In this document: one piece after another, positions 1 through 64,000 of the stretch | Position numbering within the stretch: position 1 is the first letter of the stretch | Layout: each line of letters opens with the position of its first letter | DNA from: Rhodoferax sp. TS-BS-61-7 | GTDB lineage: Bacteria > Pseudomonadota > Gammaproteobacteria > Burkholderiales > Burkholderiaceae_C | Direction: 5' to 3' | Assembly: GCF_002943465.1 (NCBI RefSeq) | Contig: NZ_PTQY01000004.1 | Span: forward strand, 1 to 64,000 | DNA: 64,000 nt | Notes under the pieces: generated by a model | What the model saw: only the letters and a program-made list of their open reading frames with translations | Told to the model about the DNA's origin: nothing | Database searches by the model: none | Program-made: the position numbers and the translations under genes

Positions 1-127
1 AGCCGCCAAACTTGGCTGCCAACACGGTGGTGATGGCGGCTGTCAGTGTCGTCTTGCCGTGGTCCACGTGGCCAATCGTGCCTACGTTGACGTGTGGCTT
101 GGTTCGTGTGAATTTTTCTTTACCCAT
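1..127 (-). CDS. tuf: Elongation factor Tu, N-terminal fragment
   Basis: The minus-strand reading begins [20 protein letters not shown] and continues [13 protein letters not shown], which is the EF-Tu N-terminus with its G1 P-loop. EF-Tu delivers aminoacyl-tRNA to the ribosome as a GTPase. Only about 42 codons are present because the gene runs off the window edge. A GGAG Shine-Dalgarno lies about 7 bases before the ATG. It is the last visible gene of a tRNA-Tyr/Gly/Thr-tuf transcription unit, the arrangement of the E. coli tufB operon. Confidence 0.97.
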
Positions 128-212
128 GTTCAGCTCCGAAAAGTAATGAGTTCAAACAATCAAAATTCGCACTACCGCTATCACCAACATGCCAGCGGCA
201 ACGCTTTAAAAA

Positions 213-287
<75 letters not shown>

Positions 288-346
288 AAAGTCTGTCGTA
301 GACAAACCTTAAAAATCTATATCACTACGCAGCAACAAATCAACTG

Positions 347-420
347 TGGAGCGGGGTAGGAGAATCGAACTCCTCGCTTTAGCTTGGAAGGCTAAGGTAT
401 TACCACTATACGAACCCCGC
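347..420 (-). tRNA. tRNA-Gly (anticodon TCC)
   Basis: The minus strand gives acceptor GCGGGGT, anticodon stem TTAGC/GCTAA with loop CTTCCAA, T-loop GTTCGATTC and an encoded CCA. The anticodon TCC reads GGA/GGG. It is the middle tRNA of the tyr-gly-thr-tuf unit. Confidence 0.96.
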
Positions 421-450
421 AGAGGCTCATGCAAAACAGTCAATCATCAC

Positions 451-536
451 TGGTGGAGAGGGCTGGATTCGAACCAGCGTACTCGTAAGAGGGCAGATTT
501 ACAGTCTGCTGCCATTAACCACTCGGCCACCTCTCC
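451..536 (-). tRNA. tRNA-Tyr (anticodon GTA)
   Basis: This is an 86-nt class II tRNA with a long variable arm. The acceptor stem GGAGAGG pairs with CCTCTCC, the anticodon stem is GCAGA/TCTGC with loop CTGTAAA, and CCA is encoded. The anticodon GTA reads tyrosine codons. It is the promoter-proximal member of the tRNA-tuf operon. Confidence 0.96.
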
Positions 537-551
537 TTCGGTGAACCCCGG

Positions 552-580
552 ATTATGCCACGTTAATTTGCCTTCGTCAT
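552..580 (-). promoter_or_regulatory. Predicted sigma-70 promoter of the tRNA-tuf operon
   Basis: On the minus strand a -35 like ATGACG (580-575) is followed after exactly 17 bases by CATAAT (557-552), about 16 bases before the tRNA-Tyr gene. A GC-rich discriminator CCGGGG follows the -10. GC-rich discriminators are typical of stringently controlled stable-RNA promoters; applying that here is inference. Confidence 0.6.
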
Positions 581-602
581 GAACTTGCGCACAAATTTGC
601 AT

Positions 603-1301
603 TTAGACCGTGCCGTGCTCATCGCGCCAGGCCCGTGCCTGCGAGAAATGGCCACAGCCGATAAAGGGCACCGGCGGGCGCAGCGCCGACAGGGGTGAGG
701 GGTGGTTGGCCGTCAGCACCAGGTGGCGGTTGGCGTCGATCAACGCGCGTTTGCTCTGGGCATGGGCGCCCCACAGCATAAACACCGCAGGTTGGGCTTC
801 TTGCGAGACCTGGCGGATCACCGCGTCGGTCAGCACCTCCCAGCCCTTGCCGGAATGGCTGGCGGGCTGGCCCTCCTCCACCGTCAGGCAGGTGTTGAGC
901 AGCAACACGCCTTTTTGCGCCCACTTCACCAGGCTGCCGCCGGGTTGCGGAAAGGCGGGTGGCGGCGTGCCGAGGTCGCGCTGCAGCTCTTTGAAAATGT
1001 TGCGCAAGGAGGGCGGGAAGGCCACGCCCGAAGCCACGGAGAACGCCAAGCCCTCCGCCTGGCCGCGCCCATGGTAGGGGTCTTGCCCCAGGATGACCAC
1101 GCGCACGGATTCGGGCGGCGTCAGCTCCAACGCGCGTAGCGGCTGAGGCGGAAAAACGACGGCACCGGCGTCCAGCCGTTGCTGCAGAAACTGCATCAAG
1201 CCCTGCCCCGTCTGGCCTTCAAAAAACCCGTCCACGAGCGATTGCCAGCCCGGGGCCACGGGCCAGTCGGCAGGGTCGGCGTGCAGCAGCTGGTCCGCCA
1301 T
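603..1301 (-). CDS. ung: Uracil-DNA glycosylase (family 1)
   Basis: The enzyme removes uracil from DNA, starting base-excision repair. The 232-residue product has the family-1 signatures GQDPYHG (about residues 72-78, with the catalytic Asp), the FPPSLRNIFKEL segment, LLLNTCLTV, and the C-terminal minor-groove loop HPSPLSA with the catalytic His. Length is normal for Ung. It is the last gene of the trp cluster, starting 3 bp after the trpC stop, so it is probably co-transcribed although unrelated to tryptophan synthesis. Confidence 0.97.
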   Translation of the reverse strand: MADQLLHADPADWPVAPGWQSLVDGFFEGQTGQGLMQFLQQRLDAGAVVFPPQPLRALELTPPESVRVVILGQDPYHGRGQAEGLAFSVASGVAFPPSLRNIFKELQRDLGTPPPAFPQPGGSLVKWAQKGVLLLNTCLTVEEGQPASHSGKGWEVLTDAVIRQVSQEAQPAVFMLWGAHAQSKRALIDANRHLVLTANHPSPLSALRPPVPFIGCGHFSQARAWRDEHGTV

Positions 1302-1304
1302 GGC

Positions 1305-2096
1305 TCAGACGCCGAACAGGGCCGCCAACGCTTCGCCCGGCTCCGGCGCGCGCATGAAGGCTTCGCCGACCAGGAAGGCATTGATGCCAGCAGAGCCCAT
1401 GCGCAGCACGTCCTCACGGGTGTGGATGCCGCTTTCGGTCACCAGCAGGCGGTCGGTTGGCACCAGGGCTTTGAGCGCCAGCGTGGTGTCCAGCGAGACC
1501 TCAAAGGTCTTCAGATTGCGGTTGTTGATGCCGATCAGCGGCGTCTTGAGCTTCAAAGCGCGTTCCAGCTCGGGCTGGTCGTGCACTTCCACCAGCACGG
1601 CCATGTCCAGGCCGCGGGCGATGGCTTCGAAGTCACGCATCTGTGCATCGTCCAGGCAGGCGGCGATCAGCAGGATGGCGTCGGCGCCCATGGCGCGCGA
1701 CTCAAAGATTTGGTAGGCGTCGACCATGAAATCCTTGCGCAGCACAGGCAGCTGGCAGCTCGCGCGGGCCTGCTTCAGGTAGTCAATTTCGCCCTGAAAG
1801 AACTGCACATCAGTCAGCACGGACAAGCAGGCCGCGCCATATTCCGCATAGCTCTGCGCGATGTCGGCAGGAATGAAATCTTCGCGCAGCACGCCTTTGG
1901 ACGGGCTGGCTTTCTTCACTTCCGCGATGACAGCCGGTTTACCGGCCGCCACCTTGGCGCGCAGCGCGCCCACGAAGTCCCGCGTCAGCACGCGCGATTC
2001 GGCGTCGGCGCGCACGATATCCAGCGATTTGCGCTTACGGGCCGCTGCCACCTCCTGGTGTTTGACGGCTACGATTTTGTCCAGAATGTCGCTCAT
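1305..2096 (-). CDS. trpC: Indole-3-glycerol-phosphate synthase
   Basis: This TIM-barrel enzyme closes the indole ring from CdRP in tryptophan biosynthesis. The 263-residue protein shows the family landmarks: the N-terminal [15 protein letters not shown] helix, [17 protein letters not shown] (catalytic lysine), [49 protein letters not shown], and [12 protein letters not shown]. It is a monofunctional TrpC, not fused to TrpF. A 51-bp gap with an inverted repeat separates it from trpD. Confidence 0.98.
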
Positions 2097-2114
2097 AAAT
2101 CACCTAGTTAGTTG

Positions 2115-2138
2115 GGGACAGCGCTAAAGGTCTGTCCC
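2115..2138. repeat. Inverted repeat in the trpD-trpC gap
   Basis: GGGACAG (2115-2121) and CTGTCCC (2132-2138) form a perfect 7-bp inverted repeat around a 10-base loop, between the trpD stop and the trpC start. No T-run follows on either strand, so it is not a classical terminator. The minus strand shares GGGACAGACCTT with the sequence before the chemoreceptor gene near 8525. It could be an RNA-processing hairpin or a remnant of a short repeat family. Confidence 0.5.
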
Positions 2139-2147
2139 GCAAATTCG

Positions 2148-3191
2148 TTAAATAGCCAGGCGGGCAGAGAGTGCCACCAAGGCGTCGAGCTTGGCTTTCG
2201 CCGCTCCTGATTCGATAGCTGCTCGCGCAAGCGCGATACCAGCTTCCATGGTATTGGCCACATTGGCCGCATACAGGGCCACGCCGGCATTGAGGATCAC
2301 GATGTCCTTGGCCGGGCCGGCCTGGTTGTTTAGCACCCCCAGCAGCATGGCACGTGAGTCTTCAGCGGTTTCCACCTTCAGCGACCGGTTGCTGGCCATG
2401 ACCATGCCAAAGTCTTCGGGGTGGATTTCGTATTCGCGGATTTCGCCGTCCTTGAGCTCACCCACCAGGGTGCCGGCGCCCAGGCTCACCTCGTCCATGC
2501 CGTCGCGGCCATAGACCACGATGGCGTGCTCGGCGCCCAGGCGCTGCAGCGCGCGCACCTGGATTCCCACCAGATCGGCGTGGAACACGCCCATGAGGAT
2601 GTTGGGCGCACCGGCCGGGTTGGTCAGCGGGCCCAGGATGTTGAAGATGGTGCGCACGCCCATCTCCTTGCGCACCGGCGCCACGTTTTTCATGGCCGGG
2701 TGGTGGTTGGGCGCGAACATGAAGCCAATGCCCTGCTCGGCAATGCACTGGGCGATCTGCTCGGGCTTGAGGTTGATATTCAGCCCCAGGGCTTCCAGCA
2801 CGTCGGCGCTGCCGCTCTTGCTGCTAACGCTGCGCCCGCCGTGCTTGCTGACCTTGGCGCCCCCGGCCGCAGCCACGAACATGCTGCAGGTGGAGATATT
2901 GAAGGTGTGCGAGCCATCACCGCCGGTCCCTACGATGTCCACCAAATGGGTTTTGTCGGCCACTTCCACATTGGTGGAGAACTCGCGCATCACCTGCGCG
3001 GCGGCGGTGATCTCGCCGATGGTCTCTTTTTTGACGCGCAGCCCCGTGATCAGGGCGGCCATCATGACGGGCGACATCTCGCCGGACATGATCTGGCGCA
3101 TCAGGTGCAGCATCTCGTCGTGAAAAATCTCGCGGTGCTCGATGGTGCGTTGCAGGGCTTCCTGCGGGGTGATCTTGGCGGTTTGGGTCAT
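2148..3191 (-). CDS. trpD: Anthranilate phosphoribosyltransferase
   Basis: The enzyme transfers phosphoribose from PRPP to anthranilate. About 347 residues contain the PRPP-binding [14 protein letters not shown] motif, [55 protein letters not shown], and DGMDEVSL. The ATG at 3191 is preferred over the one at 3197 because AGGA lies 7 bases before it and only 1 base before the other. It follows the exporter gene by about 10 bp. The last 30 residues include a segment (about 2209-2240) with unusual A/T-ending codons resembling one end of the dispersed repeat; this may be chance. Confidence 0.97.
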
Positions 3192-3201
3192 GTCCATGTC
3201 C

Positions 3202-3861
3202 TTAAGCCTGGGGCGCTGCGGTCAGCGCCAGTTTGATTCCGAATCCTACAAACATCGCGCCAGCGACGCGATCGAGCCAGTGCATGCTCTTCTGCACGAC
3301 GCCGGCACGGCGCGCCAGCCAGGCGGCTGCCACGGCCCAGCCCAGGTTCACCCACAGGCCGTTGAAGTTGAACAACAGGCCCAGCAGCAGAAAGGCCAAC
3401 GGCTTGTTCTCCACGCCGGGCGCGATGAACTGCGGCACAAAGGCCAGGAAGAACAGCGCCACCTTGGGGTTGAGCACATTGGTCCAGAAGCCGCGCAGGA
3501 AGATATTTTTTAAGCCGTTTTGGCCTCTAGCCCACGTGGAATCTGCGCCAGCGGCTCCTAATTGCATAGCAGAACCGCTCCTGGTCAGCAGCAGGCGCAG
3601 GCCTACATAGACCAGGTAAGCAGCGCCTGCCCACTTGAGCACGGTGAACGCCGTGGCAGACGCGGCTATCAGCGCGCTCACGCCCACGGCAGCGGCGAAG
3701 ATGTGCACAAAACACCCCGCAGTGATACCCAACGCGGCCACCATGCCGGCGCGCGCGCCGCTACGCAGCGCGTGGGTCACGATGTAGAGCACGTCCGGCC
3801 CGGGCGTGAGGTTGAGCAGCACGCCGGCCGCCATGAAGAGCAGGAGTTGGTCGATGGGCAT
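3202..3861 (-). CDS. LysE/RhtB-family amino-acid exporter
   Basis: This 219-residue inner-membrane protein has the LysE/RhtB signature [25 protein letters not shown] near the N-terminus, [12 protein letters not shown], about six hydrophobic segments, and [25 protein letters not shown]. The family exports amino acids such as threonine, homoserine or lysine. The start at 3861 gives the canonical [14 protein letters not shown]-terminus, 10 bp after ltaE. Pairing with threonine aldolase suggests threonine or a related amino acid as substrate, which is inference. Residues about 98-119 ([20 protein letters not shown] onward) are encoded by a copy of the dispersed repeat. Confidence 0.9.
3506..3570 (-). 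repeat. Dispersed ~66-bp repeat, copy 1 (inside the LysE-type gene)
   Basis: Read on the minus strand, it has GCTATGCAATTAGGAGCCGC, then GCGCA, then TTCCACGTGGGCTAGAGGCC, followed by an A-rich end. It matches the other nine copies. It lies in the cytoplasmic-loop region of the exporter, in the same orientation as the gene, and is translated without a stop. Confidence 0.85.
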
Positions 3862-3871
3862 GGCCACGCCT

Positions 3872-4954
3872 TCAGTACACCGCCGCGCCACGCGGTGCCG
3901 GGGCGGCGGCTGCGGTGGCAGGCTGGTTAAAGAAAGCGCGGATGCTGGCCAGCGCATGGTCAATGCCAGCCACGTCCACATCCAGGTGCGTAACAAAGCG
4001 CAGGCCAATGAGCCCCGTGGCCAGCACGCCCTGCGCCTTCAGGTAGGCCAGCAGGTCCGGGCCCCGGCCGTCGGCCACGTCGACAAACACGATGTTGGTC
4101 TGGGCCGAGCGCACCGTCAGGCCGCTGACGCCTTGCAGCCCCTGCGCTAGCCGCTGGGCCAGGGCATGGTCGTCGGCCAGGCGCTCCAGGTGGTGGTCCA
4201 GCGCATGGTTGGCTGCTGCGGCCAACAGGCCCACCTGCCGCATGCCGCCACCGGCCATCTTGCGGATGCGCAGCGCGCGGGCGATCAGCTCCTTGCTGCC
4301 GCACAGGGCCGAGCCGACTGGCGCGCCCAGCCCCTTGCTGAAGCAGACCGACACGCTGTCAAAGTGGCTGGCGATACGTTTGGCGGAGGCTAGCGCCGTT
4401 TCGCCATCCTGGCGCGAGGCCACGGCCGCGTTGAACAGGCGCGCGCCGTCCAGGTGTACGGCCAGGCCCTTTTCGCGCGCCAGCGCGCTGGCCTGCTGCA
4501 GGTAGCTGGCGGGCATGGGGTGGCCGTTCCAGGTGTTTTCCAGGCACAGCAGGCGGGTGCGGGCGAAATGGCAGTCGTCGGGCTTGATGGCGGCGGCGAT
4601 GTCGGCCAGCGCCATCTGGCCACTGGCGTCCTGCACCAGTGGCTGGGGCTGCACGCTGCCCAGCACGGCGGCGCCACCGCCTTCGTAGCGGTAGGTGTGG
4701 GCCAGCTGGCCCACGATGTACTCGTCGCCGCGGCCGCAGTGCGCCAGGATGGCGCAGAGGTTGCTCTGCGTGCCCGTGGGCATGAAGAGCGCGGCCTCAA
4801 AGCCCAGCAGGGCGGCCAGCTTCTCCTGCAGCGCGTTCACCGTGGGGTCGTCGCCAAACACGTCGTCGCCCAGCGGGGCGGCGGCCATGGCCGCACGCAT
4901 GGCGGCGGTGGGTTGCGTGACGGTGTCACTGCGCAAATCAACAATCTTGGTCAT
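3872..4954 (-). CDS. ltaE: Low-specificity L-threonine aldolase
   Basis: This PLP enzyme cleaves L-threonine or allo-threonine to glycine and acetaldehyde. The 360-residue product has VDLRSDTVTQPT at the N-terminus, MPTGTQSNLCAILAHC, LHLDGARLFNAAVA, and the PLP-lysine segment SVCFSKGLGAPVGS. It ends with an unusual alanine-rich tail. It sits between trpG and the exporter, interrupting the trp genes. Its ATG abuts a dispersed-repeat copy, whose CTAGAGGCCA block places AGAGG 5 bases before the start. Confidence 0.95.
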   Translation of the reverse strand: MTKIVDLRSDTVTQPTAAMRAAMAAAPLGDDVFGDDPTVNALQEKLAALLGFEAALFMPTGTQSNLCAILAHCGRGDEYIVGQLAHTYRYEGGGAAVLGSVQPQPLVQDASGQMALADIAAAIKPDDCHFARTRLLCLENTWNGHPMPASYLQQASALAREKGLAVHLDGARLFNAAVASRQDGETALASAKRIASHFDSVSVCFSKGLGAPVGSALCGSKELIARALRIRKMAGGGMRQVGLLAAAANHALDHHLERLADDHALAQRLAQGLQGVSGLTVRSAQTNIVFVDVADGRGPDLLAYLKAQGVLATGLIGLRFVTHLDVDVAGIDHALASIRAFFNQPATAAAAPAPRGAAVY

Positions 4955-5010
4955 ATTGGCCTCTAGCCCACGTATTCATTGCGCGAGCAGCTATCAAAAA
5001 CGTAGTACTT
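4955..5010 (-). repeat. Dispersed repeat, copy 2 (ltaE leader)
   Basis: On the minus strand it reads TTTTGATAGCTGCTCGCGCA, then a short variable spacer, then TACGTGGGCTAGAGGCCA, and runs directly into the ltaE ATG. It fills almost all of the 66-bp trpG-ltaE gap. Its conserved AGAGG acts as the only plausible Shine-Dalgarno for ltaE. Confidence 0.88.
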
Positions 5011-5020
5011 CATGGCTGCC

Positions 5021-5596
5021 TCACTGCAGGAAGTTCTTCAGCATGGCATGGCCGTGCTCGGTGAGGATGCTTTCCGGGTGGAACTGCACGCCCTCCATGC
5101 GCTGCGCAAACGGCAGGCCCGTGTGGCGCACACCCATGATTTCTCCGTCATCGGTCCACGCGGTCACAGCCAGCTCTTTGGGGCAGGACGCACGTTCAAT
5201 GGCCAGCGAGTGGTAGCGGTTCACGGTGAACTGCTGCGGCAGGCCAGCAAACACGCCCTCTTGCGTGGTGCTGATCACGCTGGTCTTGCCGTGCATGAGT
5301 TCCTGCGCACGGATGATCTTGCCGCCCAGCGCGGCGCCAATGCTCTGGTGGCCCAGGCAAACGCCCAGGATGGGCAGCTTGCCCATGAAGTGCTGGATGG
5401 CAGCCACCGAAATGCCGGCCTCGGCGGGTGAACACGGGCCGGGGGAAATCACCAGGCGGTCGGCCTTACGCTCGGCAATGCCTTCGAGCGTGATTTCGTC
5501 GTTGCGGAACACCTCCACCTCGGCGCCCAGTTCGCCAAAGTACTGGACGATGTTGAAAGTGAACGAATCGTAGTTGTCAATCATCACGAGTTTCAT
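5021..5596 (-). CDS. trpG: Anthranilate synthase glutaminase component
   Basis: This class I glutamine amidotransferase supplies ammonia to TrpE. The 191-residue protein has [27 protein letters not shown], the nucleophile elbow [10 protein letters not shown] (Cys about 80), and the HPES triad end ([12 protein letters not shown]). Length matches TrpG/PabA. Its ATG overlaps the chorismate mutase stop (ATGA), implying translational coupling. It might also serve aminodeoxychorismate synthase, as PabA-type subunits often do. Confidence 0.97.
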
Positions 5597-5913
5597 GCTG
5601 CTGCTCCTTCCCGCAAGCGGGCGAATTCCCGGTGTTCAAAGGCAATGGATGCGTCCATCAGGGCGCGGTAGGCGGCCTCCACTACGTCAGGCTGGCCACC
5701 CAACTCCGTGGCCATGCGGCGCACACGGGCGGCGATGAATTCAATGCGTTCCTGGTCATGCACCTTGGCGGCGTCCTGCTTGATGCGCGCGGCTTGGCTC
5801 ATGTAGCCCGTGCGCTCCACCAGCAGCGCGGTGATGCGTTCGTCCAGCGCGTCGATGTGGCTGCGTACCTCGGCCATGGTTTCGCAGTGTTGGGCTTGGG
5901 GTTGGGTGCTCAT
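5593..5913 (-). CDS. Chorismate mutase (AroQ class)
   Basis: This 106-residue all-helical protein converts chorismate to prephenate for Phe/Tyr synthesis. The AroQ pattern is visible: [33 protein letters not shown], with the R-(x)-D-D/E start helix and the catalytic Lys, then [12 protein letters not shown] and a terminal [11 protein letters not shown] helix. Start 5913 gives ATGA overlap with the trpE stop, and the 3' end overlaps trpG the same way. A chorismate-consuming competitor between the two anthranilate synthase subunits is the notable context. Confidence 0.9.
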
Positions 5914-7427
5914 TGCAGGCCCTCCTCCACCAGTTCGGCCGCACGCAACAGCGCGCGCGCCTTGGCCTCGGTTTCTTTCCATTCCAGCTCGGGCACGCTG
6001 TCGGCCACCACGCCGGCCGCGGCCTGCACGTAGAGCACCTCATCCTTGATGATGCCGGTGCGGATGGCAATGGCCACGTCCATGTCACCTGCATAACTCA
6101 GGTAGCCACAGGCGCCGCCGTAAATGCCACGCTTGATGGGCTCCAGCTGGTCAATCACCTCCATGGCGTGCACCTTGGGTGCGCCGGTCAGCGTGCCGGC
6201 CGGGAACGTGGCCTTGAGCACATCCATGCTGGTCATGCCGGGGTTCAGCGTGCCTTCCACATTGCTCACGATGTGCATCACGTGGCTGTAGCGCTCGACG
6301 ATGAAGGCGTCGGTCACCTTGACCGAGCCGATCTGTGCGATGCGGCCAATGTCGTTGCGCGCCAGGTCGATCAGCATCACATGTTCGGCACGTTCCTTGG
6401 GATCACCAATCAGCTCCACCTCAGCGGCCTTGTCCAGCTCGGGCGTGGCGCCGCGCGGGCGGGTGCCGGCCAGGGGGCGGATCGTCACTTTGGTACCGGC
6501 CTTACCGTCGACAACCACTTGCTCTTGCCTAACCAGAATCTCCGGCGACGCGCCCACCACGTGGAAGTCGCCAAAGTTGTAGAAGTACATGTAGGGGCTG
6601 GGGTTCAGCGTGCGCAGCGCGCGGTACAGGCTGAGCGGCGAGGCGGTAAAACGCTTCTTGATGCGCTGGCCCACCTGCACCTGCATGAAGTCGCCGCCGG
6701 CAATCATTTCCTTGGCGCGCTCCACGGCGGCGATGTAGTCGGCCTTGGCAAAGTCGCGCTGGGCCTCGAAGCTTTGCGAAGGCTTGATGTCGGGCGCGCT
6801 CACCGCCTGCGCCAGCTTGGCCTTGAGCTCCGTCAGGCGCGCCTGGCCGGCGGCGTAGGCATCGGGCGTGGCCGGGTCCACATAGACCATGAGGTGCAGC
6901 TTGCCCGACAGGTTGTCGATGACCGCCAGCTCTTCACACTGCAGCAGCAGGATGTCGGGCGTGCCCAGCTCATCGGGCGGGCAGGTGTTTTGCAGCTTTT
7001 TCTCGATGTAACGTACCGCGTCGTAGCCAAAGTAGCCCGCCAAGCCACCGCAGAAGCGCGGCATGCCGGGCTGCAGCGCCACCTTGAAACGCTGCTGGTA
7101 CTGGGCGATGAAGTCCAACGGATTGGCGGTGGAGGTTTCCACCACCACGCCGTCGGTCACCACTTCGGTACACACATCGGCACCAAAACCGCTTGCGCGC
7201 AGCAGCGTGCGGGCCGGCAGGCCGATGAAGCTGTAGCGCCCAAAACGTTCGCCGCCCACCACCGACTCCAGCAAAAAGCTGTTGGCAGCGGGTTCGGTGG
7301 CGCCATCCGCGCGGGCCAGTTTCAGGTACAGGGACAGCGGAGTTTCCAGGTCGGCAAAGGCCTGGGTGCTCAGGGGGATGCGGTTATAGCCTTGCGCGCG
7401 CAGCGCATGGAACTCGGATTCGGTCAT
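5910..7427 (-). CDS. trpE: Anthranilate synthase component I
   Basis: The enzyme makes anthranilate from chorismate with TrpG. The start at 7427 (MTESEFHALRAQGYNRIPL) is preferred because a GAGAGG lies upstream and it matches known N-termini; 7445 is an in-frame alternative. Features include the tryptophan-feedback motif LLES (about residues 52-55) and the chorismate-binding core: DFMQVQVGQRIKKRF, SPSPYMYF-like NPSPYMYFYNFGDFHVVGASPE, IRPLAGTRPRG, DLARNDIGRI, FPAGTLTGAPKVHAMEVID, and GIYGGACGYLSYAGDMDVAIAIRT. It begins the trp cluster. Confidence 0.98.
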   Translation of the reverse strand: MTESEFHALRAQGYNRIPLSTQAFADLETPLSLYLKLARADGATEPAANSFLLESVVGGERFGRYSFIGLPARTLLRASGFGADVCTEVVTDGVVVETSTANPLDFIAQYQQRFKVALQPGMPRFCGGLAGYFGYDAVRYIEKKLQNTCPPDELGTPDILLLQCEELAVIDNLSGKLHLMVYVDPATPDAYAAGQARLTELKAKLAQAVSAPDIKPSQSFEAQRDFAKADYIAAVERAKEMIAGGDFMQVQVGQRIKKRFTASPLSLYRALRTLNPSPYMYFYNFGDFHVVGASPEILVRQEQVVVDGKAGTKVTIRPLAGTRPRGATPELDKAAEVELIGDPKERAEHVMLIDLARNDIGRIAQIGSVKVTDAFIVERYSHVMHIVSNVEGTLNPGMTSMDVLKATFPAGTLTGAPKVHAMEVIDQLEPIKRGIYGGACGYLSYAGDMDVAIAIRTGIIKDEVLYVQAAAGVVADSVPELEWKETEAKARALLRAAELVEEGLQ

Positions 7428-7562
7428 GGGGACGGGGCCTCTCAAATCACACTAATCGTTTGGTTGCTGGCAGCCGGGGCTGCAGCCACAAAGGGTGCGC
7501 GCAATAGATCGGAGGGGAATCCGTGCCACTTGACCGCGCAAAGCTCAGGAACCGTGCGCGTT

Positions 7563-7582
7563 GGCCGCCAAAGGTGGCGGCC
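7563..7582 (-). promoter_or_regulatory. GC-rich hairpin downstream of the leader ORF
   Basis: GGCCGCC and GGCGGCC pair across six loop bases, starting 8 bases after the stop of the Trp-containing leader ORF and 135 bases before trpE. The position fits an attenuator or anti-terminator stem. No U-tract follows in the transcript, so intrinsic termination is not obvious. Confidence 0.5.
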
Positions 7583-7590
7583 GGCAGGTG

Positions 7591-7677
7591 TTAGAGCCCA
7601 GGCACAACAGACGAGGTACGCCAGGGCCAGGCTCCCCGGTCGCTAAGACCCATTCTGTTGATGTGGTGGATAAACAT
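7591..7677 (-). CDS. trpL: Putative trp leader peptide
   Basis: A 28-codon minus-strand ORF upstream of trpE ends in GAWPWR followed by nine residues and TAA. The two tryptophan codons (7629-7627 and 7623-7621) flank one proline codon. An internal ATG at 7653 would give a 20-residue version. A TACACT -10-like hexamer lies at 7690-7685, just before the first ATG; no good -35 was found. Leader peptides with clustered Trp codons before trpE mediate ribosome-stalling attenuation in other proteobacteria. The assignment is inference from position and composition. Confidence 0.5.
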   Translation of the reverse strand: MFIHHINRMGLSDRGAWPWRTSSVVPGL

Positions 7678-7792
7678 GCGTGCCAGTGTAGCAAACCCCA
7701 AAACCCCGCCGCCCAACAGACAAATTCACGTTACCCGCAGAAACCCTGATGTACAGTGCCGCTGAACGTTGCAAAATCTCGTTACACAAAAA

Positions 7793-7806
7793 AGAACGAT
7801 CGTTCT
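7793..7806. promoter_or_regulatory. Palindromic operator candidate
   Basis: AGAACGATCGTTCT is a perfect 14-bp palindrome 16 bp before the ATG of the secreted chalcone-isomerase-like gene. Its form is typical of TetR-family or similar dimeric repressor sites. No cognate regulator is adjacent. Confidence 0.5.
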
Positions 7807-7822
7807 ATTAAGGATTTTCTCC

Positions 7823-8410
7823 ATGACCTTCAAGCACCTTCTCGCTGCAGCACTGACCACTGTCTGGCTGGCCAGCCCCTTGGCCCAGGCGGCCACCCAG
7901 GACATCCATGGCGTCAAGGTTGAAGACAGCGCCATGGTGAGTGGCACCAAGCTGCTGCTCAACGGCGCCGGCACACGTTACAAGGGCCCGTTCAAGGTGT
8001 ACGTGGGTGACCTGTACACCAGCAAAAAAGTGAACTCGCTGGACGAACTCATGGCCGCCCCCGGCCCCAAGCGCCTGACCATGACGTTTTTGCGCGAAAT
8101 TGAAGCCGGTCCGTTTGGCAAACTGCTGACCCGCGGCGTGGAAGACAACGTGCCCAAGAATGAAATGTCCAAACTCGTGCCCGGCCTGATCCGCATGGGC
8201 GACATCTTCACGGTCAACAAGGTGCTGCTGCCCGGTGACGTGATCACGCTGGACTGGATTCCTGGCACCGGCATGGTGGTCACTGCCAAGGGCAAGGTCC
8301 AGGGTGAACCCTTCAAGGAACCCGAGTTTTACAAGGCCATCATGTCCATCTGGTTTGGCCCGGTGCCTGCCGATTTCCGACTCAAAGACGCGCTACTCGG
8401 CCAGAAATAA
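7823..8410 (+). CDS. Secreted chalcone isomerase-like protein
   Basis: This is a 195-residue exported protein with a clear signal peptide (MTFKHLLAAALTTVWLASPL, cleavage after AQA). The body has IHGVKVEDSAMVSGTKLLLNGAGTRYKGPFKVYVGDLYTSKK, LTMTFLREIEAG, and FKEPEFYKAIMSIWFGPVPAD, matching bacterial chalcone-isomerase-like proteins. Their enzymatic activity is largely unproven. The start at 7823 gives a normal signal peptide. It diverges from trpE and is followed by a strong terminator, so it is probably monocistronic. Confidence 0.85.
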   Translation: MTFKHLLAAALTTVWLASPLAQAATQDIHGVKVEDSAMVSGTKLLLNGAGTRYKGPFKVYVGDLYTSKKVNSLDELMAAPGPKRLTMTFLREIEAGPFGKLLTRGVEDNVPKNEMSKLVPGLIRMGDIFTVNKVLLPGDVITLDWIPGTGMVVTAKGKVQGEPFKEPEFYKAIMSIWFGPVPADFRLKDALLGQK

Positions 8411-8430
8411 GCGGTCGGACTCTGCGCAAC

Positions 8431-8468
8431 AAGGCCTGCCGGGGCAACCTGGCAGGCCTTTTTTGTTT
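8431..8468 (+). terminator. Rho-independent terminator
   Basis: AAGGCCTGCC pairs with GGCAGGCCTT across a short GGGCAACCT-type loop and runs into a T-rich tail. It ends the chalcone-isomerase-like transcript. Confidence 0.92.
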
Positions 8469-8572
8469 TTTACGCCGCCCGCCCCCCGTTCGGGGGATGA
8501 CAAGCTCCTGGCTAACCTGTAGTCTGGGGACAGACCTTGCTTTTTGACAGTGACACCTCTGGAGATTGCGCA

Positions 8573-10126
8573 ATGAAACTCAGCCTGAAACTGCCCCTCG
8601 CCTTTGCCATTGCCCTGGCACTGCTGTTTGTGGGAGGGATGTTCGGCATCAGCACCCTCAACAGCGCCATCTCCACTTACCAGCACGAGGTCTTGCGAGA
8701 CGTTGCCGCCAACAAAAAAGCAGCTGACATTGCGGGCAACTTTTCCACCGCTATCCAGGAGTGGAAAAACGTGCTTTTGCGCGGCAAGGAGCCCAAAGAC
8801 CTGGACCGTTACTGGACCGCCCACCAGGCAGAAATGAAAGCCGTAGCCAAAGGCCTGGACGAGCTCAATGGTCTGCTGGAGCCTGGCCCCAGCAAGGACA
8901 CGGCCACCAAGCTGGGGACTGCGATGCAGTCCGCAACCCAAGGGTACGAAGCCGCGCTGCAGGCCTACAAAGCGGCCGACATGGACTTTGCCGCTGGCGA
9001 CAAGGCCGCGCGCGGCAAAGACCGAGATGCCGTGGCCTTCTTGGGAGAGCTGCGCAAACAACTGTCCGAACAGGAACGCCAGGCCTCGGAGGGCGCCAGC
9101 GCCGTGGCCGCACGTGGCAGCAAGCTGGCCTATGGCGTCATGGTCTTGGTGACCCTGGCCGGCCTGGCCGGCAGCATCTTGCTGAGCCGACAAATTGTGC
9201 GCCCCCTCAATGAGGCCGTCACCGTGGCCGACAGGGTGGCCAGTGGCGACCTGACCGCCCACTTGCACACCAATGGCCGCGACGAAGTGGCCGCCCTCAT
9301 GCGCTCCCTCCAATCCATGCAAGGCAGCCTGTCCACGCTGGTCATCAAAGTGCGCGAAGGCTCTCAGGGTGTCGCCCTGGCAAGCTCGGAAATTGCCCAG
9401 GGCAACCACGACCTTTCGGCCCGCACCGAGCAGCAGGCCAGCGCGCTGGAAGAGGCCGCCGCCAGCATGGAAGAGCTGGGCTCGGCCGTGAGCCACAGCT
9501 CTGACAACGCGCGCCAAGCCAGCCAGATGGCGGCCAATGCCTCCAGCGTGGCACAACAGGGTGGTGAAGTGGTGGCGCAGGTGGTGCACACCATGAAGGA
9601 CATCAACGAGTCGTCCAGCCGGATTGCCGAAATCATCAGCGTGATTGACGGCATTGCGTTTCAGACCAACATCCTGGCGCTCAACGCCGCCGTAGAGGCT
9701 GCGCGGGCCGGTGAACAGGGGCGTGGCTTTGCGGTGGTGGCCTCAGAGGTGCGGGCCCTGGCCGGACGCAGTGCCGAGGCGGCCAAGGAGATCAAGACCT
9801 TGATTGGTGCCAGCGTAGCGCGGGTGGAGCAAGGCAGCTCGCTGGTGGACCGGGCTGGCAACACCATGGGCGAAGTGGTGAGTGCGATCCGCCGCGTGAC
9901 CGATATGGTGGGCGAAATCAGCGCCGCCAGCACCGAACAAAACACCGGCGTAGCCCAGGTCAGCGAGGCGGTCTCCCAGATCGACCAAGCCACCCAGCAA
10001 AATGCGGCGCTGGTGGAGCAAATGGCCGCGGCGGCCAGTGGCCTCAAGCAGCAGGCGCAAGACCTGGTGTCGCTGGTGGCCGTCTTCAAGGTGGATGGTG
10101 CCGAGCAGGGCCTGCTGCCCGCCTGA
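8573..10126 (+). CDS. Methyl-accepting chemotaxis protein
   Basis: This 517-residue chemoreceptor signals to CheA/CheW. It has an N-terminal membrane segment (residues about 10-30), a periplasmic helical sensor, a second membrane segment near [25 protein letters not shown], and a signalling domain. The hairpin tip is [48 protein letters not shown]. It ends GLLPA, without a CheR-tethering NWETF-like pentapeptide. Start 8573 follows a CTGGAG Shine-Dalgarno. The ligand is not evident. Confidence 0.95.
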
Positions 10127-10133
10127 ACGCCGC

Positions 10134-10844
10134 TCAGTCGGCCCAGCGCAACGCGTCCAGCGCGTCGGCATAGGCGTCGGCATCCACCGACTCAACAGGC
10201 TCACCGTGGTTGTACCCGTAGCGCACCAGCAGCACCGGGCAGCCAGCGGCCCGCGCGGCCTGGGCGTCGTTGCTGGAGTCGCCCACCATCAGCGTGCGGG
10301 CGGGCTGCGTGCCCAGCAGGCTGCAGGCGTGCAGCAGCGGCATCGGGTCGGGCTTCTTGCGCGCCACGGCGTCGCCGCCCACCACGTGCAGAAAGAAGCC
10401 GTCCAGCCCCTTGTGCTGCAACAGCGTGTAGGCAAAGGCCGTGGGCTTGTTGGTCACACAGACCAGGCGCAGGCCCGCGGCCTGCCACTGCTGCAGGCCC
10501 TCGCGGGCGCCCGGGTAGACCGCGGAGTAGTCGCCGTTGATGGCTTGGTAATGCACCTGGTAGCGGGCCCAGGCCAGCTCGTACATCGCTACTGAATTGA
10601 TAGCTGCTTGCGCAGCATCCACGTGGGCCAGAAGGCTTTTTATCAAGTTTTCTGAGCCTTTGCCGACCATACGCTCCACGAGGGCATGGCTGACCGTGAA
10701 ATCGGCAAACGGCGCGGGCAAGTCGCGCAGCATGCGCTGCAGGGCCTCGACAAAATCGCCCAGGGTGTCCACCAGGGTACCGTCCAGGTCCACGATGGCG
10801 GCATCGAACTGGCGCAGGGGCCAGGGCAAGGGAGTCAGGCTCAC
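10134..10844 (-). CDS. gph: Phosphoglycolate phosphatase (HAD family)
   Basis: This 236-residue HAD hydrolase dephosphorylates 2-phosphoglycolate. Motif I is DLDGTLVDT (about residues 19-27), the cap starts with VGKGSE, motif II is CVTNKPT, and motifs III/IV are KKPDPMPLLHAC and MVGDSSNDAQAARAAG. The GTG at 10844 is chosen because AAGGA lies 7 bases upstream and longer readings enter the neighbouring gene. Residues about 65-86 of the cap (including KSLLAHVDAAQAAINSVA) are encoded by the antisense strand of a dispersed-repeat copy. Confidence 0.92.
   Translation of the reverse strand: MSLTPLPWPLRQFDAAIVDLDGTLVDTLGDFVEALQRMLRDLPAPFADFTVSHALVERMVGKGSENLIKSLLAHVDAAQAAINSVAMYELAWARYQVHYQAINGDYSAVYPGAREGLQQWQAAGLRLVCVTNKPTAFAYTLLQHKGLDGFFLHVVGGDAVARKKPDPMPLLHACSLLGTQPARTLMVGDSSNDAQAARAAGCPVLLVRYGYNHGEPVESVDADAYADALDALRWAD
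10588..10652 (+). repeat. Dispersed repeat, copy 3 (inside gph)
   Basis: It reads GCTACTGAATTGATAGCTGC, TTGCGCA, TCCACGTGGGCCAGAAGGC and a T-rich end. It lies in the cap-domain part of gph in the orientation opposite to the gene, with no stop codon in the gene frame. Confidence 0.88.
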
Positions 10845-10854
10845 AGGGGTTTCC

Positions 10855-13680
10855 TTAGGTTGAGGGGGTAGCCGGGCCAGGCACGCCACCGGCCTGCACC
10901 CAGGCCACCAGCGCGCTGGCCTCCATGGGGCGGCTGAACCAGTAACCCTGGCCGCGCTCACAGCCCATGGCCAGCATCTGAGCGGCCTGCTCGGGCGTCT
11001 CGATGCCCTCGGCCACGGTGCCCAGCCCCAGGGCTCGGGCCACGCGCAGGGTGGCGTCAATCAGCACGCGGTGGTACTCACTCTGGCCAGCCTGGCTGAC
11101 AAAGGAGCGGTCGATCTTCACCGCGTTCACCGGCAGCTCGTGCAGGCAGGAGAGTGAGGAGTAACCGGTGCCAAAGTCGTCCAGCGACAGGCCCACGCCC
11201 AGCGCGCGGATGTCGCGCAGCGTCTGCTGCACCTCCTTGTCCTGGGCGGCCAGGCTTTCGGTCACTTCCAGCACCAGCTGCTGGGGCGCCATGTTGTGGG
11301 CGCGCACCGCATCCAGAATGTCGGCCACCAGCCGCGGCTGGCGCAGCTGCGCGCGCGACAGGTTGACTGCCATGCTGGGCGGCGCCAAAGGCCCGAGCTG
11401 CTGTTGCAACTGCTCGAAGGTGCTGCAGGCCCGCTGCAGCACAAACTGGCCCAGCGCATCAATCAAGCCACAGGCCTCAGCCACGGGAATAAAGTCTGCC
11501 GGCGACACCAGGCCCCGCTGCGGGTGCTGCCAGCGCACCAGCGCCTCCACCCCCAGCAGCGCGTGGCTGCCCAGCTGCACCACGGGCTGGTAGACCACAA
11601 ACATCTGCCCCAGCGTAAGCGCCTGGCGCAGGTCGTTCTCCAGCGACACCGAGGCGTTCACGCGCTGGCGCATGGCCGGGTCAAACATGGCGTAGCGCGC
11701 ACGGCCACTGCGCTTGGCCTCGTACATGGCGATGTCGGCGTCGCGCAGCACGCTGTCGGCATCCAATTCGGCGTGGGTGCTGGTCACAATGCCGATGCTG
11801 ACCGTGGAGCTGACGCGGTGGCCCTCCACCTGGTAGGGCGCAGCTAGCACATCCAGCAGTCGGCTGGCCACGATTTCGGCGTCCAGGTCGCCGCGGATGT
11901 CGTCCAGCAGCACCACAAACTCGTCGCCGCCAATGCGGGCCGCCATCTGGGCAAAGTCGCTGGTGTGCACAAAGCTGTCGCCCGGGCGCAGGCTGTCCTG
12001 CAGACGGCGCGCAATCTGGCGCAGCAGCTCGTCACCCACGGTGTGGCCCAGGGTGTCGTTGACCTGCTTGAAGCGGTCAAAGTCCATAAACAGCACGGCA
12101 AAGTTGTAGCCCGGCTGTGCCCGGTGCCGGTCGATGGCCTGGCGGATTTTTTCCACCACCACCGTGCGGTTGGGCAGTTGGGTCAGGCCGTCGGTGCGGG
12201 CCGCTACGCGCAGCTGCTGCTCCATCGCTTTCTGGGCATTCACGTCCATGGCCACGCCGGCCATGCGCAGGGCGCGCCCCTGCACATCGCGGTCGGCCAC
12301 ATTGCCGGTGAACAACATCCAGACCCAACGCCCGGCACGGTGCCGCGCCCGCACCGAGAGTCGGTGCGGCGTGTCCGGGTCGCGCAGGTGGTGGCGCAGC
12401 GACTCCTGCCAGTGGGGCTGGTCATCCGGGTGAATCAGGTCGAACCAGCTGGCGGCGGCCATATTGAGCTCGCCCGGCATGTACCCCAGGGTGGCCAAAA
12501 AGCGGTCGTTGCAGTGGATGGTGTCAGTCACCATGTCCCAGTGCCAGATGCCAAGGCCCGCGCCGTCCACCGCCAGGCGCAGCACCTGCTGCTGGGCGCG
12601 CACCTCGGTCATGTCGGTGGCCACCAGCACCCAGCCGTTGAGCGTGCCGTCTTCGTCGCTGATGGGCTGCATGTCCACCAGCACCCAACCCAGCTCGGCC
12701 TTGCGGGTGGCGATGCGGATCTCGCGCTTGATGCCCTGGTTCTGGCGCAGGGCCGCATAAAACTCGGCAAACCGCGCCGGGTCGGCGCTGCGCGCCTTGA
12801 GCAGGGTGCCAATGCGCCGCCCCTGGGCCTTGGCCTGGGTGAACCCGGTGAGCTGGGCAAAGGCCGCATTGATCCACTCCACCCGGTGCTTGGCATCGGT
12901 AATAGCAATGGCATTGGAGCTCAGCTCGGCCACCCGGGCCAGCCGGGTCAGGCGCTCGGTCTGGCGCGACAGCGCCAGGTACTGGCGGCGCACCGCACGC
13001 GCCGTGGGCTCCACCACCAACAGCGCCAGCACAATAAAAAGGAGGACGGCAAAACCGGTGAACCAGCGCACCTGCACCAAGGCCTGGTCGCTGCGCGCAC
13101 GCGCAGCGCGCTGCACCTCGCCCACCAGCGCTGCGTTGGCCTGGAGCGAGCCGTCCAGCGCGCTCTGCAGCACGCCCACGGCATTGGCAGCAGCGCCCAC
13201 ATCCTGGCGCTGCAACTGCCACAGCACGGCCTGCACCCGGTACCACAGGGTTTCGCGCTGGCGCCGCCACTCCTGCAACGCGGCTCGCATGGCACCATCG
13301 GCTGTGCCGGTGGCCTGGGCTTGCCGCGCCAGCAGTTCTTCCAGGTGCTGGGCCTGCAGCAGCGACAGTGCCAGCGTGTCCGACAGGGGCGCCACCACCG
13401 GTTGGGGTTGGTGGTGCAGCAGCGCCAGCTGGGCCGCATGGGCGCCCAGGCGCTGGGTCAGCGTGCCCTGCTCGGCCGCGGCCTGGATGATTTCCATGTC
13501 CATCTGGCGCATGGCTTCTGACTGCCCGATGCGCCAGGCCCGAAGCAGGGACAATACGGCCAGCAACACCATCATGGCGTACATGGCCCAGCGCACGCGG
13601 CGGTGTGCAAAACCTTCACCGGCCACGCTGCGCCCCCAGGGCCAGGGCGACTTGGGCGTGGCAGCGGGGGTGGGTGTCAA
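10855..13680 (-). CDS. PAS-GGDEF-EAL c-di-GMP signalling protein
   Basis: This is a 941-residue membrane-anchored protein. It has a first membrane helix near residues 33-48, a periplasmic helical region, a second helix near FTGFAVLLFIVLALLVV, and two PAS domains. The GGDEF domain has an intact IGGDEFVVLL. The EAL domain has intact GVEALVRW, LEVTES, LDDFGTGYSS, VKIDRSF, VAEGIET and QGYWFSRP. Both cyclase and phosphodiesterase activity look possible. The 13680 start codon is TTG with no clear Shine-Dalgarno, so the true start may lie slightly downstream. Confidence 0.93.
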   Translation of the reverse strand: MTPTPAATPKSPWPWGRSVAGEGFAHRRVRWAMYAMMVLLAVLSLLRAWRIGQSEAMRQMDMEIIQAAAEQGTLTQRLGAHAAQLALLHHQPQPVVAPLSDTLALSLLQAQHLEELLARQAQATGTADGAMRAALQEWRRQRETLWYRVQAVLWQLQRQDVGAAANAVGVLQSALDGSLQANAALVGEVQRAARARSDQALVQVRWFTGFAVLLFIVLALLVVEPTARAVRRQYLALSRQTERLTRLARVAELSSNAIAITDAKHRVEWINAAFAQLTGFTQAKAQGRRIGTLLKARSADPARFAEFYAALRQNQGIKREIRIATRKAELGWVLVDMQPISDEDGTLNGWVLVATDMTEVRAQQQVLRLAVDGAGLGIWHWDMVTDTIHCNDRFLATLGYMPGELNMAAASWFDLIHPDDQPHWQESLRHHLRDPDTPHRLSVRARHRAGRWVWMLFTGNVADRDVQGRALRMAGVAMDVNAQKAMEQQLRVAARTDGLTQLPNRTVVVEKIRQAIDRHRAQPGYNFAVLFMDFDRFKQVNDTLGHTVGDELLRQIARRLQDSLRPGDSFVHTSDFAQMAARIGGDEFVVLLDDIRGDLDAEIVASRLLDVLAAPYQVEGHRVSSTVSIGIVTSTHAELDADSVLRDADIAMYEAKRSGRARYAMFDPAMRQRVNASVSLENDLRQALTLGQMFVVYQPVVQLGSHALLGVEALVRWQHPQRGLVSPADFIPVAEACGLIDALGQFVLQRACSTFEQLQQQLGPLAPPSMAVNLSRAQLRQPRLVADILDAVRAHNMAPQQLVLEVTESLAAQDKEVQQTLRDIRALGVGLSLDDFGTGYSSLSCLHELPVNAVKIDRSFVSQAGQSEYHRVLIDATLRVARALGLGTVAEGIETPEQAAQMLAMGCERGQGYWFSRPMEASALVAWVQAGGVPGPATPST

Positions 13681-13705
13681 TGTGCGGTCCGGTGTGTCTG
13701 TGGCA

Positions 13706-14383
13706 TCAGGCCTTCAGGGCCAGGCGCATGGCGTCAATCACGCCCTTGTAGTCGGGCTTGCCAAAGATGGCGCTGCCGGCCACAAAGGTGTCGGCGCCAG
13801 CATCGGCCACGCGGCGGATGTTGTCGGTCTTAATGCCGCCATCCACTTCCAAGCGAATATCTTTGCCCGATGCATCAATCCGTTTGCGCACGTCTTCAAT
13901 CTTGCGCAGCGCCGAGTCAATAAAGCTCTGGCCGCCAAAACCGGGGTTCACGCTCATGATGAGGATCAGGTCGATGTCTTCAATCACCCAGTCCAGCACG
14001 TCCAGCGGTTCGGCCGGGTTGAAGACCAGCCCCGCCTTCACGCCCTTGCTCTTGATGGCCTGGATGCTGCGGTGCACATGGCCCGACGCGTCGGGGTGAA
14101 AGCTGATGTAATCGGCCCCCGCCTCGGCAAAACTGGCGGCCAGCGCATCCACGGGCGAGATCATCAGGTGCACGTCAATCGGCACCGCCACGCCGGCGGC
14201 CGTCTTGGCGTGCGGCTTCAAGGCGCTGCAAATCATGGGGCCGAAGGTCAGGTTGGGCACGTAATGGTTGTCCATCACGTCAAAGTGGATCCAGTCGGAA
14301 CCCGCGTCAATGACGGCTTTGACCTCTTCCCCCAGGCGGGCGAAGTCGGCAGACAGGATGGAGGGGGCAATGCGGTACGTCAT
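13706..14383 (-). CDS. rpe: Ribulose-phosphate 3-epimerase
   Basis: The enzyme interconverts ribulose-5-P and xylulose-5-P in the pentose phosphate pathway. The 225-residue TIM barrel has [68 protein letters not shown], and [12 protein letters not shown]. Rpe is often adjacent to gph in proteobacteria; here a GGDEF-EAL gene separates them. It diverges from apaG. Confidence 0.98.
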
Positions 14384-14441
14384 GGCAGGGGCTTGGGAAG
14401 GGTGTTGACAGGGCCTCTATTTTCGCAGGTAGCATTGGCCC

Positions 14442-14834
14442 ATGGCCAAATACGAATTTCTGGTGGAAGTTGCACCCCAGTACCTCCCCGACCAATCTGC
14501 ACCTGCCGATGACATGTACGTGTTTGCGTACACCATCACCATCACCAACACGGGCGATGTGACGGCGCAGCTGATCTCGCGCACCTGGAACGTCAACGAC
14601 GCCAATGGCCACACCGAAAAGGTGAAGGGCCTGGGCGTGGTGGGCCAGCAACCGCTGCTCAAACCCGGCCAGTCTTTTGAATACACCAGCGGCACCCGCC
14701 TGCGCACGCCCACTGGCACCATGCACGGCAGCTTTTTCTGTGTGGCCGAAGACGGCGAGAAGTTTGACGCCGACATTCCTATGTTTGTGCTGGACGCCCT
14801 GAGCGACGCGGGTGGCTCCCGCACCCTGCACTGA
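14442..14834 (+). CDS. apaG: ApaG domain protein
   Basis: This 130-residue fibronectin-III-like beta protein has the ApaG core YTITITNTGDVTAQLISRTW, the phosphate-binding-like loop VKGLGVVGQQPLLKPGQSFEYTSG, and MHGSFFCVAEDG. ApaG function is not settled; it is linked to Mg/Co phenotypes in enterics. Its stop overlaps the next ATG by one base (TGATG), suggesting coupling. Confidence 0.95.
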   Translation: MAKYEFLVEVAPQYLPDQSAPADDMYVFAYTITITNTGDVTAQLISRTWNVNDANGHTEKVKGLGVVGQQPLLKPGQSFEYTSGTRLRTPTGTMHGSFFCVAEDGEKFDADIPMFVLDALSDAGGSRTLH

Positions 14835-16831
14835 TGGCCGCGCCCGCTGTGCCCAGCGACATCTCTACCCTGCTGGAGACGCTGAACCCCGAGGCCGGGC
14901 TGGTCGAGCGCCATGTCTGGCTGATCCGCCTGCTCGAATGGATACGCGGTGACAACAGCGCCCCCGAGGCCGCCGTGGCCCGCGTGGACCTGCTGCTGGA
15001 CGTGTTGGACGCCCGCCCGCAAACCACCGAAAAACTGCAAGCCTGGTGGCGCGCCCTGCTGCACACGGTGGACGGCAGCACGCTGCTGTCGGACTACGGT
15101 TTTGGCTCGCGCAACGCCTTTGTCAGCGAGCTGGTGGACCGCCTGCACCACAAGCTGCTGCCGGCCACCCCAGAGACGTCTGACGCCTCCGAGTTGTTTG
15201 GCCTGGTGCTGGACGACGAACACGACGCCCAGTGGCTGGCCGCCCTGCCCACGCCCACGCTGCAGCGCCTAGCGCAGCTGCTCAGCACACCCGCCGTGGG
15301 CCACAACGCCACGCTGCACCCTGGGCTCACCCACTGGCACAGCACCTTGCTGGACGCCATGACCTTCTGCACCAGCCAGATCCGCGCGGCCGGTTTTTCA
15401 CCCGAAATCCGCCTGCGCATGAGCAGCCCGGCGCAAGATGCCAGCCCTTTCCACACCCTGGCGGCGGACCTGGACGCCGTGTGCGAGGCCTGGATGGCCG
15501 GGCACGACACCCAGGCCGCGGTGCTGCGTTTTCGCACCCAACTGGACGCCTGCCGCCACGCCGCCTCGTCCGTCTACACCCACCTCGATGCCCACGGCAT
15601 CTCGGTAGACCTGGTGTTCCGCCTGCGCCAACTGCGCGAGCGTGTGCTGCGTGTGCGCGCCCTGCTCGACTGTCTATTGGACGACGACAGCCACCGCGCC
15701 AGCGCACGCCTGCTCTCGCACCTGGCCAGCGTGAGCCAGGAGCAGCGCAGTATTGGCGCGCTGGTGGCGTCCAACTCATCATTGCTGGCGGCCAAGGTGG
15801 CCGAGCGCAGCTCGGAGACGGGCGAGCACTACATCACCCGCACCCGCGCCGAATACCGCGAGATGCTGGGCAACGCCGCTGGCGGTGGCGCGCTCACGGC
15901 GCTGACCACGGCCATGAAGTTCGGTCTGATGGCCGTGGGGCTGTCGGCATTTTGGTATGGCTTCTGGTCTGGCGTGGTTTACGCGGCCAGTTTTGTGCTG
16001 ATCCAGCTGCTGCATTTCACGCTGGCCACCAAGCAGCCCGCCATGACGGCCCCGGCCATGGCCGCCAAGCTCAAGGACATTTCCGACGCGCAGGCGCTGG
16101 GCGCCTTTGTGGACGAGGTCACGCACCTGGTGCGCTCACAGGTGGCCGCGGTGCTGGGCAACGTGGCGGTGGTGTTTCCGGTGGCCATTGCGCTGTCGGC
16201 CGCCATGGCGCTGACGCTGGGCGCCCCCATGATCACCGTGGACCGCGCTCACTACGTGCTGCATTCGCTCACGCTGATGGGTCCGTCCCTGCTGTTTGCC
16301 GCCTTCACGGGGGTGCTGCTGTTCTCTAGCAGCATCATTGCCGGCTGGACGGAGAACTGGTTTGTGCTGCACCGGCTGGACTCGGCCATCCGTTACAACC
16401 CGCGCATCACCACCTGGCTGGGCACGGCGCGGGCCGACCGCTGGGCGCAGTTCATGCGCCACAACATCTCGGGCCTGGCGGCCAATATCTCGCTAGGTTT
16501 CATGCTTGGCCTGGTGCCGCCCATCCTGGCCTTTCTGGGTCCGGCGCTCGATGTGCGCCACGTCACGCTGTCCGCCGGGCAGCTGGGTGCGGCATGCGCC
16601 GCCCTGGGCTGGGAGGTGGTGAAGAACCCCGCGCTGTGGTGGGCCGTGGCCAGCATTCCGCTGATTGGTGTGCTCAATGTGGGCGTGAGTTTTTACCTGG
16701 CCTTCCGCGTGGCGCTGCAGGCGCACAACGTCTCGGGCGTCGGGCGCTCGCGCATCCAGGGCGCCATTTGGGCACGCCTGCGCCAGGCACCACTGAGCTT
16801 CTTCTGGCCCGCACGCGACAGCGGGGCCTGA
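14834..16831 (+). CDS. Site-specific recombinase-family membrane protein
   Basis: This 665-residue protein matches the family annotated as site-specific recombinase (Gcr-like), common in Betaproteobacteria. The N-terminal half is soluble and helical. The C-terminal half has several hydrophobic segments, for example ALTTAMKFGLMAVGLSAFWYG, VVFPVAIALSAAMALTLG, LLFAAFTGVLLFSSSIIAGW, and a final WWAVASIPLIGVLNVGVSFY. No tyrosine or serine recombinase catalytic motif is visible, so recombinase activity is doubtful. It is in an operon with apaG and thiL. Confidence 0.8.
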   Translation: MAAPAVPSDISTLLETLNPEAGLVERHVWLIRLLEWIRGDNSAPEAAVARVDLLLDVLDARPQTTEKLQAWWRALLHTVDGSTLLSDYGFGSRNAFVSELVDRLHHKLLPATPETSDASELFGLVLDDEHDAQWLAALPTPTLQRLAQLLSTPAVGHNATLHPGLTHWHSTLLDAMTFCTSQIRAAGFSPEIRLRMSSPAQDASPFHTLAADLDAVCEAWMAGHDTQAAVLRFRTQLDACRHAASSVYTHLDAHGISVDLVFRLRQLRERVLRVRALLDCLLDDDSHRASARLLSHLASVSQEQRSIGALVASNSSLLAAKVAERSSETGEHYITRTRAEYREMLGNAAGGGALTALTTAMKFGLMAVGLSAFWYGFWSGVVYAASFVLIQLLHFTLATKQPAMTAPAMAAKLKDISDAQALGAFVDEVTHLVRSQVAAVLGNVAVVFPVAIALSAAMALTLGAPMITVDRAHYVLHSLTLMGPSLLFAAFTGVLLFSSSIIAGWTENWFVLHRLDSAIRYNPRITTWLGTARADRWAQFMRHNISGLAANISLGFMLGLVPPILAFLGPALDVRHVTLSAGQLGAACAALGWEVVKNPALWWAVASIPLIGVLNVGVSFYLAFRVALQAHNVSGVGRSRIQGAIWARLRQAPLSFFWPARDSGA

Positions 16832-16837
16832 CGCACT

Positions 16838-17860
16838 GTGGCCGGGCTGGGCGAATTTGAGCTGATCACACGCTACTTCCAGCGCCCCCAGCGGGCCCTG
16901 GACGAAGGCGTAGTGCTGGGCGTGGGTGACGACTGCGCGCTTTTGCAGCCCACCCCGGGCATGCAATGGGCCGTGAGCAGCGACATGCTGGTCAGCGGCC
17001 GCCATTTCTTTCCCGACGTAGACCCGCGCACCCTGGGCCACAAAGCACTGGCCGTGAACCTGAGCGACCTGGCCGCCTGTGGTGCCAAGCCACGCGCTTT
17101 CACACTGGCATTGGCCCTGCCCGAGGCACGGGCCGAATGGCTGCAACCCTTTTCCGAAGGCCTGTTCGCTCTGGCCGATGCCCACGGCTGCGCGCTGATG
17201 GGCGGCGATACCACACGCGGCCCGCTCAACATCTGCATCACCGTGATGGGTGAGGTGCCACCGGGGCAAGCCCTGCTACGCAGCGGCGCCCGTGTGGGCG
17301 ACGATGTGTACGTGAGCGGCACGCTGGGCGACGCCGCGCTGGCGCTGCGGTGCCTGCAAGGCCGCGTCCACTTACCACCCGCCGTGCTGGCCCAGGCCCG
17401 CCAGCGGCTGGAGCAGCCCACACCACGCGTGGCCCTGGGCCTGGCGCTGCGCGGCGTAGCCAGCGCCGCAGCCGATGTGAGCGACGGCCTGCTGGGCGAC
17501 CTGGGCCACATCCTCGCCCAGAGCGGCGTGGGCGCCACGGTGGATGCTGACATTGCTATACATTTGATAGCTACTTGCGCATATTCCACAAGGGATAGAG
17601 GCCAATTTGATGCCGAAATACCGCCTGCGCTGGCTTTGCAGTGTGTGCTGGCCGGTGGCGACGACTACGAGCTGGTGTTCACCGCGCCACCCGCGCAGGC
17701 CGCCGCCGTGCAGGCCGCAGCGCGGGCCAGCGGCACACCGGTCACCCGCATCGGCCGCACCGAGGCGATGGCCGGTGTGCGCGTGGTGGACGGCAGCGGT
17801 GCGCTGCTGCCCGGCCCCTGGGCCAGCTTTGACCACTTTGCCACCCCGCCCCGCCCCTGA
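16838..17860 (+). CDS. thiL: Thiamine-monophosphate kinase
   Basis: The enzyme phosphorylates TMP to TPP. The 340-residue protein shows GEFELITRYF, GVGDDCALLQ, SSDMLVSGRHFF, LAVNLSDLAACGAKPRAFTLAL, GGDTTRGPLNI, DVSDGLLGDLGHIL, and LAGGDDYELVFTAP. The start is GTG, 6 bp after the preceding stop. Residues about 239-260 (including IAIHLIATCAYSTRDRGQFD) are contributed by a dispersed-repeat copy between the DVSDGL helix and the GGDDYEL strand, where ThiL length varies. Confidence 0.95.
   Translation: MAGLGEFELITRYFQRPQRALDEGVVLGVGDDCALLQPTPGMQWAVSSDMLVSGRHFFPDVDPRTLGHKALAVNLSDLAACGAKPRAFTLALALPEARAEWLQPFSEGLFALADAHGCALMGGDTTRGPLNICITVMGEVPPGQALLRSGARVGDDVYVSGTLGDAALALRCLQGRVHLPPAVLAQARQRLEQPTPRVALGLALRGVASAAADVSDGLLGDLGHILAQSGVGATVDADIAIHLIATCAYSTRDRGQFDAEIPPALALQCVLAGGDDYELVFTAPPAQAAAVQAAARASGTPVTRIGRTEAMAGVRVVDGSGALLPGPWASFDHFATPPRP
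17552..17616 (+). repeat. Dispersed repeat, copy 4 (inside thiL)
   Basis: It reads TTGCTATACATTTGATAGCT, ACTTGCGCATATTCCACAAG, GGATAGAGGCCAATTTGA. Same orientation as thiL and read in the same frame as the copies in the LysE-type gene and rpoN. Its A/T-rich codons contrast with the GC-rich codons around it. Confidence 0.9.
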
Positions 17861-17863
17861 GCC

Positions 17864-18643
17864 ATGCCCACCAGCAGCTACATCCTGCAGCGCCTGCGCA
17901 AGCTCGGGCTCAACGACGCCGTAGCCGCGCAGACTGCCACCGTGGTGAAGGTGCAGTCCTTTGACGCTGGACGCAAGATCTGGGTCAAGGGCAGCGAGGT
18001 GGGCCACTGGCAGTACATCATCAGCGGCCTGGTGTCGGCCTCCATCTCCACCACCAACTCCGAGTCCACGCCCCTGTCCATCTACGGCAAAGGCGCCTGG
18101 TTTGGCGAGCAGTCCATCATCAACCGCAAGCCCAGCTTTGCCGACTACGTGTGCCTCACCGCCACTGAGGTGCTGGCGCTGCCGGCCGCCACCTTTGACA
18201 CGCTGTTTGTGCAGGAGCCGCACTTTGCGCGTTATGTGGCCAAGCTGATGGCCTGGCGGGTGCAAAAGACCTCGGAAACGCTGACCCTGATGAAGCTGGG
18301 CAACCCCTGCCTGCGCGTGGTGATGGGCCTGGCCCAGTTTGCCGAGGCACTGGCCTACAAGTCGGACCGGCCGCCCACCATCGGCTTTGGCGAGGGGGTG
18401 GAGATTCCCATCGCCCAAACTACGCTGGCCTCGCTGTGCGGTGTGTCGCGCACGCTGTTTTCAGAATACGTGCAGCAACTGGCCCAGCAGGGCTGGCTCA
18501 AAATTTCTTACGGCAAGCTGGAGATCCTGAACATCGGCACCTGGCACGCCTTTGCCCGCAGCCAGCGCGAAGACAGCGTAAGCCACCTCAACGCCAGCAT
18601 CGACGAACTGCTGCAGATACTGCGCGGGCTGGAGCCAGCCTGA
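17864..18643 (+). CDS. Crp/Fnr-family transcriptional regulator
   Basis: This is a 259-residue protein with a cyclic-nucleotide-fold N-terminus (residues about 25-135) and a C-terminal winged helix (TTLASLCGVSRTLFSEYVQQ, then LKISYGKLEIL). The phosphate-binding cassette position reads GEQSIINRKPSFADYV, lacking the Arg-Ser pair that binds cAMP in Crp. There is no FNR cysteine cluster. The effector is therefore unknown. It starts 3 bp after thiL. Confidence 0.88.
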   Translation: MPTSSYILQRLRKLGLNDAVAAQTATVVKVQSFDAGRKIWVKGSEVGHWQYIISGLVSASISTTNSESTPLSIYGKGAWFGEQSIINRKPSFADYVCLTATEVLALPAATFDTLFVQEPHFARYVAKLMAWRVQKTSETLTLMKLGNPCLRVVMGLAQFAEALAYKSDRPPTIGFGEGVEIPIAQTTLASLCGVSRTLFSEYVQQLAQQGWLKISYGKLEILNIGTWHAFARSQREDSVSHLNASIDELLQILRGLEPA

Positions 18644-18669
18644 CGCACAGAGGTGCGCTTGGCAAAGCG

Positions 18670-19653
18670 CTAGCGACCCAGAAACTCCAGTGCGCTGGAC
18701 ACAAAATCGGCATGGAACTGGAAGATGCCGCCGTGGCCTGCATCGGGATAAATGATCAGGCTGCTGTTCGGGAGCCGCCGCGCCAAATCGTGCGTGTTTG
18801 GCGTAGGGACCATGCGGTCCGCATCGCCGTTGACTACCAGTACGGCTTGCTTGACCACCGAGAGGTCCGCAGGCGGCTTCTGGCCCCAAGCACGTAGCGC
18901 CTGCAGCTGGGCGATGTAGGCAGACACACTGATGTCTGTGTCACGCTGCGCCGAGCGTTCCTGCAAGCGGGCCAGAAAGGCCTTGCCTGCGTCAATGCCA
19001 TGGGGTGTGCGGGTGAAGAACAGATATTGCTTGGGGTCTTGGCCGGTCAGCAGCCCCCGCAAAAGGTCGTAGTTGGCGACGCCTGCCACCGTGCTGATGC
19101 CTTCGCCCCCCGCAGGTCCTGTCCCCGCGAGGACCAATTTGCGAATCAGTTGCGGCTCTTTCAAAACGATTTCCTGGGCAACCATGCCGCCCATGGAGAA
19201 GCCCAAGAGGTCCACCTGCTTGAGCCCCATGGCTTGGATAAAGGTGATGGCGTCGTCGGCCATCTGCTCTATGGAATTTGACGGGGAGCCACTGGATGCG
19301 CCTATGCCACGGTTGTCAAACGCAATCACATGGTGCTTGGCGGCGATGCCGTCGACGATGCGGGGGTCCCAGTTGTCCAGCACGGCCGCCAGGTGGACCA
19401 GAAACACCACGGGCGTTCCGCCGTTCTGCTTTCCCAACTCCCTGTACGCGAAGCTCACGCCGCCTGCCGTGATGGTTTGCGTAGCCACGCTCTTCCAGCT
19501 GTCTCCCGACGGTTGCCCGGACGCGGGAAGGACTTGGGGCACGCCGGTGGACACAGCATCTGCCGCCCCAGCCGCCGTTGACAGGACGGAGCTAGCCACG
19601 GCGAGCCCGGCTACAGCAGCCTTCAACACAGAGTGGATTACATGGGTCTTCAT
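18670..19653 (-). CDS. Secreted alpha/beta hydrolase
   Basis: This is a 327-residue hydrolase with a signal peptide (residues 1 to about 31, ending in an AxA site). It has an oxyanion/HxG-like VFLVHLAAVLDNWDPRIV, strand FDNRGIGASSG, nucleophile elbow GFSMGGMVAQ, acid VVNGDADRMVPT, and a catalytic His in PDAGHGG. It is the last gene of the SDR-ene-reductase-hydrolase unit controlled by the 18-bp operator at 21488. The natural substrate is not evident. Confidence 0.87.
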   Translation of the reverse strand: MKTHVIHSVLKAAVAGLAVASSVLSTAAGAADAVSTGVPQVLPASGQPSGDSWKSVATQTITAGGVSFAYRELGKQNGGTPVVFLVHLAAVLDNWDPRIVDGIAAKHHVIAFDNRGIGASSGSPSNSIEQMADDAITFIQAMGLKQVDLLGFSMGGMVAQEIVLKEPQLIRKLVLAGTGPAGGEGISTVAGVANYDLLRGLLTGQDPKQYLFFTRTPHGIDAGKAFLARLQERSAQRDTDISVSAYIAQLQALRAWGQKPPADLSVVKQAVLVVNGDADRMVPTPNTHDLARRLPNSSLIIYPDAGHGGIFQFHADFVSSALEFLGR

Positions 19654-19655
19654 GG

Positions 19656-20732
19656 TCAGGCTCCAAGGCGTGGGTAGTCGGTATAGCCCTTGGGGCCAGG
19701 CGTGTAGAACGTGGACATGTCTACGGCATTCAGCTCCGCGTTGACCTGCAGGCGCTCTACCAAATCGGGGTTGGCAATGAAGGGGCGGGCAAAGGCGATC
19801 AGGTCCGCGTGGCCGGCACCCAGTGCGGTCTCGGCGTTGGTTTTGTCAAAGCCGCCCGCGAGGATGAACAAGCCATTGAACGCGACGCGAAGGCGGAACT
19901 TGAATTCCGCAGGTACCGACGGTGCGCCCATCGCAGAGTGGTCCAGCAGGTGGACGTACAAAATGCCAAGCTGCGCCAGCTCTTCGGTGAGCGCCAGGTA
20001 CTGCGCCTCTAGCTCCGGGTACGCGCCCGTGCTGTTGAACACCCCGTACGGCGACAAGCGAATGCCCACGCGATGGGCACCGATGGCCGCGACCGTGGCA
20101 CGAACGACTTCCAGGGCAAAGCGATTGCGCCCTTGGTTGCTGCCGCCATACCCGTCCACGCGCTGGTTCACCTGGGCGTTGAGAAACTGCTCGATCAAAT
20201 AGCCGTTGGCGGCATGCAGCTCCACGCCATCAAACCCGGCCTCGATGGCAAGCCGGGCCGACTTGGCGTACTCCGCGACCGCCATGGCAATGTCATCGGC
20301 CGTCATGGCGCGTGGCGCACTGTGCGGCTGCATGCCCAGGGCATCGGTGTGCATGTCGCCGGGGCAGGCAGTGGCGGTCGGCCCGATCACCTCGGCGCCT
20401 GCAGGCAGATTGGCTGCGTGGCTCACGCGCCCAGTGTGCATGAGCTGCACAAAAATCTTGCCGCCTTTGGCATGCACTGCATCGGTGACCAACTTCCATC
20501 CCGCCACATGGGCTTGGTTAAAGAGCCCCGGAATGCGGGCGTAGCCCAAGCCGTTGGGCGAGGGCGAGGTGCCCTCGGTAATGATCAGGCCGGCCGTGGC
20601 CCGCTGAGCGTAGTACTCGGCCATCAGGGCATTGGGTGTGTTGGCATCCACCGCGCGGCTGCGCGTCATGGGCGCCATGACGACGCGGTTGCCGAGCTGC
20701 AAGGCAAGCGTGGAGAGTGAGGTAAACAACAT
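19656..20732 (-). CDS. Old-yellow-enzyme-family alkene reductase
   Basis: This is a 358-residue FMN-dependent NAD(P)H:flavin oxidoreductase of the NemA/OYE type. It shows LGNRVVMAPMTRSRA, FVQLMHTGRVSH, GFDGVELHAANGYLIEQFLN, GIRLSPYGVF, LYVHLLDHS, FILAGGFD, and DLIAFARPFIANPDLVERL. Such enzymes reduce activated C=C bonds, quinones or nitro esters. Start 20732 gives the canonical N-terminus after AGAGA. The stop lies 2 bp before the downstream hydrolase. Confidence 0.93.
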   Translation of the reverse strand: MLFTSLSTLALQLGNRVVMAPMTRSRAVDANTPNALMAEYYAQRATAGLIITEGTSPSPNGLGYARIPGLFNQAHVAGWKLVTDAVHAKGGKIFVQLMHTGRVSHAANLPAGAEVIGPTATACPGDMHTDALGMQPHSAPRAMTADDIAMAVAEYAKSARLAIEAGFDGVELHAANGYLIEQFLNAQVNQRVDGYGGSNQGRNRFALEVVRATVAAIGAHRVGIRLSPYGVFNSTGAYPELEAQYLALTEELAQLGILYVHLLDHSAMGAPSVPAEFKFRLRVAFNGLFILAGGFDKTNAETALGAGHADLIAFARPFIANPDLVERLQVNAELNAVDMSTFYTPGPKGYTDYPRLGA

Positions 20733-20752
20733 GGCGGTCTCTCTGCTGTGGC

Positions 20753-21457
20753 TTAGTGGGCTGGTGGCAGGTAGACAGGGCGGGGGGCCGTCAGGCCTTG
20801 GCGCACCTGCTGCGTCAGCACATCGGCCAACACTTCGTCGGCGCCCGCCTCCAGGCCGTCCAGCGCGCGCAGGACAATGTCTTCGGCACTGCTCTTGGGA
20901 ACGTCGAAACCGCGCGTGAGATCGGTATCCACGTAGGCCATGTGCAGGCCTAACACCTGGGTTTGCTGCGCGGCCAGCTCGTGGCGCAAGGCATTGGTCA
21001 GCGACCAGGCGGCCGATTTGCTGGCCGAGTAGGCGGCCAGCTCGCCACCGTTCACCCACGACGCGACCGACAGCACATTGAGCAAGGCGCCACCACCGTT
21101 GGCCTTGAGCACAGGCGCGAAGGCCTTGCTCATGGCCAGCACGCCAAAGACGTTGGTCTCAAAAATGCGGCGCGTCACCGCCTCACTGTCGGCAGCCAGA
21201 AACCCGCCGGGCTGGGCGATGCCCGCGTTGTTGATGACCAGGGTCACGTCCGACGCTTTTTTGACGGCATCAGCGATCTCCTGCGGGTTGGTCACGTCGA
21301 GTTGCAAGGCTTCGACACCCGGCAGCGTCACGCTGGTGGGATTGCGCGCGGCGGCGTAGACCTTGCCCGCGCCACGGGCGAGCAAGGCTTGTGCAAAGGC
21401 CAGGCCGATGCCACGGTTGGCACCAGTCACCAGAACAACAGCATTTTCGATTTTCAT
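20753..21457 (-). CDS. Short-chain dehydrogenase/reductase
   Basis: This 234-residue SDR has the NAD(P)-binding TGANRGIGLAFAQAL, LDVTNPQEI, NNAGIAQPG, the catalytic Ser region (NVLSVASWVNGG) and YSASKSAAWSL. It is the first gene of the operator-controlled cluster, with the 18-bp palindrome 31 bp upstream. The substrate is unknown. Confidence 0.92.
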   Translation of the reverse strand: MKIENAVVLVTGANRGIGLAFAQALLARGAGKVYAAARNPTSVTLPGVEALQLDVTNPQEIADAVKKASDVTLVINNAGIAQPGGFLAADSEAVTRRIFETNVFGVLAMSKAFAPVLKANGGGALLNVLSVASWVNGGELAAYSASKSAAWSLTNALRHELAAQQTQVLGLHMAYVDTDLTRGFDVPKSSAEDIVLRALDGLEAGADEVLADVLTQQVRQGLTAPRPVYLPPAH

Positions 21458-21487
21458 AAAGACTCCAGGGGGTTAAATAGATATACC

Positions 21488-21505
21488 GTATGACGAACGT
21501 CATAC
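21488..21505. promoter_or_regulatory. TetR-type operator, site A
   Basis: GTATGACGAACGTCATAC: perfect 8+2+8 palindrome in front of the SDR-ene-reductase-hydrolase genes. It matches sites B and C before the quinone reductase and the TetR gene. Confidence 0.8.
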
Positions 21506-21544
21506 AAAAAGACACGCCTAAAACCAATAGGCGATGCCGACGAC

Positions 21545-22546
21545 TCAACGAACCTTGATCACCACCTTGCCTTTGGCACGTCCGCTTTCGACGTAGGCCA
21601 AGGCCTCGTTGGTGGCCTCAAACGGGAAGACTTTGTCGATGACCGGACGTATGGCGCCCGACTCGATCAGCGGGGTGATTTGCCGCAACTGGCTTCCGCT
21701 GGCTTGCATAAAGAGGAAGGCGTAGCCGACGTTGAGTTGCTTGGCTTTTCTTCGGGTGCCAAAGCTCAGGGCGCGCATGACCTGCTTCACCACCCATGGC
21801 GCGTTGATCTTTTCTGCAAAAGCAAGGTCAGGAGGGCCAGAGATGGAAATCAGCTGCCCACCGGCTTGCAACACACCCAGCGACTTTTCCAGCGTCTTGC
21901 CGTCCTGGCTGTTCAGCACCACGTCGTAGCCGCTCAAGGCTTTTTCAAACGCCTCTTTTTTGTAATCGACCACCACATCCGCACCCAGGTCTTTCACCCA
22001 AGCCACATTGCCTGTGCTTGTGGTGGTAGCCACTGTGGCACCCAAGTGTTTGGCCAATTGGATAGCAAACGTGCCCACGCCGCCGGAACCGGCCTGAATG
22101 AAAACCTTTTGCCCCTTTTTCAGCTGGGCCTTCTCAACCAGGGCCTGCCACGCCGTCAAACCCACCAGCGGAATGGAGGCGGCTTCTTCCATGCTGAGGT
22201 TGCGCGGCTTGAGTGCCACCGAGTCTTCTTTGACAGCGACAAACTCTGCAAACGTACCGATCCGGAAATCATCGGGCCGGGAGTACACCTCGTCTCCGGG
22301 TTTGAATTGCCGCACGCGCGCGCCGACCCGCACCACCACCCCGGCTACGTCGTGCCCCAGCACAAAGGGCGTGCGGTACGGGAGGATGAGCTTGAACTCT
22401 CCGCTGCGAATTTTGGAGTCCAGCAGATTAACGCCCGTGGCATGCACCTCTATCAGGACCTCGTCCTCGCGTAGCACCGGCTCTGGCACCTCGGTGGCCC
22501 GCAAGCTCTCTTTTTTTCCATAACGATCAACAGTGAATGCTTTCAT
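21545..22546 (-). CDS. Zinc-independent quinone oxidoreductase (MDR family)
   Basis: This 333-residue medium-chain reductase resembles NADPH:quinone reductases. It has GVNLLDSKIRSGEF, LGHDVAGVVVRVGARV, GDEVYSRP, ASIPLVGLTAWQAL, the nucleotide motif VFIQAGSGGVGTFAIQLAKHLGA, and a C-terminal GRAKGKVVIKV. No zinc-binding Cys cluster is seen. Operator site B lies 64 bp upstream, so repression by the neighbouring TetR protein is likely. Confidence 0.92.
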   Translation of the reverse strand: MKAFTVDRYGKKESLRATEVPEPVLREDEVLIEVHATGVNLLDSKIRSGEFKLILPYRTPFVLGHDVAGVVVRVGARVRQFKPGDEVYSRPDDFRIGTFAEFVAVKEDSVALKPRNLSMEEAASIPLVGLTAWQALVEKAQLKKGQKVFIQAGSGGVGTFAIQLAKHLGATVATTTSTGNVAWVKDLGADVVVDYKKEAFEKALSGYDVVLNSQDGKTLEKSLGVLQAGGQLISISGPPDLAFAEKINAPWVVKQVMRALSFGTRRKAKQLNVGYAFLFMQASGSQLRQITPLIESGAIRPVIDKVFPFEATNEALAYVESGRAKGKVVIKVR

Positions 22547-22609
22547 GGCTGTCCTCTTTTCAAACGGTCAGTGGTGGGGGCGCAGTGGCCTGGAGTGCAA
22601 GAACATTTG

Positions 22610-22627
22610 GCATGATGATCGTCATAT
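22610..22627. promoter_or_regulatory. TetR-type operator, site B
   Basis: GCATGATGATCGTCATAT: imperfect palindrome upstream of the quinone reductase gene, sharing ATGA-N6-TCAT with sites A and C. Confidence 0.72.
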
Positions 22628-22656
22628 TTTTGAACCAAAAAATGCCGGCCAAGGGC

Positions 22657-23262
22657 TTAGTCCCCGGAAGGGGACAGGCTCTTCAACGTCGCGCTGCAAA
22701 GCGCGTCAGACAAGGCCGCATCATCCACCGCGCGGGCCAGCATCAAGGTGCCCACCATTGTGGCCACGGTCACCAGCGCGCGCTCGTGCGCACCGGGCTG
22801 CCCCCAATCGGGAAACTGACGGGCGACCAGATCCACCATCTCTTTGATGCGCAGCGTGGCGGCCCGGCGCACTTCGGGCGACTGGCGTGGCATTTCAGAA
22901 CCCAGGGCGGAAATGGGGCACCCCGTCTCAATGCCTGCGAGATGCTCTTTGGAAAGATAAACCTGGATCAGCGCCTGCAGGGACTGCTCTGGTGGGACGG
23001 CGGCAATGACACGCGCGGCCAGCGCATTGGATTCAGCACCCGCACGGTCCGCCGCCTCGGCCAACATGGCTTCACGGGACGCGAAATGGGCGTAGAACGC
23101 GCCATGCGTGAGGCCGGCCTCTTTCATGATGTCCGCCACGCCCGTGCCGTCGTACCCACTGCGCCGGATGGCCCGTGCAGCGGCATCCACGATGCGTTCG
23201 TGGGACGCCTCTTTGGCCGCGGTTCGGATATTGGCTTGTGCTTTTCGCATGATGTGTATCAT
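22657..23262 (-). CDS. TetR-family repressor
   Basis: This 201-residue repressor has the N-terminal helix-turn-helix IVDAAARAIRRSGYDGTGVADIMKEAGLTHGAFYAHFASREAML and a helical ligand domain with a TetR_C-type IETGCPISALGSEM segment. Operator site C overlaps its own start codon, indicating autoregulation. A GTCCCC/GGGGAC hairpin (22660-22675) lies at the 3' end. Inducers are probably electrophiles or quinones handled by the neighbouring reductases; this is inference. Confidence 0.93.
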   Translation of the reverse strand: MIHIMRKAQANIRTAAKEASHERIVDAAARAIRRSGYDGTGVADIMKEAGLTHGAFYAHFASREAMLAEAADRAGAESNALAARVIAAVPPEQSLQALIQVYLSKEHLAGIETGCPISALGSEMPRQSPEVRRAATLRIKEMVDLVARQFPDWGQPGAHERALVTVATMVGTLMLARAVDDAALSDALCSATLKSLSPSGD

Positions 23263-23264
23263 AC
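23247..23264. promoter_or_regulatory. TetR-type operator, site C
   Basis: GCATGATGTGTATCATAC: overlaps the ATG of the TetR gene (23262-23260). It matches sites A and B in the outer half-sites. Confidence 0.75.
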
Positions 23265-23350
23265 ATAAAATTCATCCCATGCACAAGATGGAAAACAAAA
23301 CCCGCCGCGTACCGACACACCAACCCAGTCCATGCGACGCACCGGGCCGC

Positions 23351-24172
23351 TCAAACCACGCTGCTGAGCACCTGGCGTGCGCGCAGGTTGAGCTGGCTGC
23401 AAGGCGTGCTGTCGGGGCTGCCCAAAAAATAGCCTTGCGCCCAGTTGATTCCCAGGCGAGCCACGGCGCGCAATGTGTCCTCTGACTCCACGGCCTTGGC
23501 CACCAGCAGGCTGTCGTGCTTGCGCGTCAGGCGCACCAGGCTCTCGACCGTCTTGGCTTGCTGGGGCTCGGCGGCCAGGTTGTGGGTCCAGCGCGGGGCC
23601 AGCTTCACCACATTGGGCAACACCTTGGCCCAGGCTTGCATGCCGCGGTCCGAGGGCTTGAAGTCGTCCAGCGCCACCATCACCCCGGCCGCGCGCAGCG
23701 GCTTGAGGGCCGCCACCAGCAGGTCCAGGTCGGGCAACAGGCCATAGTCGGTCACGTCCAAGCCCACACGGCGCGCTGGCACTGCGTGTTTGCGCATGCG
23801 CTCCAGCAACAGGCCGCCCAGGTCCGAAACGTGCAACTGGATCAGCGTGGCCGCGCTCAGGTTCACAAACAGCTGGCCACGCGGCCCCTGGGCCAGCCAG
23901 AGCTCAAAGGCCTGCTCGGCGCAGGCCAGCTCAAAGTTCTTCTGGCAATGCTCCTCCTGCGCGGCCTGCAGCATGCGCTCCACAGTGAGGTCGGGCAGGG
24001 TCAGGGGCGCGCGGGCCAGTGCCTCATGCCCGACGATGACGCCGCTGCGCACATCCACCAGCGGCTGAAACACGGCGCGCAGCGAACGCCCCGCCAAGAG
24101 GGGCATGACACGGGCGGGCGGTGCGGCACGGCGGCGGTGCCACCAGGTGCGCAAGGTGTGGTGCAAAGACAT
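23351..24172 (-). CDS. Degenerate EAL-domain protein 1
   Basis: This 273-residue stand-alone EAL domain spans from VFQPLVDVRSGVIVGHEALA to AQGYFLGSP. The EAL and NLS motifs are kept, but key metal and catalytic positions differ from the family: LDVTD instead of LExTE, VKLAPRW instead of KxD, and VAKAVES instead of VAEGVET. It is probably not an active c-di-GMP phosphodiesterase and may bind partners. Start 24172 gives a short basic N-terminus; an upstream in-frame start exists. It is a paralogue of the protein at 25766. Confidence 0.85.
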   Translation of the reverse strand: MSLHHTLRTWWHRRRAAPPARVMPLLAGRSLRAVFQPLVDVRSGVIVGHEALARAPLTLPDLTVERMLQAAQEEHCQKNFELACAEQAFELWLAQGPRGQLFVNLSAATLIQLHVSDLGGLLLERMRKHAVPARRVGLDVTDYGLLPDLDLLVAALKPLRAAGVMVALDDFKPSDRGMQAWAKVLPNVVKLAPRWTHNLAAEPQQAKTVESLVRLTRKHDSLLVAKAVESEDTLRAVARLGINWAQGYFLGSPDSTPCSQLNLRARQVLSSVV

Positions 24173-24285
24173 GCCCGCATTGCAACCGAGCCGCCGGGTT
24201 GCCGCAAACCGAACCGTCCACCGCTGAACAATTAGGATGTGGGGTCTGCCACGCCCCACTGCATTCCCCTTACTTCCGCCTCCCC

Positions 24286-24531
24286 ATGACCGCCCTGTCC
24301 CTCACCCGTGAAAAGATGTATCGCACCGTGGCGCGCCAGCTGCATGGCGTGGTGCCCTGCTGGATCTGCGGCGAGCACGTCGCCCACGCCGACGCCACGC
24401 TGGAGCACATCCTCCCGCGCAGCGAGGGTGGCAGCAGCCACCTGGAGAACCTGGCCATCAGCCACGACTTTTGCAACAACCAGCGCCATATCCAAGGCAC
24501 CACGCCCGACAGCAAACGTCCGACCGCTTGA
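24286..24531 (+). CDS. Small HNH endonuclease-like protein
   Basis: This 81-residue protein has a CWIC zinc knuckle, then the HNH core LEHILPRSEGGSSHLENLAISH and FCNNQRH. It is a minimal HNH fold without an extra DNA-recognition domain. It is not linked to a restriction, phage or CRISPR system here. The start codon lacks a good Shine-Dalgarno; the in-frame ATG at 24316 is an alternative. Confidence 0.82.
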   Translation: MTALSLTREKMYRTVARQLHGVVPCWICGEHVAHADATLEHILPRSEGGSSHLENLAISHDFCNNQRHIQGTTPDSKRPTA

Positions 24532-24568
24532 CACGGCTCTTTGAACCAGCAACCCAGGAGAAAACGCC

Positions 24569-25069
24569 ATGCACCACGCCCCATTCACCATTTCCCGCCT
24601 GCTCAAAGCCCCGCGTCCGCTGGTGTGGGAGGTGTACTCCTCGCCCGCGCACCTGCAGCACTGGCTGGGCCCCAAGGGCAGCACGGTGACACACAGCCAG
24701 CTGGACTTTCGCGAGGGTGGCAGCTACCACTACGCCATGACCTTGGAAGGCGGCATGGAGTTGTGGGGCAAGTGGCTGTTTTTGGAACTGCAGGCGCCCG
24801 AGAAACTGGTGCTGGTCCAGTGTTTCTCCGACCCGCAGGGCGGCGCCACACGCAACCCCTGGGCGGCAGGCTGGCCGATGTACACCCACTCCACCACCAC
24901 CTTGACCGAGCAGGACGGCGGCACGCTGATGACGCTGGTTTGGGCACCACACGAAGCCAGCGCGGAAGAAGAAGCCCTGTTTGCCGCCAGCCACGACAGC
25001 ATGCGCCAGGGCTGGAGCGGCAACATCGATGTGCTGGAAGACTACCTGTCGCTTTTGCAAACGGCCTGA
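24569..25069 (+). CDS. SRPBCC (AHSA1-like) domain protein
   Basis: This 166-residue START-like protein has the START-like N-terminal pattern FTISRLLKAPRPLVWEVYSSPAHLQHWLGP, GGSYHYAMTLEGGMELWGKW, and a C-terminal helix QGWSGNIDVLEDYL. Members bind hydrophobic ligands or act as Aha1-like or polyketide-cyclase-like proteins. The specific function is unknown. It is followed by a GST gene 21 bp later, probably in one transcript. Confidence 0.88.
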   Translation: MHHAPFTISRLLKAPRPLVWEVYSSPAHLQHWLGPKGSTVTHSQLDFREGGSYHYAMTLEGGMELWGKWLFLELQAPEKLVLVQCFSDPQGGATRNPWAAGWPMYTHSTTTLTEQDGGTLMTLVWAPHEASAEEEALFAASHDSMRQGWSGNIDVLEDYLSLLQTA

Positions 25070-25090
25070 CCTTTTCGCCCAGGAGCCCCC

Positions 25091-25753
25091 ATGTCACTGA
25101 CGCTGTATTACCACCCCCTGGCCTCGTATTGCCACAAGGTTCTGGTCGCCCTGTACGAACACGACATTGCGTTTGAACCCCGCACCATCGACCTGGGTGC
25201 AGAAGCGGACCGCGCCGAACTGGGCGCCCTGTGGCCCTTTTGCAAGTTCCCGCTGCTGCGCGACCACGAACGGCAGCGCACGGTGCCGGAGTCGTCCATC
25301 ATCATCGAGTACCTGGACCCGTTCGCGGCGGCCCGGCCCCCACTGATTCCCCGCGATGCCAACGACGCGCTGCAGGTGCGCCTGTGGGACCGCATCATGG
25401 ACAGTTATGTGCACGAGCCGATGCAGGACATTGTGCTGGACCACCTGCGCGGCACCCAGGGTGATGTGAGCGGGCTGCGGGCTACGATCCAGACCGCCTA
25501 TGGCCTGATCGACACCCAGGTAGCCACGCGGTCTTGGGCGGCCGGTGACACCTTCAGCATGGCCGACTGCGCAGCAGCCCCAGCGCTGTTTTACGCCCAC
25601 ACGCTGGCGCCGTTGCCGGCAGAGTTGGTGCATCTGCGTGCCTATTTCGACAGGCTGATGGACCGGCCTTCGGTGCAGCGCGTGCTGGCGGAGGCCAAGC
25701 CCTACTTCCCCATGTACCCGTTCTACAGCGCCATTCCTGCGCGGTTTCTGTAA
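25091..25753 (+). CDS. Glutathione S-transferase family protein
   Basis: This is a 220-residue GST with a thioredoxin-fold N-terminal domain (LTLYYHPLASYCHKVLVALYE, cis-Pro region FCKFPLLRD, and VPESSIIIEYLD with the glutathione-binding Glu-Ser) and a helical C-terminal domain (GDTFSMADCAAAPALFY). The YHPxAxYC start suggests a catalytic serine or cysteine type, not a tyrosine type. It overlaps no neighbours and a Shine-Dalgarno AGGAG precedes the ATG. Confidence 0.92.
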   Translation: MSLTLYYHPLASYCHKVLVALYEHDIAFEPRTIDLGAEADRAELGALWPFCKFPLLRDHERQRTVPESSIIIEYLDPFAAARPPLIPRDANDALQVRLWDRIMDSYVHEPMQDIVLDHLRGTQGDVSGLRATIQTAYGLIDTQVATRSWAAGDTFSMADCAAAPALFYAHTLAPLPAELVHLRAYFDRLMDRPSVQRVLAEAKPYFPMYPFYSAIPARFL

Positions 25754-25765
25754 ACCCCACGCCCT

Positions 25766-26677
25766 TCAGTCGAACCAGCGCGGGCCCACCAGCTTCTGCA
25801 GGCCCGAGTCGGCGGTCGACAATTCGGCCGGACGCGACGGTGGCTCTGGCGGGGTCCATTTTTCGGCCAGCACGTTGCGGGCACGCAGATTCAGCGTGTC
25901 CACCACCGCCGGTGCCGGAAAGCCCAGAAAATGCCCTTGCGCCAGGTGCACGCCCGCGTCACGCACGATGCGCAGGTCCTCGGCATCTTCCACCGCCTTG
26001 GCCACCAGGCTGGCGCCGGTTTTAAAGGCCAGATTGGACAGGGTGCGCAGCACCTTGGCTTTGGCCGGGTCTTGTTGCAGGTCCATGGTCATGCGGCTGT
26101 CCAGCTTCACCACCGAAGGTTTGAGGCGCAGCCACAAATCCAGGCTGCGTTGCGAGGCTTTCACATCGTCCAGCGCAATGGCGCAACCCAAGGCTTGCAA
26201 AGCGGTGGTGCAACGCTCCAGCGCATCCATTTCCTTGAGTTTGCGGTGCTGGGTCACCTCCACCACCACCCGCTTGCAGGGCACGCGGTGGGCCAGAAAC
26301 AGCCCCTCCAAGCGCTGAAAGGGTTTGGGTTCGCTCAGGGCTACCAGGGTGTGTGCGCTGAGATTGAGGTAGATGCGACCGCCCGTGTGCGGGTAGCCCC
26401 AGCCCTGTAGTGCGCGGCCCACGCAGGCCAGCTCCAGCTCGATCTGCATTTGCGCCAGCTGGGCTGCGTCCAGCAGCGCCTGGGGCGACTCCATCTCACT
26501 GTCCTTCTGGCCGCGCACCAAGGCTTCGTGGCCATCGATGGCGCCGCTTTGCAGCGCAATGATGGGCTGGTACAGCGTCTCCAGCGCACCCTGCTCCAGC
26601 ACGGCTTGCAGGGGGTGGGGCGGTGTTTTGGCAGGCCAGCGCAGCAGCAGACGGTGGACCAGGGAAACATCAGACAT
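25766..26677 (-). CDS. Degenerate EAL-domain protein 2
   Basis: This is a 303-residue EAL protein. It has LYQPIIALQSGAIDGHEALV, IYLNLSAHTL, VVVEVTQHR, ALDDVKASQRSL, VVKLDSRM, LVAKAVE, and AQGHFLGFP. The VAEGVET glutamate is replaced by lysine, as in the paralogue at 23351, and the second loop glutamate (LExTE) is Gln. Both share the C-terminal NLRARxVL tail. Catalysis is unlikely. The start at 26677 follows GAGG by 7-8 bases. Confidence 0.86.
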   Translation of the reverse strand: MSDVSLVHRLLLRWPAKTPPHPLQAVLEQGALETLYQPIIALQSGAIDGHEALVRGQKDSEMESPQALLDAAQLAQMQIELELACVGRALQGWGYPHTGGRIYLNLSAHTLVALSEPKPFQRLEGLFLAHRVPCKRVVVEVTQHRKLKEMDALERCTTALQALGCAIALDDVKASQRSLDLWLRLKPSVVKLDSRMTMDLQQDPAKAKVLRTLSNLAFKTGASLVAKAVEDAEDLRIVRDAGVHLAQGHFLGFPAPAVVDTLNLRARNVLAEKWTPPEPPSRPAELSTADSGLQKLVGPRWFD

Positions 26678-26806
26678 ACATCGACCTCGGGCGCAATACA
26701 AAGGGTGGGGGGCAAACTTTTGGGAGCCTGTCCCAATTTACGCGCAAAGCCCAGGCGGCGCCACGCCAAATTGTTCCGGTTTGCAAAGCCCTGGTGTGTC
26801 CCGCCC

Positions 26807-27529
26807 TCAGGCGCAGCCGTCTTGCAAGCGGGTCATTGCCTCTGGCGGGGCGACCAGGCGCAGGTAGTCGGCCAAGGTTTTTCCGGGTTCGTCGGCAAAA
26901 CGCCCCGCTGCACTTTGTAACAATTCCAGCCGCACCATCCGGTCCAGCCGGAAGCTGCGAAAGTCCTGCCGGGCCTCGCACCAGGCCACCAGCGTCCAGA
27001 CCTTGCCCCAGTAAAAACAGCCCAGCGGGCGCAGGGTGCGCTGGCTGGGCTGGTCATTCACATCGCGGTAATCCACCCGCACCTTGCAGTGGGCCTGGGC
27101 GGCCTCGCGCAGGGTTTGCAGCGTGGCCTGCACGGCCGGCTCCAGCCCCATGGGCGGCGCATACACCGCCATGCTTTGCGCCGCCACCCGAGCCGCCACC
27201 GGCAGCACCGACAAAATTTTGCCCAGCGCCACCTGCGAGTTTTGCGCCAGCACCGGGTCCTGCCAGACCTGGGCCATGCGCACCGAGGCCACCAGCGCAC
27301 GCGCCTCGTCCACGGTGAACATCAGCGGTGGCAAATCAAACCCTTGGCCCAGGCGGTAGCCCACGCCGGCTTCACCCTCAATGGGCACACCCTGGTGCTG
27401 CAGGTCGGCCACATCGCGGTAAACGGTGCGCTCGGACACCTCCAGCCGCTGCGCCAGAAAGGCCGCCGTGGTGAGGCGGCGGCCCCGGATGAGCTGGACA
27501 ATTTGGAACAAGCGGTCGGCACGGCGCAT
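26807..27529 (-). CDS. YafY-type HTH/WYL transcriptional regulator
   Basis: This 240-residue regulator has an N-terminal HTH (RADRLFQIVQLIRGRRLTTAAFLAQRLEVSERTVYRDVADLQ), GVPIEGEAGVGYRLGQGFDLPP, and a WYL-like domain (RTLRPLGCFYWGKVWTLVAWCEARQDFRSFRLDRM). WYL domains sense nucleic acids or small ligands. A dispersed-repeat copy lies immediately upstream of its start. The VOC gene upstream may be its partner in the same direction. Confidence 0.92.
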   Translation of the reverse strand: MRRADRLFQIVQLIRGRRLTTAAFLAQRLEVSERTVYRDVADLQHQGVPIEGEAGVGYRLGQGFDLPPLMFTVDEARALVASVRMAQVWQDPVLAQNSQVALGKILSVLPVAARVAAQSMAVYAPPMGLEPAVQATLQTLREAAQAHCKVRVDYRDVNDQPSQRTLRPLGCFYWGKVWTLVAWCEARQDFRSFRLDRMVRLELLQSAAGRFADEPGKTLADYLRLVAPPEAMTRLQDGCA

Positions 27530-27532
27530 GAG

Positions 27533-27600
27533 ATTTTTAAGTGTTTTAGGGCTCTAGCGCCCATGATACTTGCGCAAGCAGCTATAAAAATAATAGCGAA
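27533..27600 (-). repeat. Dispersed repeat, copy 5 (before the WYL regulator)
   Basis: On the minus strand it reads TTCGCTATTATTTTTATAGC, TGCTTGCGCA, then ATGGGCGCTAGAGCCC and an A-rich end, stopping about 4 bases before the regulator ATG. It is intergenic between the VOC gene and the WYL gene. Confidence 0.9.
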
Positions 27601-27629
27601 TTCGCCGACACATCGCACCGCGCCATGGC

Positions 27630-28007
27630 TCAGGCCAGGGCGTGCAGGCCGACGCGGTTGCCGTCCAGGTCGGTAATGTGGGCGAAAAAACCCATGCCCG
27701 GTGGCAGCGCCGTGCGCCGTTGGGCAATCTTTCCGCCCTGCCCCACCGCGCGCTGCAGGGCTGCGTCCAGTGACGGTGAGGCGTCCAGGTACACCAGCGT
27801 ACCCGTGCGCGAAACCCGGGGCGCCGTCGGCCCCATCATCAACGCGCCCCCGGTGCCATGGCTCTCCAGGTCATACGCAAACACCGCACCCTGGCTGGGG
27901 CCCATGGTCTCGCGGCGCATCGGGCGGCCCAACACGGTTTCGTAAAAGGCCTGGGCGGCGTCGAGTTGGGTGGTGGGGATTTCAAACCAGCTGATGGCGT
28001 TTTTCAT
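27630..28007 (-). CDS. VOC-family (glyoxalase-like) protein
   Basis: This 125-residue protein has paired beta-alpha-beta units of the vicinal oxygen chelate fold: ISWFEIPTTQLDAAQAFYETVLG at the N-terminus and FFAHITDLDGNRVGLHA at the C-terminus. Metal ligand positions are only partly preserved. Small VOC proteins often act in resistance or detoxification; no substrate can be assigned. The gene precedes the WYL regulator. Confidence 0.9.
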   Translation of the reverse strand: MKNAISWFEIPTTQLDAAQAFYETVLGRPMRRETMGPSQGAVFAYDLESHGTGGALMMGPTAPRVSRTGTLVYLDASPSLDAALQRAVGQGGKIAQRRTALPPGMGFFAHITDLDGNRVGLHALA

Positions 28008-28160
28008 AGGGGGCTCCTTGGTGTGTTGAAGAAGCCCGGATGGTGCCGGGGGGCTACTGACAGCGCTGTGTCAGGAGGCTGAACGTGCCGCCACTGCGTC
28101 ACACCACTGCCATGCAAGCCCGCCACCATCACTGTCCACGCGTTACCAAGGCCACGAACC

Positions 28161-28547
28161 ATGACATTCCCTGAACAGCGCAGCCATGCGCGGGCGCCTT
28201 TGCTGCCTATGGGCCCATCGACCCCGTGGCCCCTGGCGCTCCAAACACATGCCCTCGGCACGGTACGGGCAGAGGTACTGGACATCAGCGAAGGGGGTGT
28301 GCAAATCTTGTCCCGTCCCGATCTGCGGCTGACAGGCAAATCCTTTCACCTGCAAGTGGTGGTCTGCCACCGGGACAGCACCGAGGTGATGGACGGGGGC
28401 GAGATTCAAGGCGTCTGGTCCCACAGCCGCAGCGGCTTTCTCGTTCGGGCGGACCGCAAGGCGCTGGCCCACTTGGTACAAAAACTGCGCACCACCGCGC
28501 CCCGCGTACTGCATTGCATGCTGCACCCAGTCGTAGCCAGCGTTTAG
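28161..28547 (+). CDS. PilZ-domain protein
   Basis: This 128-residue protein carries both c-di-GMP-binding signatures of PilZ: an RxxxR block (RSHAR, near residue 7) and DxSxxG (DISEGG, near residue 41). It is therefore a likely c-di-GMP effector. Its stop codon overlaps the stop of the convergent tautomerase gene. Several c-di-GMP enzymes lie in the same window. Confidence 0.85.
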   Translation: MTFPEQRSHARAPLLPMGPSTPWPLALQTHALGTVRAEVLDISEGGVQILSRPDLRLTGKSFHLQVVVCHRDSTEVMDGGEIQGVWSHSRSGFLVRADRKALAHLVQKLRTTAPRVLHCMLHPVVASV

Positions 28548-28963
28548 CGCGACATTGAGAGCGACAAAGACGCGGGCGCAATACGCCGCGCCGCCTGCGT
28601 GTGCCCGCCATACCCCCAGTCGCTGGCCGGCACCTCGCGCACGATCACATAGCTGGCGGGTTCCAGCCCATGGCCCGCGCCCAACTGGTCTTCCAGCTCG
28701 GCAAAGGCGGTGCTGATGAACGCGGCCTTTTGCTCCGCCGTGTTGGTGCCTTGGGTGATGCTGATCTCCAGCAGTGCCGTGGGGCGCTGCACATCGCTGC
28801 CGCCCACATGCCAGCGCGCGGCGGGCACGTCGTCAATCACCACCGCAGTCACTTCGGCACGCTTGCCCAGCTCTTCGTGGGTGATGCGCGTGAGCGCCTC
28901 GGCCAGCGCGCGGTAGCGCGAAGGGTTTTGCAGCGGCGAGATTTTGAGTTGCAGGGTGGGCAT
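28544..28963 (-). CDS. Tautomerase-family protein
   Basis: This 139-residue protein starts MPTLQLKISP, placing a proline at position 2 that becomes the catalytic N-terminal Pro1 of 4-oxalocrotonate tautomerase/MIF-type enzymes. The longer-than-usual length suggests a two-domain cis-CaaD/MSAD-like form. The start at 28963 is chosen because it exposes this proline. It is probably co-transcribed with the small basic gene 28966-29196 and controlled by the divergent LysR regulator. Confidence 0.86.
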   Translation of the reverse strand: MPTLQLKISPLQNPSRYRALAEALTRITHEELGKRAEVTAVVIDDVPAARWHVGGSDVQRPTALLEISITQGTNTAEQKAAFISTAFAELEDQLGAGHGLEPASYVIVREVPASDWGYGGHTQAARRIAPASLSLSMSR

Positions 28964-28965
28964 GG

Positions 28966-29196
28966 TCAGGCTTTCGTGGTGGTTGCGGAATGGTTGGTGC
29001 GGCGGGCCAGACGGGCCTTCAGGCGGCTGGCGCTGCGCAGAGCCAGCGCTTGGCCGCCGGCCAGGCTGCGCTGCCACACGGCGTCGGCACCGCGCCAGAA
29101 ATCGTCCACCGCCTCGCGGCGCAGGCGGCGTGCTTCGCGACGGGCTTGATCGTGCAGATGGGCGAGTGCCGTGGTTTCGGGGGTGACTGGGAACAT
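28966..29196 (-). CDS. Small basic protein of unknown function
   Basis: This is a 76-residue Arg/Ala-rich protein (for example QARREARRLRREAVDDFW and RSASRLKARLARRTNH). Start 29196 gives MFPVTPETTALAHLH. I do not recognise a family. It is predicted helical and cationic. It ends 2 bp before the tautomerase start, so the two are probably translated together, and it lies across the LysR-type inverted repeat from the divergent regulator. Confidence 0.65.
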   Translation of the reverse strand: MFPVTPETTALAHLHDQARREARRLRREAVDDFWRGADAVWQRSLAGGQALALRSASRLKARLARRTNHSATTTKA

Positions 29197-29282
29197 GGTG
29201 GACTCCGGTGGGTTCAGGGGTTGGTGCGATGGTTCGAACTTTATTGATGCAACCAACTTTCGGAAACAGCACAAAACCCATA

Positions 29283-29309
29283 TTGGTTTTGCAGTATTTG
29301 CAAAACCAA
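29283..29309. promoter_or_regulatory. LysR-type operator (long inverted repeat)
   Basis: TTGGTTTTGC (29283-29292) and GCAAAACCAA (29300-29309) form a perfect 10-bp inverted repeat around 7 bases, containing the T-N11-A LysR box. It sits 24 bp before the LysR gene and 86 bp before the divergent small-basic/tautomerase genes. Confidence 0.82.
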
Positions 29310-29333
29310 GCCCAAGCGTCGCACAATGGCGCC

Positions 29334-30254
29334 ATGCAACTCCAACTCGATGACGTCGCCCTGTTCACCCGCATTGCCAAGCTGGGCACCCTGTCCGCCG
29401 CGGCGCGCGAGCGCAATGTGCCAGTGAGCCAGGTGACCCGCGCCCTCACCCGGCTGGAAGCCGCCTGCGGTGTGCGCCTGCTGCACCGCACGACGCATGG
29501 TTTGAGCCTGACCGACGAGGGCGACACCTTGCTCTCCTACGGCCAGCGCCTGCTGGACACCACGGCCGAGTTGGATAGCGAACTCAGTGGCAAGCTCAGC
29601 GGGCCCAGCGGCTGGGTGCGCATCAGCGTGAGCCCGCTGATGGCCGAGTGCGTGATTGCGCCCAGCCTGGAGGGCCTGTACCAGCGCTGGCCGCTGCTGC
29701 ACCTCGACATCAACGCCGACGACCGCATTGCCGACATGGCGCGCGACGGCATTGACGTGGCCATCCGCACCGGCGCGTCGGTCAGCGACACGCTGGTGGC
29801 GCGGCAGATTGGCGAGTACGGCCGCACGCTGTATGCGTCGCCACGTTACCTGGCGCGCTGTGGCACACCCCAACACCCGGACGACCTGGCCCACCACCAC
29901 CTGATTGCCAACAGCGCCAGCCCCAACCTGAACCGCTGGAGCCGCGCCGGCCAGCCCGCGCCACCCGACCTGCTGGTGCCGGGCCAAACGCGCGCCGACA
30001 ACACCGCCCTGCTGCTGAGTCTGGTGGTGCACGGCGTGGGCATCTCGCGCCTGCACGACCTCATGGCCGCGCCCTGGGTGCGCAGCGGCGCGCTGGTGCC
30101 GCTGCTGCAGGATCACTTTGCCAGCCCGCGCATTCCCATCTATGCCGTGATGCTGCAGGAGCGCCACCGCCTGCCCAAGGTCCGCGCCTGCATCGACTAC
30201 TGGGCGGAATGCCTGGCCAACTTGGCGCAGCCCACGCCCCAGCAGGGGGCGTAA
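29334..30254 (+). CDS. LysR-family transcriptional regulator
   Basis: This 306-residue regulator has an N-terminal HTH (DDVALFTRIAKLGTLSAAARERNVPVSQVTRALTRLE, then CGVRLLHRTTHGLSLTDEG) and a periplasmic-binding-like effector domain. It is an AaeR/DmlR-type LTTR. Start 29334 is the normal LTTR N-terminus; longer readings run through the operator. The divergent tautomerase unit is its likely target. Confidence 0.92.
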   Translation: MQLQLDDVALFTRIAKLGTLSAAARERNVPVSQVTRALTRLEAACGVRLLHRTTHGLSLTDEGDTLLSYGQRLLDTTAELDSELSGKLSGPSGWVRISVSPLMAECVIAPSLEGLYQRWPLLHLDINADDRIADMARDGIDVAIRTGASVSDTLVARQIGEYGRTLYASPRYLARCGTPQHPDDLAHHHLIANSASPNLNRWSRAGQPAPPDLLVPGQTRADNTALLLSLVVHGVGISRLHDLMAAPWVRSGALVPLLQDHFASPRIPIYAVMLQERHRLPKVRACIDYWAECLANLAQPTPQQGA

Positions 30255-30297
30255 ACCGCCCCAAATACGCACCAGCTCACCAGACTGGTGCGCATAT

Positions 30298-30309
30298 CTT
30301 GTATACCAG
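30298..30309. promoter_or_regulatory. GntR operator 1
   Basis: CTTGTATACCAG, matching the FadR-type pattern t.GTatAC.a, lies 31 bp before the GntR gene. A related site is found before the transporter genes at 31046. Confidence 0.65.
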
Positions 30310-30339
30310 TGGCATGGAGTTTGCGTTCGTGCAGGCCAC

Positions 30340-31113
30340 ATGGCCAACGCATCCGACATCAGCACCCGCATCATTGAAGCCGTTTTGGCGCAAAAACTCG
30401 CCCCCGGCGCGCGCCTGGGCGAGCAACAACTCGCCATGCTGTTTGACTGCAGCCGCACCATCGTGCGCGAGGCGCTCACGCGGCTGGCGGCGCGCGGCAT
30501 TGTCACGGTCAGCAGCCGGCGCGGCTGGTATGTGATCGAGCCGTCCCTCAGCGAGGCACGCGAGGCCTTTGAGGCGCGCCGGGTGATCGAGATGGGCCTG
30601 ATTCGCTGCACCACCGAGGTGAGCAAGGCCGCCATCAAAAAACTCAAGGCCCATATCAAGACCGAGCAGGCCGCCGTCAAGGGCGATGACGTGGGGCTGC
30701 GCAGCTATTTGCTGGGCGACTTCCATGTGTGCCTGGCCGAATGCCTGGGCAACAGCCTGCTGGCCGACACGCTGCGCGACTTCACCGCACGCACCACGCT
30801 GATTGCCATGTTGTACCAGTCCACCCACGACGCGGCGCACTCCTGTGCGGAGCACGGGCGCATCGTCGAAGCGCTGGAAGCCTCCGACTGGGTGCTGGCC
30901 GAACAACTCATGCAAGCCCACATCGGCCATGTGCAGGACGCCCTGCGCCTGCAGGCACCCAGCGGCGACCCGCTGGCCGAGTTGCGCAGCGCACTCAGCC
31001 CTGTGGGCGACAGCATCAAAACCAAACCCGTCCGTTTGGCACATGACTTGCATACAAGTCTTGGCGACAAATCGCCCAAAGACCCCTCAACCTACCTTGG
31101 AGCCCTGTTATGA
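30340..31113 (+). CDS. GntR-family regulator (FadR/FCD type)
   Basis: This is a 257-residue regulator with a winged helix (ISTRIIEAVLAQKLAPGARLGEQQLAMLFDCSRTIVREALTRLAARGIV) and an FCD effector domain of helices with metal-binding His/Asp positions (LGDFHVCLAE, EHGRIVEALEASD, MQAHIGHVQDAL). Its stop overlaps the first transporter gene (ATGA), so regulator and transporter are one transcript. Confidence 0.92.
   Translation: MANASDISTRIIEAVLAQKLAPGARLGEQQLAMLFDCSRTIVREALTRLAARGIVTVSSRRGWYVIEPSLSEAREAFEARRVIEMGLIRCTTEVSKAAIKKLKAHIKTEQAAVKGDDVGLRSYLLGDFHVCLAECLGNSLLADTLRDFTARTTLIAMLYQSTHDAAHSCAEHGRIVEALEASDWVLAEQLMQAHIGHVQDALRLQAPSGDPLAELRSALSPVGDSIKTKPVRLAHDLHTSLGDKSPKDPSTYLGALL
31046..31059. 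promoter_or_regulatory. GntR operator 2
   Basis: ACTTGCATACAAGT, a 5+4+5 inverted repeat inside the 3' end of the GntR gene, resembles operator 1 and precedes the binding-protein gene by 50 bp. Confidence 0.6.
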
Positions 31114-31907
31114 CCTTCCCCTTGAACAAACGCACTTTCACCCTGGCCCTGGCTGCCGGCGCCCTGCTGGCCGCCACTGGCGTGCACGCACAAACCGCGC
31201 TGGACGACATCATGAAGTCCAAAGTGCTGAAGGTGGCGGTGCAGACCGACTCCGCGCCCTACGGCTTTGTGGGCACCGACCTCAAGCCCATCGGCCTGGA
31301 TGTAGACATGGCCAACCTGATTGGCAAGAAGCTGGGCGTGCCCGTGGAGCTGGTGGTGGTGGTGAGCGCCAGCCGCATCCCCGCGCTGCAAACCAAGAAG
31401 GCCGACCTCGTGATTGCCACGCTGGGCAAAAACCCGGACCGCGAAAAAGTGATCGACTTTTCGTCTGCCTACTCACCCTTCTTCCAGGCCGTGTTTGGGC
31501 CCAAAACGATTGCTGTGAAAAGTTTTGCAGACCTGGCGGGCAAGTCGGTGGGCGTGACCCGCGGTGCCATGGAAGACCAGGAGCTGACCAAGGTAGCCCC
31601 ATCTGGCGTGGACACCAAACGCTTTGAAGACAACAACGCCACCATCGCGGCCTTTGCTGCGGGTCAGGTGCAGTTTGTGGCGCTGGGTGCCTCGGTAGCC
31701 GGCAACATGATGACCAAAAACCCGCAGCTGTCTGCCGAGTACAAGCTGCTGCTCAAAGACAGCCCCAACTTCATTGGCATTGCCAAGGGTGAAGACAAAC
31801 TCAAGGCCAAGGTCAACGAGATCATTGCCGACGCCAAAAAGAGCGGCGAGCTGGAAGCCATGGCCAAGAAGTGGCTGGGTCGCGGCCTCGGTGACCTGCC
31901 CCTGTAA
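31110..31907 (+). CDS. Amino-acid ABC transporter substrate-binding protein
   Basis: This 265-residue periplasmic protein has a signal peptide ending GVHAQ, and SBP_bac_3 features: LKVAVQTDSAPYGFVGTDLKPIGLDVDMANLIGKKLG, KADLVIATLGKNPDREKVIDFSSAY, and a terminal KKWLGRGLGDLPL. The family binds polar amino acids. The ligand is not predictable from this alone. It is the first transporter gene after the GntR regulator. Confidence 0.94.
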   Translation: MTFPLNKRTFTLALAAGALLAATGVHAQTALDDIMKSKVLKVAVQTDSAPYGFVGTDLKPIGLDVDMANLIGKKLGVPVELVVVVSASRIPALQTKKADLVIATLGKNPDREKVIDFSSAYSPFFQAVFGPKTIAVKSFADLAGKSVGVTRGAMEDQELTKVAPSGVDTKRFEDNNATIAAFAAGQVQFVALGASVAGNMMTKNPQLSAEYKLLLKDSPNFIGIAKGEDKLKAKVNEIIADAKKSGELEAMAKKWLGRGLGDLPL

Positions 31908-31928
31908 ACGCTGAACAGCACGCAGACC

Positions 31929-32612
31929 ATGCGCATTCAGCTGGACTTTGGCGCCGTGCTGGCGGAGTGGCCCCTGCTGCTCACCGGCATCGGCTGGACC
32001 CTGGCGCTCACGGCAGCTGCCGTGCTGGTGGGCACGGCCCTGGGCATTGCCTGCGCCTGGGTGCGGGCGCGCGGCTTTGGGGCCGAGCACGCACCGGCCT
32101 GGCTGCGTGCCGTGGTGAATGGTTATGTGGAGCTGATCCGCAACACGCCCTTCATCGTGCAACTGTTCTTCATCTTCTTTGGCCTGCCGGCCGCGGGCTT
32201 CAAGCTGTCGGCAGAGACAGCTTCTTTCATCGCCATGGTGATCAACCTCGGGGCCTATGCGACCGAGATCATCCGCGCCGGGCTGGAGGCCACGCCCAAG
32301 GGGCAAATCGAAGCCGCAGTGAGCCTGGCACTGACCCGGCTGCAAACCTTTACGCGCGTGGTGCTGCCCCCCGCGCTCAAAAAAGTGTGGCCCAGCCTGG
32401 TCAGCCAAATCATCATCGTGATGCTGGGGTCGTCAGTGTGCGGACAAATCTCTACCCAAGAGCTGAGCTACGCGGCTGACCTGATCCAGAGCCGCAACTT
32501 CCGTTCGTTCGAGGCCTTCATCGTGGTCGGCGCGTTGTACCTGCTGCTGTCCTTTGCGGTACGCCACCTGCTCAACTGGGCTGGCGCCACCTTTCTGTTC
32601 GGGAGGCGCTAG
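31929..32612 (+). CDS. Amino-acid ABC transporter permease
   Basis: This is a 227-residue HisM/GlnP-type permease with about five hydrophobic helices, ELIRNTPFIVQLFFIFFGLP, and the EAA loop region (IIRAGLEATPKGQIEAAVSLALT). It acts with the second permease, the ATPase and the upstream binding protein at the inner membrane. It starts 21 bp after the binding-protein stop. Confidence 0.94.
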   Translation: MRIQLDFGAVLAEWPLLLTGIGWTLALTAAAVLVGTALGIACAWVRARGFGAEHAPAWLRAVVNGYVELIRNTPFIVQLFFIFFGLPAAGFKLSAETASFIAMVINLGAYATEIIRAGLEATPKGQIEAAVSLALTRLQTFTRVVLPPALKKVWPSLVSQIIIVMLGSSVCGQISTQELSYAADLIQSRNFRSFEAFIVVGALYLLLSFAVRHLLNWAGATFLFGRR

Positions 32613-32615
32613 GCC

Positions 32616-33266
32616 ATGGTTGATTTTTCCCTGTGGGACATTGTCCGCAACCTGCTGCTGGCCCTGCGCTGGACGGTGGGCCTGTCGCTGATCGCCTTCA
32701 TTGGCGGTGGGCTGGTGGGCTTGCTGCTACTCATGCTGCGGCTGAGCAAGTTGCCGGGTGCCGGTGTATTTGTGAGCGCCTATGTGCAGCTGTTCCAGGG
32801 CGTGCCGCTCTTGGTGCAGTTGTTTTTGGCCTACTACGGCCTGGGCCTCTTCGGCATCAACACCTCGCCCTGGGTGGCAGCGGGCCTGGGCCTCACCTTC
32901 TACGCCAGCGCCTTCCTCACGGAGATCTGGCGCGGCTGTGTGGCGTCCATTCCGCGCGGCCAGTGGGAGGCCTCCCAAAGCCTGGCGCTGAACTTTGCCG
33001 AGCAGCTGCGCTACGTCATCCTGCCGCAGGCCTTCAAGATTGCGGTGGCTCCCACCGTGGGCTTTTTGGTGCAGGTCATCAAGGGCACGGCGCTGGCCTC
33101 GGTGATTGGTTTCATGGAGCTGACCAAGGTGGGCAAGACCATTGCCAACGCCACCTACAGCCCGTTTCTCGTCTTCAGCTGCGTGGCCGTTTTGTACTTT
33201 GTGCTGTGCTACCCCGTGAGCCTTTACGCCAAATCATTGGAGAGGAAGTTGCATGCCCCCCGTTGA
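32616..33266 (+). CDS. Amino-acid ABC transporter permease (second subunit)
   Basis: This is a 216-residue paralogous permease with VQLFQGVPLLVQLFLAYYGLG, the EAA-loop WRGCVASIPRGQWEASQSLALN, and about five hydrophobic helices. The two permeases form the heterodimeric channel. It starts 3 bp after the first permease and overlaps the ATPase gene by 14 bp. Confidence 0.94.
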   Translation: MVDFSLWDIVRNLLLALRWTVGLSLIAFIGGGLVGLLLLMLRLSKLPGAGVFVSAYVQLFQGVPLLVQLFLAYYGLGLFGINTSPWVAAGLGLTFYASAFLTEIWRGCVASIPRGQWEASQSLALNFAEQLRYVILPQAFKIAVAPTVGFLVQVIKGTALASVIGFMELTKVGKTIANATYSPFLVFSCVAVLYFVLCYPVSLYAKSLERKLHAPR

Positions 33267-34017
33267 AACCAGCGCCACCGTGGCGCCCATTGTGGACATC
33301 CGCGCACTGCGCAAATCGTATGGCAGCAACGAGGTGCTCAAGGGCATTGACCTGCAGATTGCCCCGGGCGAAGTGATCGCCATCATCGGCAAAAGCGGCT
33401 CAGGCAAAAGCACGCTGCTGCGCTGTATCAACGGGCTCGAAGAGTTCCAAAGCGGCGAGCTCACGGTGGACAGCAAGCCCCTGCTGCACAAGAACGCCGC
33501 CGCCATGCGCGCTCTGCGCCAGCGCGTGGGCATGATCTTCCAAGGCTTCAACCTGTTCCCCCACCTCACCGTGGGCAAGAACATCATGCTGGCGCCCAGC
33601 TTGGTGAAAGCCAAGGACGCCGACAGCGCCCAGACCCATGCCCGCGCGCTGCTGGCGCGCGTAGGCTTGGCCGAGAAATTTGACGCCTATGCCGACCAGC
33701 TGTCCGGCGGGCAGCAGCAGCGCGTGGCGATTGCGCGTGCGCTGGCTATGGAACCCGCGGTGCTGCTGTGCGACGAAATCACCAGCGCGCTGGACCCCGA
33801 GCTGGTGGGCGAGGTGCTGCGCGTGGTGGAAGGCCTGGCACAGGACGGTATGACCTTGCTGATGGTGACGCACGAGATGAGTTTTGCGCGCCGCGTATCC
33901 AACCGCGTGATCTTTATGCACCAGGGCCGCGTGCACGAGATGGGGCCACCCACCGACATCTTTGGCAAGCCGCAAACGCCCGAGCTGCAGCAGTTTTTGT
34001 CCTCCCTGCACGACTGA
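33253..34017 (+). CDS. Amino-acid ABC transporter ATPase
   Basis: This is a 254-residue polar amino-acid ABC ATPase. It has Walker A GKSGSGKST, Q-loop (GMIFQGFNLFPHLTV), signature LSGGQQQRVAIARAL, Walker B VLLCDEITSALDPE, and the H-loop MLVTHEM-like LMVTHEMSFARRV. It completes the binding protein-permease-permease-ATPase operon. No substrate can be inferred from the sequence. Confidence 0.96.
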   Translation: MPPVETSATVAPIVDIRALRKSYGSNEVLKGIDLQIAPGEVIAIIGKSGSGKSTLLRCINGLEEFQSGELTVDSKPLLHKNAAAMRALRQRVGMIFQGFNLFPHLTVGKNIMLAPSLVKAKDADSAQTHARALLARVGLAEKFDAYADQLSGGQQQRVAIARALAMEPAVLLCDEITSALDPELVGEVLRVVEGLAQDGMTLLMVTHEMSFARRVSNRVIFMHQGRVHEMGPPTDIFGKPQTPELQQFLSSLHD

Positions 34018-34054
34018 ACCACGGGGACGCTACGGCGTCTTCGATAATCGGGGC

Positions 34055-34636
34055 ATGAGTGAACCCTTGACCTTGATTCCGCTGGACACCGTCAGCGGCG
34101 CCCCCTTGACCCCGCCCTCCACCCGGCCTACCGCCAAATTCATGTTCGCCCACCCGGCGCACCTGCTGGCGCTGGGCTTTGGCTCGGGCCTGTCGCGTAT
34201 TGCACCGGGCACCTCGGGCACGTTGTGGGCCTGGGTGGCGTTTGTGGCGCTGCAGCCCTGGTTGGGCGACACCGGCTGGGCCGTGCTGATTGGCGGGGGC
34301 GCCCTGGTCGGCTGGTGGGCCAGCACGGTCACCGCGCGCAACCTGGGCGTGTTGGACCCGGGCAATGTGGTTGTCGACGAAATCATCGCCTTCTGGCTGG
34401 TGCTGTGGCTGGTCACCCCTACCTCGCTGGTCGGCCAGGTCATGGCCTTTGGCCTGTTCCGCTTTTTTGATGCCGTCAAACCCGGGCCCGTGGGCTGGGC
34501 CGATGGCCTGTTCCACCACGTGGACCCACAGACAGACCGCCGCGCCTGGGGCAAGGCCGGCTTTGGCATCATGCTGGACGACCTGGTGGCTGCGGGCTGC
34601 ACCGTGCTGGTGGTGGCGCTGTGGAGGTTCATCTGA
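34055..34636 (+). CDS. pgpA: Phosphatidylglycerophosphatase A
   Basis: The enzyme makes phosphatidylglycerol from PGP at the inner membrane. The 193-residue protein has [29 protein letters not shown] (metal ligands), [16 protein letters not shown], and [10 protein letters not shown], the PgpA pattern. Start 34055 gives a soluble N-terminus before the first membrane segment. The following cinA overlaps its 3' end by 16 bp. Confidence 0.94.
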
Positions 34637-35142
34637 GCTCCGCCAACTTACTATCAAATCAGGAGCTAGTTGCGCAATATCCATGCGCCCTAGTGGCCGA
34701 TTTGATGCTCAAAAACCAGTGGATGTTGGCCACAGCCGAGAGCTGCACCGGCGGCCTGATCGCCGGCGCCTGCACCGACCTGGCCGGCTCCAGCGCCTGG
34801 TTTGAGCGTGGTTTTGTCACCTACTCCAACGCCGCCAAGACCGAGCAGCTGGGGGTGGACGTCGCGCTGATCGCCACACACGGCGCCGTGAGCGAACCGG
34901 TGGTGCGCGCCATGGTGCAAGGCGCCCTGCAGCACTCCCGCGCGCAAGTGGCCGTGGCCGTCACCGGCGTGGCCGGCCCCACCGGCGGCAGTGTCGACAA
35001 ACCTGTGGGCACGGTCTGGTTTGGCTGGGCTACGCCCGCCGGGCTGCGCAGTGAGGTGCAGCACTTCGCGGGCGACCGCGCGGCCGTGCGCGCCGCCACC
35101 GTGCACCACGCCCTCACCCAACTGGCCGAATTGCTGAAGTAG
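34621..35142 (+). CDS. CinA-family nicotinamide-nucleotide amidohydrolase
   Basis: This 173-residue PncC-type protein deamidates NMN in NAD recycling. It has [57 protein letters not shown], and a helical C-terminus. The N-terminal helix before TAESCTGG (residues about 10-32) is encoded by a dispersed-repeat copy. The GTG at 34621 is used because family members need a helix before TAESC; an in-frame ATG at 34705 would give a shorter form. Confidence 0.88.
34650..34716 (+). repeat. Dispersed repeat, copy 6 (5' end of the cinA-like gene)
   Basis: It reads TACTATCAAATCAGGAGCTA, GTTGCGCAATATCCATGCG, CCCTAGTGGCCGATTTGATG. Same orientation as the gene but read in a different frame from the copies in thiL and the LysE-type gene, again without stop codons. 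It covers the pgpA-cinA junction. Confidence 0.82.
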
Positions 35143-35164
35143 CCACAGGCGCCCTGCGGCCGGC

Positions 35165-35968
35165 TTATCGACCGCGCGTGCTCAGGCTGCAGCCCGGCAG
35201 GTGCAGCAAATCTCCGTACTCGTGGGAGCCCTGCAATATCCGCAGCCCCTGGTTGAAAGCCTGCATGCGTGCGGCACTTTGCGGCAGCTTGGCGCTGAGC
35301 ATCAGGTGGGTGGTGAACTGGCGGGTGAGCCAGCGCGGATGGGCCCGCAGCTGCGCAGCCTCGGCGGGCACCAGGTGCGCCCCCATGAGGTAGCAGGCGA
35401 CATTGCGCTCCATCGGCACCACGTCCAGCCGCCCGGCCAGCAGCAGGCGCAGGTTGGCCAGGTCATCCCCAGCCAGCGCGACGTTCAGCGTTCCGTCTTT
35501 TTGCAGGCGCCAGAACTCCGGGGTGTAGGTGTAAGAAGGCACAGCCCCCACACGCAGGCCCCGCAAGTCGGGCAGCTCTTTCCAGTCAAAGGGTTTGGTG
35601 GCGGGGTTGTCGCGGTAGACAAAGACCCACTGCTCAGTCAGCACGTTGTCGCTGATCAAAAAGCCCACGTCGCGCTGCGGGTTGCGCCCCCAGTAGGCGG
35701 TGCCATCCCAGAGGCCGGCACGCGCTTCTTCCAGAGACCGGGTCCAGGGCTTGAAGGTGTACTGCACCTCGAAGCCCGCATAGCCAAAGGCACGGCGCAC
35801 GATCTCCAGGGCAATGCCCTGGTCGGGGCGGCTGGCGGTGGCATAGGGCGGCAACTCGCCAGTAGCCAGGCGCAGGGGAGCGAAAACAGCCTCTTGCGCC
35901 CATACATGGCTCAAGCCCACTGCCAGCAGGCACGACGCAGAAACCACAATGCAGCGCCAATCGACCAT
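35165..35968 (-). CDS. Extracellular solute-binding protein, family 3
   Basis: This is a 267-residue periplasmic protein with a signal peptide (to about AWA/Q, residue 24). It has LRLATGELPPYATASRPDQGIALEIVRRAF, TFKPWTRSLEEARAGLWDGTAYWGR, and LISDNVLTEQWVFVYRD. It resembles SBP_bac_3 proteins without a linked permease, often chemosensory or orphan. It lies convergent to cinA and diverges from the dehalogenase-like gene. Confidence 0.88.
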   Translation of the reverse strand: MVDWRCIVVSASCLLAVGLSHVWAQEAVFAPLRLATGELPPYATASRPDQGIALEIVRRAFGYAGFEVQYTFKPWTRSLEEARAGLWDGTAYWGRNPQRDVGFLISDNVLTEQWVFVYRDNPATKPFDWKELPDLRGLRVGAVPSYTYTPEFWRLQKDGTLNVALAGDDLANLRLLLAGRLDVVPMERNVACYLMGAHLVPAEAAQLRAHPRWLTRQFTTHLMLSAKLPQSAARMQAFNQGLRILQGSHEYGDLLHLPGCSLSTRGR

Positions 35969-36101
35969 GGCAAGCGACCTGAATGGAGATAGTCAGGCCA
36001 TCATAGGCGCAACAAAGAGGCGTGTACACGGGCGCCTCCGCACGCGGCCAAGAATTGAATTACCCTGCCATTCCTCCATCCACCTGCCTTTGGGAACACC
36101 C

Positions 36102-37061
36102 ATGCCAGCACCCGCCAACTCCCTGCCCACGCCCTGGTTTGACGCGTTTGACGCGCGCGACTGGGAGGTCAACGGCACACGGCTTCACGCCCGGGTGCCA
36201 CGCACGCCGCCCGATGGACGGCCCGCGCTTTTGCTGCTGCATGGCTTCCCGCAAAGCCATGTACTCTGGCACCGTGTGGTCCAGGCCCTTCAGGACAGGT
36301 TTTATGTGGTGATGCCCGATTTGCGCGGCTACGGTGATTCGGCCAAACCGACCGGACTGCCTGACCACAGCAACTACAGCAAACGGGCCCTGGCGCAAGA
36401 CATGGTGGCCCTGATGGACGCGCTGGGCGTGGGCCAGTTTCATCTGTGCGGGCACGACCGTGGCGGACGCGTGGCCCACCGTTTGGCCGTGGACCACGCG
36501 GCGCGCGTGCAGTCTTTGTGCGTGATCGACATCGCGCCCACCGTGGACATGTATGCCGCCACGGACTTTGTGTTTGCCCAGGCCTACTACCACTGGTTCC
36601 ACCTGACCCAGCCCAGCCCCTTGCCGGAGACCATGATTGGGGGCAACCCGCTGGCTTACCTGCATGCCAAGCTGGGCGGCTGGGGTTCGGCTGGCCTGGG
36701 CTACATCGAACCCGCAGCCCTCGCCGAGTACGAACGTTGTTTTGCAGACCCGCACACCCTACATGCCATGTGCGAGGACTACCGCGCCAGTGCGTCCATC
36801 GACCTGGAGCACGACCGGGCCAGCCGCGCCTTGCCGGGGGATCTAGGAAAAATTGCCTGTGACACCTTGGTGTTGTGGGGTGACCGTGGGGTAGTGCACC
36901 GCCTGTTCGACCCGCTGGCCCTGTGGCGGGGGCAGTGCGCGGCGACGGTGACCGGGCAGCGAATGCCTGCGGGCCACTTCATTCCCGAAGAGCTGCCCCA
37001 GGAAACAGCCACGCTGCTGCGGGACTGGGTGGTGCAGCATGTCCCTACCGGAGCGCAATAA
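36102..37061 (+). CDS. Alpha/beta hydrolase, haloacetate-dehalogenase-like
   Basis: This 319-residue hydrolase carries the fluoroacetate/haloacetate dehalogenase signature. It has HGFPQSHVLWHRV, DLRGYGDSAKP, the nucleophile region GHDRGGRVAHR (Asp with flanking Arg residues that would bind the carboxylate), YYHWFHLTQP (His-Trp of the halide pocket), and a C-terminal catalytic His in MPAGHFIPEE. Epoxide-hydrolase-like activity is the alternative. Start 36102 gives a short N-terminus. The next gene overlaps by 23 bp. Confidence 0.82.
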   Translation: MPAPANSLPTPWFDAFDARDWEVNGTRLHARVPRTPPDGRPALLLLHGFPQSHVLWHRVVQALQDRFYVVMPDLRGYGDSAKPTGLPDHSNYSKRALAQDMVALMDALGVGQFHLCGHDRGGRVAHRLAVDHAARVQSLCVIDIAPTVDMYAATDFVFAQAYYHWFHLTQPSPLPETMIGGNPLAYLHAKLGGWGSAGLGYIEPAALAEYERCFADPHTLHAMCEDYRASASIDLEHDRASRALPGDLGKIACDTLVLWGDRGVVHRLFDPLALWRGQCAATVTGQRMPAGHFIPEELPQETATLLRDWVVQHVPTGAQ

Positions 37062-37782
37062 GGTGGGGACGACACCGAGCACCGACTTTCCCGCAGGCGG
37101 CTTGGCCATCGTGGTGGGCGCGCAAGGCGGCATCGGCCAGGCGCTTGTACGCGCGTTGGAAACCGACACCCGTTTTGCACGGGTGATGGGATTGGGGCGC
37201 CAGAGCACACCTGCGTTGAACCTGCTGGACGAGTCCAGTATTCGGCACTGCGCCCAGACAATGCAAGACACCGGCATGCCCTTGCGCTTGCTGGTAGACG
37301 CCACCGGTTATTTGCACAGCGAAGGCCACCGCCCCGAGAAGAGCTGGCAGCAACTGGACCCGGCACACATGGCGCACCATTTCGCCATCAATGCCATTGG
37401 CCCCGCGCTGCTCATGAAGCACTTTTTGCCGCTGCTGGCGCGGGACGGAAAGTCGGTGTTTGCCACGCTGTCGGCCAAGGTGGGCAGCATTGGGGACAAC
37501 CAGCTCGGTGGCTGGTACAGCTACCGCGCCAGCAAAGCCGCGCTCAACCAACTGGTACACACCGCCGCCATTCAACTGCGGCGCAAACACCCGGAGGCCG
37601 TGTGTGTAGCCTTACACCCCGGCACCGTGGCCACCACGCTTTCGGCGCCCTTTGCAAAAACGGGTCTGGATGTCAAAACTCCCGAGCAAGCCGCACGGCG
37701 TTTGCTACAGGTCATAGACACACTGAATGCCGCGCAATCCGGTGGTTTTTTCCACCATGACGGGACACCCTTGCCTTGGTAA
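37039..37782 (+). CDS. SDR family (C-factor-like) protein
   Basis: This 247-residue SDR shows AIVVGAQGGIGQALVRAL (glycine-rich cofactor motif), LLDESS, DATGYLHS, FATLSAKVGS, YSYRASKAALNQLV (Tyr-x3-Lys), and ALHPGTVATTLS. It resembles CsgA/C-factor-type short-chain dehydrogenases. The substrate is unknown. The start overlaps the dehalogenase-like gene, implying coupling. Confidence 0.88.
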   Translation: MSLPERNKVGTTPSTDFPAGGLAIVVGAQGGIGQALVRALETDTRFARVMGLGRQSTPALNLLDESSIRHCAQTMQDTGMPLRLLVDATGYLHSEGHRPEKSWQQLDPAHMAHHFAINAIGPALLMKHFLPLLARDGKSVFATLSAKVGSIGDNQLGGWYSYRASKAALNQLVHTAAIQLRRKHPEAVCVALHPGTVATTLSAPFAKTGLDVKTPEQAARRLLQVIDTLNAAQSGGFFHHDGTPLPW

Positions 37783-37862
37783 TGGGTTTTGGGGCACTAG
37801 TAGAATCCCTATAGGCTTTTCGGGAGGAGAGCCTTTTACCTGTCACTTTTCACATCAGAACC

Positions 37863-38468
37863 ATGAAAAAACTACTGATCGCATCGGCCATCGTCGCCAC
37901 TTTCGTCACACCCCAAGCGTTTGCACAAGCCAAGAACTTTGAAGGCCCAAGCCTGGCAGCCAGTTTGAACTTTGCGAATACGACCAGCGACGTGACATCA
38001 ACCATTTTCAACGGCTCCTCCACTGAGTCTGCACAGAACTTGGGATTGCAGGGGCAATACAACTTTGCACTCGGACAATCTTTTGTTCTGGGTGTCGGCA
38101 TGACTCTGGGTTTAGGTGACCTGAAGGCGGGCACCTTCAACGTAAACGGAACCACCATTACTATCAAGCAAAAGGAAAGCTATTCCTTCTACGTAGCTCC
38201 TGGAATGGCCATCAGCAACACTACATTGCTGTACGGCAAGATTGCCGCTATCTCTGCAAAATTCGAGGCCACAGGAAACACCACGACAGCATCCACCGCC
38301 AGCGGCGCAGGTTTCGGTGTTGGCGTTCAAAGCTTTTTGAACAAGAACCTTTTCATCCAAGGTGAATTGATGCAGAACCAATACGCAGACCGCTCATTCA
38401 CGGCACTGAATGAAACCGATAAAAATAAGTCAACTGTCATCTCCGTTGGCGTCGGCTACAAGTTCTAA
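37863..38468 (+). CDS. Outer-membrane beta-barrel protein
   Basis: This is a 201-residue exported protein with signal peptide MKKLLIASAIVATFVTPQAFA. The body alternates short amphipathic strands (LGLQGQYNFALGQSFVLGVGMTLGLGD, YSFYVAPGMAISNTTLLYGKI) and ends VGVGYKF with the C-terminal aromatic typical for BamA-dependent insertion. It has a lower GC content than its neighbours. It is monocistronic and ends at a strong terminator. Confidence 0.87.
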   Translation: MKKLLIASAIVATFVTPQAFAQAKNFEGPSLAASLNFANTTSDVTSTIFNGSSTESAQNLGLQGQYNFALGQSFVLGVGMTLGLGDLKAGTFNVNGTTITIKQKESYSFYVAPGMAISNTTLLYGKIAAISAKFEATGNTTTASTASGAGFGVGVQSFLNKNLFIQGELMQNQYADRSFTALNETDKNKSTVISVGVGYKF

Positions 38469-38487
38469 TCTCGTAGTTCTCTGAACG

Positions 38488-38519
38488 CAAAAAAGCCCGC
38501 AGCGATGCGGGCTTTTTTA
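38488..38519. terminator. Bidirectional terminator
   Basis: AAAAAAGCCCGC / GCGGGCTTTTTT with a short AGCGAT-type loop. It separates the outer-membrane protein gene from the convergent SEC-C gene and looks functional for both strands. Confidence 0.92.
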
Positions 38520-38533
38520 TTGGGCCAACACCT

Positions 38534-39343
38534 TCACACGCCGTGGCACTTTTTGTATTTCTTGCCACTGCCGCAATGGCAAGGGTCATTGCGACCCGGC
38601 TCGGCTTCCTTGCGCACGGTTTCCACGCGGGGGCCGAAGCTGCTCCAGAGTTCGCGCAGGTCGTAGACCGCCCAGACGGCATCGGCAAAGTCATTGATGC
38701 GCTGTTCGCTGACGCTGGGCGGGCCATCGTCGTCAAACACCGAGATGGTGGGTTCGTCGGTGTCGTCTTCCGTCAGGGCCACAATGGACTGCAGGGCCGC
38801 GTCCAACCATTTTTCGGCCTCTTTGTCGCGCGGAGCAGCCCACTCTTCGGGCCAGGTTTCCACGGCGAACATAAAGCCCAAAGCCCACACCTGGGCAAAT
38901 GAGGGCAGCTCCTGGTCGGCCATGGCGGCGCGGTCTTCCTCGGGCAGCACGGCAACGGCACCACGCACGTCCATCACCTCGGGGTGGTAGGCAGTGTCGT
39001 CGTCCAGGCTTTTCACCTCCACCTGGAGGCTGCGCATTACATCGTTCCAGCGGCGTGTCCAGAGTTGCACAAACTGCTGGGCCTGCTCCACGTTGGCAAA
39101 ACCACCGGCTTCACCGGGAGCGGGCAACTCCACATCCAGCAGTGCAGGAAAAGATTCGGCAGGGGGTATGGGACGGCGGCAGACGGCCAGCGCGGCCATA
39201 AAGCCTTCACAAAACTCCCATTGCGGCGTTTCGTCGTTGCGGGTGCGCAAGTCATCCAGAATGGTGTCCAACGCGTCAAAGTCGTCCGGGCTCAGGGTAT
39301 CTACTGGGGCGACATCGGTGGCCGCAGGTGTGAGGTTTGGCAT
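38534..39343 (-). CDS. YecA/UPF0149-like protein with SEC-C motif
   Basis: This 269-residue acidic protein has an N-terminal UPF0149/YecA-like domain (DDFDALDTILDDL, EFCEGFMAALAVCRR, WALGFMFAVETWPEEW) and a C-terminal zinc-binding SEC-C motif (PGRNDPCHCGSGKKYKKCHG). SEC-C proteins can bind SecB or ribosome-associated factors. The start at 39343 diverges from the glutamate-synthase-like gene. Confidence 0.9.
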   Translation of the reverse strand: MPNLTPAATDVAPVDTLSPDDFDALDTILDDLRTRNDETPQWEFCEGFMAALAVCRRPIPPAESFPALLDVELPAPGEAGGFANVEQAQQFVQLWTRRWNDVMRSLQVEVKSLDDDTAYHPEVMDVRGAVAVLPEEDRAAMADQELPSFAQVWALGFMFAVETWPEEWAAPRDKEAEKWLDAALQSIVALTEDDTDEPTISVFDDDGPPSVSEQRINDFADAVWAVYDLRELWSSFGPRVETVRKEAEPGRNDPCHCGSGKKYKKCHGV

Positions 39344-39397
39344 AAGCTGTGCAAAAAGAGGGCAGGCTAGTATTGTCCCTCCGAAGAAAGGCTTTTC

Positions 39398-41026
39398 ATG
39401 CTCCACACGCTCAATTCCATCTTCCCCGTTCGCTACACCGCCATGGGGCTGTGCGTGTTTGGCCTGCTGCTCAGCACCTTCAGCCTGCTGGCGCTGGGGG
39501 CGGGCTTGGGGGCCTTTGTGTTGTTTGGCCTTCTGGTGGGGGTGGGGGTGTACGACCTGCGCCAAAGCAAACGCTCCATTTTGCGCAACTACCCCATCAT
39601 TGGGCATATGCGCTTCATGCTGGAGTTTGTGCGGCCCGAGATTCGCCAGTACTTCATTGAAAGCGACAACGAAGCCACGCCCTTCTCCCGCGCGCAACGC
39701 TCGTTGGTATACCAGCGCGCCAAGGGCGAGCCCGACAAACGCCCGTTTGGCACCCAGCTGGATGTCCATGCCGAAGGTTACGAGTGGATGAACCATTCGG
39801 TCGCCCCCACCAAGCTGGCGTCGCACGATTTCCGCATCACCATCGGCGCCGACACCGCCCAGCCCTACAGTGCCAGCGTGTTCAATATTTCGGCCATGAG
39901 CTTCGGCGCTCTGAGCGCCAACGCCATTCTGGCGCTCAATGCCGGCGCCAAGCGCGGCGGTTTTGCGCACGACACGGGCGAAGGCTCCATCTCCACCCAC
40001 CACCGCGTGCACGGGGGAGACCTGATCTGGGAGGTAGCCTCGGGCTACTTTGGCTGCCGCAACGAAGACGGCAGCTTCAACCCCGACAAGTTCGCAGCCA
40101 ATGCACGTGACCCACAGGTCAAGATGATTGAGCTCAAGCTCAGCCAGGGCGCCAAACCCGGCCACGGGGGCATGTTGCCCGGCCCCAAGGTCACGCCCGA
40201 GATTGCCGAGGCACGTGGCATCCCGGTCGGCGTGGACTGCATTTCACCGGCCTCCCACAGTGCGTTCTCCACCCCGGTCGAGATGATGCAATTCATTGCC
40301 AAGCTGCGCACACTCTCGGGCGGCAAGCCCACCGGCTTCAAACTCTGCATTGGCCACCCCTGGGAATGGTTTGCCATGGTCAAGGCCATGTTGGAAACCG
40401 GTATCACGCCCGACTTCATTGTGGTGGACGGTGCCGAGGGCGGCACGGGTGCCGCACCGCTGGAGTTCACCGACCACGTAGGCTCCCCCCTGCAGGAAGG
40501 CCTGCTGCTGGTGCACAACACCCTGCGCGGCGCCGGCCTGCGCGAACGGGTCAAAGTGGGCTGCGCGGGCAAGGTGGTCAGCGCCTTCGACATTGCCCGC
40601 CTCATGGCCCTGGGGGCCGACTGGTGCAATAGCGCACGCGGCTTCATGTTTGCGCTGGGCTGCATCCAGGCGCAGCATTGCCACACCGGCCACTGCCCCA
40701 CAGGGGTGACCACCCAAGACCCGCTGCGCCAGCAGTCGCTGGTGGTGCCGGACAAAGCCGAACGGGTCTACAACTTTCACCAGCAAACCCTGCACGCCCT
40801 GCAGGAGCTGATCCAGGCTGCGGGTGTGAACCACCCCAGCGGAATCACCGCGCACCACATCGTGCGCCGATCGACCGACCACAAAGTGAAGTCGCTCGCG
40901 CAGCTGATCTTGACCCAACTCCCCAACCGCGCCTTGATTGACAGCGAACTCAGCAGCCTGCCCCTGATTTACCGCCACAGCTGGCCGCGCGCCAGCGCTC
41001 ACTCATTTGCAGCGGAATTCACCTGA
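39398..41026 (+). CDS. FMN-binding glutamate-synthase-family protein
   Basis: This is a 542-residue membrane-anchored protein with two N-terminal hydrophobic helices. The TIM-barrel domain resembles the GltB FMN domain: NISAMSFGALSANAILALNAGAK, HDTGEGSIS, GHGGMLPGPKV, DGAEGGTGAAPLEFTDHVG, and the Fe-S cysteines ALGCIQAQHCHTGHCPTGV. It lacks the glutaminase domain. Substrate and partner are unknown. Confidence 0.92.
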   Translation: MLHTLNSIFPVRYTAMGLCVFGLLLSTFSLLALGAGLGAFVLFGLLVGVGVYDLRQSKRSILRNYPIIGHMRFMLEFVRPEIRQYFIESDNEATPFSRAQRSLVYQRAKGEPDKRPFGTQLDVHAEGYEWMNHSVAPTKLASHDFRITIGADTAQPYSASVFNISAMSFGALSANAILALNAGAKRGGFAHDTGEGSISTHHRVHGGDLIWEVASGYFGCRNEDGSFNPDKFAANARDPQVKMIELKLSQGAKPGHGGMLPGPKVTPEIAEARGIPVGVDCISPASHSAFSTPVEMMQFIAKLRTLSGGKPTGFKLCIGHPWEWFAMVKAMLETGITPDFIVVDGAEGGTGAAPLEFTDHVGSPLQEGLLLVHNTLRGAGLRERVKVGCAGKVVSAFDIARLMALGADWCNSARGFMFALGCIQAQHCHTGHCPTGVTTQDPLRQQSLVVPDKAERVYNFHQQTLHALQELIQAAGVNHPSGITAHHIVRRSTDHKVKSLAQLILTQLPNRALIDSELSSLPLIYRHSWPRASAHSFAAEFT

Positions 41027-41095
41027 TTGATCCGGCTTTTGCTTTTCGGCACTTGGGAGTAAAGTGCTTTGTATACACACAAGAGGAGACCCAGC

Positions 41096-42676
41096 ATGAT
41101 TGGAAGCAACTTGCGCATCGGTGCCCGGCTCGGCCTGGCTTTTGGCGTCGTACTGCTGATCACCGCCTTGATGGCCATGACCGGCATGTGGCGCCTGGGC
41201 TCACTCAAAGAAGAGGCGCACAGCCTGGCCTATGTCGAGGTAGAGCGCTCGTCCCTCACCCAAAAGTGGGTGGAGAACATCCGTATCAACTGGGTCCGCA
41301 CTGCCGCGGCCCTGCACGCATCCAGCACTGACCGCGTGGGCATTCTGCAAAAAGAGATGGACGAGACCTCTAAGGTCATCAGCGGCCTGCAAAAGGAACT
41401 GGAGCCGATGATCACCGATGACAAGGGCAAAGCCCTGTTTGCCGACATCGGCAAGGTCCGGGAGGCTTACCGGGGACCACGGGCCGACTTGCTGAAGAAA
41501 AAACTGGCCGGCGAAGACGTCACGGCGGCGGTTGATGCCACCTTGTTGCCGCTGGCCAACGCCTACCTGAAGTCGCTGGACGTGCTGATCGAGCACATGG
41601 AACTCCAGCTCAAGGCCGGTGTTGCCAAAACGGAGGCGGTAGCCGCCAGCGGACAATGGATTTTGGGCATCGGAGCCGGGTTGTCCGCCGCGATTGGCCT
41701 GATCTTTGCCGTGTTGTCCACCCGCTCCATCACGCGCCCCATTCAGCACGCGGTGGACTCGGCGCAGGCCATCAGCCAGGGCAACCTGAGCATCCATATC
41801 CAGCCACAGGGGCGCGATGAAACGGCCGACATGATGCATGCACTGCGCGACATGCGCGACAGCCTGGCCCGCATGGTGGGGGGGGTGCGCACCAGCGCCG
41901 AGGGTGTATCCACGGCCAGCGCCGAAATCGCCCAGGGCAATAACGACCTCTCCGCCCGTACCGAGCAGCAGGCCAGCGCGCTGCAAGAGACCGCCGCCTC
42001 CATGACCGAACTGAGCTCTACCGTGCGGCAAAACGCCGACAGCGCCTCGCAGGCCAACCAGCTGGCCATGACCGCCTCCAATGTCGCCATCCGCGGTGGC
42101 GAAGTGGTGGGCCAGGTCGTAGAGACCATGAAGGGGATCAACGAAGCCAGCCGCAAGATTGCCGACATCATCAGCGTCATCGACGGCATCGCCTTCCAGA
42201 CCAACATCCTGGCACTGAATGCGGCAGTGGAGGCCGCGCGCGCCGGTGAGCAGGGCCGCGGCTTTGCCGTGGTGGCCAGCGAAGTACGCTCTTTGGCCGG
42301 CCGCAGCGCCGAGGCGGCCAAAGAGATCAAAACCCTGATTAACGACAGTGTGAGCCGTGTGGAGCAGGGCACCGCCCTGGTGGACCAGGCTGGCAGCACC
42401 ATGGCCGAGGTGGTAGGCGCCATCCGCAGGGTCACCGACATCGTGGGCGAGATCAGCGCTGCCAGCGGCGAGCAGGCGTCTGGTGTCACCCAGGTGGGCC
42501 ACGCAGTAGACCAGATGGACCAGGCCACCCAACAGAACGCGGCCCTGGTGGAGGAAATGGCCGCGGCCGCCAGCAGCCTGCGGTCCCAGGCGCATGCCCT
42601 GGTAGAGGTGATGGCGGTGTTCAAGCTATCCCCCGAGCACGCCGCCAACAGCAGCTCCGTGGCCCTGTCAGCCTGA
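41096..42676 (+). CDS. Methyl-accepting chemotaxis protein
   Basis: This is a 526-residue chemoreceptor. It has a first membrane helix ([19 protein letters not shown]), a four-helix-bundle type periplasmic sensor (about residues 35-190), a second helix ([20 protein letters not shown]), HAMP, and the tip [35 protein letters not shown]. No C-terminal pentapeptide tether. Start 41096 follows GAGGAG. Eight bases separate it from the histidine kinase gene, probably one transcript. Confidence 0.94.
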
Positions 42677-42684
42677 GGGTCGGT

Positions 42685-45513
42685 TTGCCCACAGTCTCGC
42701 AGCAGCCCCAGCGATCAGCGGTAACGCAACACCTCGGCCGACCCTGGCTCCGGTGGGCCTGCTGTGTGGTGCTCTGGTGTGCCCTCACACCCGCAAGCGG
42801 CGCCGAATTCGCCAGGGTGCAGATGATTGCGTCCTACCACGCAGGCATGGCCTGGAGCGACGCCCAGATTTCCGGTGTACGCGAGCAACTCCAGGCCCTC
42901 ACGCCCCCCATTGAGCTGCAGCTGGACTTTCTGGATACCAAACATGTGCAACCCAGCACACGTTATTACCAGCTGACCGAAGACCTGCTGCTCTCCAAAT
43001 ACGGCCCTGCCGCGCCTGCAGTGCTGATTGCGGCAGACGATGACGCGCTGGATTTCACGCTGCGCCTGCGCGACAAATACTTCAAAGGCACCCCGATTGT
43101 GTTCTCGGGTGTCTCCAGCAGCCGGCGTGCGGCCCTGCAACAAGCCACAGCCATCGGAGGGGTGTTTGACGACCTGGATGTAGGGGAGAGCCTGCAACAA
43201 ATGCTGCGCATGCGCCCCCAGACCCGGCGCGTGGTGGTCATCCATGACCAAAGCCGTACCAGCCTTGCCCAGGTGGAGACGCTGCACAGCCGCATAGCGA
43301 CCCATCCCGGGGCAACGATCGAGTACCTGAGCAACCTGCCGGTGGCCGCCATTGAACAGCGGCTAGGCCAACTTAACCCGCACGACCTGGTATTTGCGCT
43401 GCCCTTCAACCGGGACGCCGATGGCCGCGTGTTGACCCATGAAGAGGCCACCGACCTCTGGGCCGCAGCGGCCAAGGCGCCGGTCGCCGTGACACGGGAC
43501 GTGGCCATGCGCCCCGGGGTACTGGGGGGCTTTCTGGTGTCAGGCTTGGACCAGGGGCACACCGCAGGGCGCCTGGCGGCGCAACTGCTCCAAGGCACAG
43601 CCCCCAGCCCGCTGCCGTTTGTCGAAGGCAGCTCCCACGCCACCTTTGACTACCCGCAGATGCAGCGCTGGGATGTGGACCTGGGTCGCCTGCCCGTTGG
43701 TGCCACGGTGTTACAGCGCCCCAAGGACACCATGGAGTCCTTGCGCCCCCATATCCCCTGGCTCAGCGTTTTATTTGGCAGCATGCTGGTCATCATCGGC
43801 CTGCTGTTGCACGGCATCCGGGTGCGCCATGCGGCCGAGGCAGCCCAGCGCCTGAGCACACGCAACTACCAGGCGCTGTTTGACCACAGCCCCGACGCCA
43901 TCATGGTGCGCGATGCTGACAGCAACCAGATTGTGCAAATCAACTCCCGCTTTTGCCAGCTGTTTGGCTACCAGCACGACGAGGTAAGCACTCTGCGGCC
44001 GGTAGATTTAAGTGCCCGCGAACCCGGCTATGGCGCAGAAGAAGCGCAGGCCTGGATTGAAAAAACACGGCGCGAGGGCGCCCAGTTTTTTGAATGGCGC
44101 TCGCGGCACAAAGACGGCTCGGTGTTTTGGTCCGAAATCTCCATGACCCGCTTCGAAATGGCGCAAGGCCAACGCACGGTGTCCACCATCCGCGACATCA
44201 CAGACCGCAAACAAGCGGAGGTGATGGCCAGGGAGTTTGAACACAGCCTGCAGCAGGTGTACCAAAACTTGCCGGTCGCGGTGTTTGCCATCAACGCACA
44301 ACACCAGATCACCTTCTGGAACCCCCACATGACCCGCATGACCGGTGTACATGCCGACGACGTGGTGGGCACCACCGAAACCTGGCGCGGCATATACGCC
44401 AGCCCCCGCCCCTGCCTGCTGGACGTGTTGGTAGATGGTGCCAATGTCGATGACTTGCAGCACTTTTATGCCGGCAAGCTGCGGGCAAGCCCCATCATCC
44501 CGGGCGCCCTGGAAGGGGAAGACTATTTTGAGGCGCTGGAGAGTTCTGGCGGCGGCATGTGGATCCGCTACTGCGCCGCTCCCTTGCGGGATGCACGGGG
44601 CAAAGTCACCGGTGCCATTCAAACCCTGATCGATGTGACCCGCCTCAAGCGGGCCCAAACCACGCTGGAAGAGCTCAACCGCGACCTGGAAGCCCGCGTG
44701 CAAGCCCGCAACGCCGAACTCAAACACGCCATGGGGCAACTGGTGCAGTCCGAAAAACTGGCCGCCCTGGGCAGCCTGGTGGCCGGTGTCGCCCATGAGC
44801 TCAATACCCCCATTGGCAACGTGATGGCTGTGGCCTCCACCCTCACCGACGAAGTGGCCGACTTCAGTCAAAAACTGCTGTCAGGCAGCGCACGCCGCTC
44901 CGACGTGGAGAGGGCGGCAACCCGCCTGCAAGACGCCAGCGCGCTGATCGAGCGCAATGCGACCAAAGCAGCCAAACTCATCAACGATTTCAAGGAAGTT
45001 GCGGTCGACCAAAGCAGTACCCGCCGGCGCCACTTTGCGCTGCGCGATGTGGTGAACGAAGTGCTGACCACCACCCGCCCGTTGTTCAAACATGCAACGC
45101 ACCAGGTGGTGCTCGCCATACCCACAGACTTGGCCCTGGACAGCTACCCCGGCCCGCTGGAACAGGTGCTGACCAACTTCCTGGCCAACAGCCTGAACCA
45201 TGGTTTTGAAGGCCTGGCCCAGGGCCACATCACCATAGCCGCAGTGCAAGAGGGGGCTGACGTAGTGCTGGAATATGCAGACAACGGCTGTGGCATCGCC
45301 CCCGGCAATCTGCAGCACATCTTCGAGCCCTTCTACACCACCAAGCTGGGCCGTGGTGGCAGTGGCCTGGGCTTGTATATCGTCTACAACCTGGTCACCA
45401 ATGTGCTGGGCGGCAGCATCACCGCCCACAGCACGCCGGGCGCTGGCGCCCGCTTTGTGCTGCGTCTGCCAGCCCAGGCACCGGCGCACAGTGGCCCCGC
45501 ACCCCTGCACTGA
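42685..45513 (+). CDS. Sensor histidine kinase with ABC-substrate-binding-like sensor and PAS domains
   Basis: This is a 942-residue hybrid-sensor kinase. The N-terminal signal region is followed by a periplasmic domain resembling ABC-type substrate-binding proteins (VQMIASYHAGMAWSDAQISGV, PAVLIAADDDALDFTLRLRDKYF, TPIVFSGVSS). Then come a membrane helix (LSVLFGSMLVIIGLLLHGIR), two PAS domains, a coiled coil, H-box VAGVAHELNTPIGNV, and an ATPase domain (NxxxNSLNHG, DNGCGIAPGNLQHIFEPFYTTK, GGSGLGLYI). The start is TTG with GAGGG upstream; a later start is possible. Confidence 0.9.
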   Translation: MPTVSQQPQRSAVTQHLGRPWLRWACCVVLWCALTPASGAEFARVQMIASYHAGMAWSDAQISGVREQLQALTPPIELQLDFLDTKHVQPSTRYYQLTEDLLLSKYGPAAPAVLIAADDDALDFTLRLRDKYFKGTPIVFSGVSSSRRAALQQATAIGGVFDDLDVGESLQQMLRMRPQTRRVVVIHDQSRTSLAQVETLHSRIATHPGATIEYLSNLPVAAIEQRLGQLNPHDLVFALPFNRDADGRVLTHEEATDLWAAAAKAPVAVTRDVAMRPGVLGGFLVSGLDQGHTAGRLAAQLLQGTAPSPLPFVEGSSHATFDYPQMQRWDVDLGRLPVGATVLQRPKDTMESLRPHIPWLSVLFGSMLVIIGLLLHGIRVRHAAEAAQRLSTRNYQALFDHSPDAIMVRDADSNQIVQINSRFCQLFGYQHDEVSTLRPVDLSAREPGYGAEEAQAWIEKTRREGAQFFEWRSRHKDGSVFWSEISMTRFEMAQGQRTVSTIRDITDRKQAEVMAREFEHSLQQVYQNLPVAVFAINAQHQITFWNPHMTRMTGVHADDVVGTTETWRGIYASPRPCLLDVLVDGANVDDLQHFYAGKLRASPIIPGALEGEDYFEALESSGGGMWIRYCAAPLRDARGKVTGAIQTLIDVTRLKRAQTTLEELNRDLEARVQARNAELKHAMGQLVQSEKLAALGSLVAGVAHELNTPIGNVMAVASTLTDEVADFSQKLLSGSARRSDVERAATRLQDASALIERNATKAAKLINDFKEVAVDQSSTRRRHFALRDVVNEVLTTTRPLFKHATHQVVLAIPTDLALDSYPGPLEQVLTNFLANSLNHGFEGLAQGHITIAAVQEGADVVLEYADNGCGIAPGNLQHIFEPFYTTKLGRGGSGLGLYIVYNLVTNVLGGSITAHSTPGAGARFVLRLPAQAPAHSGPAPLH

Positions 45514-45514
45514 T

Positions 45515-45577
45515 TCGCTATCTATTTAATAGCTGCTTGCGCATACGCACCAAGGGCTAGAAGCCGTTTTGCCATAC
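45515..45577 (+). repeat. Dispersed repeat, copy 7 (3' end of the PIN gene)
   Basis: It reads TCGCTATCTATTTAATAGCT, GCTTGCGCA, then AAGGGCTAGAAGCCG and a T-rich end. It lies between two convergent genes; read on the minus strand it gives the last 17 codons and TAG stop of the PIN gene. Confidence 0.9.
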
Positions 45578-45953
45578 AAAGTACGGCCTGATCCTTGCTC
45601 AACACCAGGCAACGCTGCGTCACGGCCAGGTCGATGAACTTCTGGTCATCCGGGTCTTTGCAGGTCACGCTGGCCTTGGGCGGCACGTCCACAGTCTGCA
45701 CCTGGGCGTCACGCGCCTGCAGCACTTCAGCTGCGCTCAGGCCATAGAAGTTCAGCCGCTTCGCAATCTGCGGGTAGGCCAGCACACGCTCCAGCTCGTC
45801 GCGCATGGGGGCGGTGGCCACCCACTGCAGGCGACCGGCCTGCAGGGCTTCGCGTAGCGGCGGGGTAGCCACATCGTTGAAGACCAGCAGGTCCAGCACG
45901 ATGTTGGTGTCCAGAATGATCTGGCGGACACCGTCCACCACGACCTCAGTCAT
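45522..45953 (-). CDS. PIN-domain protein (putative toxin family)
   Basis: This 143-residue PIN-like nuclease has ILDTNIVLDLLVFND (first acidic residues), AEVLQARD, DPDDQKFIDLAV and LVLSKDQAVL. It resembles the PIN family annotated as toxin-antitoxin toxins. No antitoxin-like gene lies next to it; it overlaps the THUMP methyltransferase gene instead. The last residues (MAKRLLALGAYAQAAIK) come from a dispersed-repeat copy, so the ancestral C-terminus was probably replaced or extended. Confidence 0.82.
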   Translation of the reverse strand: MTEVVVDGVRQIILDTNIVLDLLVFNDVATPPLREALQAGRLQWVATAPMRDELERVLAYPQIAKRLNFYGLSAAEVLQARDAQVQTVDVPPKASVTCKDPDDQKFIDLAVTQRCLVLSKDQAVLCMAKRLLALGAYAQAAIK

Positions 45954-47220
45954 TGGGTTCGTTGGAAGCCTGCGGTGCAGCGCCCTTGGCCAGGCGGCCC
46001 TTGACCATGTCGAACTTGAACAGGCGGCATTCCAGCGGCCCGTTCCACATGGGCACGCGGCGCGACTCTTTCAGGCGCATCTTGCTGGGCAGCTTCAGGT
46101 CGGGCGTCAGCACCCAGGCGGTCCAGCCGCTGTAGTTCTTCTTCCAGTGGCTGGCCAGCTGGTTGAAGAAGTCCACGCCTTCGTCTGTCTGCGCCAGTTC
46201 GCGTGCGCCAAAGCGGGCGCCCTCGCCCTCCCCGGCCACACCGCCGATGCCAATGCGCTCGCCATAGGGCGGGTTCAGCACCATCACGCCGCCGCCCTCG
46301 ATGGGAGGCATGCGCTGCAGCGCATCGCCGCCGCGGAACTCAATCACATCGGCCACGCCTGCGCGCTGCGCGTTGCGCTGCGCAAAGTCCACCATGCGGT
46401 GCGACACATCGCTGCCGTAAATCAGCGCAGGCTGGCCCGGCTCGGGTTTGACCACATTGGCTGCAGCTTCGGCCTTCATGTCGGCCCATTCCTGGCTGCG
46501 GAAAGGCCGGTATTTCTCGAACGCAAAACGGCGCAGCGAACCAGCCGCGATGTTGCAGGCAATCTGCGCGGCCTCAATCGCCACCGTGCCGCTACCGCAG
46601 CAGGGGTCGTACAGCGGCATCAGATCCTCGTCGCCCGAGGCCCAGCCGCTGGCAGCAATCATGGCCGCGGCCAGCGTCTCTTTCAGCGGTGCGTCACCCT
46701 TGTCCTCGCGCCAGCCGCGCTTGAATAGCGGCTCGCCCGAGGTGTCGATGTACAGCGAGCAGCTGTCGGTGGTCAGGTGGGCGTAGATGCGCACATCGGG
46801 CCACTGCGTGTTCACATCGGGGCGCACGCCATTCGCCACTTCGCGGAAACGGTCGCACACGGCGTCCTTCACCTTCAGCGCGGCAAAGTTCAGCGAGGTC
46901 AGCGGGCTGTGCTGCGCGGTCACCTCGACCTTGATGCTTTCCTTGGGCGTGAACCACTGCTCCCACGGCACTTGCGTACCGGCGCGGTACAGGTCTTGTT
47001 CACTGCGGTATTCGGTGTACGACACCAGGACCAGCACGCGCTGCGAAAGACGGCTGTAGAGGTTGAGCAACATGGCGTGCGCAAACGAGGTGCGCACGGC
47101 CACGCCGCCGCGCTGCTTGGTCACGCAGCCAGGGGGCAAGCCGGTGATTTGCAAAATCTCCGGCGCCAGGTACTCCTCCACGCCGGCGGCGCAAGGGAGG
47201 AAAAGGGTCAATTGGTTCAT
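45946..47220 (-). CDS. THUMP-domain class I RNA methyltransferase
   Basis: This 424-residue protein resembles the RlmL N-terminal half (23S rRNA m2G methyltransferase). It has an N-terminal ferredoxin-like/THUMP region, SAM motif I LYDPCCGSGTVAIEAAQIA, GSDVSHRMVDFAQRNAQRAGV, and the catalytic NPPYGERIG. The start at 47220 overlaps the rpoN stop (ATGA). rRNA guanine N2 methylation is the likely activity, but the exact site is unproven. Confidence 0.9.
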   Translation of the reverse strand: MNQLTLFLPCAAGVEEYLAPEILQITGLPPGCVTKQRGGVAVRTSFAHAMLLNLYSRLSQRVLVLVSYTEYRSEQDLYRAGTQVPWEQWFTPKESIKVEVTAQHSPLTSLNFAALKVKDAVCDRFREVANGVRPDVNTQWPDVRIYAHLTTDSCSLYIDTSGEPLFKRGWREDKGDAPLKETLAAAMIAASGWASGDEDLMPLYDPCCGSGTVAIEAAQIACNIAAGSLRRFAFEKYRPFRSQEWADMKAEAAANVVKPEPGQPALIYGSDVSHRMVDFAQRNAQRAGVADVIEFRGGDALQRMPPIEGGGVMVLNPPYGERIGIGGVAGEGEGARFGARELAQTDEGVDFFNQLASHWKKNYSGWTAWVLTPDLKLPSKMRLKESRRVPMWNGPLECRLFKFDMVKGRLAKGAAPQASNEPND

Positions 47221-48833
47221 AGCGCTTTGCGGAGTGAGGCGGGGGCAATCTTCAGGCCCTCGCGGTATTTGGCCACGGTGCGCCGCGCGCACTCGATGCC
47301 CTGCTCCTTGAGCATGTCAGATATCTGGTTGTCGCTCAAGGGCTTCTTGCTGCTCTCGGAGGCGATGAATTGTTTGATGAGCGCGCGCACCGCGGTGCTG
47401 GAGGCATTGCCACCGCTCTCCGTGCCCAGGCCGGAGCCAAAGAAGTACTTCAGCTCGAAGGTGCCAAACGGCGTGGCCATGTATTTGGCCGTGGTCACGC
47501 GGCTGATGGTGGACTCGTGCAGGCCCAGTTCGTCGGCAATCTCGCGCAGCACCAGCGGGCGCATAGCCAGCTCGCCGTGGGTGAAGAAGTTTTTCTGCCG
47601 CTCCACAATCGCCGTGCTCACGCGCAGGATAGTGTCAAAACGTTGCTGGATGTTCTTGATGAACCAACGCGCCTCCTGCAGGCGCTGTTGCAGCGCGGCG
47701 TGGCCGGCACCGTCACGGCCACCGCGGTGGTTGCGCAGCACGTTGGCATAAATATCGTGCACCTTAAGGCGCGGCATCACTTCGGGGTTGAGCTGCACGC
47801 GGAACTTCGGTATGCCACCGGCCTTGCCGATGGCCACCACCAGCACGTCAGGCACCACGATGTTGCGTTCCACGTCGATGAAGCGGCGTCCGGGCTTGGG
47901 CTCCAGCCGCGCGATCAGTGCAATCGCTTCGCGCACCAGCGCATCGCTACCCACACCCATCTGCACCAGGCGCTTGATGTCGCGCCGGGCCAGCAGGTCC
48001 ATGGGTTTGCTGCAAATGCCCAGCGCCACCTGCAGCAGCTCGGCACGTTCGTCTTCATAGTCCGCCTGCGCTTGGGCCAGCAGGGCTTTGACCTGCAAAC
48101 GCAGGCATTCGCCTAGATCACGCGCGCCCACGCCCACGGGCTCCAGGCTGTGCAGCAGGCCCAGCGCCACCGTGAAGTGGTGCACCAAGTCCTGCAGCTG
48201 CTCCTCGTCACCAGGGTTCAGGCTGCGCGCCAGCTCCTCCAGCGGGTCTTCCAGGTAGCCGTCGTCGTTGAGTGACTCGATGAGAAAGCGCAAGGCGGCG
48301 GCATCGGTGGCATTGGTGCGCAGGCTCAGCGCCTGGCGGTGCAAAAAGGCCTGCAGCGATTCGGCGGAACGCGCCAGCTCGGTAGCGTCCTTCTCTTCGT
48401 CGTCACCCAGGTTGTTGGCCTTGGCTTTCGCGTCCACGCCCCACTCGCCATCGTCAGGCGTCATTTCGGTGGTGCCATCGCCTTCCCAGTTGGGTTCGTC
48501 GCTGCTGCTCAGCGGCGTGGTTTCATCTTCATTTGTGCTGCTAGCGCTCGTGGATGTTGCGTAGTCAGCTACTGAATTAGGAGCATAGTCAACCTCGCTG
48601 CTCTCGGACAGGCGATCACCCTCGCTCACCGTGGTGTCCGCGGCGTTGAGGCCAAAGTCCTCGCGTTCGGCGCGGTCCTCGGTCAGTTCCAGAAACGGGT
48701 TTTCGTCCAGCATCTGCTCCACCTCCTGGCTCAGCTCCAGCGTGGAGAGTTGCAGCAGACGGATGGACTGCTGCAACTGGGGCGTGAGCGCCAGGTGTTG
48801 GGAGACCCTTAAAGACAGCCCCTGCTTCATCAC
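47217..48833 (-). CDS. rpoN: RNA polymerase sigma-54 factor
   Basis: This is a 538-residue sigma-54. It has region I ([37 protein letters not shown]), a long acidic region II linker, a core-binding domain, and the HTH and RpoN-box region ([33 protein letters not shown] and the [14 protein letters not shown] box). It is longer than the usual 470-500 residues. Residues about 80-102 of the linker (including [18 protein letters not shown]) are encoded by a dispersed-repeat copy. It is ATGA-coupled to lptB. Confidence 0.96.
48528..48594 (-). repeat. Dispersed repeat, copy 8 (inside rpoN)
   Basis: On the minus strand it reads GACTATGCTCCTAATTCAGT, AGCTGACTACGCAACATCCA, CGAGCGCTAGCAGCACAAAT. It is the most diverged of the ten, read in the same frame as the thiL and LysE-type copies. 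Located in the acidic region II linker, a place that tolerates insertions. Confidence 0.72.
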
Positions 48834-49606
48834 ATTTTGAAATGCTCACCGAGGTACACACGGCGTACGTCGGCGTTGTTCACGATCTCGGAGGGGGTGC
48901 CCTGCGCCAGCACATGGCCATCGCTGATGATGTACGCGTGGTCGCAAATGCCCAGGGTTTCGCGCACGTTGTGGTCGGTGATGAGCACCCCAATGCCACG
49001 GCCCTTGAGGAAGTTGATGATGCGCTGGATCTCGATCACCGCGATCGGGTCGATGCCCGCAAACGGCTCGTCCAGCAGGATGAAGCGCGGCCGCGTGGCC
49101 AGCGCGCGCGCAATCTCGACACGGCGCCGCTCACCGCCCGACAGGGCCAGCGAGGGCGACTCGCGCAGGTGCTCCACGCGCAGGTCTTGCAGCAGTGCGG
49201 TCAGGCGCGCCTCAATCTCGGCCGACTTGAGCGGGTTGCCGGCCTCGTCGCGCTGCAGCTCCAGCACGGCACGCACGTTGTCTTCCACATTCAGCTTACG
49301 GAATATCGAAGCCTCTTGCGGCAGATAACCCAAGCCCAGGCGCGCGCGGCGGTGGATGGGCATGTGTTCGATGGACTGGCCGTCGATGGTGATATCGCCC
49401 GCGCTGGCGCGCAGCAGGCCCACGATCATGTAGAACGAGGTGGTCTTGCCCGCGCCATTGGGGCCCAGCAGGCCCACCACTTCACCAGTGCGCACAGCCA
49501 GCGATACGTCTTTGACCACCTGGCGCTTGCCGTATGATTTTTGCAAATGCCGGGCTTCCAGCCGCCCGGTGCTGGTGTCCGGGGCTTCTTGGGTCGGGGC
49601 GCTCAC
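48830..49606 (-). CDS. lptB: LPS export ATPase
   Basis: This 258-residue ABC ATPase powers LPS export with LptF/LptG. It has Walker [18 protein letters not shown], the LptB-type signature [15 protein letters not shown], Walker [17 protein letters not shown], and [21 protein letters not shown]. Start codon overlaps the lptA stop (ATGA) and its stop overlaps the rpoN start. The lptA-lptB-rpoN order is typical for proteobacteria. Confidence 0.96.
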
Positions 49607-50211
49607 TGGGCAGGCTTCTCAAGTTGCGGCGTGGCGCGCAGAGTCGGGCTCGCTTGGGGCGCGGCGGGTGCCGGGGTGTCGGGCTTGGGCGTCAGCATGG
49701 CGCGCACCCGGCCCGCAGGGGCGGTGGCGCTTTTGGGCGCGCCGTCCACGGTGAAGCGGTCGCTGAGGTTCTCGTACAGGATGTTGGCGCCGGTCACCTC
49801 GTCAGCCAGGAGGGCACCGCGCAGGCGGCGCAACTGGGCCTTTTTGATGAACCGCACGGTATCAGCCCGGCCGTCGTACTCGATGGTTTCGCCGTCGCCT
49901 TCAATGAATTCGTCCAACCCATCACGCTTCTGGCGAAAAAATGCCGGAGTGGTGGCCGAACCGGTCACCAAGCCAAACTGGTAGCCATCGGGGTCCTGCC
50001 GCACTTCAAGCTGGGCGCCGCGGATGATGATGCTGCCTTTGGTCAGCACCACATTGCCGGTGAACACGCTGACCTGCTTCAAGTCGTCGTAACGCAGGGC
50101 GTCGGCCTCCACATTCATGGGCTTGTTGCGGTCGGCCTTTTCGGCCCAGGCGTGGCCAGCCACGCTGGACAGGGCCAGCCACAGGGACACCAACAAAACG
50201 GTATTTTTCAT
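49603..50211 (-). CDS. lptA: LPS transport periplasmic protein
   Basis: This is a 202-residue periplasmic protein with a signal peptide ([16 protein letters not shown]). It has the OstA-like beta-jellyroll pattern [39 protein letters not shown] and [20 protein letters not shown]. It bridges LptC and LptD for LPS transit. The C-terminal 40 residues are Pro/Ala-rich. No lptC-like gene precedes it in the window. Confidence 0.92.
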
Positions 50212-50286
50212 AAAGGCACGAAACTTGCTCGAAAAGCGCTTCGGCCATTGTACCGAGCGCTTTGCGCATTTCGCGCCTTGGCTGGC

Positions 50287-51219
50287 TCAGCCGTCGGCGT
50301 TAATTTTGGTGATCAGCGCTTGCAACACGTCCGCAGCGCGGTCGTTCTCCACCTGGCAGGTGCCCGCATTGGCGTGGCCACCCCCGCCGTAGCTGAGCAT
50401 CAGGTCCCCAATATTGGTGTTGGACGTGCGGTTGGTGATGGACTTGCCGGTGGCAAACACGGTGTTTTGCTTCTGCAGGCCCCACAGCACGTGGATGGAG
50501 ATATTGGTCTGCGGGAACAGCGCGTAGACCATAAAGCGGTTCACCGCAAAAATGGTTTCTTCGTTGCGCAGGTCCAGCACCAGCAGGTTGCCATGCACGG
50601 TGGAGCAGCGCAGCAGTTGCTCTTTGGCCTTGGCCGCGTGCTCAAAGTACAGGTCCACACGCTCCACCACGTCGGGCAGCTGCAGGATCTCGTCAATGCC
50701 ATGGTGGCGGCAGTACTGGATCAGGTCCATCATCAGCTGGTAGTTGCTGACGCGGAACTCGCGGAAACGGCCCAGGCCGGTGCGTGAATCCATCAGGTAG
50801 TTCAGCAACACCCAGCCCGTGGGGGCCATGATTTCGTCGTGGCTGAAGCGGGCCGAATCGCCCTTGTCCACCGCTTCCATCATGTCATGGAAGCGCGCCG
50901 GAAAACGGCTGGCACCGCCGTAGTGGTCAAACACCACGCGCGCCGCCGAGTCGGCGTTGGGCAGGATGATGTGGTTGGGGCGCTCGCCGGTGTTGCGCAC
51001 CGTCTCGGACTCGTGGTGGTCAAACGCCAGGTGCACGCCCGGCACATAGGGCAAGTTGGTGGTGATGTCACGGTCTGACACCTCCACCTTGCCATCCTGC
51101 ATGTCCTTGGGGTGGACGAACTTGATGTCGTCGATCAGATCCAGCTCGTTGAGCAGGACTGCGCATACCAGTCCATCAAAATCACTGCGGGTGACAAGCC
51201 GGTACTTCTGGTGCGCCAT
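50287..51219 (-). CDS. DHH-family phosphoesterase
   Basis: This 310-residue protein has a DHH-type motif set: VTRSDFDGLVCAVLL, DRDITTNLPYV, AFDHHESE, and a C-terminal GGGGHANAGTCQV DHHA1-like substrate-binding motif. Relatives are oligoribonuclease (NrnA-like), pAp phosphatase or exopolyphosphatase-like enzymes. The exact substrate is unknown. Start 51219 follows GGAG; an earlier ATG would add 12 residues. Confidence 0.9.
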   Translation of the reverse strand: MAHQKYRLVTRSDFDGLVCAVLLNELDLIDDIKFVHPKDMQDGKVEVSDRDITTNLPYVPGVHLAFDHHESETVRNTGERPNHIILPNADSAARVVFDHYGGASRFPARFHDMMEAVDKGDSARFSHDEIMAPTGWVLLNYLMDSRTGLGRFREFRVSNYQLMMDLIQYCRHHGIDEILQLPDVVERVDLYFEHAAKAKEQLLRCSTVHGNLLVLDLRNEETIFAVNRFMVYALFPQTNISIHVLWGLQKQNTVFATGKSITNRTSNTNIGDLMLSYGGGGHANAGTCQVENDRAADVLQALITKINADG

Positions 51220-51313
51220 GGGAACAATCTCCACAAAGGTTGAATGGGGTGCCAAACCATTCTAGCCCCGCCCCTTGCGGGCTGGCGCCATTCCCGGCGT
51301 AAAAACCCGGGGC

Positions 51314-51967
51314 TTAGCGACCGGCGCGCACGTCGGCCACCAGCACGTCCACCACCTGCAGCGCACGCGGCATAGTGCCCGCCATGGAGCCATCGGTGTA
51401 GTAGCGCCCGGCCACGCCCAAGGCAGGGACACCCTCAACCTTGTAGGCGTTTTGCAGCTGGGTGGCCTTGGTGACCTTGGTCACCACGGTGAAGGAGTTG
51501 TACTGCTGCACAAACTTGGCTTTGTCCACGCCCTGCTGGACCACCCACTCCAGAATCGCCTCGCCGCTGGCAAGGTTCTTCTTCTCCACGTGGATGGCGG
51601 CGAACACCTTGGCGTGCAGTTTTTCCACCAGCCCCATGGCTTCGAGGGTGAAATACAGGCGCTGCTGCGGTGCAAAGCTATCCTGGAAGGCAACGGGCAC
51701 ACGGCGCAACACCACGTCTTTGGGCAACTTGCCAATCCAGGCCTGCAGCGTAGGCTCGAACGCATTGCAGTGCGGGCAGTTGTACCAAAAGAACTCCACC
51801 ACTTCGATCTTTCCGGCGCTGGCTTCCACAGGGGCACGTGGGTCCAGCACCTGGTAATCGGTTCCCGCCTTGGGTTTGCTGGCTTGGGCTTGTACCGATG
51901 TGCCCAACAAAGTGGCCGAGGCCACGGCAGCACCAGTGGTCAGTTGCGTGAATTCGCGTCGTTTCAT
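51314..51967 (-). CDS. DsbA-like thiol:disulfide oxidoreductase
   Basis: This 217-residue protein has a Tat-like N-terminus (MKRREFTQLTTGAAVASATL, twin Arg followed by a hydrophobic stretch) and the thioredoxin-fold active site FFWYNCPHCNAFEP (CPHC) typical of DsbA. A cis-Pro follows at GVPALGVAGRYY. It catalyses disulfide formation in the periplasm. The in-frame ATG at 51973 is an alternative start. Confidence 0.93.
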   Translation of the reverse strand: MKRREFTQLTTGAAVASATLLGTSVQAQASKPKAGTDYQVLDPRAPVEASAGKIEVVEFFWYNCPHCNAFEPTLQAWIGKLPKDVVLRRVPVAFQDSFAPQQRLYFTLEAMGLVEKLHAKVFAAIHVEKKNLASGEAILEWVVQQGVDKAKFVQQYNSFTVVTKVTKATQLQNAYKVEGVPALGVAGRYYTDGSMAGTMPRALQVVDVLVADVRAGR

Positions 51968-52035
51968 GTCCATCTCACTTGTAAAGAGGCTGGTGGGACA
52001 AAGCCCCACCCAGAAAGTTCCTGTTGGGCCCGGGC

Positions 52036-52704
52036 TTAACGCTGGACCCGGACCAACGCGGTCTCCATGCCGGCCTTGTCCATTTTGTCCTTGGCCTTGT
52101 CCGCATCGTCCTTCTTGTCAAAAGGCCCTACGCGCACCCGGAACACCGGACGGCCCGATTGTTCGCGTTCGGAAATTTTGGTTTCTATCCCGCTCAAGGA
52201 CAGCTTGGCGCGGTGGCTCTCGGCGTCTTCAGCCTTCTGGAAGGCTCCGACCTGCACAAAGTAGACAAAGGCATCGGCCTCTGCGGGCGCCGCGGTTTTG
52301 GCCTTGGCCAGATCTCCCAGCGGGTCTGCCGACACGGCGGGCTTGACCTCGCCCTTGGCATCGGGCTTGGTGGCCTTGGCATCTGCTTTGGCATCGGCCT
52401 TGGGTTCGACTTTCGCCTCGGTCTTTGCGTCGGCCTTGTTTTTAGCGGCCGACGCAGCAGACGCTGGCGTGGTGGCCGGAGGCACTGCGGGGGCAGGATT
52501 TTTGCCATACAGGATGGCGTTAGGGTCCCAGTTTTTGTTCTTCTGCGCCTCAGCTTCATTCTGGTCGGCGCTGCGGCTCTGGCTCTTGTTCATAAAGGGC
52601 ACCGGCACCTTGGTAACGTAGACCGCCACCGCCAGGGCTGCCCCCAGGCCCACCACCACACCGACGATGAAACCCACAATGGTTCCGCCACGTTCAAACT
52701 TCAT
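52036..52704 (-). CDS. SPOR-domain (FtsN-like) membrane protein
   Basis: This is a 222-residue single-pass protein: short cytoplasmic N-terminus, one membrane helix (GFIVGVVVGLGAALAVAVYV), a Lys/Ala-rich linker with repeated KADAK units, and a C-terminal SPOR domain (FVYFVQVGAFQKAEDAESHRAKL, FRVRVGPFDKKDDADKAKDKMD). SPOR binds denuded peptidoglycan at septa, so a cell-division role is likely. It lies 21 bp after argS, in the same direction. Confidence 0.92.
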   Translation of the reverse strand: MKFERGGTIVGFIVGVVVGLGAALAVAVYVTKVPVPFMNKSQSRSADQNEAEAQKNKNWDPNAILYGKNPAPAVPPATTPASAASAAKNKADAKTEAKVEPKADAKADAKATKPDAKGEVKPAVSADPLGDLAKAKTAAPAEADAFVYFVQVGAFQKAEDAESHRAKLSLSGIETKISEREQSGRPVFRVRVGPFDKKDDADKAKDKMDKAGMETALVRVQR

Positions 52705-52725
52705 GTGCTGCTTTCTCACTTAATC

Positions 52726-54423
52726 TCACATTTTTTGCGGGGCGCTTACGCCCAGCACGGCTAGGCCATTGTGCAATACGCGGGCTGTGGCGGCCACCAA
52801 CGCCAGACGTGCCAGCTTCACCGCTTCGTCGTCCACCAGAATACGCTCGGCATCGTAGTAGCTGTGGTAGCTGGCGGCCAGTTCGCGCAGGTAAAAGGTC
52901 ACGTCGTGCGGGGCTTCGCCCTCGGCCGCGGCGGTCAGCATCTCGGGGTACTTGGCCAGCAGCAGCATCAAGGCCTGGGCCTGCGGGCTGTACAGCGCTG
53001 ACAGGTCCACGGCCTTCAGGCTGGCCACAGCGCCACCCCAGCTCGCCAACACCGAGCAGATGCGCGCATGCGCGTACTGCACGTAGTAGACCGGGTTGTC
53101 GTTGTTTTTGGCCACGGCCAGGTCCACGTCAAAGGTGTATTCGGTGTCGGGCTTGCGGCTCAGCAGGAAGAAACGCACCGCGTCCTTGCTGGTCCATTCA
53201 ATCAGGTCACGCAGCGTGACATAGCTGCCCGCGCGTTTGCTGATCTTGACCTCTTCACCGCCCTTGACCACACGCACCATGGTGTGCAGCACGTAGTCGG
53301 GGTAGCCCAGGGGAATTCCCACATCGGCTGCTTGCAGGCCGGCGCGCACGCGGGCAATGGTGCCGTGGTGGTCGGTGCCCTGGATGTTCACCACCTTGGT
53401 GAAGCCGCGCTCCCACTTGGCGATGTGGTAGGCCACGTCAGGCACAAAGTAGGTGAAGGTGCCGTCTTTTTTCCGCATCACGCGGTCCTTGTCGTCGCCG
53501 TAATCGGTGGACTTGAGCCACAACGCGCCGTCCAACTCGTAGGTCTTGCCGTTGGCGACCAGTTTGTTGACAGCCGCCTCCACGCGCCCACTGGTGTACA
53601 GGCTGGACTCCAGGTAGTACTCGTCAAACTTCAGGTTGAAGGCCTGCAGGTCCTTATCCTGCTCGCGGCGCAGGTAGGCCACGGCAAAGTTGCGGATCGA
53701 CTCCAAGTCGTCCACATCACCGCTGGCGGTGAAGCCGCGGTCATCGGCTTGCACCGTGGCCTTGGCCAGAAAGTCGTTGGCAATGTCCTGGATGTAGTCG
53801 CCGTTGTAGAAGGCCTTGCTGGCGGGGTTCTCCGGGTCAACCGGCCAGCAATCGTCACCGGGTTTGAAACCCTTGGCGCGCAGCTGGGTGCTGTTGGCCA
53901 GGGTCTGGATCTGCACGCCGGCGTCGTTGTAATAAAACTCGCGGTGCACTGCGTAGCCCTGGGTGGCAAACAGGTTACAAATTGCATCGCCCAACGCGGC
54001 CTGGCGGCCGTGGCCCACGTGCAGCGGGCCCGTGGGGTTGGCCGAGACGAACTCGACCAGCACACGCTGGCCGTTGCCCGGCTGGTAGCCAAATTGGTCA
54101 CCCTGGCCCAGCACCTCGCGCACCACTTCTTGTTTGGCGGCGGGCTTGAGGCGGATATTGATAAAGCCCGGGCCGGCAATCTCAATGTCTTGCACCCACT
54201 GGGCATAGACCGGTGTGGCCAACAGGTTGGCACGCAGGGTCTCGGCCAGCTGGCGTGGGTTCATTTTCAGGGGCTTGGCCAGCTGCATGGCGGCGGTGGT
54301 GGCCAGGTCACCATGGGCCGCCACTTTGGGAGATTCAAAAGCAGCCTTGGCACCCGAGCCGGGGGAGAGTTGTTCCAGGCAGGCGGCCAGCGCCTGCAGG
54401 AGATCGTGTTTGACGGTGAGCAT
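52726..54423 (-). CDS. argS: Arginyl-tRNA synthetase
   Basis: This 565-residue class I synthetase charges tRNA-Arg. It has the N-terminal Add1 domain, the HIGH motif in [39 protein letters not shown], the KMSKS-like [16 protein letters not shown], and a C-terminal DALR anticodon-binding helical domain. Length is normal. It is first in the argS-SPOR-dsbA-like direction. Confidence 0.98.
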
Positions 54424-54563
54424 GGCGCGATTTTACGGGTCCCCCGGGAAAGCCCGGGGGCCAGTCCGTCAACGGTCACGTCATCTTTTCGTTATATGCT
54501 TGTAATCGCTAGGGTTTTTTCTGCAACGGCGGCATCGCTGCCATCTTTTGGATAGGACGACTG

Positions 54564-54884
54564 ATGAAACAACTGATCTCTCTCGTGGCTCTGGGTCTGG
54601 CACTGGCCGTAAGTGGCGCCCACGCCGCTGAAGAAAAGGCCCCTTCCGCCCAGCAGAACAAAATGAAGACCTGCAACGCCGATGCCAAGACCAAAGCGCT
54701 TGCAGGGGATGAGCGCAAAGCCTTTATGAAAGACTGCCTGAGCGCCAAACCCGCAGGGGCCGCTGCTGACGCAGGCACCACGCAGCAAAACAAGATGAAA
54801 ACCTGCAATGCCGACGCCAAGACCAAGGCGCTTGCAGGCGATGCACGCAAGAAATTCATGAGCGAGTGCCTGAGCGCCAAATAG
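54564..54884 (+). CDS. PsiF-repeat protein
   Basis: This is a 106-residue secreted protein with signal peptide (to about AHA) and two PsiF repeats. Each contains QQNKMKTCNADAKTKALAGD and a conserved CLSAK end, residues about 32-65 and 73-106, nearly identical to each other. PsiF was named as a phosphate-starvation-inducible protein; its function is unknown. AGGA lies 7 bases before the ATG. Confidence 0.92.
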   Translation: MKQLISLVALGLALAVSGAHAAEEKAPSAQQNKMKTCNADAKTKALAGDERKAFMKDCLSAKPAGAAADAGTTQQNKMKTCNADAKTKALAGDARKKFMSECLSAK

Positions 54885-54901
54885 GCGCCTCGCACCGCTG
54901 C

Positions 54902-54930
54902 CAGGCCCGCCACCGTGCGGGCCTTTTTTA
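54902..54930 (+). terminator. Rho-independent terminator
   Basis: GGCCCGC and GCGGGCC pair around a short loop and run into TTTTTT, just after the PsiF-repeat gene. It overlaps the end of the convergent GGDEF-EAL gene. Confidence 0.85.
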
Positions 54931-56811
54931 TGCCCCGTCGGCCGGCACCAGACGTCGCCCAAACGCTTCGGCCGGCTCGGGCCGGGCAAACCAGTAGCCC
55001 TGCCCCTGCTCACAGCCCAGGGCGCGCAAGGCATCGCGGATGCGCTCTTCCTCAATCCCCTCGGCATGGGAGACCAGGTGCAGGCCCTTGGCCATTTGCA
55101 CAATGGCGGCCACCATCGCATGCTGCGGCTCGCTGTCCAACATGCCTTTGACAAACGACTGGTCGATCTTGAGCTTGTGCACCGCAAAACGTTGCAGGTA
55201 GCCAAGGTTGGAGTAGCCGGTGCCAAAGTCGTCAATCGCAATCGACACCCCCAGCGCCTTGAGCCGCTGCAAAGACACCACAAACCGCTCGGTGTCCTCG
55301 ATCAGCGTGGACTCGGTGATCTCCAGCTCCAGGCAACTGCCGGGCAGACCCGAGCGCTGCAGGGCGTCTTCCACAACCTGCTCCACATTGCCACGGCGAA
55401 ACTGCACCGGCGACAAATTGACCGCCAGCACCAACGGCGCACCCGCCCGTTGCCACAGCGCCGCCTGCTGGCAGGCCTGGGCCAGCACCCACTCGCCCAT
55501 TTCCACAATCACACCGGCTTTTTCGGCCGCTGCAATGAAGTGGCCGGGCATCAGCAGGCCCTGCTCCGGGTGCTGCCAGCGGATCAAGGCCTCGGCCCCT
55601 ACCAACACGCCTGAGTGCAGGTCAAACACCGGCTGGTAATGCAGCACAAACTCCGCACGCGCCAGCGCAATACGCAGGTTGGCCACCAGTTGCAGGTTGT
55701 GTTGCAGGTCGGCCTGCATGGCGGCATCAAAAAAGCGAAAGGCATTGCGGCCTGACTCCTTGGCCCGGTACATGGCCACATCGGCCTGGCGCATCAGGGT
55801 CTCGTAGTCGCCACCGTCGTCGGGAAACAGCGCAATGCCAATCGAGCACGAGGTGGACACCTCGGTGTCCTTGAGCATGAAGGCCTCTTCCATGCGCAAC
55901 AACACACTGGTGGCCACGCCCGACGCATCCTCGGCGCTGTTCACATCGCTCAAGCCGATCACAAACTCGTCGCCCCCATGGCGCGCCACGATGTCGGCCT
56001 TGCGCAGCGTCTGGTTCAGGCGCGTCGCCACCTGTTTGAGAAAGTCATCGCCCGCCGCGTGGCCCAACGAGTCGTTGATCACCTTGAAGTTGTCCAGGTC
56101 CACAAACAGCACCGCCACGCGGCGATGCTGGCGGCGCGCCACCGCAATGGCGCGCTCCAGCCGCTCACGGCCCAGGCTGCGGTTGGCCAGGCCGGTCAGA
56201 CTGTCGTGTTGCGAGAGGTAGGTGAGTTGCGCCTGCGATTCGCGGTAACGCGTGATTTGCAATTGCAGGCTGGCCAGCGCTTTTTGCAGGTCGCTCAAGA
56301 TCAGCCAAATGGCCAGCCCACTGACGACCAAAATCGTCAGCACATCCCGCAGCTGCTCGTAGGGCGGGCTCACATACCCCGTGCGGCGCCAGTGCAAGAC
56401 TTCGGTCGCCAGCGTCAGAAACACCAGGTAGGCCACCATGCTCCCCAACAGCACAAAAAAGGCACGTGTGGATACCAGCAGGCCCGCCATGATGAGCAGC
56501 GCCGGGAAGGACAGCAGCGCCACGTCCTTGATGCCCTCGCTGACCCAGGTGAGCGCGCAGACCACGGAGGTCAAGGAGAAAAGGAAAAGCAGGTTTGCGG
56601 CATCGGTGCGGCCACGCTGGCTCAACCACAGGCACAGCAACATCAGGCCCATGCCGGGGAGCAACAGCCACACGATGGACCAATTGCGCTCCAACACATA
56701 ACCCGTCGTGGCCACCAGCAGGCCTGCAAACACCAAGCCGGAGATTTGCCGCAAACGCCGGGCGCGTACACGCGCAATGGAGTCGGGGTCTTGTCCGGCG
56801 AGCTCTTTCAT
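54928..56811 (-). CDS. Membrane GGDEF-EAL protein
   Basis: This is a 627-residue protein with an N-terminal block of about six hydrophobic helices (residues 25-185). The GGDEF domain reads HGGDEFVIGL, with the catalytic sequence intact. The EAL domain keeps VGAEALIRWQH, LEITES, IDDFGTGYSNL, LKIDQSF and QGYWFARP; the loop-6 equivalent is HAEGIEE instead of VAEGVET. Bifunctional c-di-GMP metabolism is plausible. Confidence 0.93.
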   Translation of the reverse strand: MKELAGQDPDSIARVRARRLRQISGLVFAGLLVATTGYVLERNWSIVWLLLPGMGLMLLCLWLSQRGRTDAANLLFLFSLTSVVCALTWVSEGIKDVALLSFPALLIMAGLLVSTRAFFVLLGSMVAYLVFLTLATEVLHWRRTGYVSPPYEQLRDVLTILVVSGLAIWLILSDLQKALASLQLQITRYRESQAQLTYLSQHDSLTGLANRSLGRERLERAIAVARRQHRRVAVLFVDLDNFKVINDSLGHAAGDDFLKQVATRLNQTLRKADIVARHGGDEFVIGLSDVNSAEDASGVATSVLLRMEEAFMLKDTEVSTSCSIGIALFPDDGGDYETLMRQADVAMYRAKESGRNAFRFFDAAMQADLQHNLQLVANLRIALARAEFVLHYQPVFDLHSGVLVGAEALIRWQHPEQGLLMPGHFIAAAEKAGVIVEMGEWVLAQACQQAALWQRAGAPLVLAVNLSPVQFRRGNVEQVVEDALQRSGLPGSCLELEITESTLIEDTERFVVSLQRLKALGVSIAIDDFGTGYSNLGYLQRFAVHKLKIDQSFVKGMLDSEPQHAMVAAIVQMAKGLHLVSHAEGIEEERIRDALRALGCEQGQGYWFARPEPAEAFGRRLVPADGA

Positions 56812-56874
56812 GGAAGCGGGGCTCCAAGCGTTGGCGTGGATTCATGCTAACGCAAAGCCCACCCCCCGTCACGC

Positions 56875-57738
56875 CTAAACGCCCAGCAGCACCCCGCCCA
56901 ACACGGCCAGGCCGATCCAGTGGTTCTGGCGAAAGGCCTTGAAGCAGCCTTCGCGCCCGCGGTCGGCAATCAGCGTGCCGTGCCACACCACCTGGGCCCC
57001 GGCCACCGCCACGCCCAGCCACCAGGCCCAGGGCCGCGTGAGCGTGGACAGCACCAGCCAGGACCACAGGGCCAAGTAGACGACATAGAAACTGAGCACC
57101 GCCGGCACATCCCAACGCCCCAGCGTGATGGCCGAGGTTTTCATGCCGATCTTGAGGTCATCATCACGGTCCACCATGGCGTATTCGGTGTCGTAGGCCA
57201 GCACCCAAAACAAGTTCCCCACCAGCAACGCCCAGGCCAGCAGGGGCACTTCACCGGTAACGGCGGCAAAAGCCATGGGAATGCCAAAACTGAAGGCCAC
57301 CCCCAGCACCGCCTGCGGCATAGAGACATAACGCTTGGCATAGGGATAGACCAGGGCCACGGCCAGCGCGGCAAACGACCAGGCAATCGTGGCGGCATTG
57401 GTGGTCAGCACCAGGGCAAACGCCGCCAGCGCCAGCGCGGCGCCAACCAGCAGCGCCTCGCGCGTGCCAATGCGTCCGCTGGTCACCGGGCGCTGCGCCG
57501 TGCGCTTGACGTGTTTGTCGAACTCCCGGTCGGCCACGTCGTTGACACAACAGCCCGCGCTGCGCATGAGGATGGTGCCCAGCGTGAACACCACGATGAG
57601 GTGCCAACCCGGGAAACCACCTGCCGCTAGCCACAGCGCGCTGAGCGTGGGCCACAGCAGCAGCAGCCAGCCCGCGGGGCGATTCCAGCGGATCAGATCT
57701 AGGTAAAGCGAGAGCTTGGCAGAGAACAGGGATGACAC
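56875..57738 (-). CDS. ubiA: 4-hydroxybenzoate octaprenyltransferase
   Basis: This 287-residue integral membrane enzyme prenylates 4-hydroxybenzoate in ubiquinone biosynthesis. It has about eight hydrophobic segments, the first Asp-rich motif [19 protein letters not shown], the second [22 protein letters not shown], and GILYGLG-type tails. The start is GTG. A dispersed-repeat copy lies 3 bp upstream, between it and oxyR. Confidence 0.96.
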
Positions 57739-57741
57739 GAT

Positions 57742-57810
57742 TTGCTATGAATCAAGGAGCTGCTTGCGCAATATCCATAAGGGCTAGAGGCCGATTTTGC
57801 TTAAAAATCA
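57742..57810 (+). repeat. Dispersed repeat, copy 9 (oxyR-ubiA gap)
   Basis: It reads TTGCTATGAATCAAGGAGCT, GCTTGCGCAATATCCATAAG, GGCTAGAGGCCGATTTTG, then an A-rich end. It fills the whole intergenic space; the oxyR TGA stop (57810-57808) lies in its A-rich end. Confidence 0.92.
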
Positions 57811-58779
57811 GGACAAGCGCGTGACGCCGGGCAGCTCGCAACCATAGACCGCATTGCGCAGCGCGGCGATGGCCTCGTACCGCGTGAAGCTGCGCCGCCA
57901 CACCAGCACCACCCGGCGTGTGGGCGGAGGCAGGCTGCTGCCATCGGGTTTGTTGTCCTGCACCGGCAGGTACTTCACAAAGGGCTCTTCGCCCTTGCGT
58001 TTTTTGGGTTCCATGGCCTCTTTGGGCACACTCAGGCGCGGCACCAGGGTGATGCCCATGCCCGCGGCCACCATGTGTTTGATGGTCTCCAGCGACGAGC
58101 CTTCAAAACTCTTGCGAATGCCCTCAGCATCGCTGGAGAAACGCGCGAACTCGGGGCACACCTCCAGCACATGGTCGCGAAAGCAGTGGCCATTGCCCAG
58201 CAGCAGCATGGTTTCCTTTTTGAGTTCTGCCGTGGTCACATGGTCTTGGCCCGCCAGCGCATGGCTGGTCGGCACGGCGGCAAAAAACGGCTCGTCGTAC
58301 AGCGGCGCCAGTGCCAGCCCGGTGTCGGGAAAAGGCTCGGCGAGGATGGCGCAGTCGATCTCGCCGGTGCGCAGCATTTCCAGCAGCTTGACGGTGAAGT
58401 TCTCCTGCAGCATCAGTGGCATCTGCGGGCTGTGGGTGATGACCTGGCGCACCAGGTCGGGCAACAGATACGGGGCGATGGTGTAAATCACGCCCAACTT
58501 GAGCGGCCCGGCCAGCGGGTCCTTGCCGCGTTTGGCAATGTCCTTGATGTTGGCGGCCTGCTCCAGCACGCTTTGCGCCTGGCGCACGATTTCTTCGCCC
58601 AGCGGCGTCACCGTCACCTCGTTGGCACTGCGCTCAAACAGTTTCACGTCCAGCTCTTCTTCGAGCTTCTTCACCGCCACCGACAGCGTGGGCTGCGAGA
58701 CGTAGCAGGCATCCGCCGCCTTGCCAAAGTGCCGCTCGCGCGCCACGGCCACGATGTATTTGAGTTCGGTCAGGGTCAT
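57808..58779 (-). CDS. oxyR: Peroxide-sensing LysR regulator
   Basis: This 323-residue LTTR has an N-terminal HTH (MTLTELKYIVAVARERHFGKAADACYVSQPTLSVAVKKLEEEL) and the OxyR redox cysteine pair in the segment GNGHCFRDHVLEVCPEF. Oxidation by H2O2 forms a disulfide that activates peroxide-defence genes. It lies beside ubiA and the DMT exporter, with no katG or ahp gene in view. Confidence 0.95.
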   Translation of the reverse strand: MTLTELKYIVAVARERHFGKAADACYVSQPTLSVAVKKLEEELDVKLFERSANEVTVTPLGEEIVRQAQSVLEQAANIKDIAKRGKDPLAGPLKLGVIYTIAPYLLPDLVRQVITHSPQMPLMLQENFTVKLLEMLRTGEIDCAILAEPFPDTGLALAPLYDEPFFAAVPTSHALAGQDHVTTAELKKETMLLLGNGHCFRDHVLEVCPEFARFSSDAEGIRKSFEGSSLETIKHMVAAGMGITLVPRLSVPKEAMEPKKRKGEEPFVKYLPVQDNKPDGSSLPPPTRRVVLVWRRSFTRYEAIAALRNAVYGCELPGVTRLS

Positions 58780-58783
58780 GCCG

Positions 58784-59680
58784 CTATTGTCCTCTCACCC
58801 GGCCCGTGGGTTCCACAATCACCAGCGCAATGCCACACACCAAAAGGCCGGCGCCCAGCCAGAAGGCCAGCTCGGGGGTTTCGGCAAACACCAGCCAGCC
58901 CAGCGTGGGGCTGAACAGCAGCAGCGAAAAGCTGCCCGCCTCCACCGCCGAGGCATCACCTGCGCGGTAGGCAAAAAAGTAGCTCAGGTAAATGCCGGCG
59001 GCGGCCACACCCACGACCGGCAGCAGCCACCACAGCGCCGGTGGCACGCTGGGCAGGCTGAAACCGGAAAACACGCCAAAGGTGAGCCAGCAGGCCACCT
59101 GGCTCCAGGTCAACACGGCGATGGGATGCTCCTGGCCCGAATACTTCTTGAGCACCACGCCCAGCATGGACTCCATCAGCGCACCGAACAGCGCCACCAG
59201 CGCCGCAGGGTGAAAGGCCTCCGCCCCGGGCTGCAGGATCACCAACACGCCGCCAAAGCCCACCGCAACCCCACTCCAGCGCAGCCAGTGGGGCTGCTCA
59301 CCCAGCAGCCACACGCCCAGCGGCAGCATGAAGAGTGAACCCGTCATCAAGTAGGCACTGGCCTCGGCCAGCGGCAGATGCGACACCGCATAGGCCGCGC
59401 ACCAGGCGGAGGTGACGATGAACCCCGCACGCAGCAGGTGGATGCGCGGCTGGCGTGTGACCACAATGCGCCCGCGCGTCCACGCCACCACCGGCGCCAG
59501 CATGGCCAGCACCACGGTGGCCTGCAGAAACAATACTTGTTTGGGAGGGATGCCCGTTGCCATCAGCCGCTTGTTGCAGGCGTCCAGCACGGCCCAGCAG
59601 GCCATGGCCAGCACCACCAGCAACACGCCACGCGTATTGCCGGCCAGCGCACGCCAGCGTGTTTGTAAATGTGACAGCAT
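58784..59680 (-). CDS. EamA/DMT-family transporter
   Basis: This 298-residue inner-membrane protein has about ten hydrophobic segments arranged as two EamA repeats (GVLLVVLAMACWAVLDACNKRLM ... and ALVALFGALMESMLGVVLKK ...). The family exports metabolites or amino acids. Start 59680 gives MLSHLQTRWRA; a GTG at 59707 is possible. It ends 4 bp before oxyR, in the same direction, so may be co-transcribed with it. Confidence 0.9.
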   Translation of the reverse strand: MLSHLQTRWRALAGNTRGVLLVVLAMACWAVLDACNKRLMATGIPPKQVLFLQATVVLAMLAPVVAWTRGRIVVTRQPRIHLLRAGFIVTSAWCAAYAVSHLPLAEASAYLMTGSLFMLPLGVWLLGEQPHWLRWSGVAVGFGGVLVILQPGAEAFHPAALVALFGALMESMLGVVLKKYSGQEHPIAVLTWSQVACWLTFGVFSGFSLPSVPPALWWLLPVVGVAAAGIYLSYFFAYRAGDASAVEAGSFSLLLFSPTLGWLVFAETPELAFWLGAGLLVCGIALVIVEPTGRVRGQ

Positions 59681-59730
59681 CCGCACCCTGAGAGAAAAGC
59701 GGGCCACTATACCCGCCCCTGGCCGCCGCC

Positions 59731-60723
59731 TCAGCGCGGCGAAATCTCGCCACTGCGCAGCTTGTCGCAGAGGATTTCCAGGCGCTCCTTCCAGGCACGG
59801 CGCACATCCGAGTGCGCACCTTTGAAGAGGCGAAAACTCTTGAGCTCCGGCTCGGCCTCAGACCAGTAGTCGTCACGCACCCCCACCTCCAGCTCGCCCG
59901 CCAGTGTGGAGACGGTGGCGCCCAGCAAGGTGGTGTGGATGGTGCGCCGGTCAGCGTGCAGGGTGATGTTCCCACGCGGGTCCAGGTCAATGAACCAGTC
60001 GATCTTGCCGTTTTCTGCGTAGCCCACCTCGCTGGTGCCGCTGAAGCCGGCCACCTGCCGCCAATGGGCAATCTGGGCTGCAGGCTCCAGGTCTTGCGCC
60101 ACCGGCTGCTCGGCCGCTTTCTTGGCGCGGGCTTCCGCACGGGCCAGGGCCGCGGCCTCAGCCTCCACGCGCTGCTGGCGCAGCTGCACTTGCTGGGCCA
60201 GGTTGTGGTCCAGCTTGTCCACCCACATGCGGATCTGCCCGGCAAACTGGTGAAAGTTGGCCGCCACCGGCTCGGGCACCTGCTCCAGGCGCAGCAGGTG
60301 ACGCTCGCCCCCCGGTTTCTCGGCCGCGGCAAACGCAGTCTCGTCCGACGCCCGGAACACCACGCTGCACTGCCCCGTGGGCTTGGCGGGTTGGCCGGGC
60401 TGGGCCTGCACGCTGCGTGTCACCTCGATCTGCAGGCCCGCGGCGGGCAGCGTGGCGGTGAGCGGCCCCTGCTGCTCCTGTGCGCCACCGCCCGCCAACG
60501 GCTCGCGGGTGTAATGGCCCTGCCGGGTCTGCACCTTCAGCTGCTGCGCGCTGCGCTGCACCTCCACGCTCCAGCCATGGGCCTCAAAACGCAGGCCGCC
60601 GGGGATGGGGCCGGAGCGGGTTTTCAGCACACGGGCCTGGTACTCCACATAGGCATAAAAGCCCAGTATCGCCAGCACCACCGGGGTCAGCAGACCCACA
60701 ATCCACAGCCAGGGTTCGCTCAT
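59731..60723 (-). CDS. Membrane-anchored protein of unknown function
   Basis: This is a 330-residue protein with one N-terminal helix (LWIVGLLTPVVLAILGFYAYVEYQA), a beta-rich segment, and an Ala/Glu/Arg coiled-coil-like stretch near residues 180-215 (QQRVEAEAAALARAEARAKKAAEQP). The C-terminal part (about residues 228-330) looks like a compact alpha/beta domain ending DDYWSEAEPELKSFRLFKGAH. I do not recognise a named family. Confidence 0.72.
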   Translation of the reverse strand: MSEPWLWIVGLLTPVVLAILGFYAYVEYQARVLKTRSGPIPGGLRFEAHGWSVEVQRSAQQLKVQTRQGHYTREPLAGGGAQEQQGPLTATLPAAGLQIEVTRSVQAQPGQPAKPTGQCSVVFRASDETAFAAAEKPGGERHLLRLEQVPEPVAANFHQFAGQIRMWVDKLDHNLAQQVQLRQQRVEAEAAALARAEARAKKAAEQPVAQDLEPAAQIAHWRQVAGFSGTSEVGYAENGKIDWFIDLDPRGNITLHADRRTIHTTLLGATVSTLAGELEVGVRDDYWSEAEPELKSFRLFKGAHSDVRRAWKERLEILCDKLRSGEISPR

Positions 60724-60802
60724 GGGTGGGGCTCAGGCAGGGCGCCGCAGCGCAGTGGAACAAGGGGTGATGGGCATGCCGGGGCTTTCTTCACAACGAT
60801 AT

Positions 60803-60868
60803 TTTGCTATTAATTCAGGAGCTGCTTGCGCATATTCCACGAGGGCCAGACCCCATTTTGACCACAAA
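60803..60868 (+). repeat. Dispersed repeat, copy 10 (before the response regulator 3' end)
   Basis: It reads TTTGCTATTAATTCAGGAGC, TGCTTGCGCATATTCCACGA, GGGCCAGACCCCATTTTGAC. It lies in the gap between the convergent ends or starts of the unknown-function gene and the response regulator gene, outside coding sequence. Confidence 0.9.
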
Positions 60869-60898
60869 ACAGCCACTGCAACAGGCCCGTGGCCCCGG

Positions 60899-61576
60899 TC
60901 AGCGCAACAAGCCCTGGGCGTGGGCCTCGTAAATCGCCTCGGCCTTGGAGCTGACATTGAGCTTTTTGTAGATGCGGCGCACAAACGTGAGCACCGTGTA
61001 ACGCGAGATGTGCATCAGCTGCGCGATCTCGTCGGCCGTGAAACCCTTGGTGATCAGCTCCAGCACCTGCTGCTCGCGCGCCGACAGGCTGGTCTTGCCC
61101 TCGCTGTCCTCGCTGCGCTCCTCGGGCACCGCAGGCTTGGCCTTCCAGAAGCGGGTCAACACATGGCGCGCAATCAGCGGGCTGATGGGGCTGCCACCAC
61201 TGTGCAGGCTGCGAATTTCGGCCGCTAGGCGCGCCGGCTCCCGGTGTTTGAGCAGGTAGCCCGCGGCACCGGCCTCGATGGAGCGAATCACATGGGCCTC
61301 GTCGCCAAAGGTGGTGCTGACCATGGTGCCGCAGTCGGGCCACTGCGTGGCCGCCGCGCGAATCACGTCAATGCCCGAGCCATCGGGCAGGCCCAGGTCG
61401 ACGATGAGGATGTCGGCCGCCGGGCCCTGCAGCAGCGCCAGCCCGGCCGCCTGCGTGCTGGCCGTGCCAGCCAGTTGCAGGTCCGGCTCTTCCTGCACGG
61501 TCTGCATCAGCGCCTGCAGGAAGTCCATATCGTCTTCCACAATCGCCACCCGGATCGGTTGGAGGGCGGCGCTCAT
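60899..61576 (-). CDS. NarL/LuxR-type response regulator
   Basis: This is a 225-residue two-component regulator. The receiver has IVEDDMDF (acidic pocket), VDLGLPDGSG (phospho-acceptor Asp), and the conserved Lys in YLLKHREPAR. The HTH is LuxR-type: LSAREQQVLELITKGFTADEIAQLMHISRYTVLTFVRRIYKKLNVSSKAEAI. Start 61576 overlaps the kinase stop (ATGA). It is probably the partner of the upstream kinase. Confidence 0.94.
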   Translation of the reverse strand: MSAALQPIRVAIVEDDMDFLQALMQTVQEEPDLQLAGTASTQAAGLALLQGPAADILIVDLGLPDGSGIDVIRAAATQWPDCGTMVSTTFGDEAHVIRSIEAGAAGYLLKHREPARLAAEIRSLHSGGSPISPLIARHVLTRFWKAKPAVPEERSEDSEGKTSLSAREQQVLELITKGFTADEIAQLMHISRYTVLTFVRRIYKKLNVSSKAEAIYEAHAQGLLR

Positions 61577-63519
61577 AGCGGTGCGGGCCTCGAATCGGCA
61601 AACGGCGACTGCAGCGGCAGCCACAGCGTGGTCACCGCACCCTGGGGCGTGCTGCTCCAGCGCACCTGCGCGCCAATGGCATCCGCACGGCGGCGCTGGT
61701 TGGCCAGGCCCTTACCGCCGCTGCGCAGGGCCTGTTCGGGGTCAAAACCGGGGCCGTTGTCGGCAATGCGCACAAACACACCGCCCGCCTCCTGCCCGGT
61801 GGACACATGCACCTCGGTGGCATCGGTGTGTTTGAAGGTGTTGGTCAGCGTCTCTTGCAAGATGCGCAGCACATGCAGCGCCCGCCGCGGGTCCAGCCAG
61901 CCCAGCGGTGGCAGGTCCACCACGCCCCACTGCAGGGCAATGCCCGCCGTCTGCAGGCGTGGCCCCAGGCGGTAACGCAGCGTGGCCAGCAAGAGCAGCA
62001 GGTCGGCATCCACCGGCTCCATGGAGTCGATGGTGAGGTGCAGGTCGTCAATACAACCGCGCAGGATGTCGGCCACCGTTTCCTCGGTGACCTGGCCGCG
62101 CTCAATCGCCCGCAGCGCGCTGTGCAGCGAGGAGCCCAGCCCGTCGTGCATGTCCTGCATCAGGCGCTGGCGCTCGTGCGCCACGGTCTGCTTGTGCTCC
62201 ACCTGGCGCAGGCGGCCATAACTCTCGGCCAGCTCGTCCTCACGCGCGCGCAGCTTCACCGCCAGCTCCTGGTTGGAGCGCTCCACCTGCAGCAGTGCAT
62301 TCATGTAGTGGCGGTGCATCAGGTAACAAAAGACCACGAAGTTCAGCAAATTGGCGTAGGGCCCCAGGTACCAGCTCTCGGGGTCCAGAAAGTTGCTCTG
62401 GATGGCCCAGTCGTTGAGGCCAAACAGCGTGCTCACCGCCACGCCCAGCGACAGCAGCATGCCGTCCAGCGAGCGCCGCCACGACAGGCGGATGCCCACG
62501 CCCGACACCACCAGCCCCGCCAGCATGGCAAAGGGGTAGATCAGCGGTGTGATGAGGGGCGAGTTGGGCAACTGCCCCACACCCGGCAGCGTGGCGAAGG
62601 CCACGACCGCGCTGAACAGCAGCAGGGTGCGTGTGAGCCAGGCCTGGCGCTGGCCATGCAGCAGCATCTGCAAAAAGTGCACGGCGGTGATGAGCCAGAA
62701 CAGCGCGTTGACCGTGAGCCAGGCAAACCAGTCGTCGGCCACCTGCACATCCACATAAAAGTGCAGGGCCCGCACAAACGACAGCGCGGCCAGCAGCGCA
62801 AACAGGCCGTAGCCCGAGACCCGCTTGCCCCGCACCCAAATGAAGAAGGCAAAAAACCCCACCGCCAGAAACGCGCCGCCGCTCATGGCCGGGGTGTGCA
62901 GCTGCAGCCATTGACGCGCCTCAAACCGCCACTTCAGCGCCGCACTCGGGCCCAGCCACACCGAGGCCAGCGCCGTGTAGCTGCCCGCGTCGTGCTGCAT
63001 GCGCACCAGCACCTCGCGCGGCTGCGCGAGGCGCGGGCCCGCGTCCACCGCAATCAGCTGCGGCGCCCAGTACCACAGGGCCCCGTCCAGCTGCCACTGG
63101 TGCAAGCGCACACCATCCACATACACCGCCATGGGCCCATAGGCCTTGGTGCGCGCGGTGTAGAGCATGAGGGGTGCAGTGCCGGGCGCAAAGTCGGCCA
63201 CCGGCAGACGGTACCAAGTGGTGCGCGTGGCATGGGTCTGGGCCAGGCCGGCCTGGCGCAGCAGGTCCGAGGTCTGGCCAAACGGCAGCGTGACAGGCTG
63301 CCAGCGGCCCGGCAGGGTGCGGCTATCCACCATCACAGGCGCAGGGGTGTCGTCGGACAGCTGCAGCACCTCGGCCGCGGTGAGCTGGATGGCACCGGCG
63401 TCCCGTGTCGCGTCGCGCTCCAGGCCCCAAACCAGCCAAACCAGGGCCAGCGCAGCGACGGCCCACCCCACCCGGGCCAGACCAGGAGGGCGTGCGAGCG
63501 AGCGGAACAGTGCGGGCAT
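61573..63519 (-). CDS. 7TM-DISM-type sensor histidine kinase
   Basis: This is a 648-residue kinase. It has an N-terminal membrane helix, an extracytoplasmic beta domain like 7TMR-DISMED (about residues 60-200), seven hydrophobic segments (about 215-405), a coiled coil, a HisKA_3 domain (HERQRLMQDMHDGLGSSLHSALRAIE, phospho-His in DMHDG), and an ATPase domain (RIADNGPGFDPEQ, GKGLANQRRRADAIGAQVRW). Start 63519 is one of several possible. Confidence 0.88.
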   Translation of the reverse strand: MPALFRSLARPPGLARVGWAVAALALVWLVWGLERDATRDAGAIQLTAAEVLQLSDDTPAPVMVDSRTLPGRWQPVTLPFGQTSDLLRQAGLAQTHATRTTWYRLPVADFAPGTAPLMLYTARTKAYGPMAVYVDGVRLHQWQLDGALWYWAPQLIAVDAGPRLAQPREVLVRMQHDAGSYTALASVWLGPSAALKWRFEARQWLQLHTPAMSGGAFLAVGFFAFFIWVRGKRVSGYGLFALLAALSFVRALHFYVDVQVADDWFAWLTVNALFWLITAVHFLQMLLHGQRQAWLTRTLLLFSAVVAFATLPGVGQLPNSPLITPLIYPFAMLAGLVVSGVGIRLSWRRSLDGMLLSLGVAVSTLFGLNDWAIQSNFLDPESWYLGPYANLLNFVVFCYLMHRHYMNALLQVERSNQELAVKLRAREDELAESYGRLRQVEHKQTVAHERQRLMQDMHDGLGSSLHSALRAIERGQVTEETVADILRGCIDDLHLTIDSMEPVDADLLLLLATLRYRLGPRLQTAGIALQWGVVDLPPLGWLDPRRALHVLRILQETLTNTFKHTDATEVHVSTGQEAGGVFVRIADNGPGFDPEQALRSGGKGLANQRRRADAIGAQVRWSSTPQGAVTTLWLPLQSPFADSRPAPL

Positions 63520-63558
63520 GCGGGGGTTGTACCAAAGCAAAAAGGCAGAAGGACGCGA

Positions 63559-63573
63559 GTATGTAGCACATAC
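63559..63573. promoter_or_regulatory. Inverted-repeat operator candidate
   Basis: GTATGTAGCACATAC, a perfect 6+3+6 inverted repeat in the gap between the divergent kinase gene and the secreted-protein gene. It could be a target of the response regulator or another dimeric regulator. Confidence 0.5.
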
Positions 63574-63638
63574 AGGGGACATACACCACCGCCCGGTCTT
63601 CCGACAATCCTGCACGTATCCCTTTCAAGGAGAAGATT

Positions 63639-64000
63639 GTGTTGTGGACCTGTAACCTGACCGCGCTGCTACGGCGCCAAACCCTGCTCAAGCCCCTGCT
63701 CGCACTGGCCGCCCTGGCCGTGTGTACCAGCGCGGTGCAGGCCCAAAACCAGCCCAGCATCTGGAGCCCGCAGACGCCCGAAACCGCACGGGCCGCCTTG
63801 CAGGACCAGCGCCTCATGGTGCTGGACCCCGCGTTCTACCTGAACAAGTACCCCGACCTGCTGAAGGCCTTTGGCGCCAACAACCTGGAAGCCGCCAAGC
63901 AACACTGGCTGAGCTACGGCATCAAGGAAGGCCGCCAGAGCAGTTTTGTCTTCAGCCTGCCGGCCTACCAGGCCCGCAACCCCGACATCCTGTGGGACCG
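63639..64000 (+). CDS. Secreted protein with NPDL-like repeat, 5' fragment
   Basis: A GTG start after AAGGAGAAG opens a reading frame that runs off the window. The first 36 residues form a signal peptide (LLKPLLALAALAVCTSAVQA). The mature start contains a unit DPAFYLNKYPDLLKAFG followed by AAKQHWLSYGIKEGRQSS, a short repeat type seen in extracellular proteins of Proteobacteria; a second unit appears to begin (LPAYQARNPDIL). The rest and the function are unknown. Confidence 0.75.
   Translation, partial: MLWTCNLTALLRRQTLLKPLLALAALAVCTSAVQAQNQPSIWSPQTPETARAALQDQRLMVLDPAFYLNKYPDLLKAFGANNLEAAKQHWLSYGIKEGRQSSFVFSLPAYQARNPDILWD

Follow-up and report, generated by a model that had tools for sequence, protein, structure and literature searches.

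Element copies and host genes in the window

The thiL gene for thiamine-monophosphate kinase (16838-17860, plus strand), identified by its solved homologues, carries at 17553-17618 on the same strand a copy of a repeated element of about 66 bp, which is read in a sense frame as the peptide IAIHLIATCAYSTRDRGQFDAEI (nhmmer score, 58.6 bits). The window, by which we mean the whole stretch of 64,000 nucleotides of Rhodoferax sp. TS-BS-61-7 DNA under analysis, holds two further copies read in sense: one at 3507-3573 (minus strand) within a LysE-type exporter gene (3202-3867, minus; Pfam PF01810), and a degraded one of 39.2 bits at 48521-48587 (minus) within rpoN (47217-48830, minus; Pfam PF00309, PF04963 and PF04552), the gene of sigma-54. 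In RpoN the segment corresponds to linker residues 81-103, between the AID (5-49) and the core-binding domain (151-361) as delimited by Pfam. A sequence-only reading of this DNA had noticed that these three genes translate the repeat in a single sense phase, which we confirm: the quoted peptides were recovered and, in all three copies, element position 1 is the third base of a codon.

A profile search of the window detected 11 places at E<1e-4, ten strong and one weak, among them several copies absent from that earlier reading. One of these (10586-10651, plus) is read in antisense within a gph-like phosphatase gene of the HAD family (10134-10844, minus), and another (45514-45580, plus) gives a PIN-domain gene (45522-45953, minus) its C-terminus and stop codon. 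Five more were found at gene edges or between genes: across the start codon of a Beta_elim_lyase gene (copy 4943-5009, minus; gene 3872-4954, minus), with a counterpart seen by eye at the matching place in locus L232; upstream of an HTH_11/WYL regulator gene (27534-27600, minus; 26807-27529, minus); at the start of a CinA-family gene (34647-34713, plus; 34693-35142, plus); at the boundary formed by the 3' end of the gene at 57808-58779, minus (57741-57807, plus; 61.8 bits); and in an intergenic region at 60803-60869 (plus), the best copy of the window with 62.8 bits. The weak match covers 32 bases (2203-2234), antisense in a gene for a glycosyl transferase of family 3 (2148-3197; Pfam), and may be due to chance. 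Separately, the window contains a 300-bp repeat of 73% identity at 9350-9649 and 41885-42184, 32.5 kb apart and inside two called genes.

A repeat family spread over the genome

The iterated nhmmer profile, built from the window copies, was applied to 864 kb, comprising 800 kb of the window's genome plus the 64-kb window itself, where its final version matched 129 places altogether, 120 of them at E<1e-5. The reversed-sequence control gave a best match of only E 1.6 and none at E<1e-5. Such a density, about one copy per 7 kb in the part examined, extrapolates to some 580 copies in the 4.19 Mb of the genome, and the agreement of three genes is thus one corner of a larger, genome-wide pattern. 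The core of about 66 bp is sharply bounded, with information dropping to background on either side, and totals 64.8 bits. Scores are bimodal (12 matches at 10-25 bits versus 121 above 25), a distribution that fits full-length units better than a gradual, step-by-step build-up. Matches of 0-10 bits outnumbered those of the reversed control (263 versus 115), an excess that may consist of opposite-strand echoes of the copies. As regards the hallmarks of MITEs, inspection of the profile by eye showed no evident terminal inverted repeat, and the two copy-lacking sites found in relatives were not cleanly empty. Among the papers listed by literature searches, none mentions the element in its title or in the opening of its abstract.

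Two reading frames

Host genes were taken from the predictions of our own hexamer gene caller (812 genes), and the counts that follow rest on these predictions: of the 120 copies, 48 fall entirely within genes, 37 lie at the edges of genes and 35 in intergenic regions. The shared sense frame is not the rule, since 27 of the 48 genic copies are antisense, 26 of them in one frame and 1 in a different one, compared with 19 in the frame originally noted and 2 in another sense frame. Altogether, 45 of 48 fall in two of the six frames, for which a uniform distribution would predict one third. The element consensus has stop codons in all four unused frames, and the intergenic copies keep the sense frame open in 24 of 35 cases and the antisense frame in 22, with only 1 to 6 of 35 for each of the other four. 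Since the two frames used in genes are also the open ones between genes, frame choice needs no selection beyond that against stops, and as the element's own sequence leaves just two frames open, the frame agreement of the three genes was forced. The earlier suggestion that selection keeps only harmless in-frame copies holds to the extent that genic copies are almost confined to stop-free frames (45/48), but it is undercut by the facts that the element by its own sequence leaves these frames open and that its core wobble bases hardly change.

Residues gained and residues replaced

A complete insertion of the element would be expected to add the 22 residues that it codes. Homologues served for comparison with ten element-bearing genes, and for nine of these solved structures could be used by means of phmmer; none of the ten showed a 22-residue insertion, net changes ranging from -3 to +13. 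No net residues were gained over the segment in TrpF (against 1lbm) and DHPS (2y5j), and practically none in gph (0 to +2 against 2hsz; -9 to 0 against relatives); the FAD oxidoreductase had lost three (3dme), and gains were of +3 in MurI (1zuw), +4 in the SpoU methylase (7qiu), +6 in TilS (1ni5), about +11 in ThiL (3mcq) and +13 in the ECH gene (4k2n). For ThiL, two fixed motifs are separated by 43 residues in Piscinibacter, Pelomonas and Hydrogenophaga and by 55 in the window. The exporter showed +8 against loci L094 and L095 and -2 to +3 against 12 other listed homologues, some of which bear the repeat themselves. Further comparisons gave +10 for gene 79325 against one homologue and +4 to +9 for gene 106001 against eight, while the RpoN linker, too variable to judge, was 20 residues longer than L056 only and 0 to +7 relative to 13 other listed homologues. 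Two candidate element-free homologues, GcvT in genome G360 (L218) and a gene in L044, were not relied on, the codons of L218 being possibly a decayed copy.

Altogether, these alignments indicate that at several genes the copies have replaced native sequence wholly or partly, for which simple insertion is an inadequate account. The claim of extra residues inserted in frame fails for TrpF, DHPS, gph and the FAD oxidoreductase; ThiL gains about 11 residues rather than 22, and RpoN reaches +20 in a single comparison. The segments of RpoN and the exporter do lie in length-variable regions, but the TrpF copy covers the residues QFHGDE, aligned with QLHGEE of 1lbm, and is no spare loop. Orthologues of RpoN and ThiL in which the repeat is weak or undetectable keep similar residues, which goes halfway towards refuting insertion on the terms of the sequence-only reading itself; the simplest reason is that the sites are old.

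Age of the copies and conservation of wobble bases

At E<1e-3, Curvibacter, Rhodoferax, Giesbergeria, Acidovorax and one Polaromonas have a copy at the orthologous position of ThiL, and six of the ThiL loci also have that of gph. In Rhodoferax sp. TH121, 26 of the 27 mappable copies, that is, those with both flanks within 800 kb of this genome (the remaining 93 of the 120 have no mapped flanks there), sit at the same site, with flank identities of 71-94%. A similar flank comparison with G364, another genome of the genus, offered five comparable sites, of which one lacks a copy in that genome. Recent transposition is thus unsupported, the mappable copies being old, and mobility on plasmids or phages was also rejected, a search with one copy as query having returned one plasmid record (Rhodoferax antarcticus) and no phage.

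In 16 genic pairs between the window genome and TH121, the core wobble positions 4, 16, 19, 22, 25 and 28 of the element had changed in only 4 of 96 cases, compared with 822 of 2364 wobble positions in the flanks of the same pairs (P 2e-12). The four differences fall equally on positions 19 and 22, whereas 4, 16, 25 and 28 are invariant; over all the element's wobble sites from 4 to 67, 66 of 351 differ. It should be borne in mind for these figures that the copies of the window genome were selected by their match to the consensus and those of TH121 were not. Moreover, this genome (GC3 0.78) seldom uses several of the codons favoured by the sense frame, GCT and GCA making up 8% and 11% of alanine codons and GTA 6% of those for valine; TGC, by contrast, is a common cysteine codon. 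Judged from these comparisons, selection on the DNA would be the plainest cause of the conserved core wobble bases, of which gene conversion among copies could mimic a part.

Lineage consensuses and the hairpin

Profiles were also obtained for relatives, all of them from partial genomes, with 43 matches in G364, 24 in G360, 12 in Acidovorax 210-6 (a weak profile) and 20 in Polaromonas glacialis, the latter at 14 sites because six are opposite-strand matches on the same sites. The consensus of G364 reads TCT at positions 21-23, where the window genome has CTT, and those of G360, Acidovorax and Polaromonas diverge further. In a small sample of 10 orthologous pairs, it was without exception the other lineage's copy that scored nearer to its own-lineage profile than did that of the window genome, 6 of the 10 being positive outright. 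These pairs comprise ThiL twice, RpoN twice, gph, the neighbour of the RAYT-like gene described below and four G364 sites, some copies of the window genome entering two pairs. The profile of 12 copies from G449 gave only 42% of that genome's own copies a score above zero. Among the copies of the window genome, A/T blocks exchange TTT for AAA as units, and element positions 14-17, where the GTAG tag of REP sequences was looked for, read RKAG.

A long hairpin forms in the Polaromonas consensus, each of its pairs being standard in 45-100% of the 20 matches at 14 sites; the consensuses of Acidovorax and G360 form a shorter inner hairpin, and that of the window's own genus forms neither. In this genus the pairs 20/46, 23/43 and 26/40 are mostly broken, and no long-range covariation was detected among the 120 copies, so that the apparent GCTAT...ATAGC stem was rejected as neighbour coupling only.

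Placement, strand and a PF01797 neighbour

In a survey of the family with one genome per genus, conducted under strict filters and with 50 candidates scored per genome, 34 of 100 genomes had a match at E<=1e-4 and 23 had 12 or more. Copies of the window genome are never closer than 500 bp (7.3 such pairs expected), and TH121 has a single close pair (6.8 expected); an exception is G360, with two copies about 30 bp apart. Spacing was more even than random on one contig of the window genome (P 0.03) but not in TH121 (CV 1.08). Most edge copies (29/37) mark the 3' ends of genes, convergent gaps are over-represented (8 of 33 copies versus 30 of 315 gaps), and both orientations occur in genes and gaps. 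Contig C1 of the window genome (G000) shows strand runs: between 237000 and 654000 the plus strand predominates among the copies, and outside this stretch the minus strand does, an arrangement that 0 of 300 shuffles equalled. Neither the strand of the genes nor the tabulated GC skew accounts for it. Such runs were weak in TH121 (P 0.06), and the best 62 matches of G360 and the best 25 of G449 showed none. Among the copies listed, three of the 14 contigs of G000 (C1, C11 and C14) have a minus-strand copy in their first 185 bases, at about 113-183.

A gene with the PF01797 domain of RAYT transposases was found once in each of seven element-rich genomes searched, and also in three element-poor ones (G049, G250 and G255); it was not found in G450, which has 30 copies. 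G449 gives a far better match (E 4e-40), which may represent another kind of gene. As its presence does not track copy number, the PF01797 gene was rejected as sole driver of the repeat. In four of six element-rich genomes examined (G000, TH121, G360 and G384) a copy abuts the stop codon of this gene, and no clear one does so in G364, G451 or the element-free G049; these four represent one orthologous place and not independent cases. The RAYT-like gene (L211:10074-10772, with homologous loci L212-L217) is also followed by a conserved 3' flank, GTGTCCC or ATGTCCC and then CTGAC[CCC], present in all seven genomes examined, one of them element-free.

Relation to known repeats and signals

Motif patterns that fit parts of the element had already appeared in print as unexplained. 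The excerpt of a 2017 scan (PMC5217627) reports GCTTAT(N)5AAGCG with 114 copies in Acidovorax ebreus TPSY and ATAGCT(N)22CAAAAG with 125 in Polaromonas naphthalenivorans CJ2, as separate, mostly intergenic motifs that are not united there into one 66-bp family, and gives Rhodoferax ferrireducens T118 as the genome with most motif pairs. In stretches from relatives of those genomes, the first motif falls inside the element in 2 of 2 cases in Acidovorax 210-6 and 4 of 4 in G360, and the second in its single case in Polaromonas glacialis, with no occurrence in 79 kb of other Polaromonas. The spaced motifs have a similar habit of lying in convergent gaps (PMC5217627, in excerpt).

REP sequences of the GTAG superfamily are palindromes of 20-40 bp with a GTAG tag at one end. 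The element resembles the REP/RAYT system (PMC3733652, in excerpt) in its high copy number, its preference for gene 3' ends, the stop codons supplied by the repeat, the copies within ORFs and the adjoining PF01797 gene, but differs from it in its 66 bp, the lack of close pairs in the window genome, an own-genus hairpin that is unsupported and several genic copies that replace residues. Nor do the copies of the window genome show the pairing or clustering of REPINs and BIMEs, none lying within 500 bp of another. The palindromic elements of Rickettsia, described as insertions (PMC3733652, in excerpt), likewise encode peptides in unrelated genes, but here several genes gain no residues and no insertion of the element's own length was found. 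Uptake sequences (USS/DUS) also comprise hundreds of sites with a favoured reading-frame orientation and a bias to gene ends (PMC2346458, in excerpt), although their motifs are much shorter than 66 bp (PMC7811141, in excerpt). On the other hand, the BRE is a betaproteobacterial interspersed repeat with some copies within coding sequence, but its description as 75-91 bp long with a GC content of 69% in Bordetella, frequently in tandem and with at most 29 copies (PMC3110155, in excerpt), led us to set it aside as the identity of the element.

Candidate explanations

With an estimated 580 copies, antisense in as many genes or more, protein replaced at several genes and DNA that looks conserved, the repeat resembles a signal of the chromosome more than it does innocuous inserted DNA. 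The sequence-only reading is partly supported, its observation being confirmed and its interpretation half right. The explanation that we favour, at even balance between true and false, is that the segments belong to an ancient, REP-like chromosomal repeat of the Comamonadaceae, of about 66 bp, which is kept by selection at the DNA level through a trans-acting recogniser protein. A DNA-binding or DNA-processing protein would recognise the element, and the genic copies would be tolerated by-products of the same process. The leading candidate for this role, with about one third of the weight of the explanation, would be the RAYT-type transposase (PF01797), acting in the REP-RAYT manner; the other two thirds or so would fall to another, unnamed binder. 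In a wider formulation, to which we give somewhat less than even credence, the Comamonadaceae would possess an unrecognised signal system, in which a 66-bp sequence of 65 bits overwrites genes in place, keeps its synonymous core and has in each lineage a dialect that changes in step at many old sites, some of them within core metabolic proteins.

It is unlikely that the element is instead a site at which gyrase or a nucleoid protein organises the chromosome, a site marked by A/T tracts around positions 10, 31, 53 and 64. The scarcity of close pairs, the exchange of A/T blocks as units and the conserved core would all suit such a site; its helical phasing, however, was judged by eye only, and strand runs are strong on one contig of the window genome, weak in TH121 and absent among the listed matches of G360 and G449.

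A DNA-uptake signal of the USS/DUS kind, whose copies would accumulate in place through preferred uptake and recombination, we regard as rather improbable, even though much of what has been described above is compatible with it: copies that overwrite native sequence without change of length, conservation at orthologous sites, lineage dialects, few close pairs, a gene-end bias as in PMC2346458 (in excerpt), the near absence from plasmid and phage records (one plasmid, no phage, with one copy as query), the excess of weak matches over the reversed control, and hundreds of conserved, enriched sites (120 in 864 kb, with 26 of 27 mappable ones conserved). But an element of 65 bits in 66 bp contrasts with the 9-bp USS core or the 10-bp DUS (PMC7811141, in excerpt), its bimodal scores leave few half-built sites, and the spacing in TH121 is uneven overall.

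Inert selfish DNA inserted in frame in the manner of the Rickettsia palindromic elements, with harmful frames purged, was in essence the original interpretation, and we now hold it to be quite improbable. The restriction to two frames, the full-length units and the gains in ThiL (+11), ECH (+13), 79325 (+10), 106001 (+4 to +9) and, once, RpoN (+20) agree with it, but none of the ten genes gains 22 residues, several gain none, and the wobble counts weaken it because inert DNA would not retain its core wobble bases. Finally, an RNA element acting in transcripts as a terminator or a processing or stability hairpin, to which the gene 3' ends, the convergent gaps and the Polaromonas hairpin could point, is highly improbable, given both orientations in genes and gaps, an own genus without covariation and no Rfam match at the window copies at gathering scores. 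The only Rfam matches in the window at these scores were three tRNAs; three consecutive tRNA genes lie at 216-536 on its minus strand.

Significance of the element for the family

The finding ranks high for follow-up because the constraint can be measured now, whichever recogniser emerges. If the constraint is real, TrpF, DHPS, TilS, MurI, ThiL and sigma-54 would carry stretches of peptide whose sequence is set by a DNA signal rather than by the protein. This would point to a DNA-recognising factor in part of the family, and would make it possible to gauge in nature to what extent a signal of the chromosome can reshape the sequence of genes.
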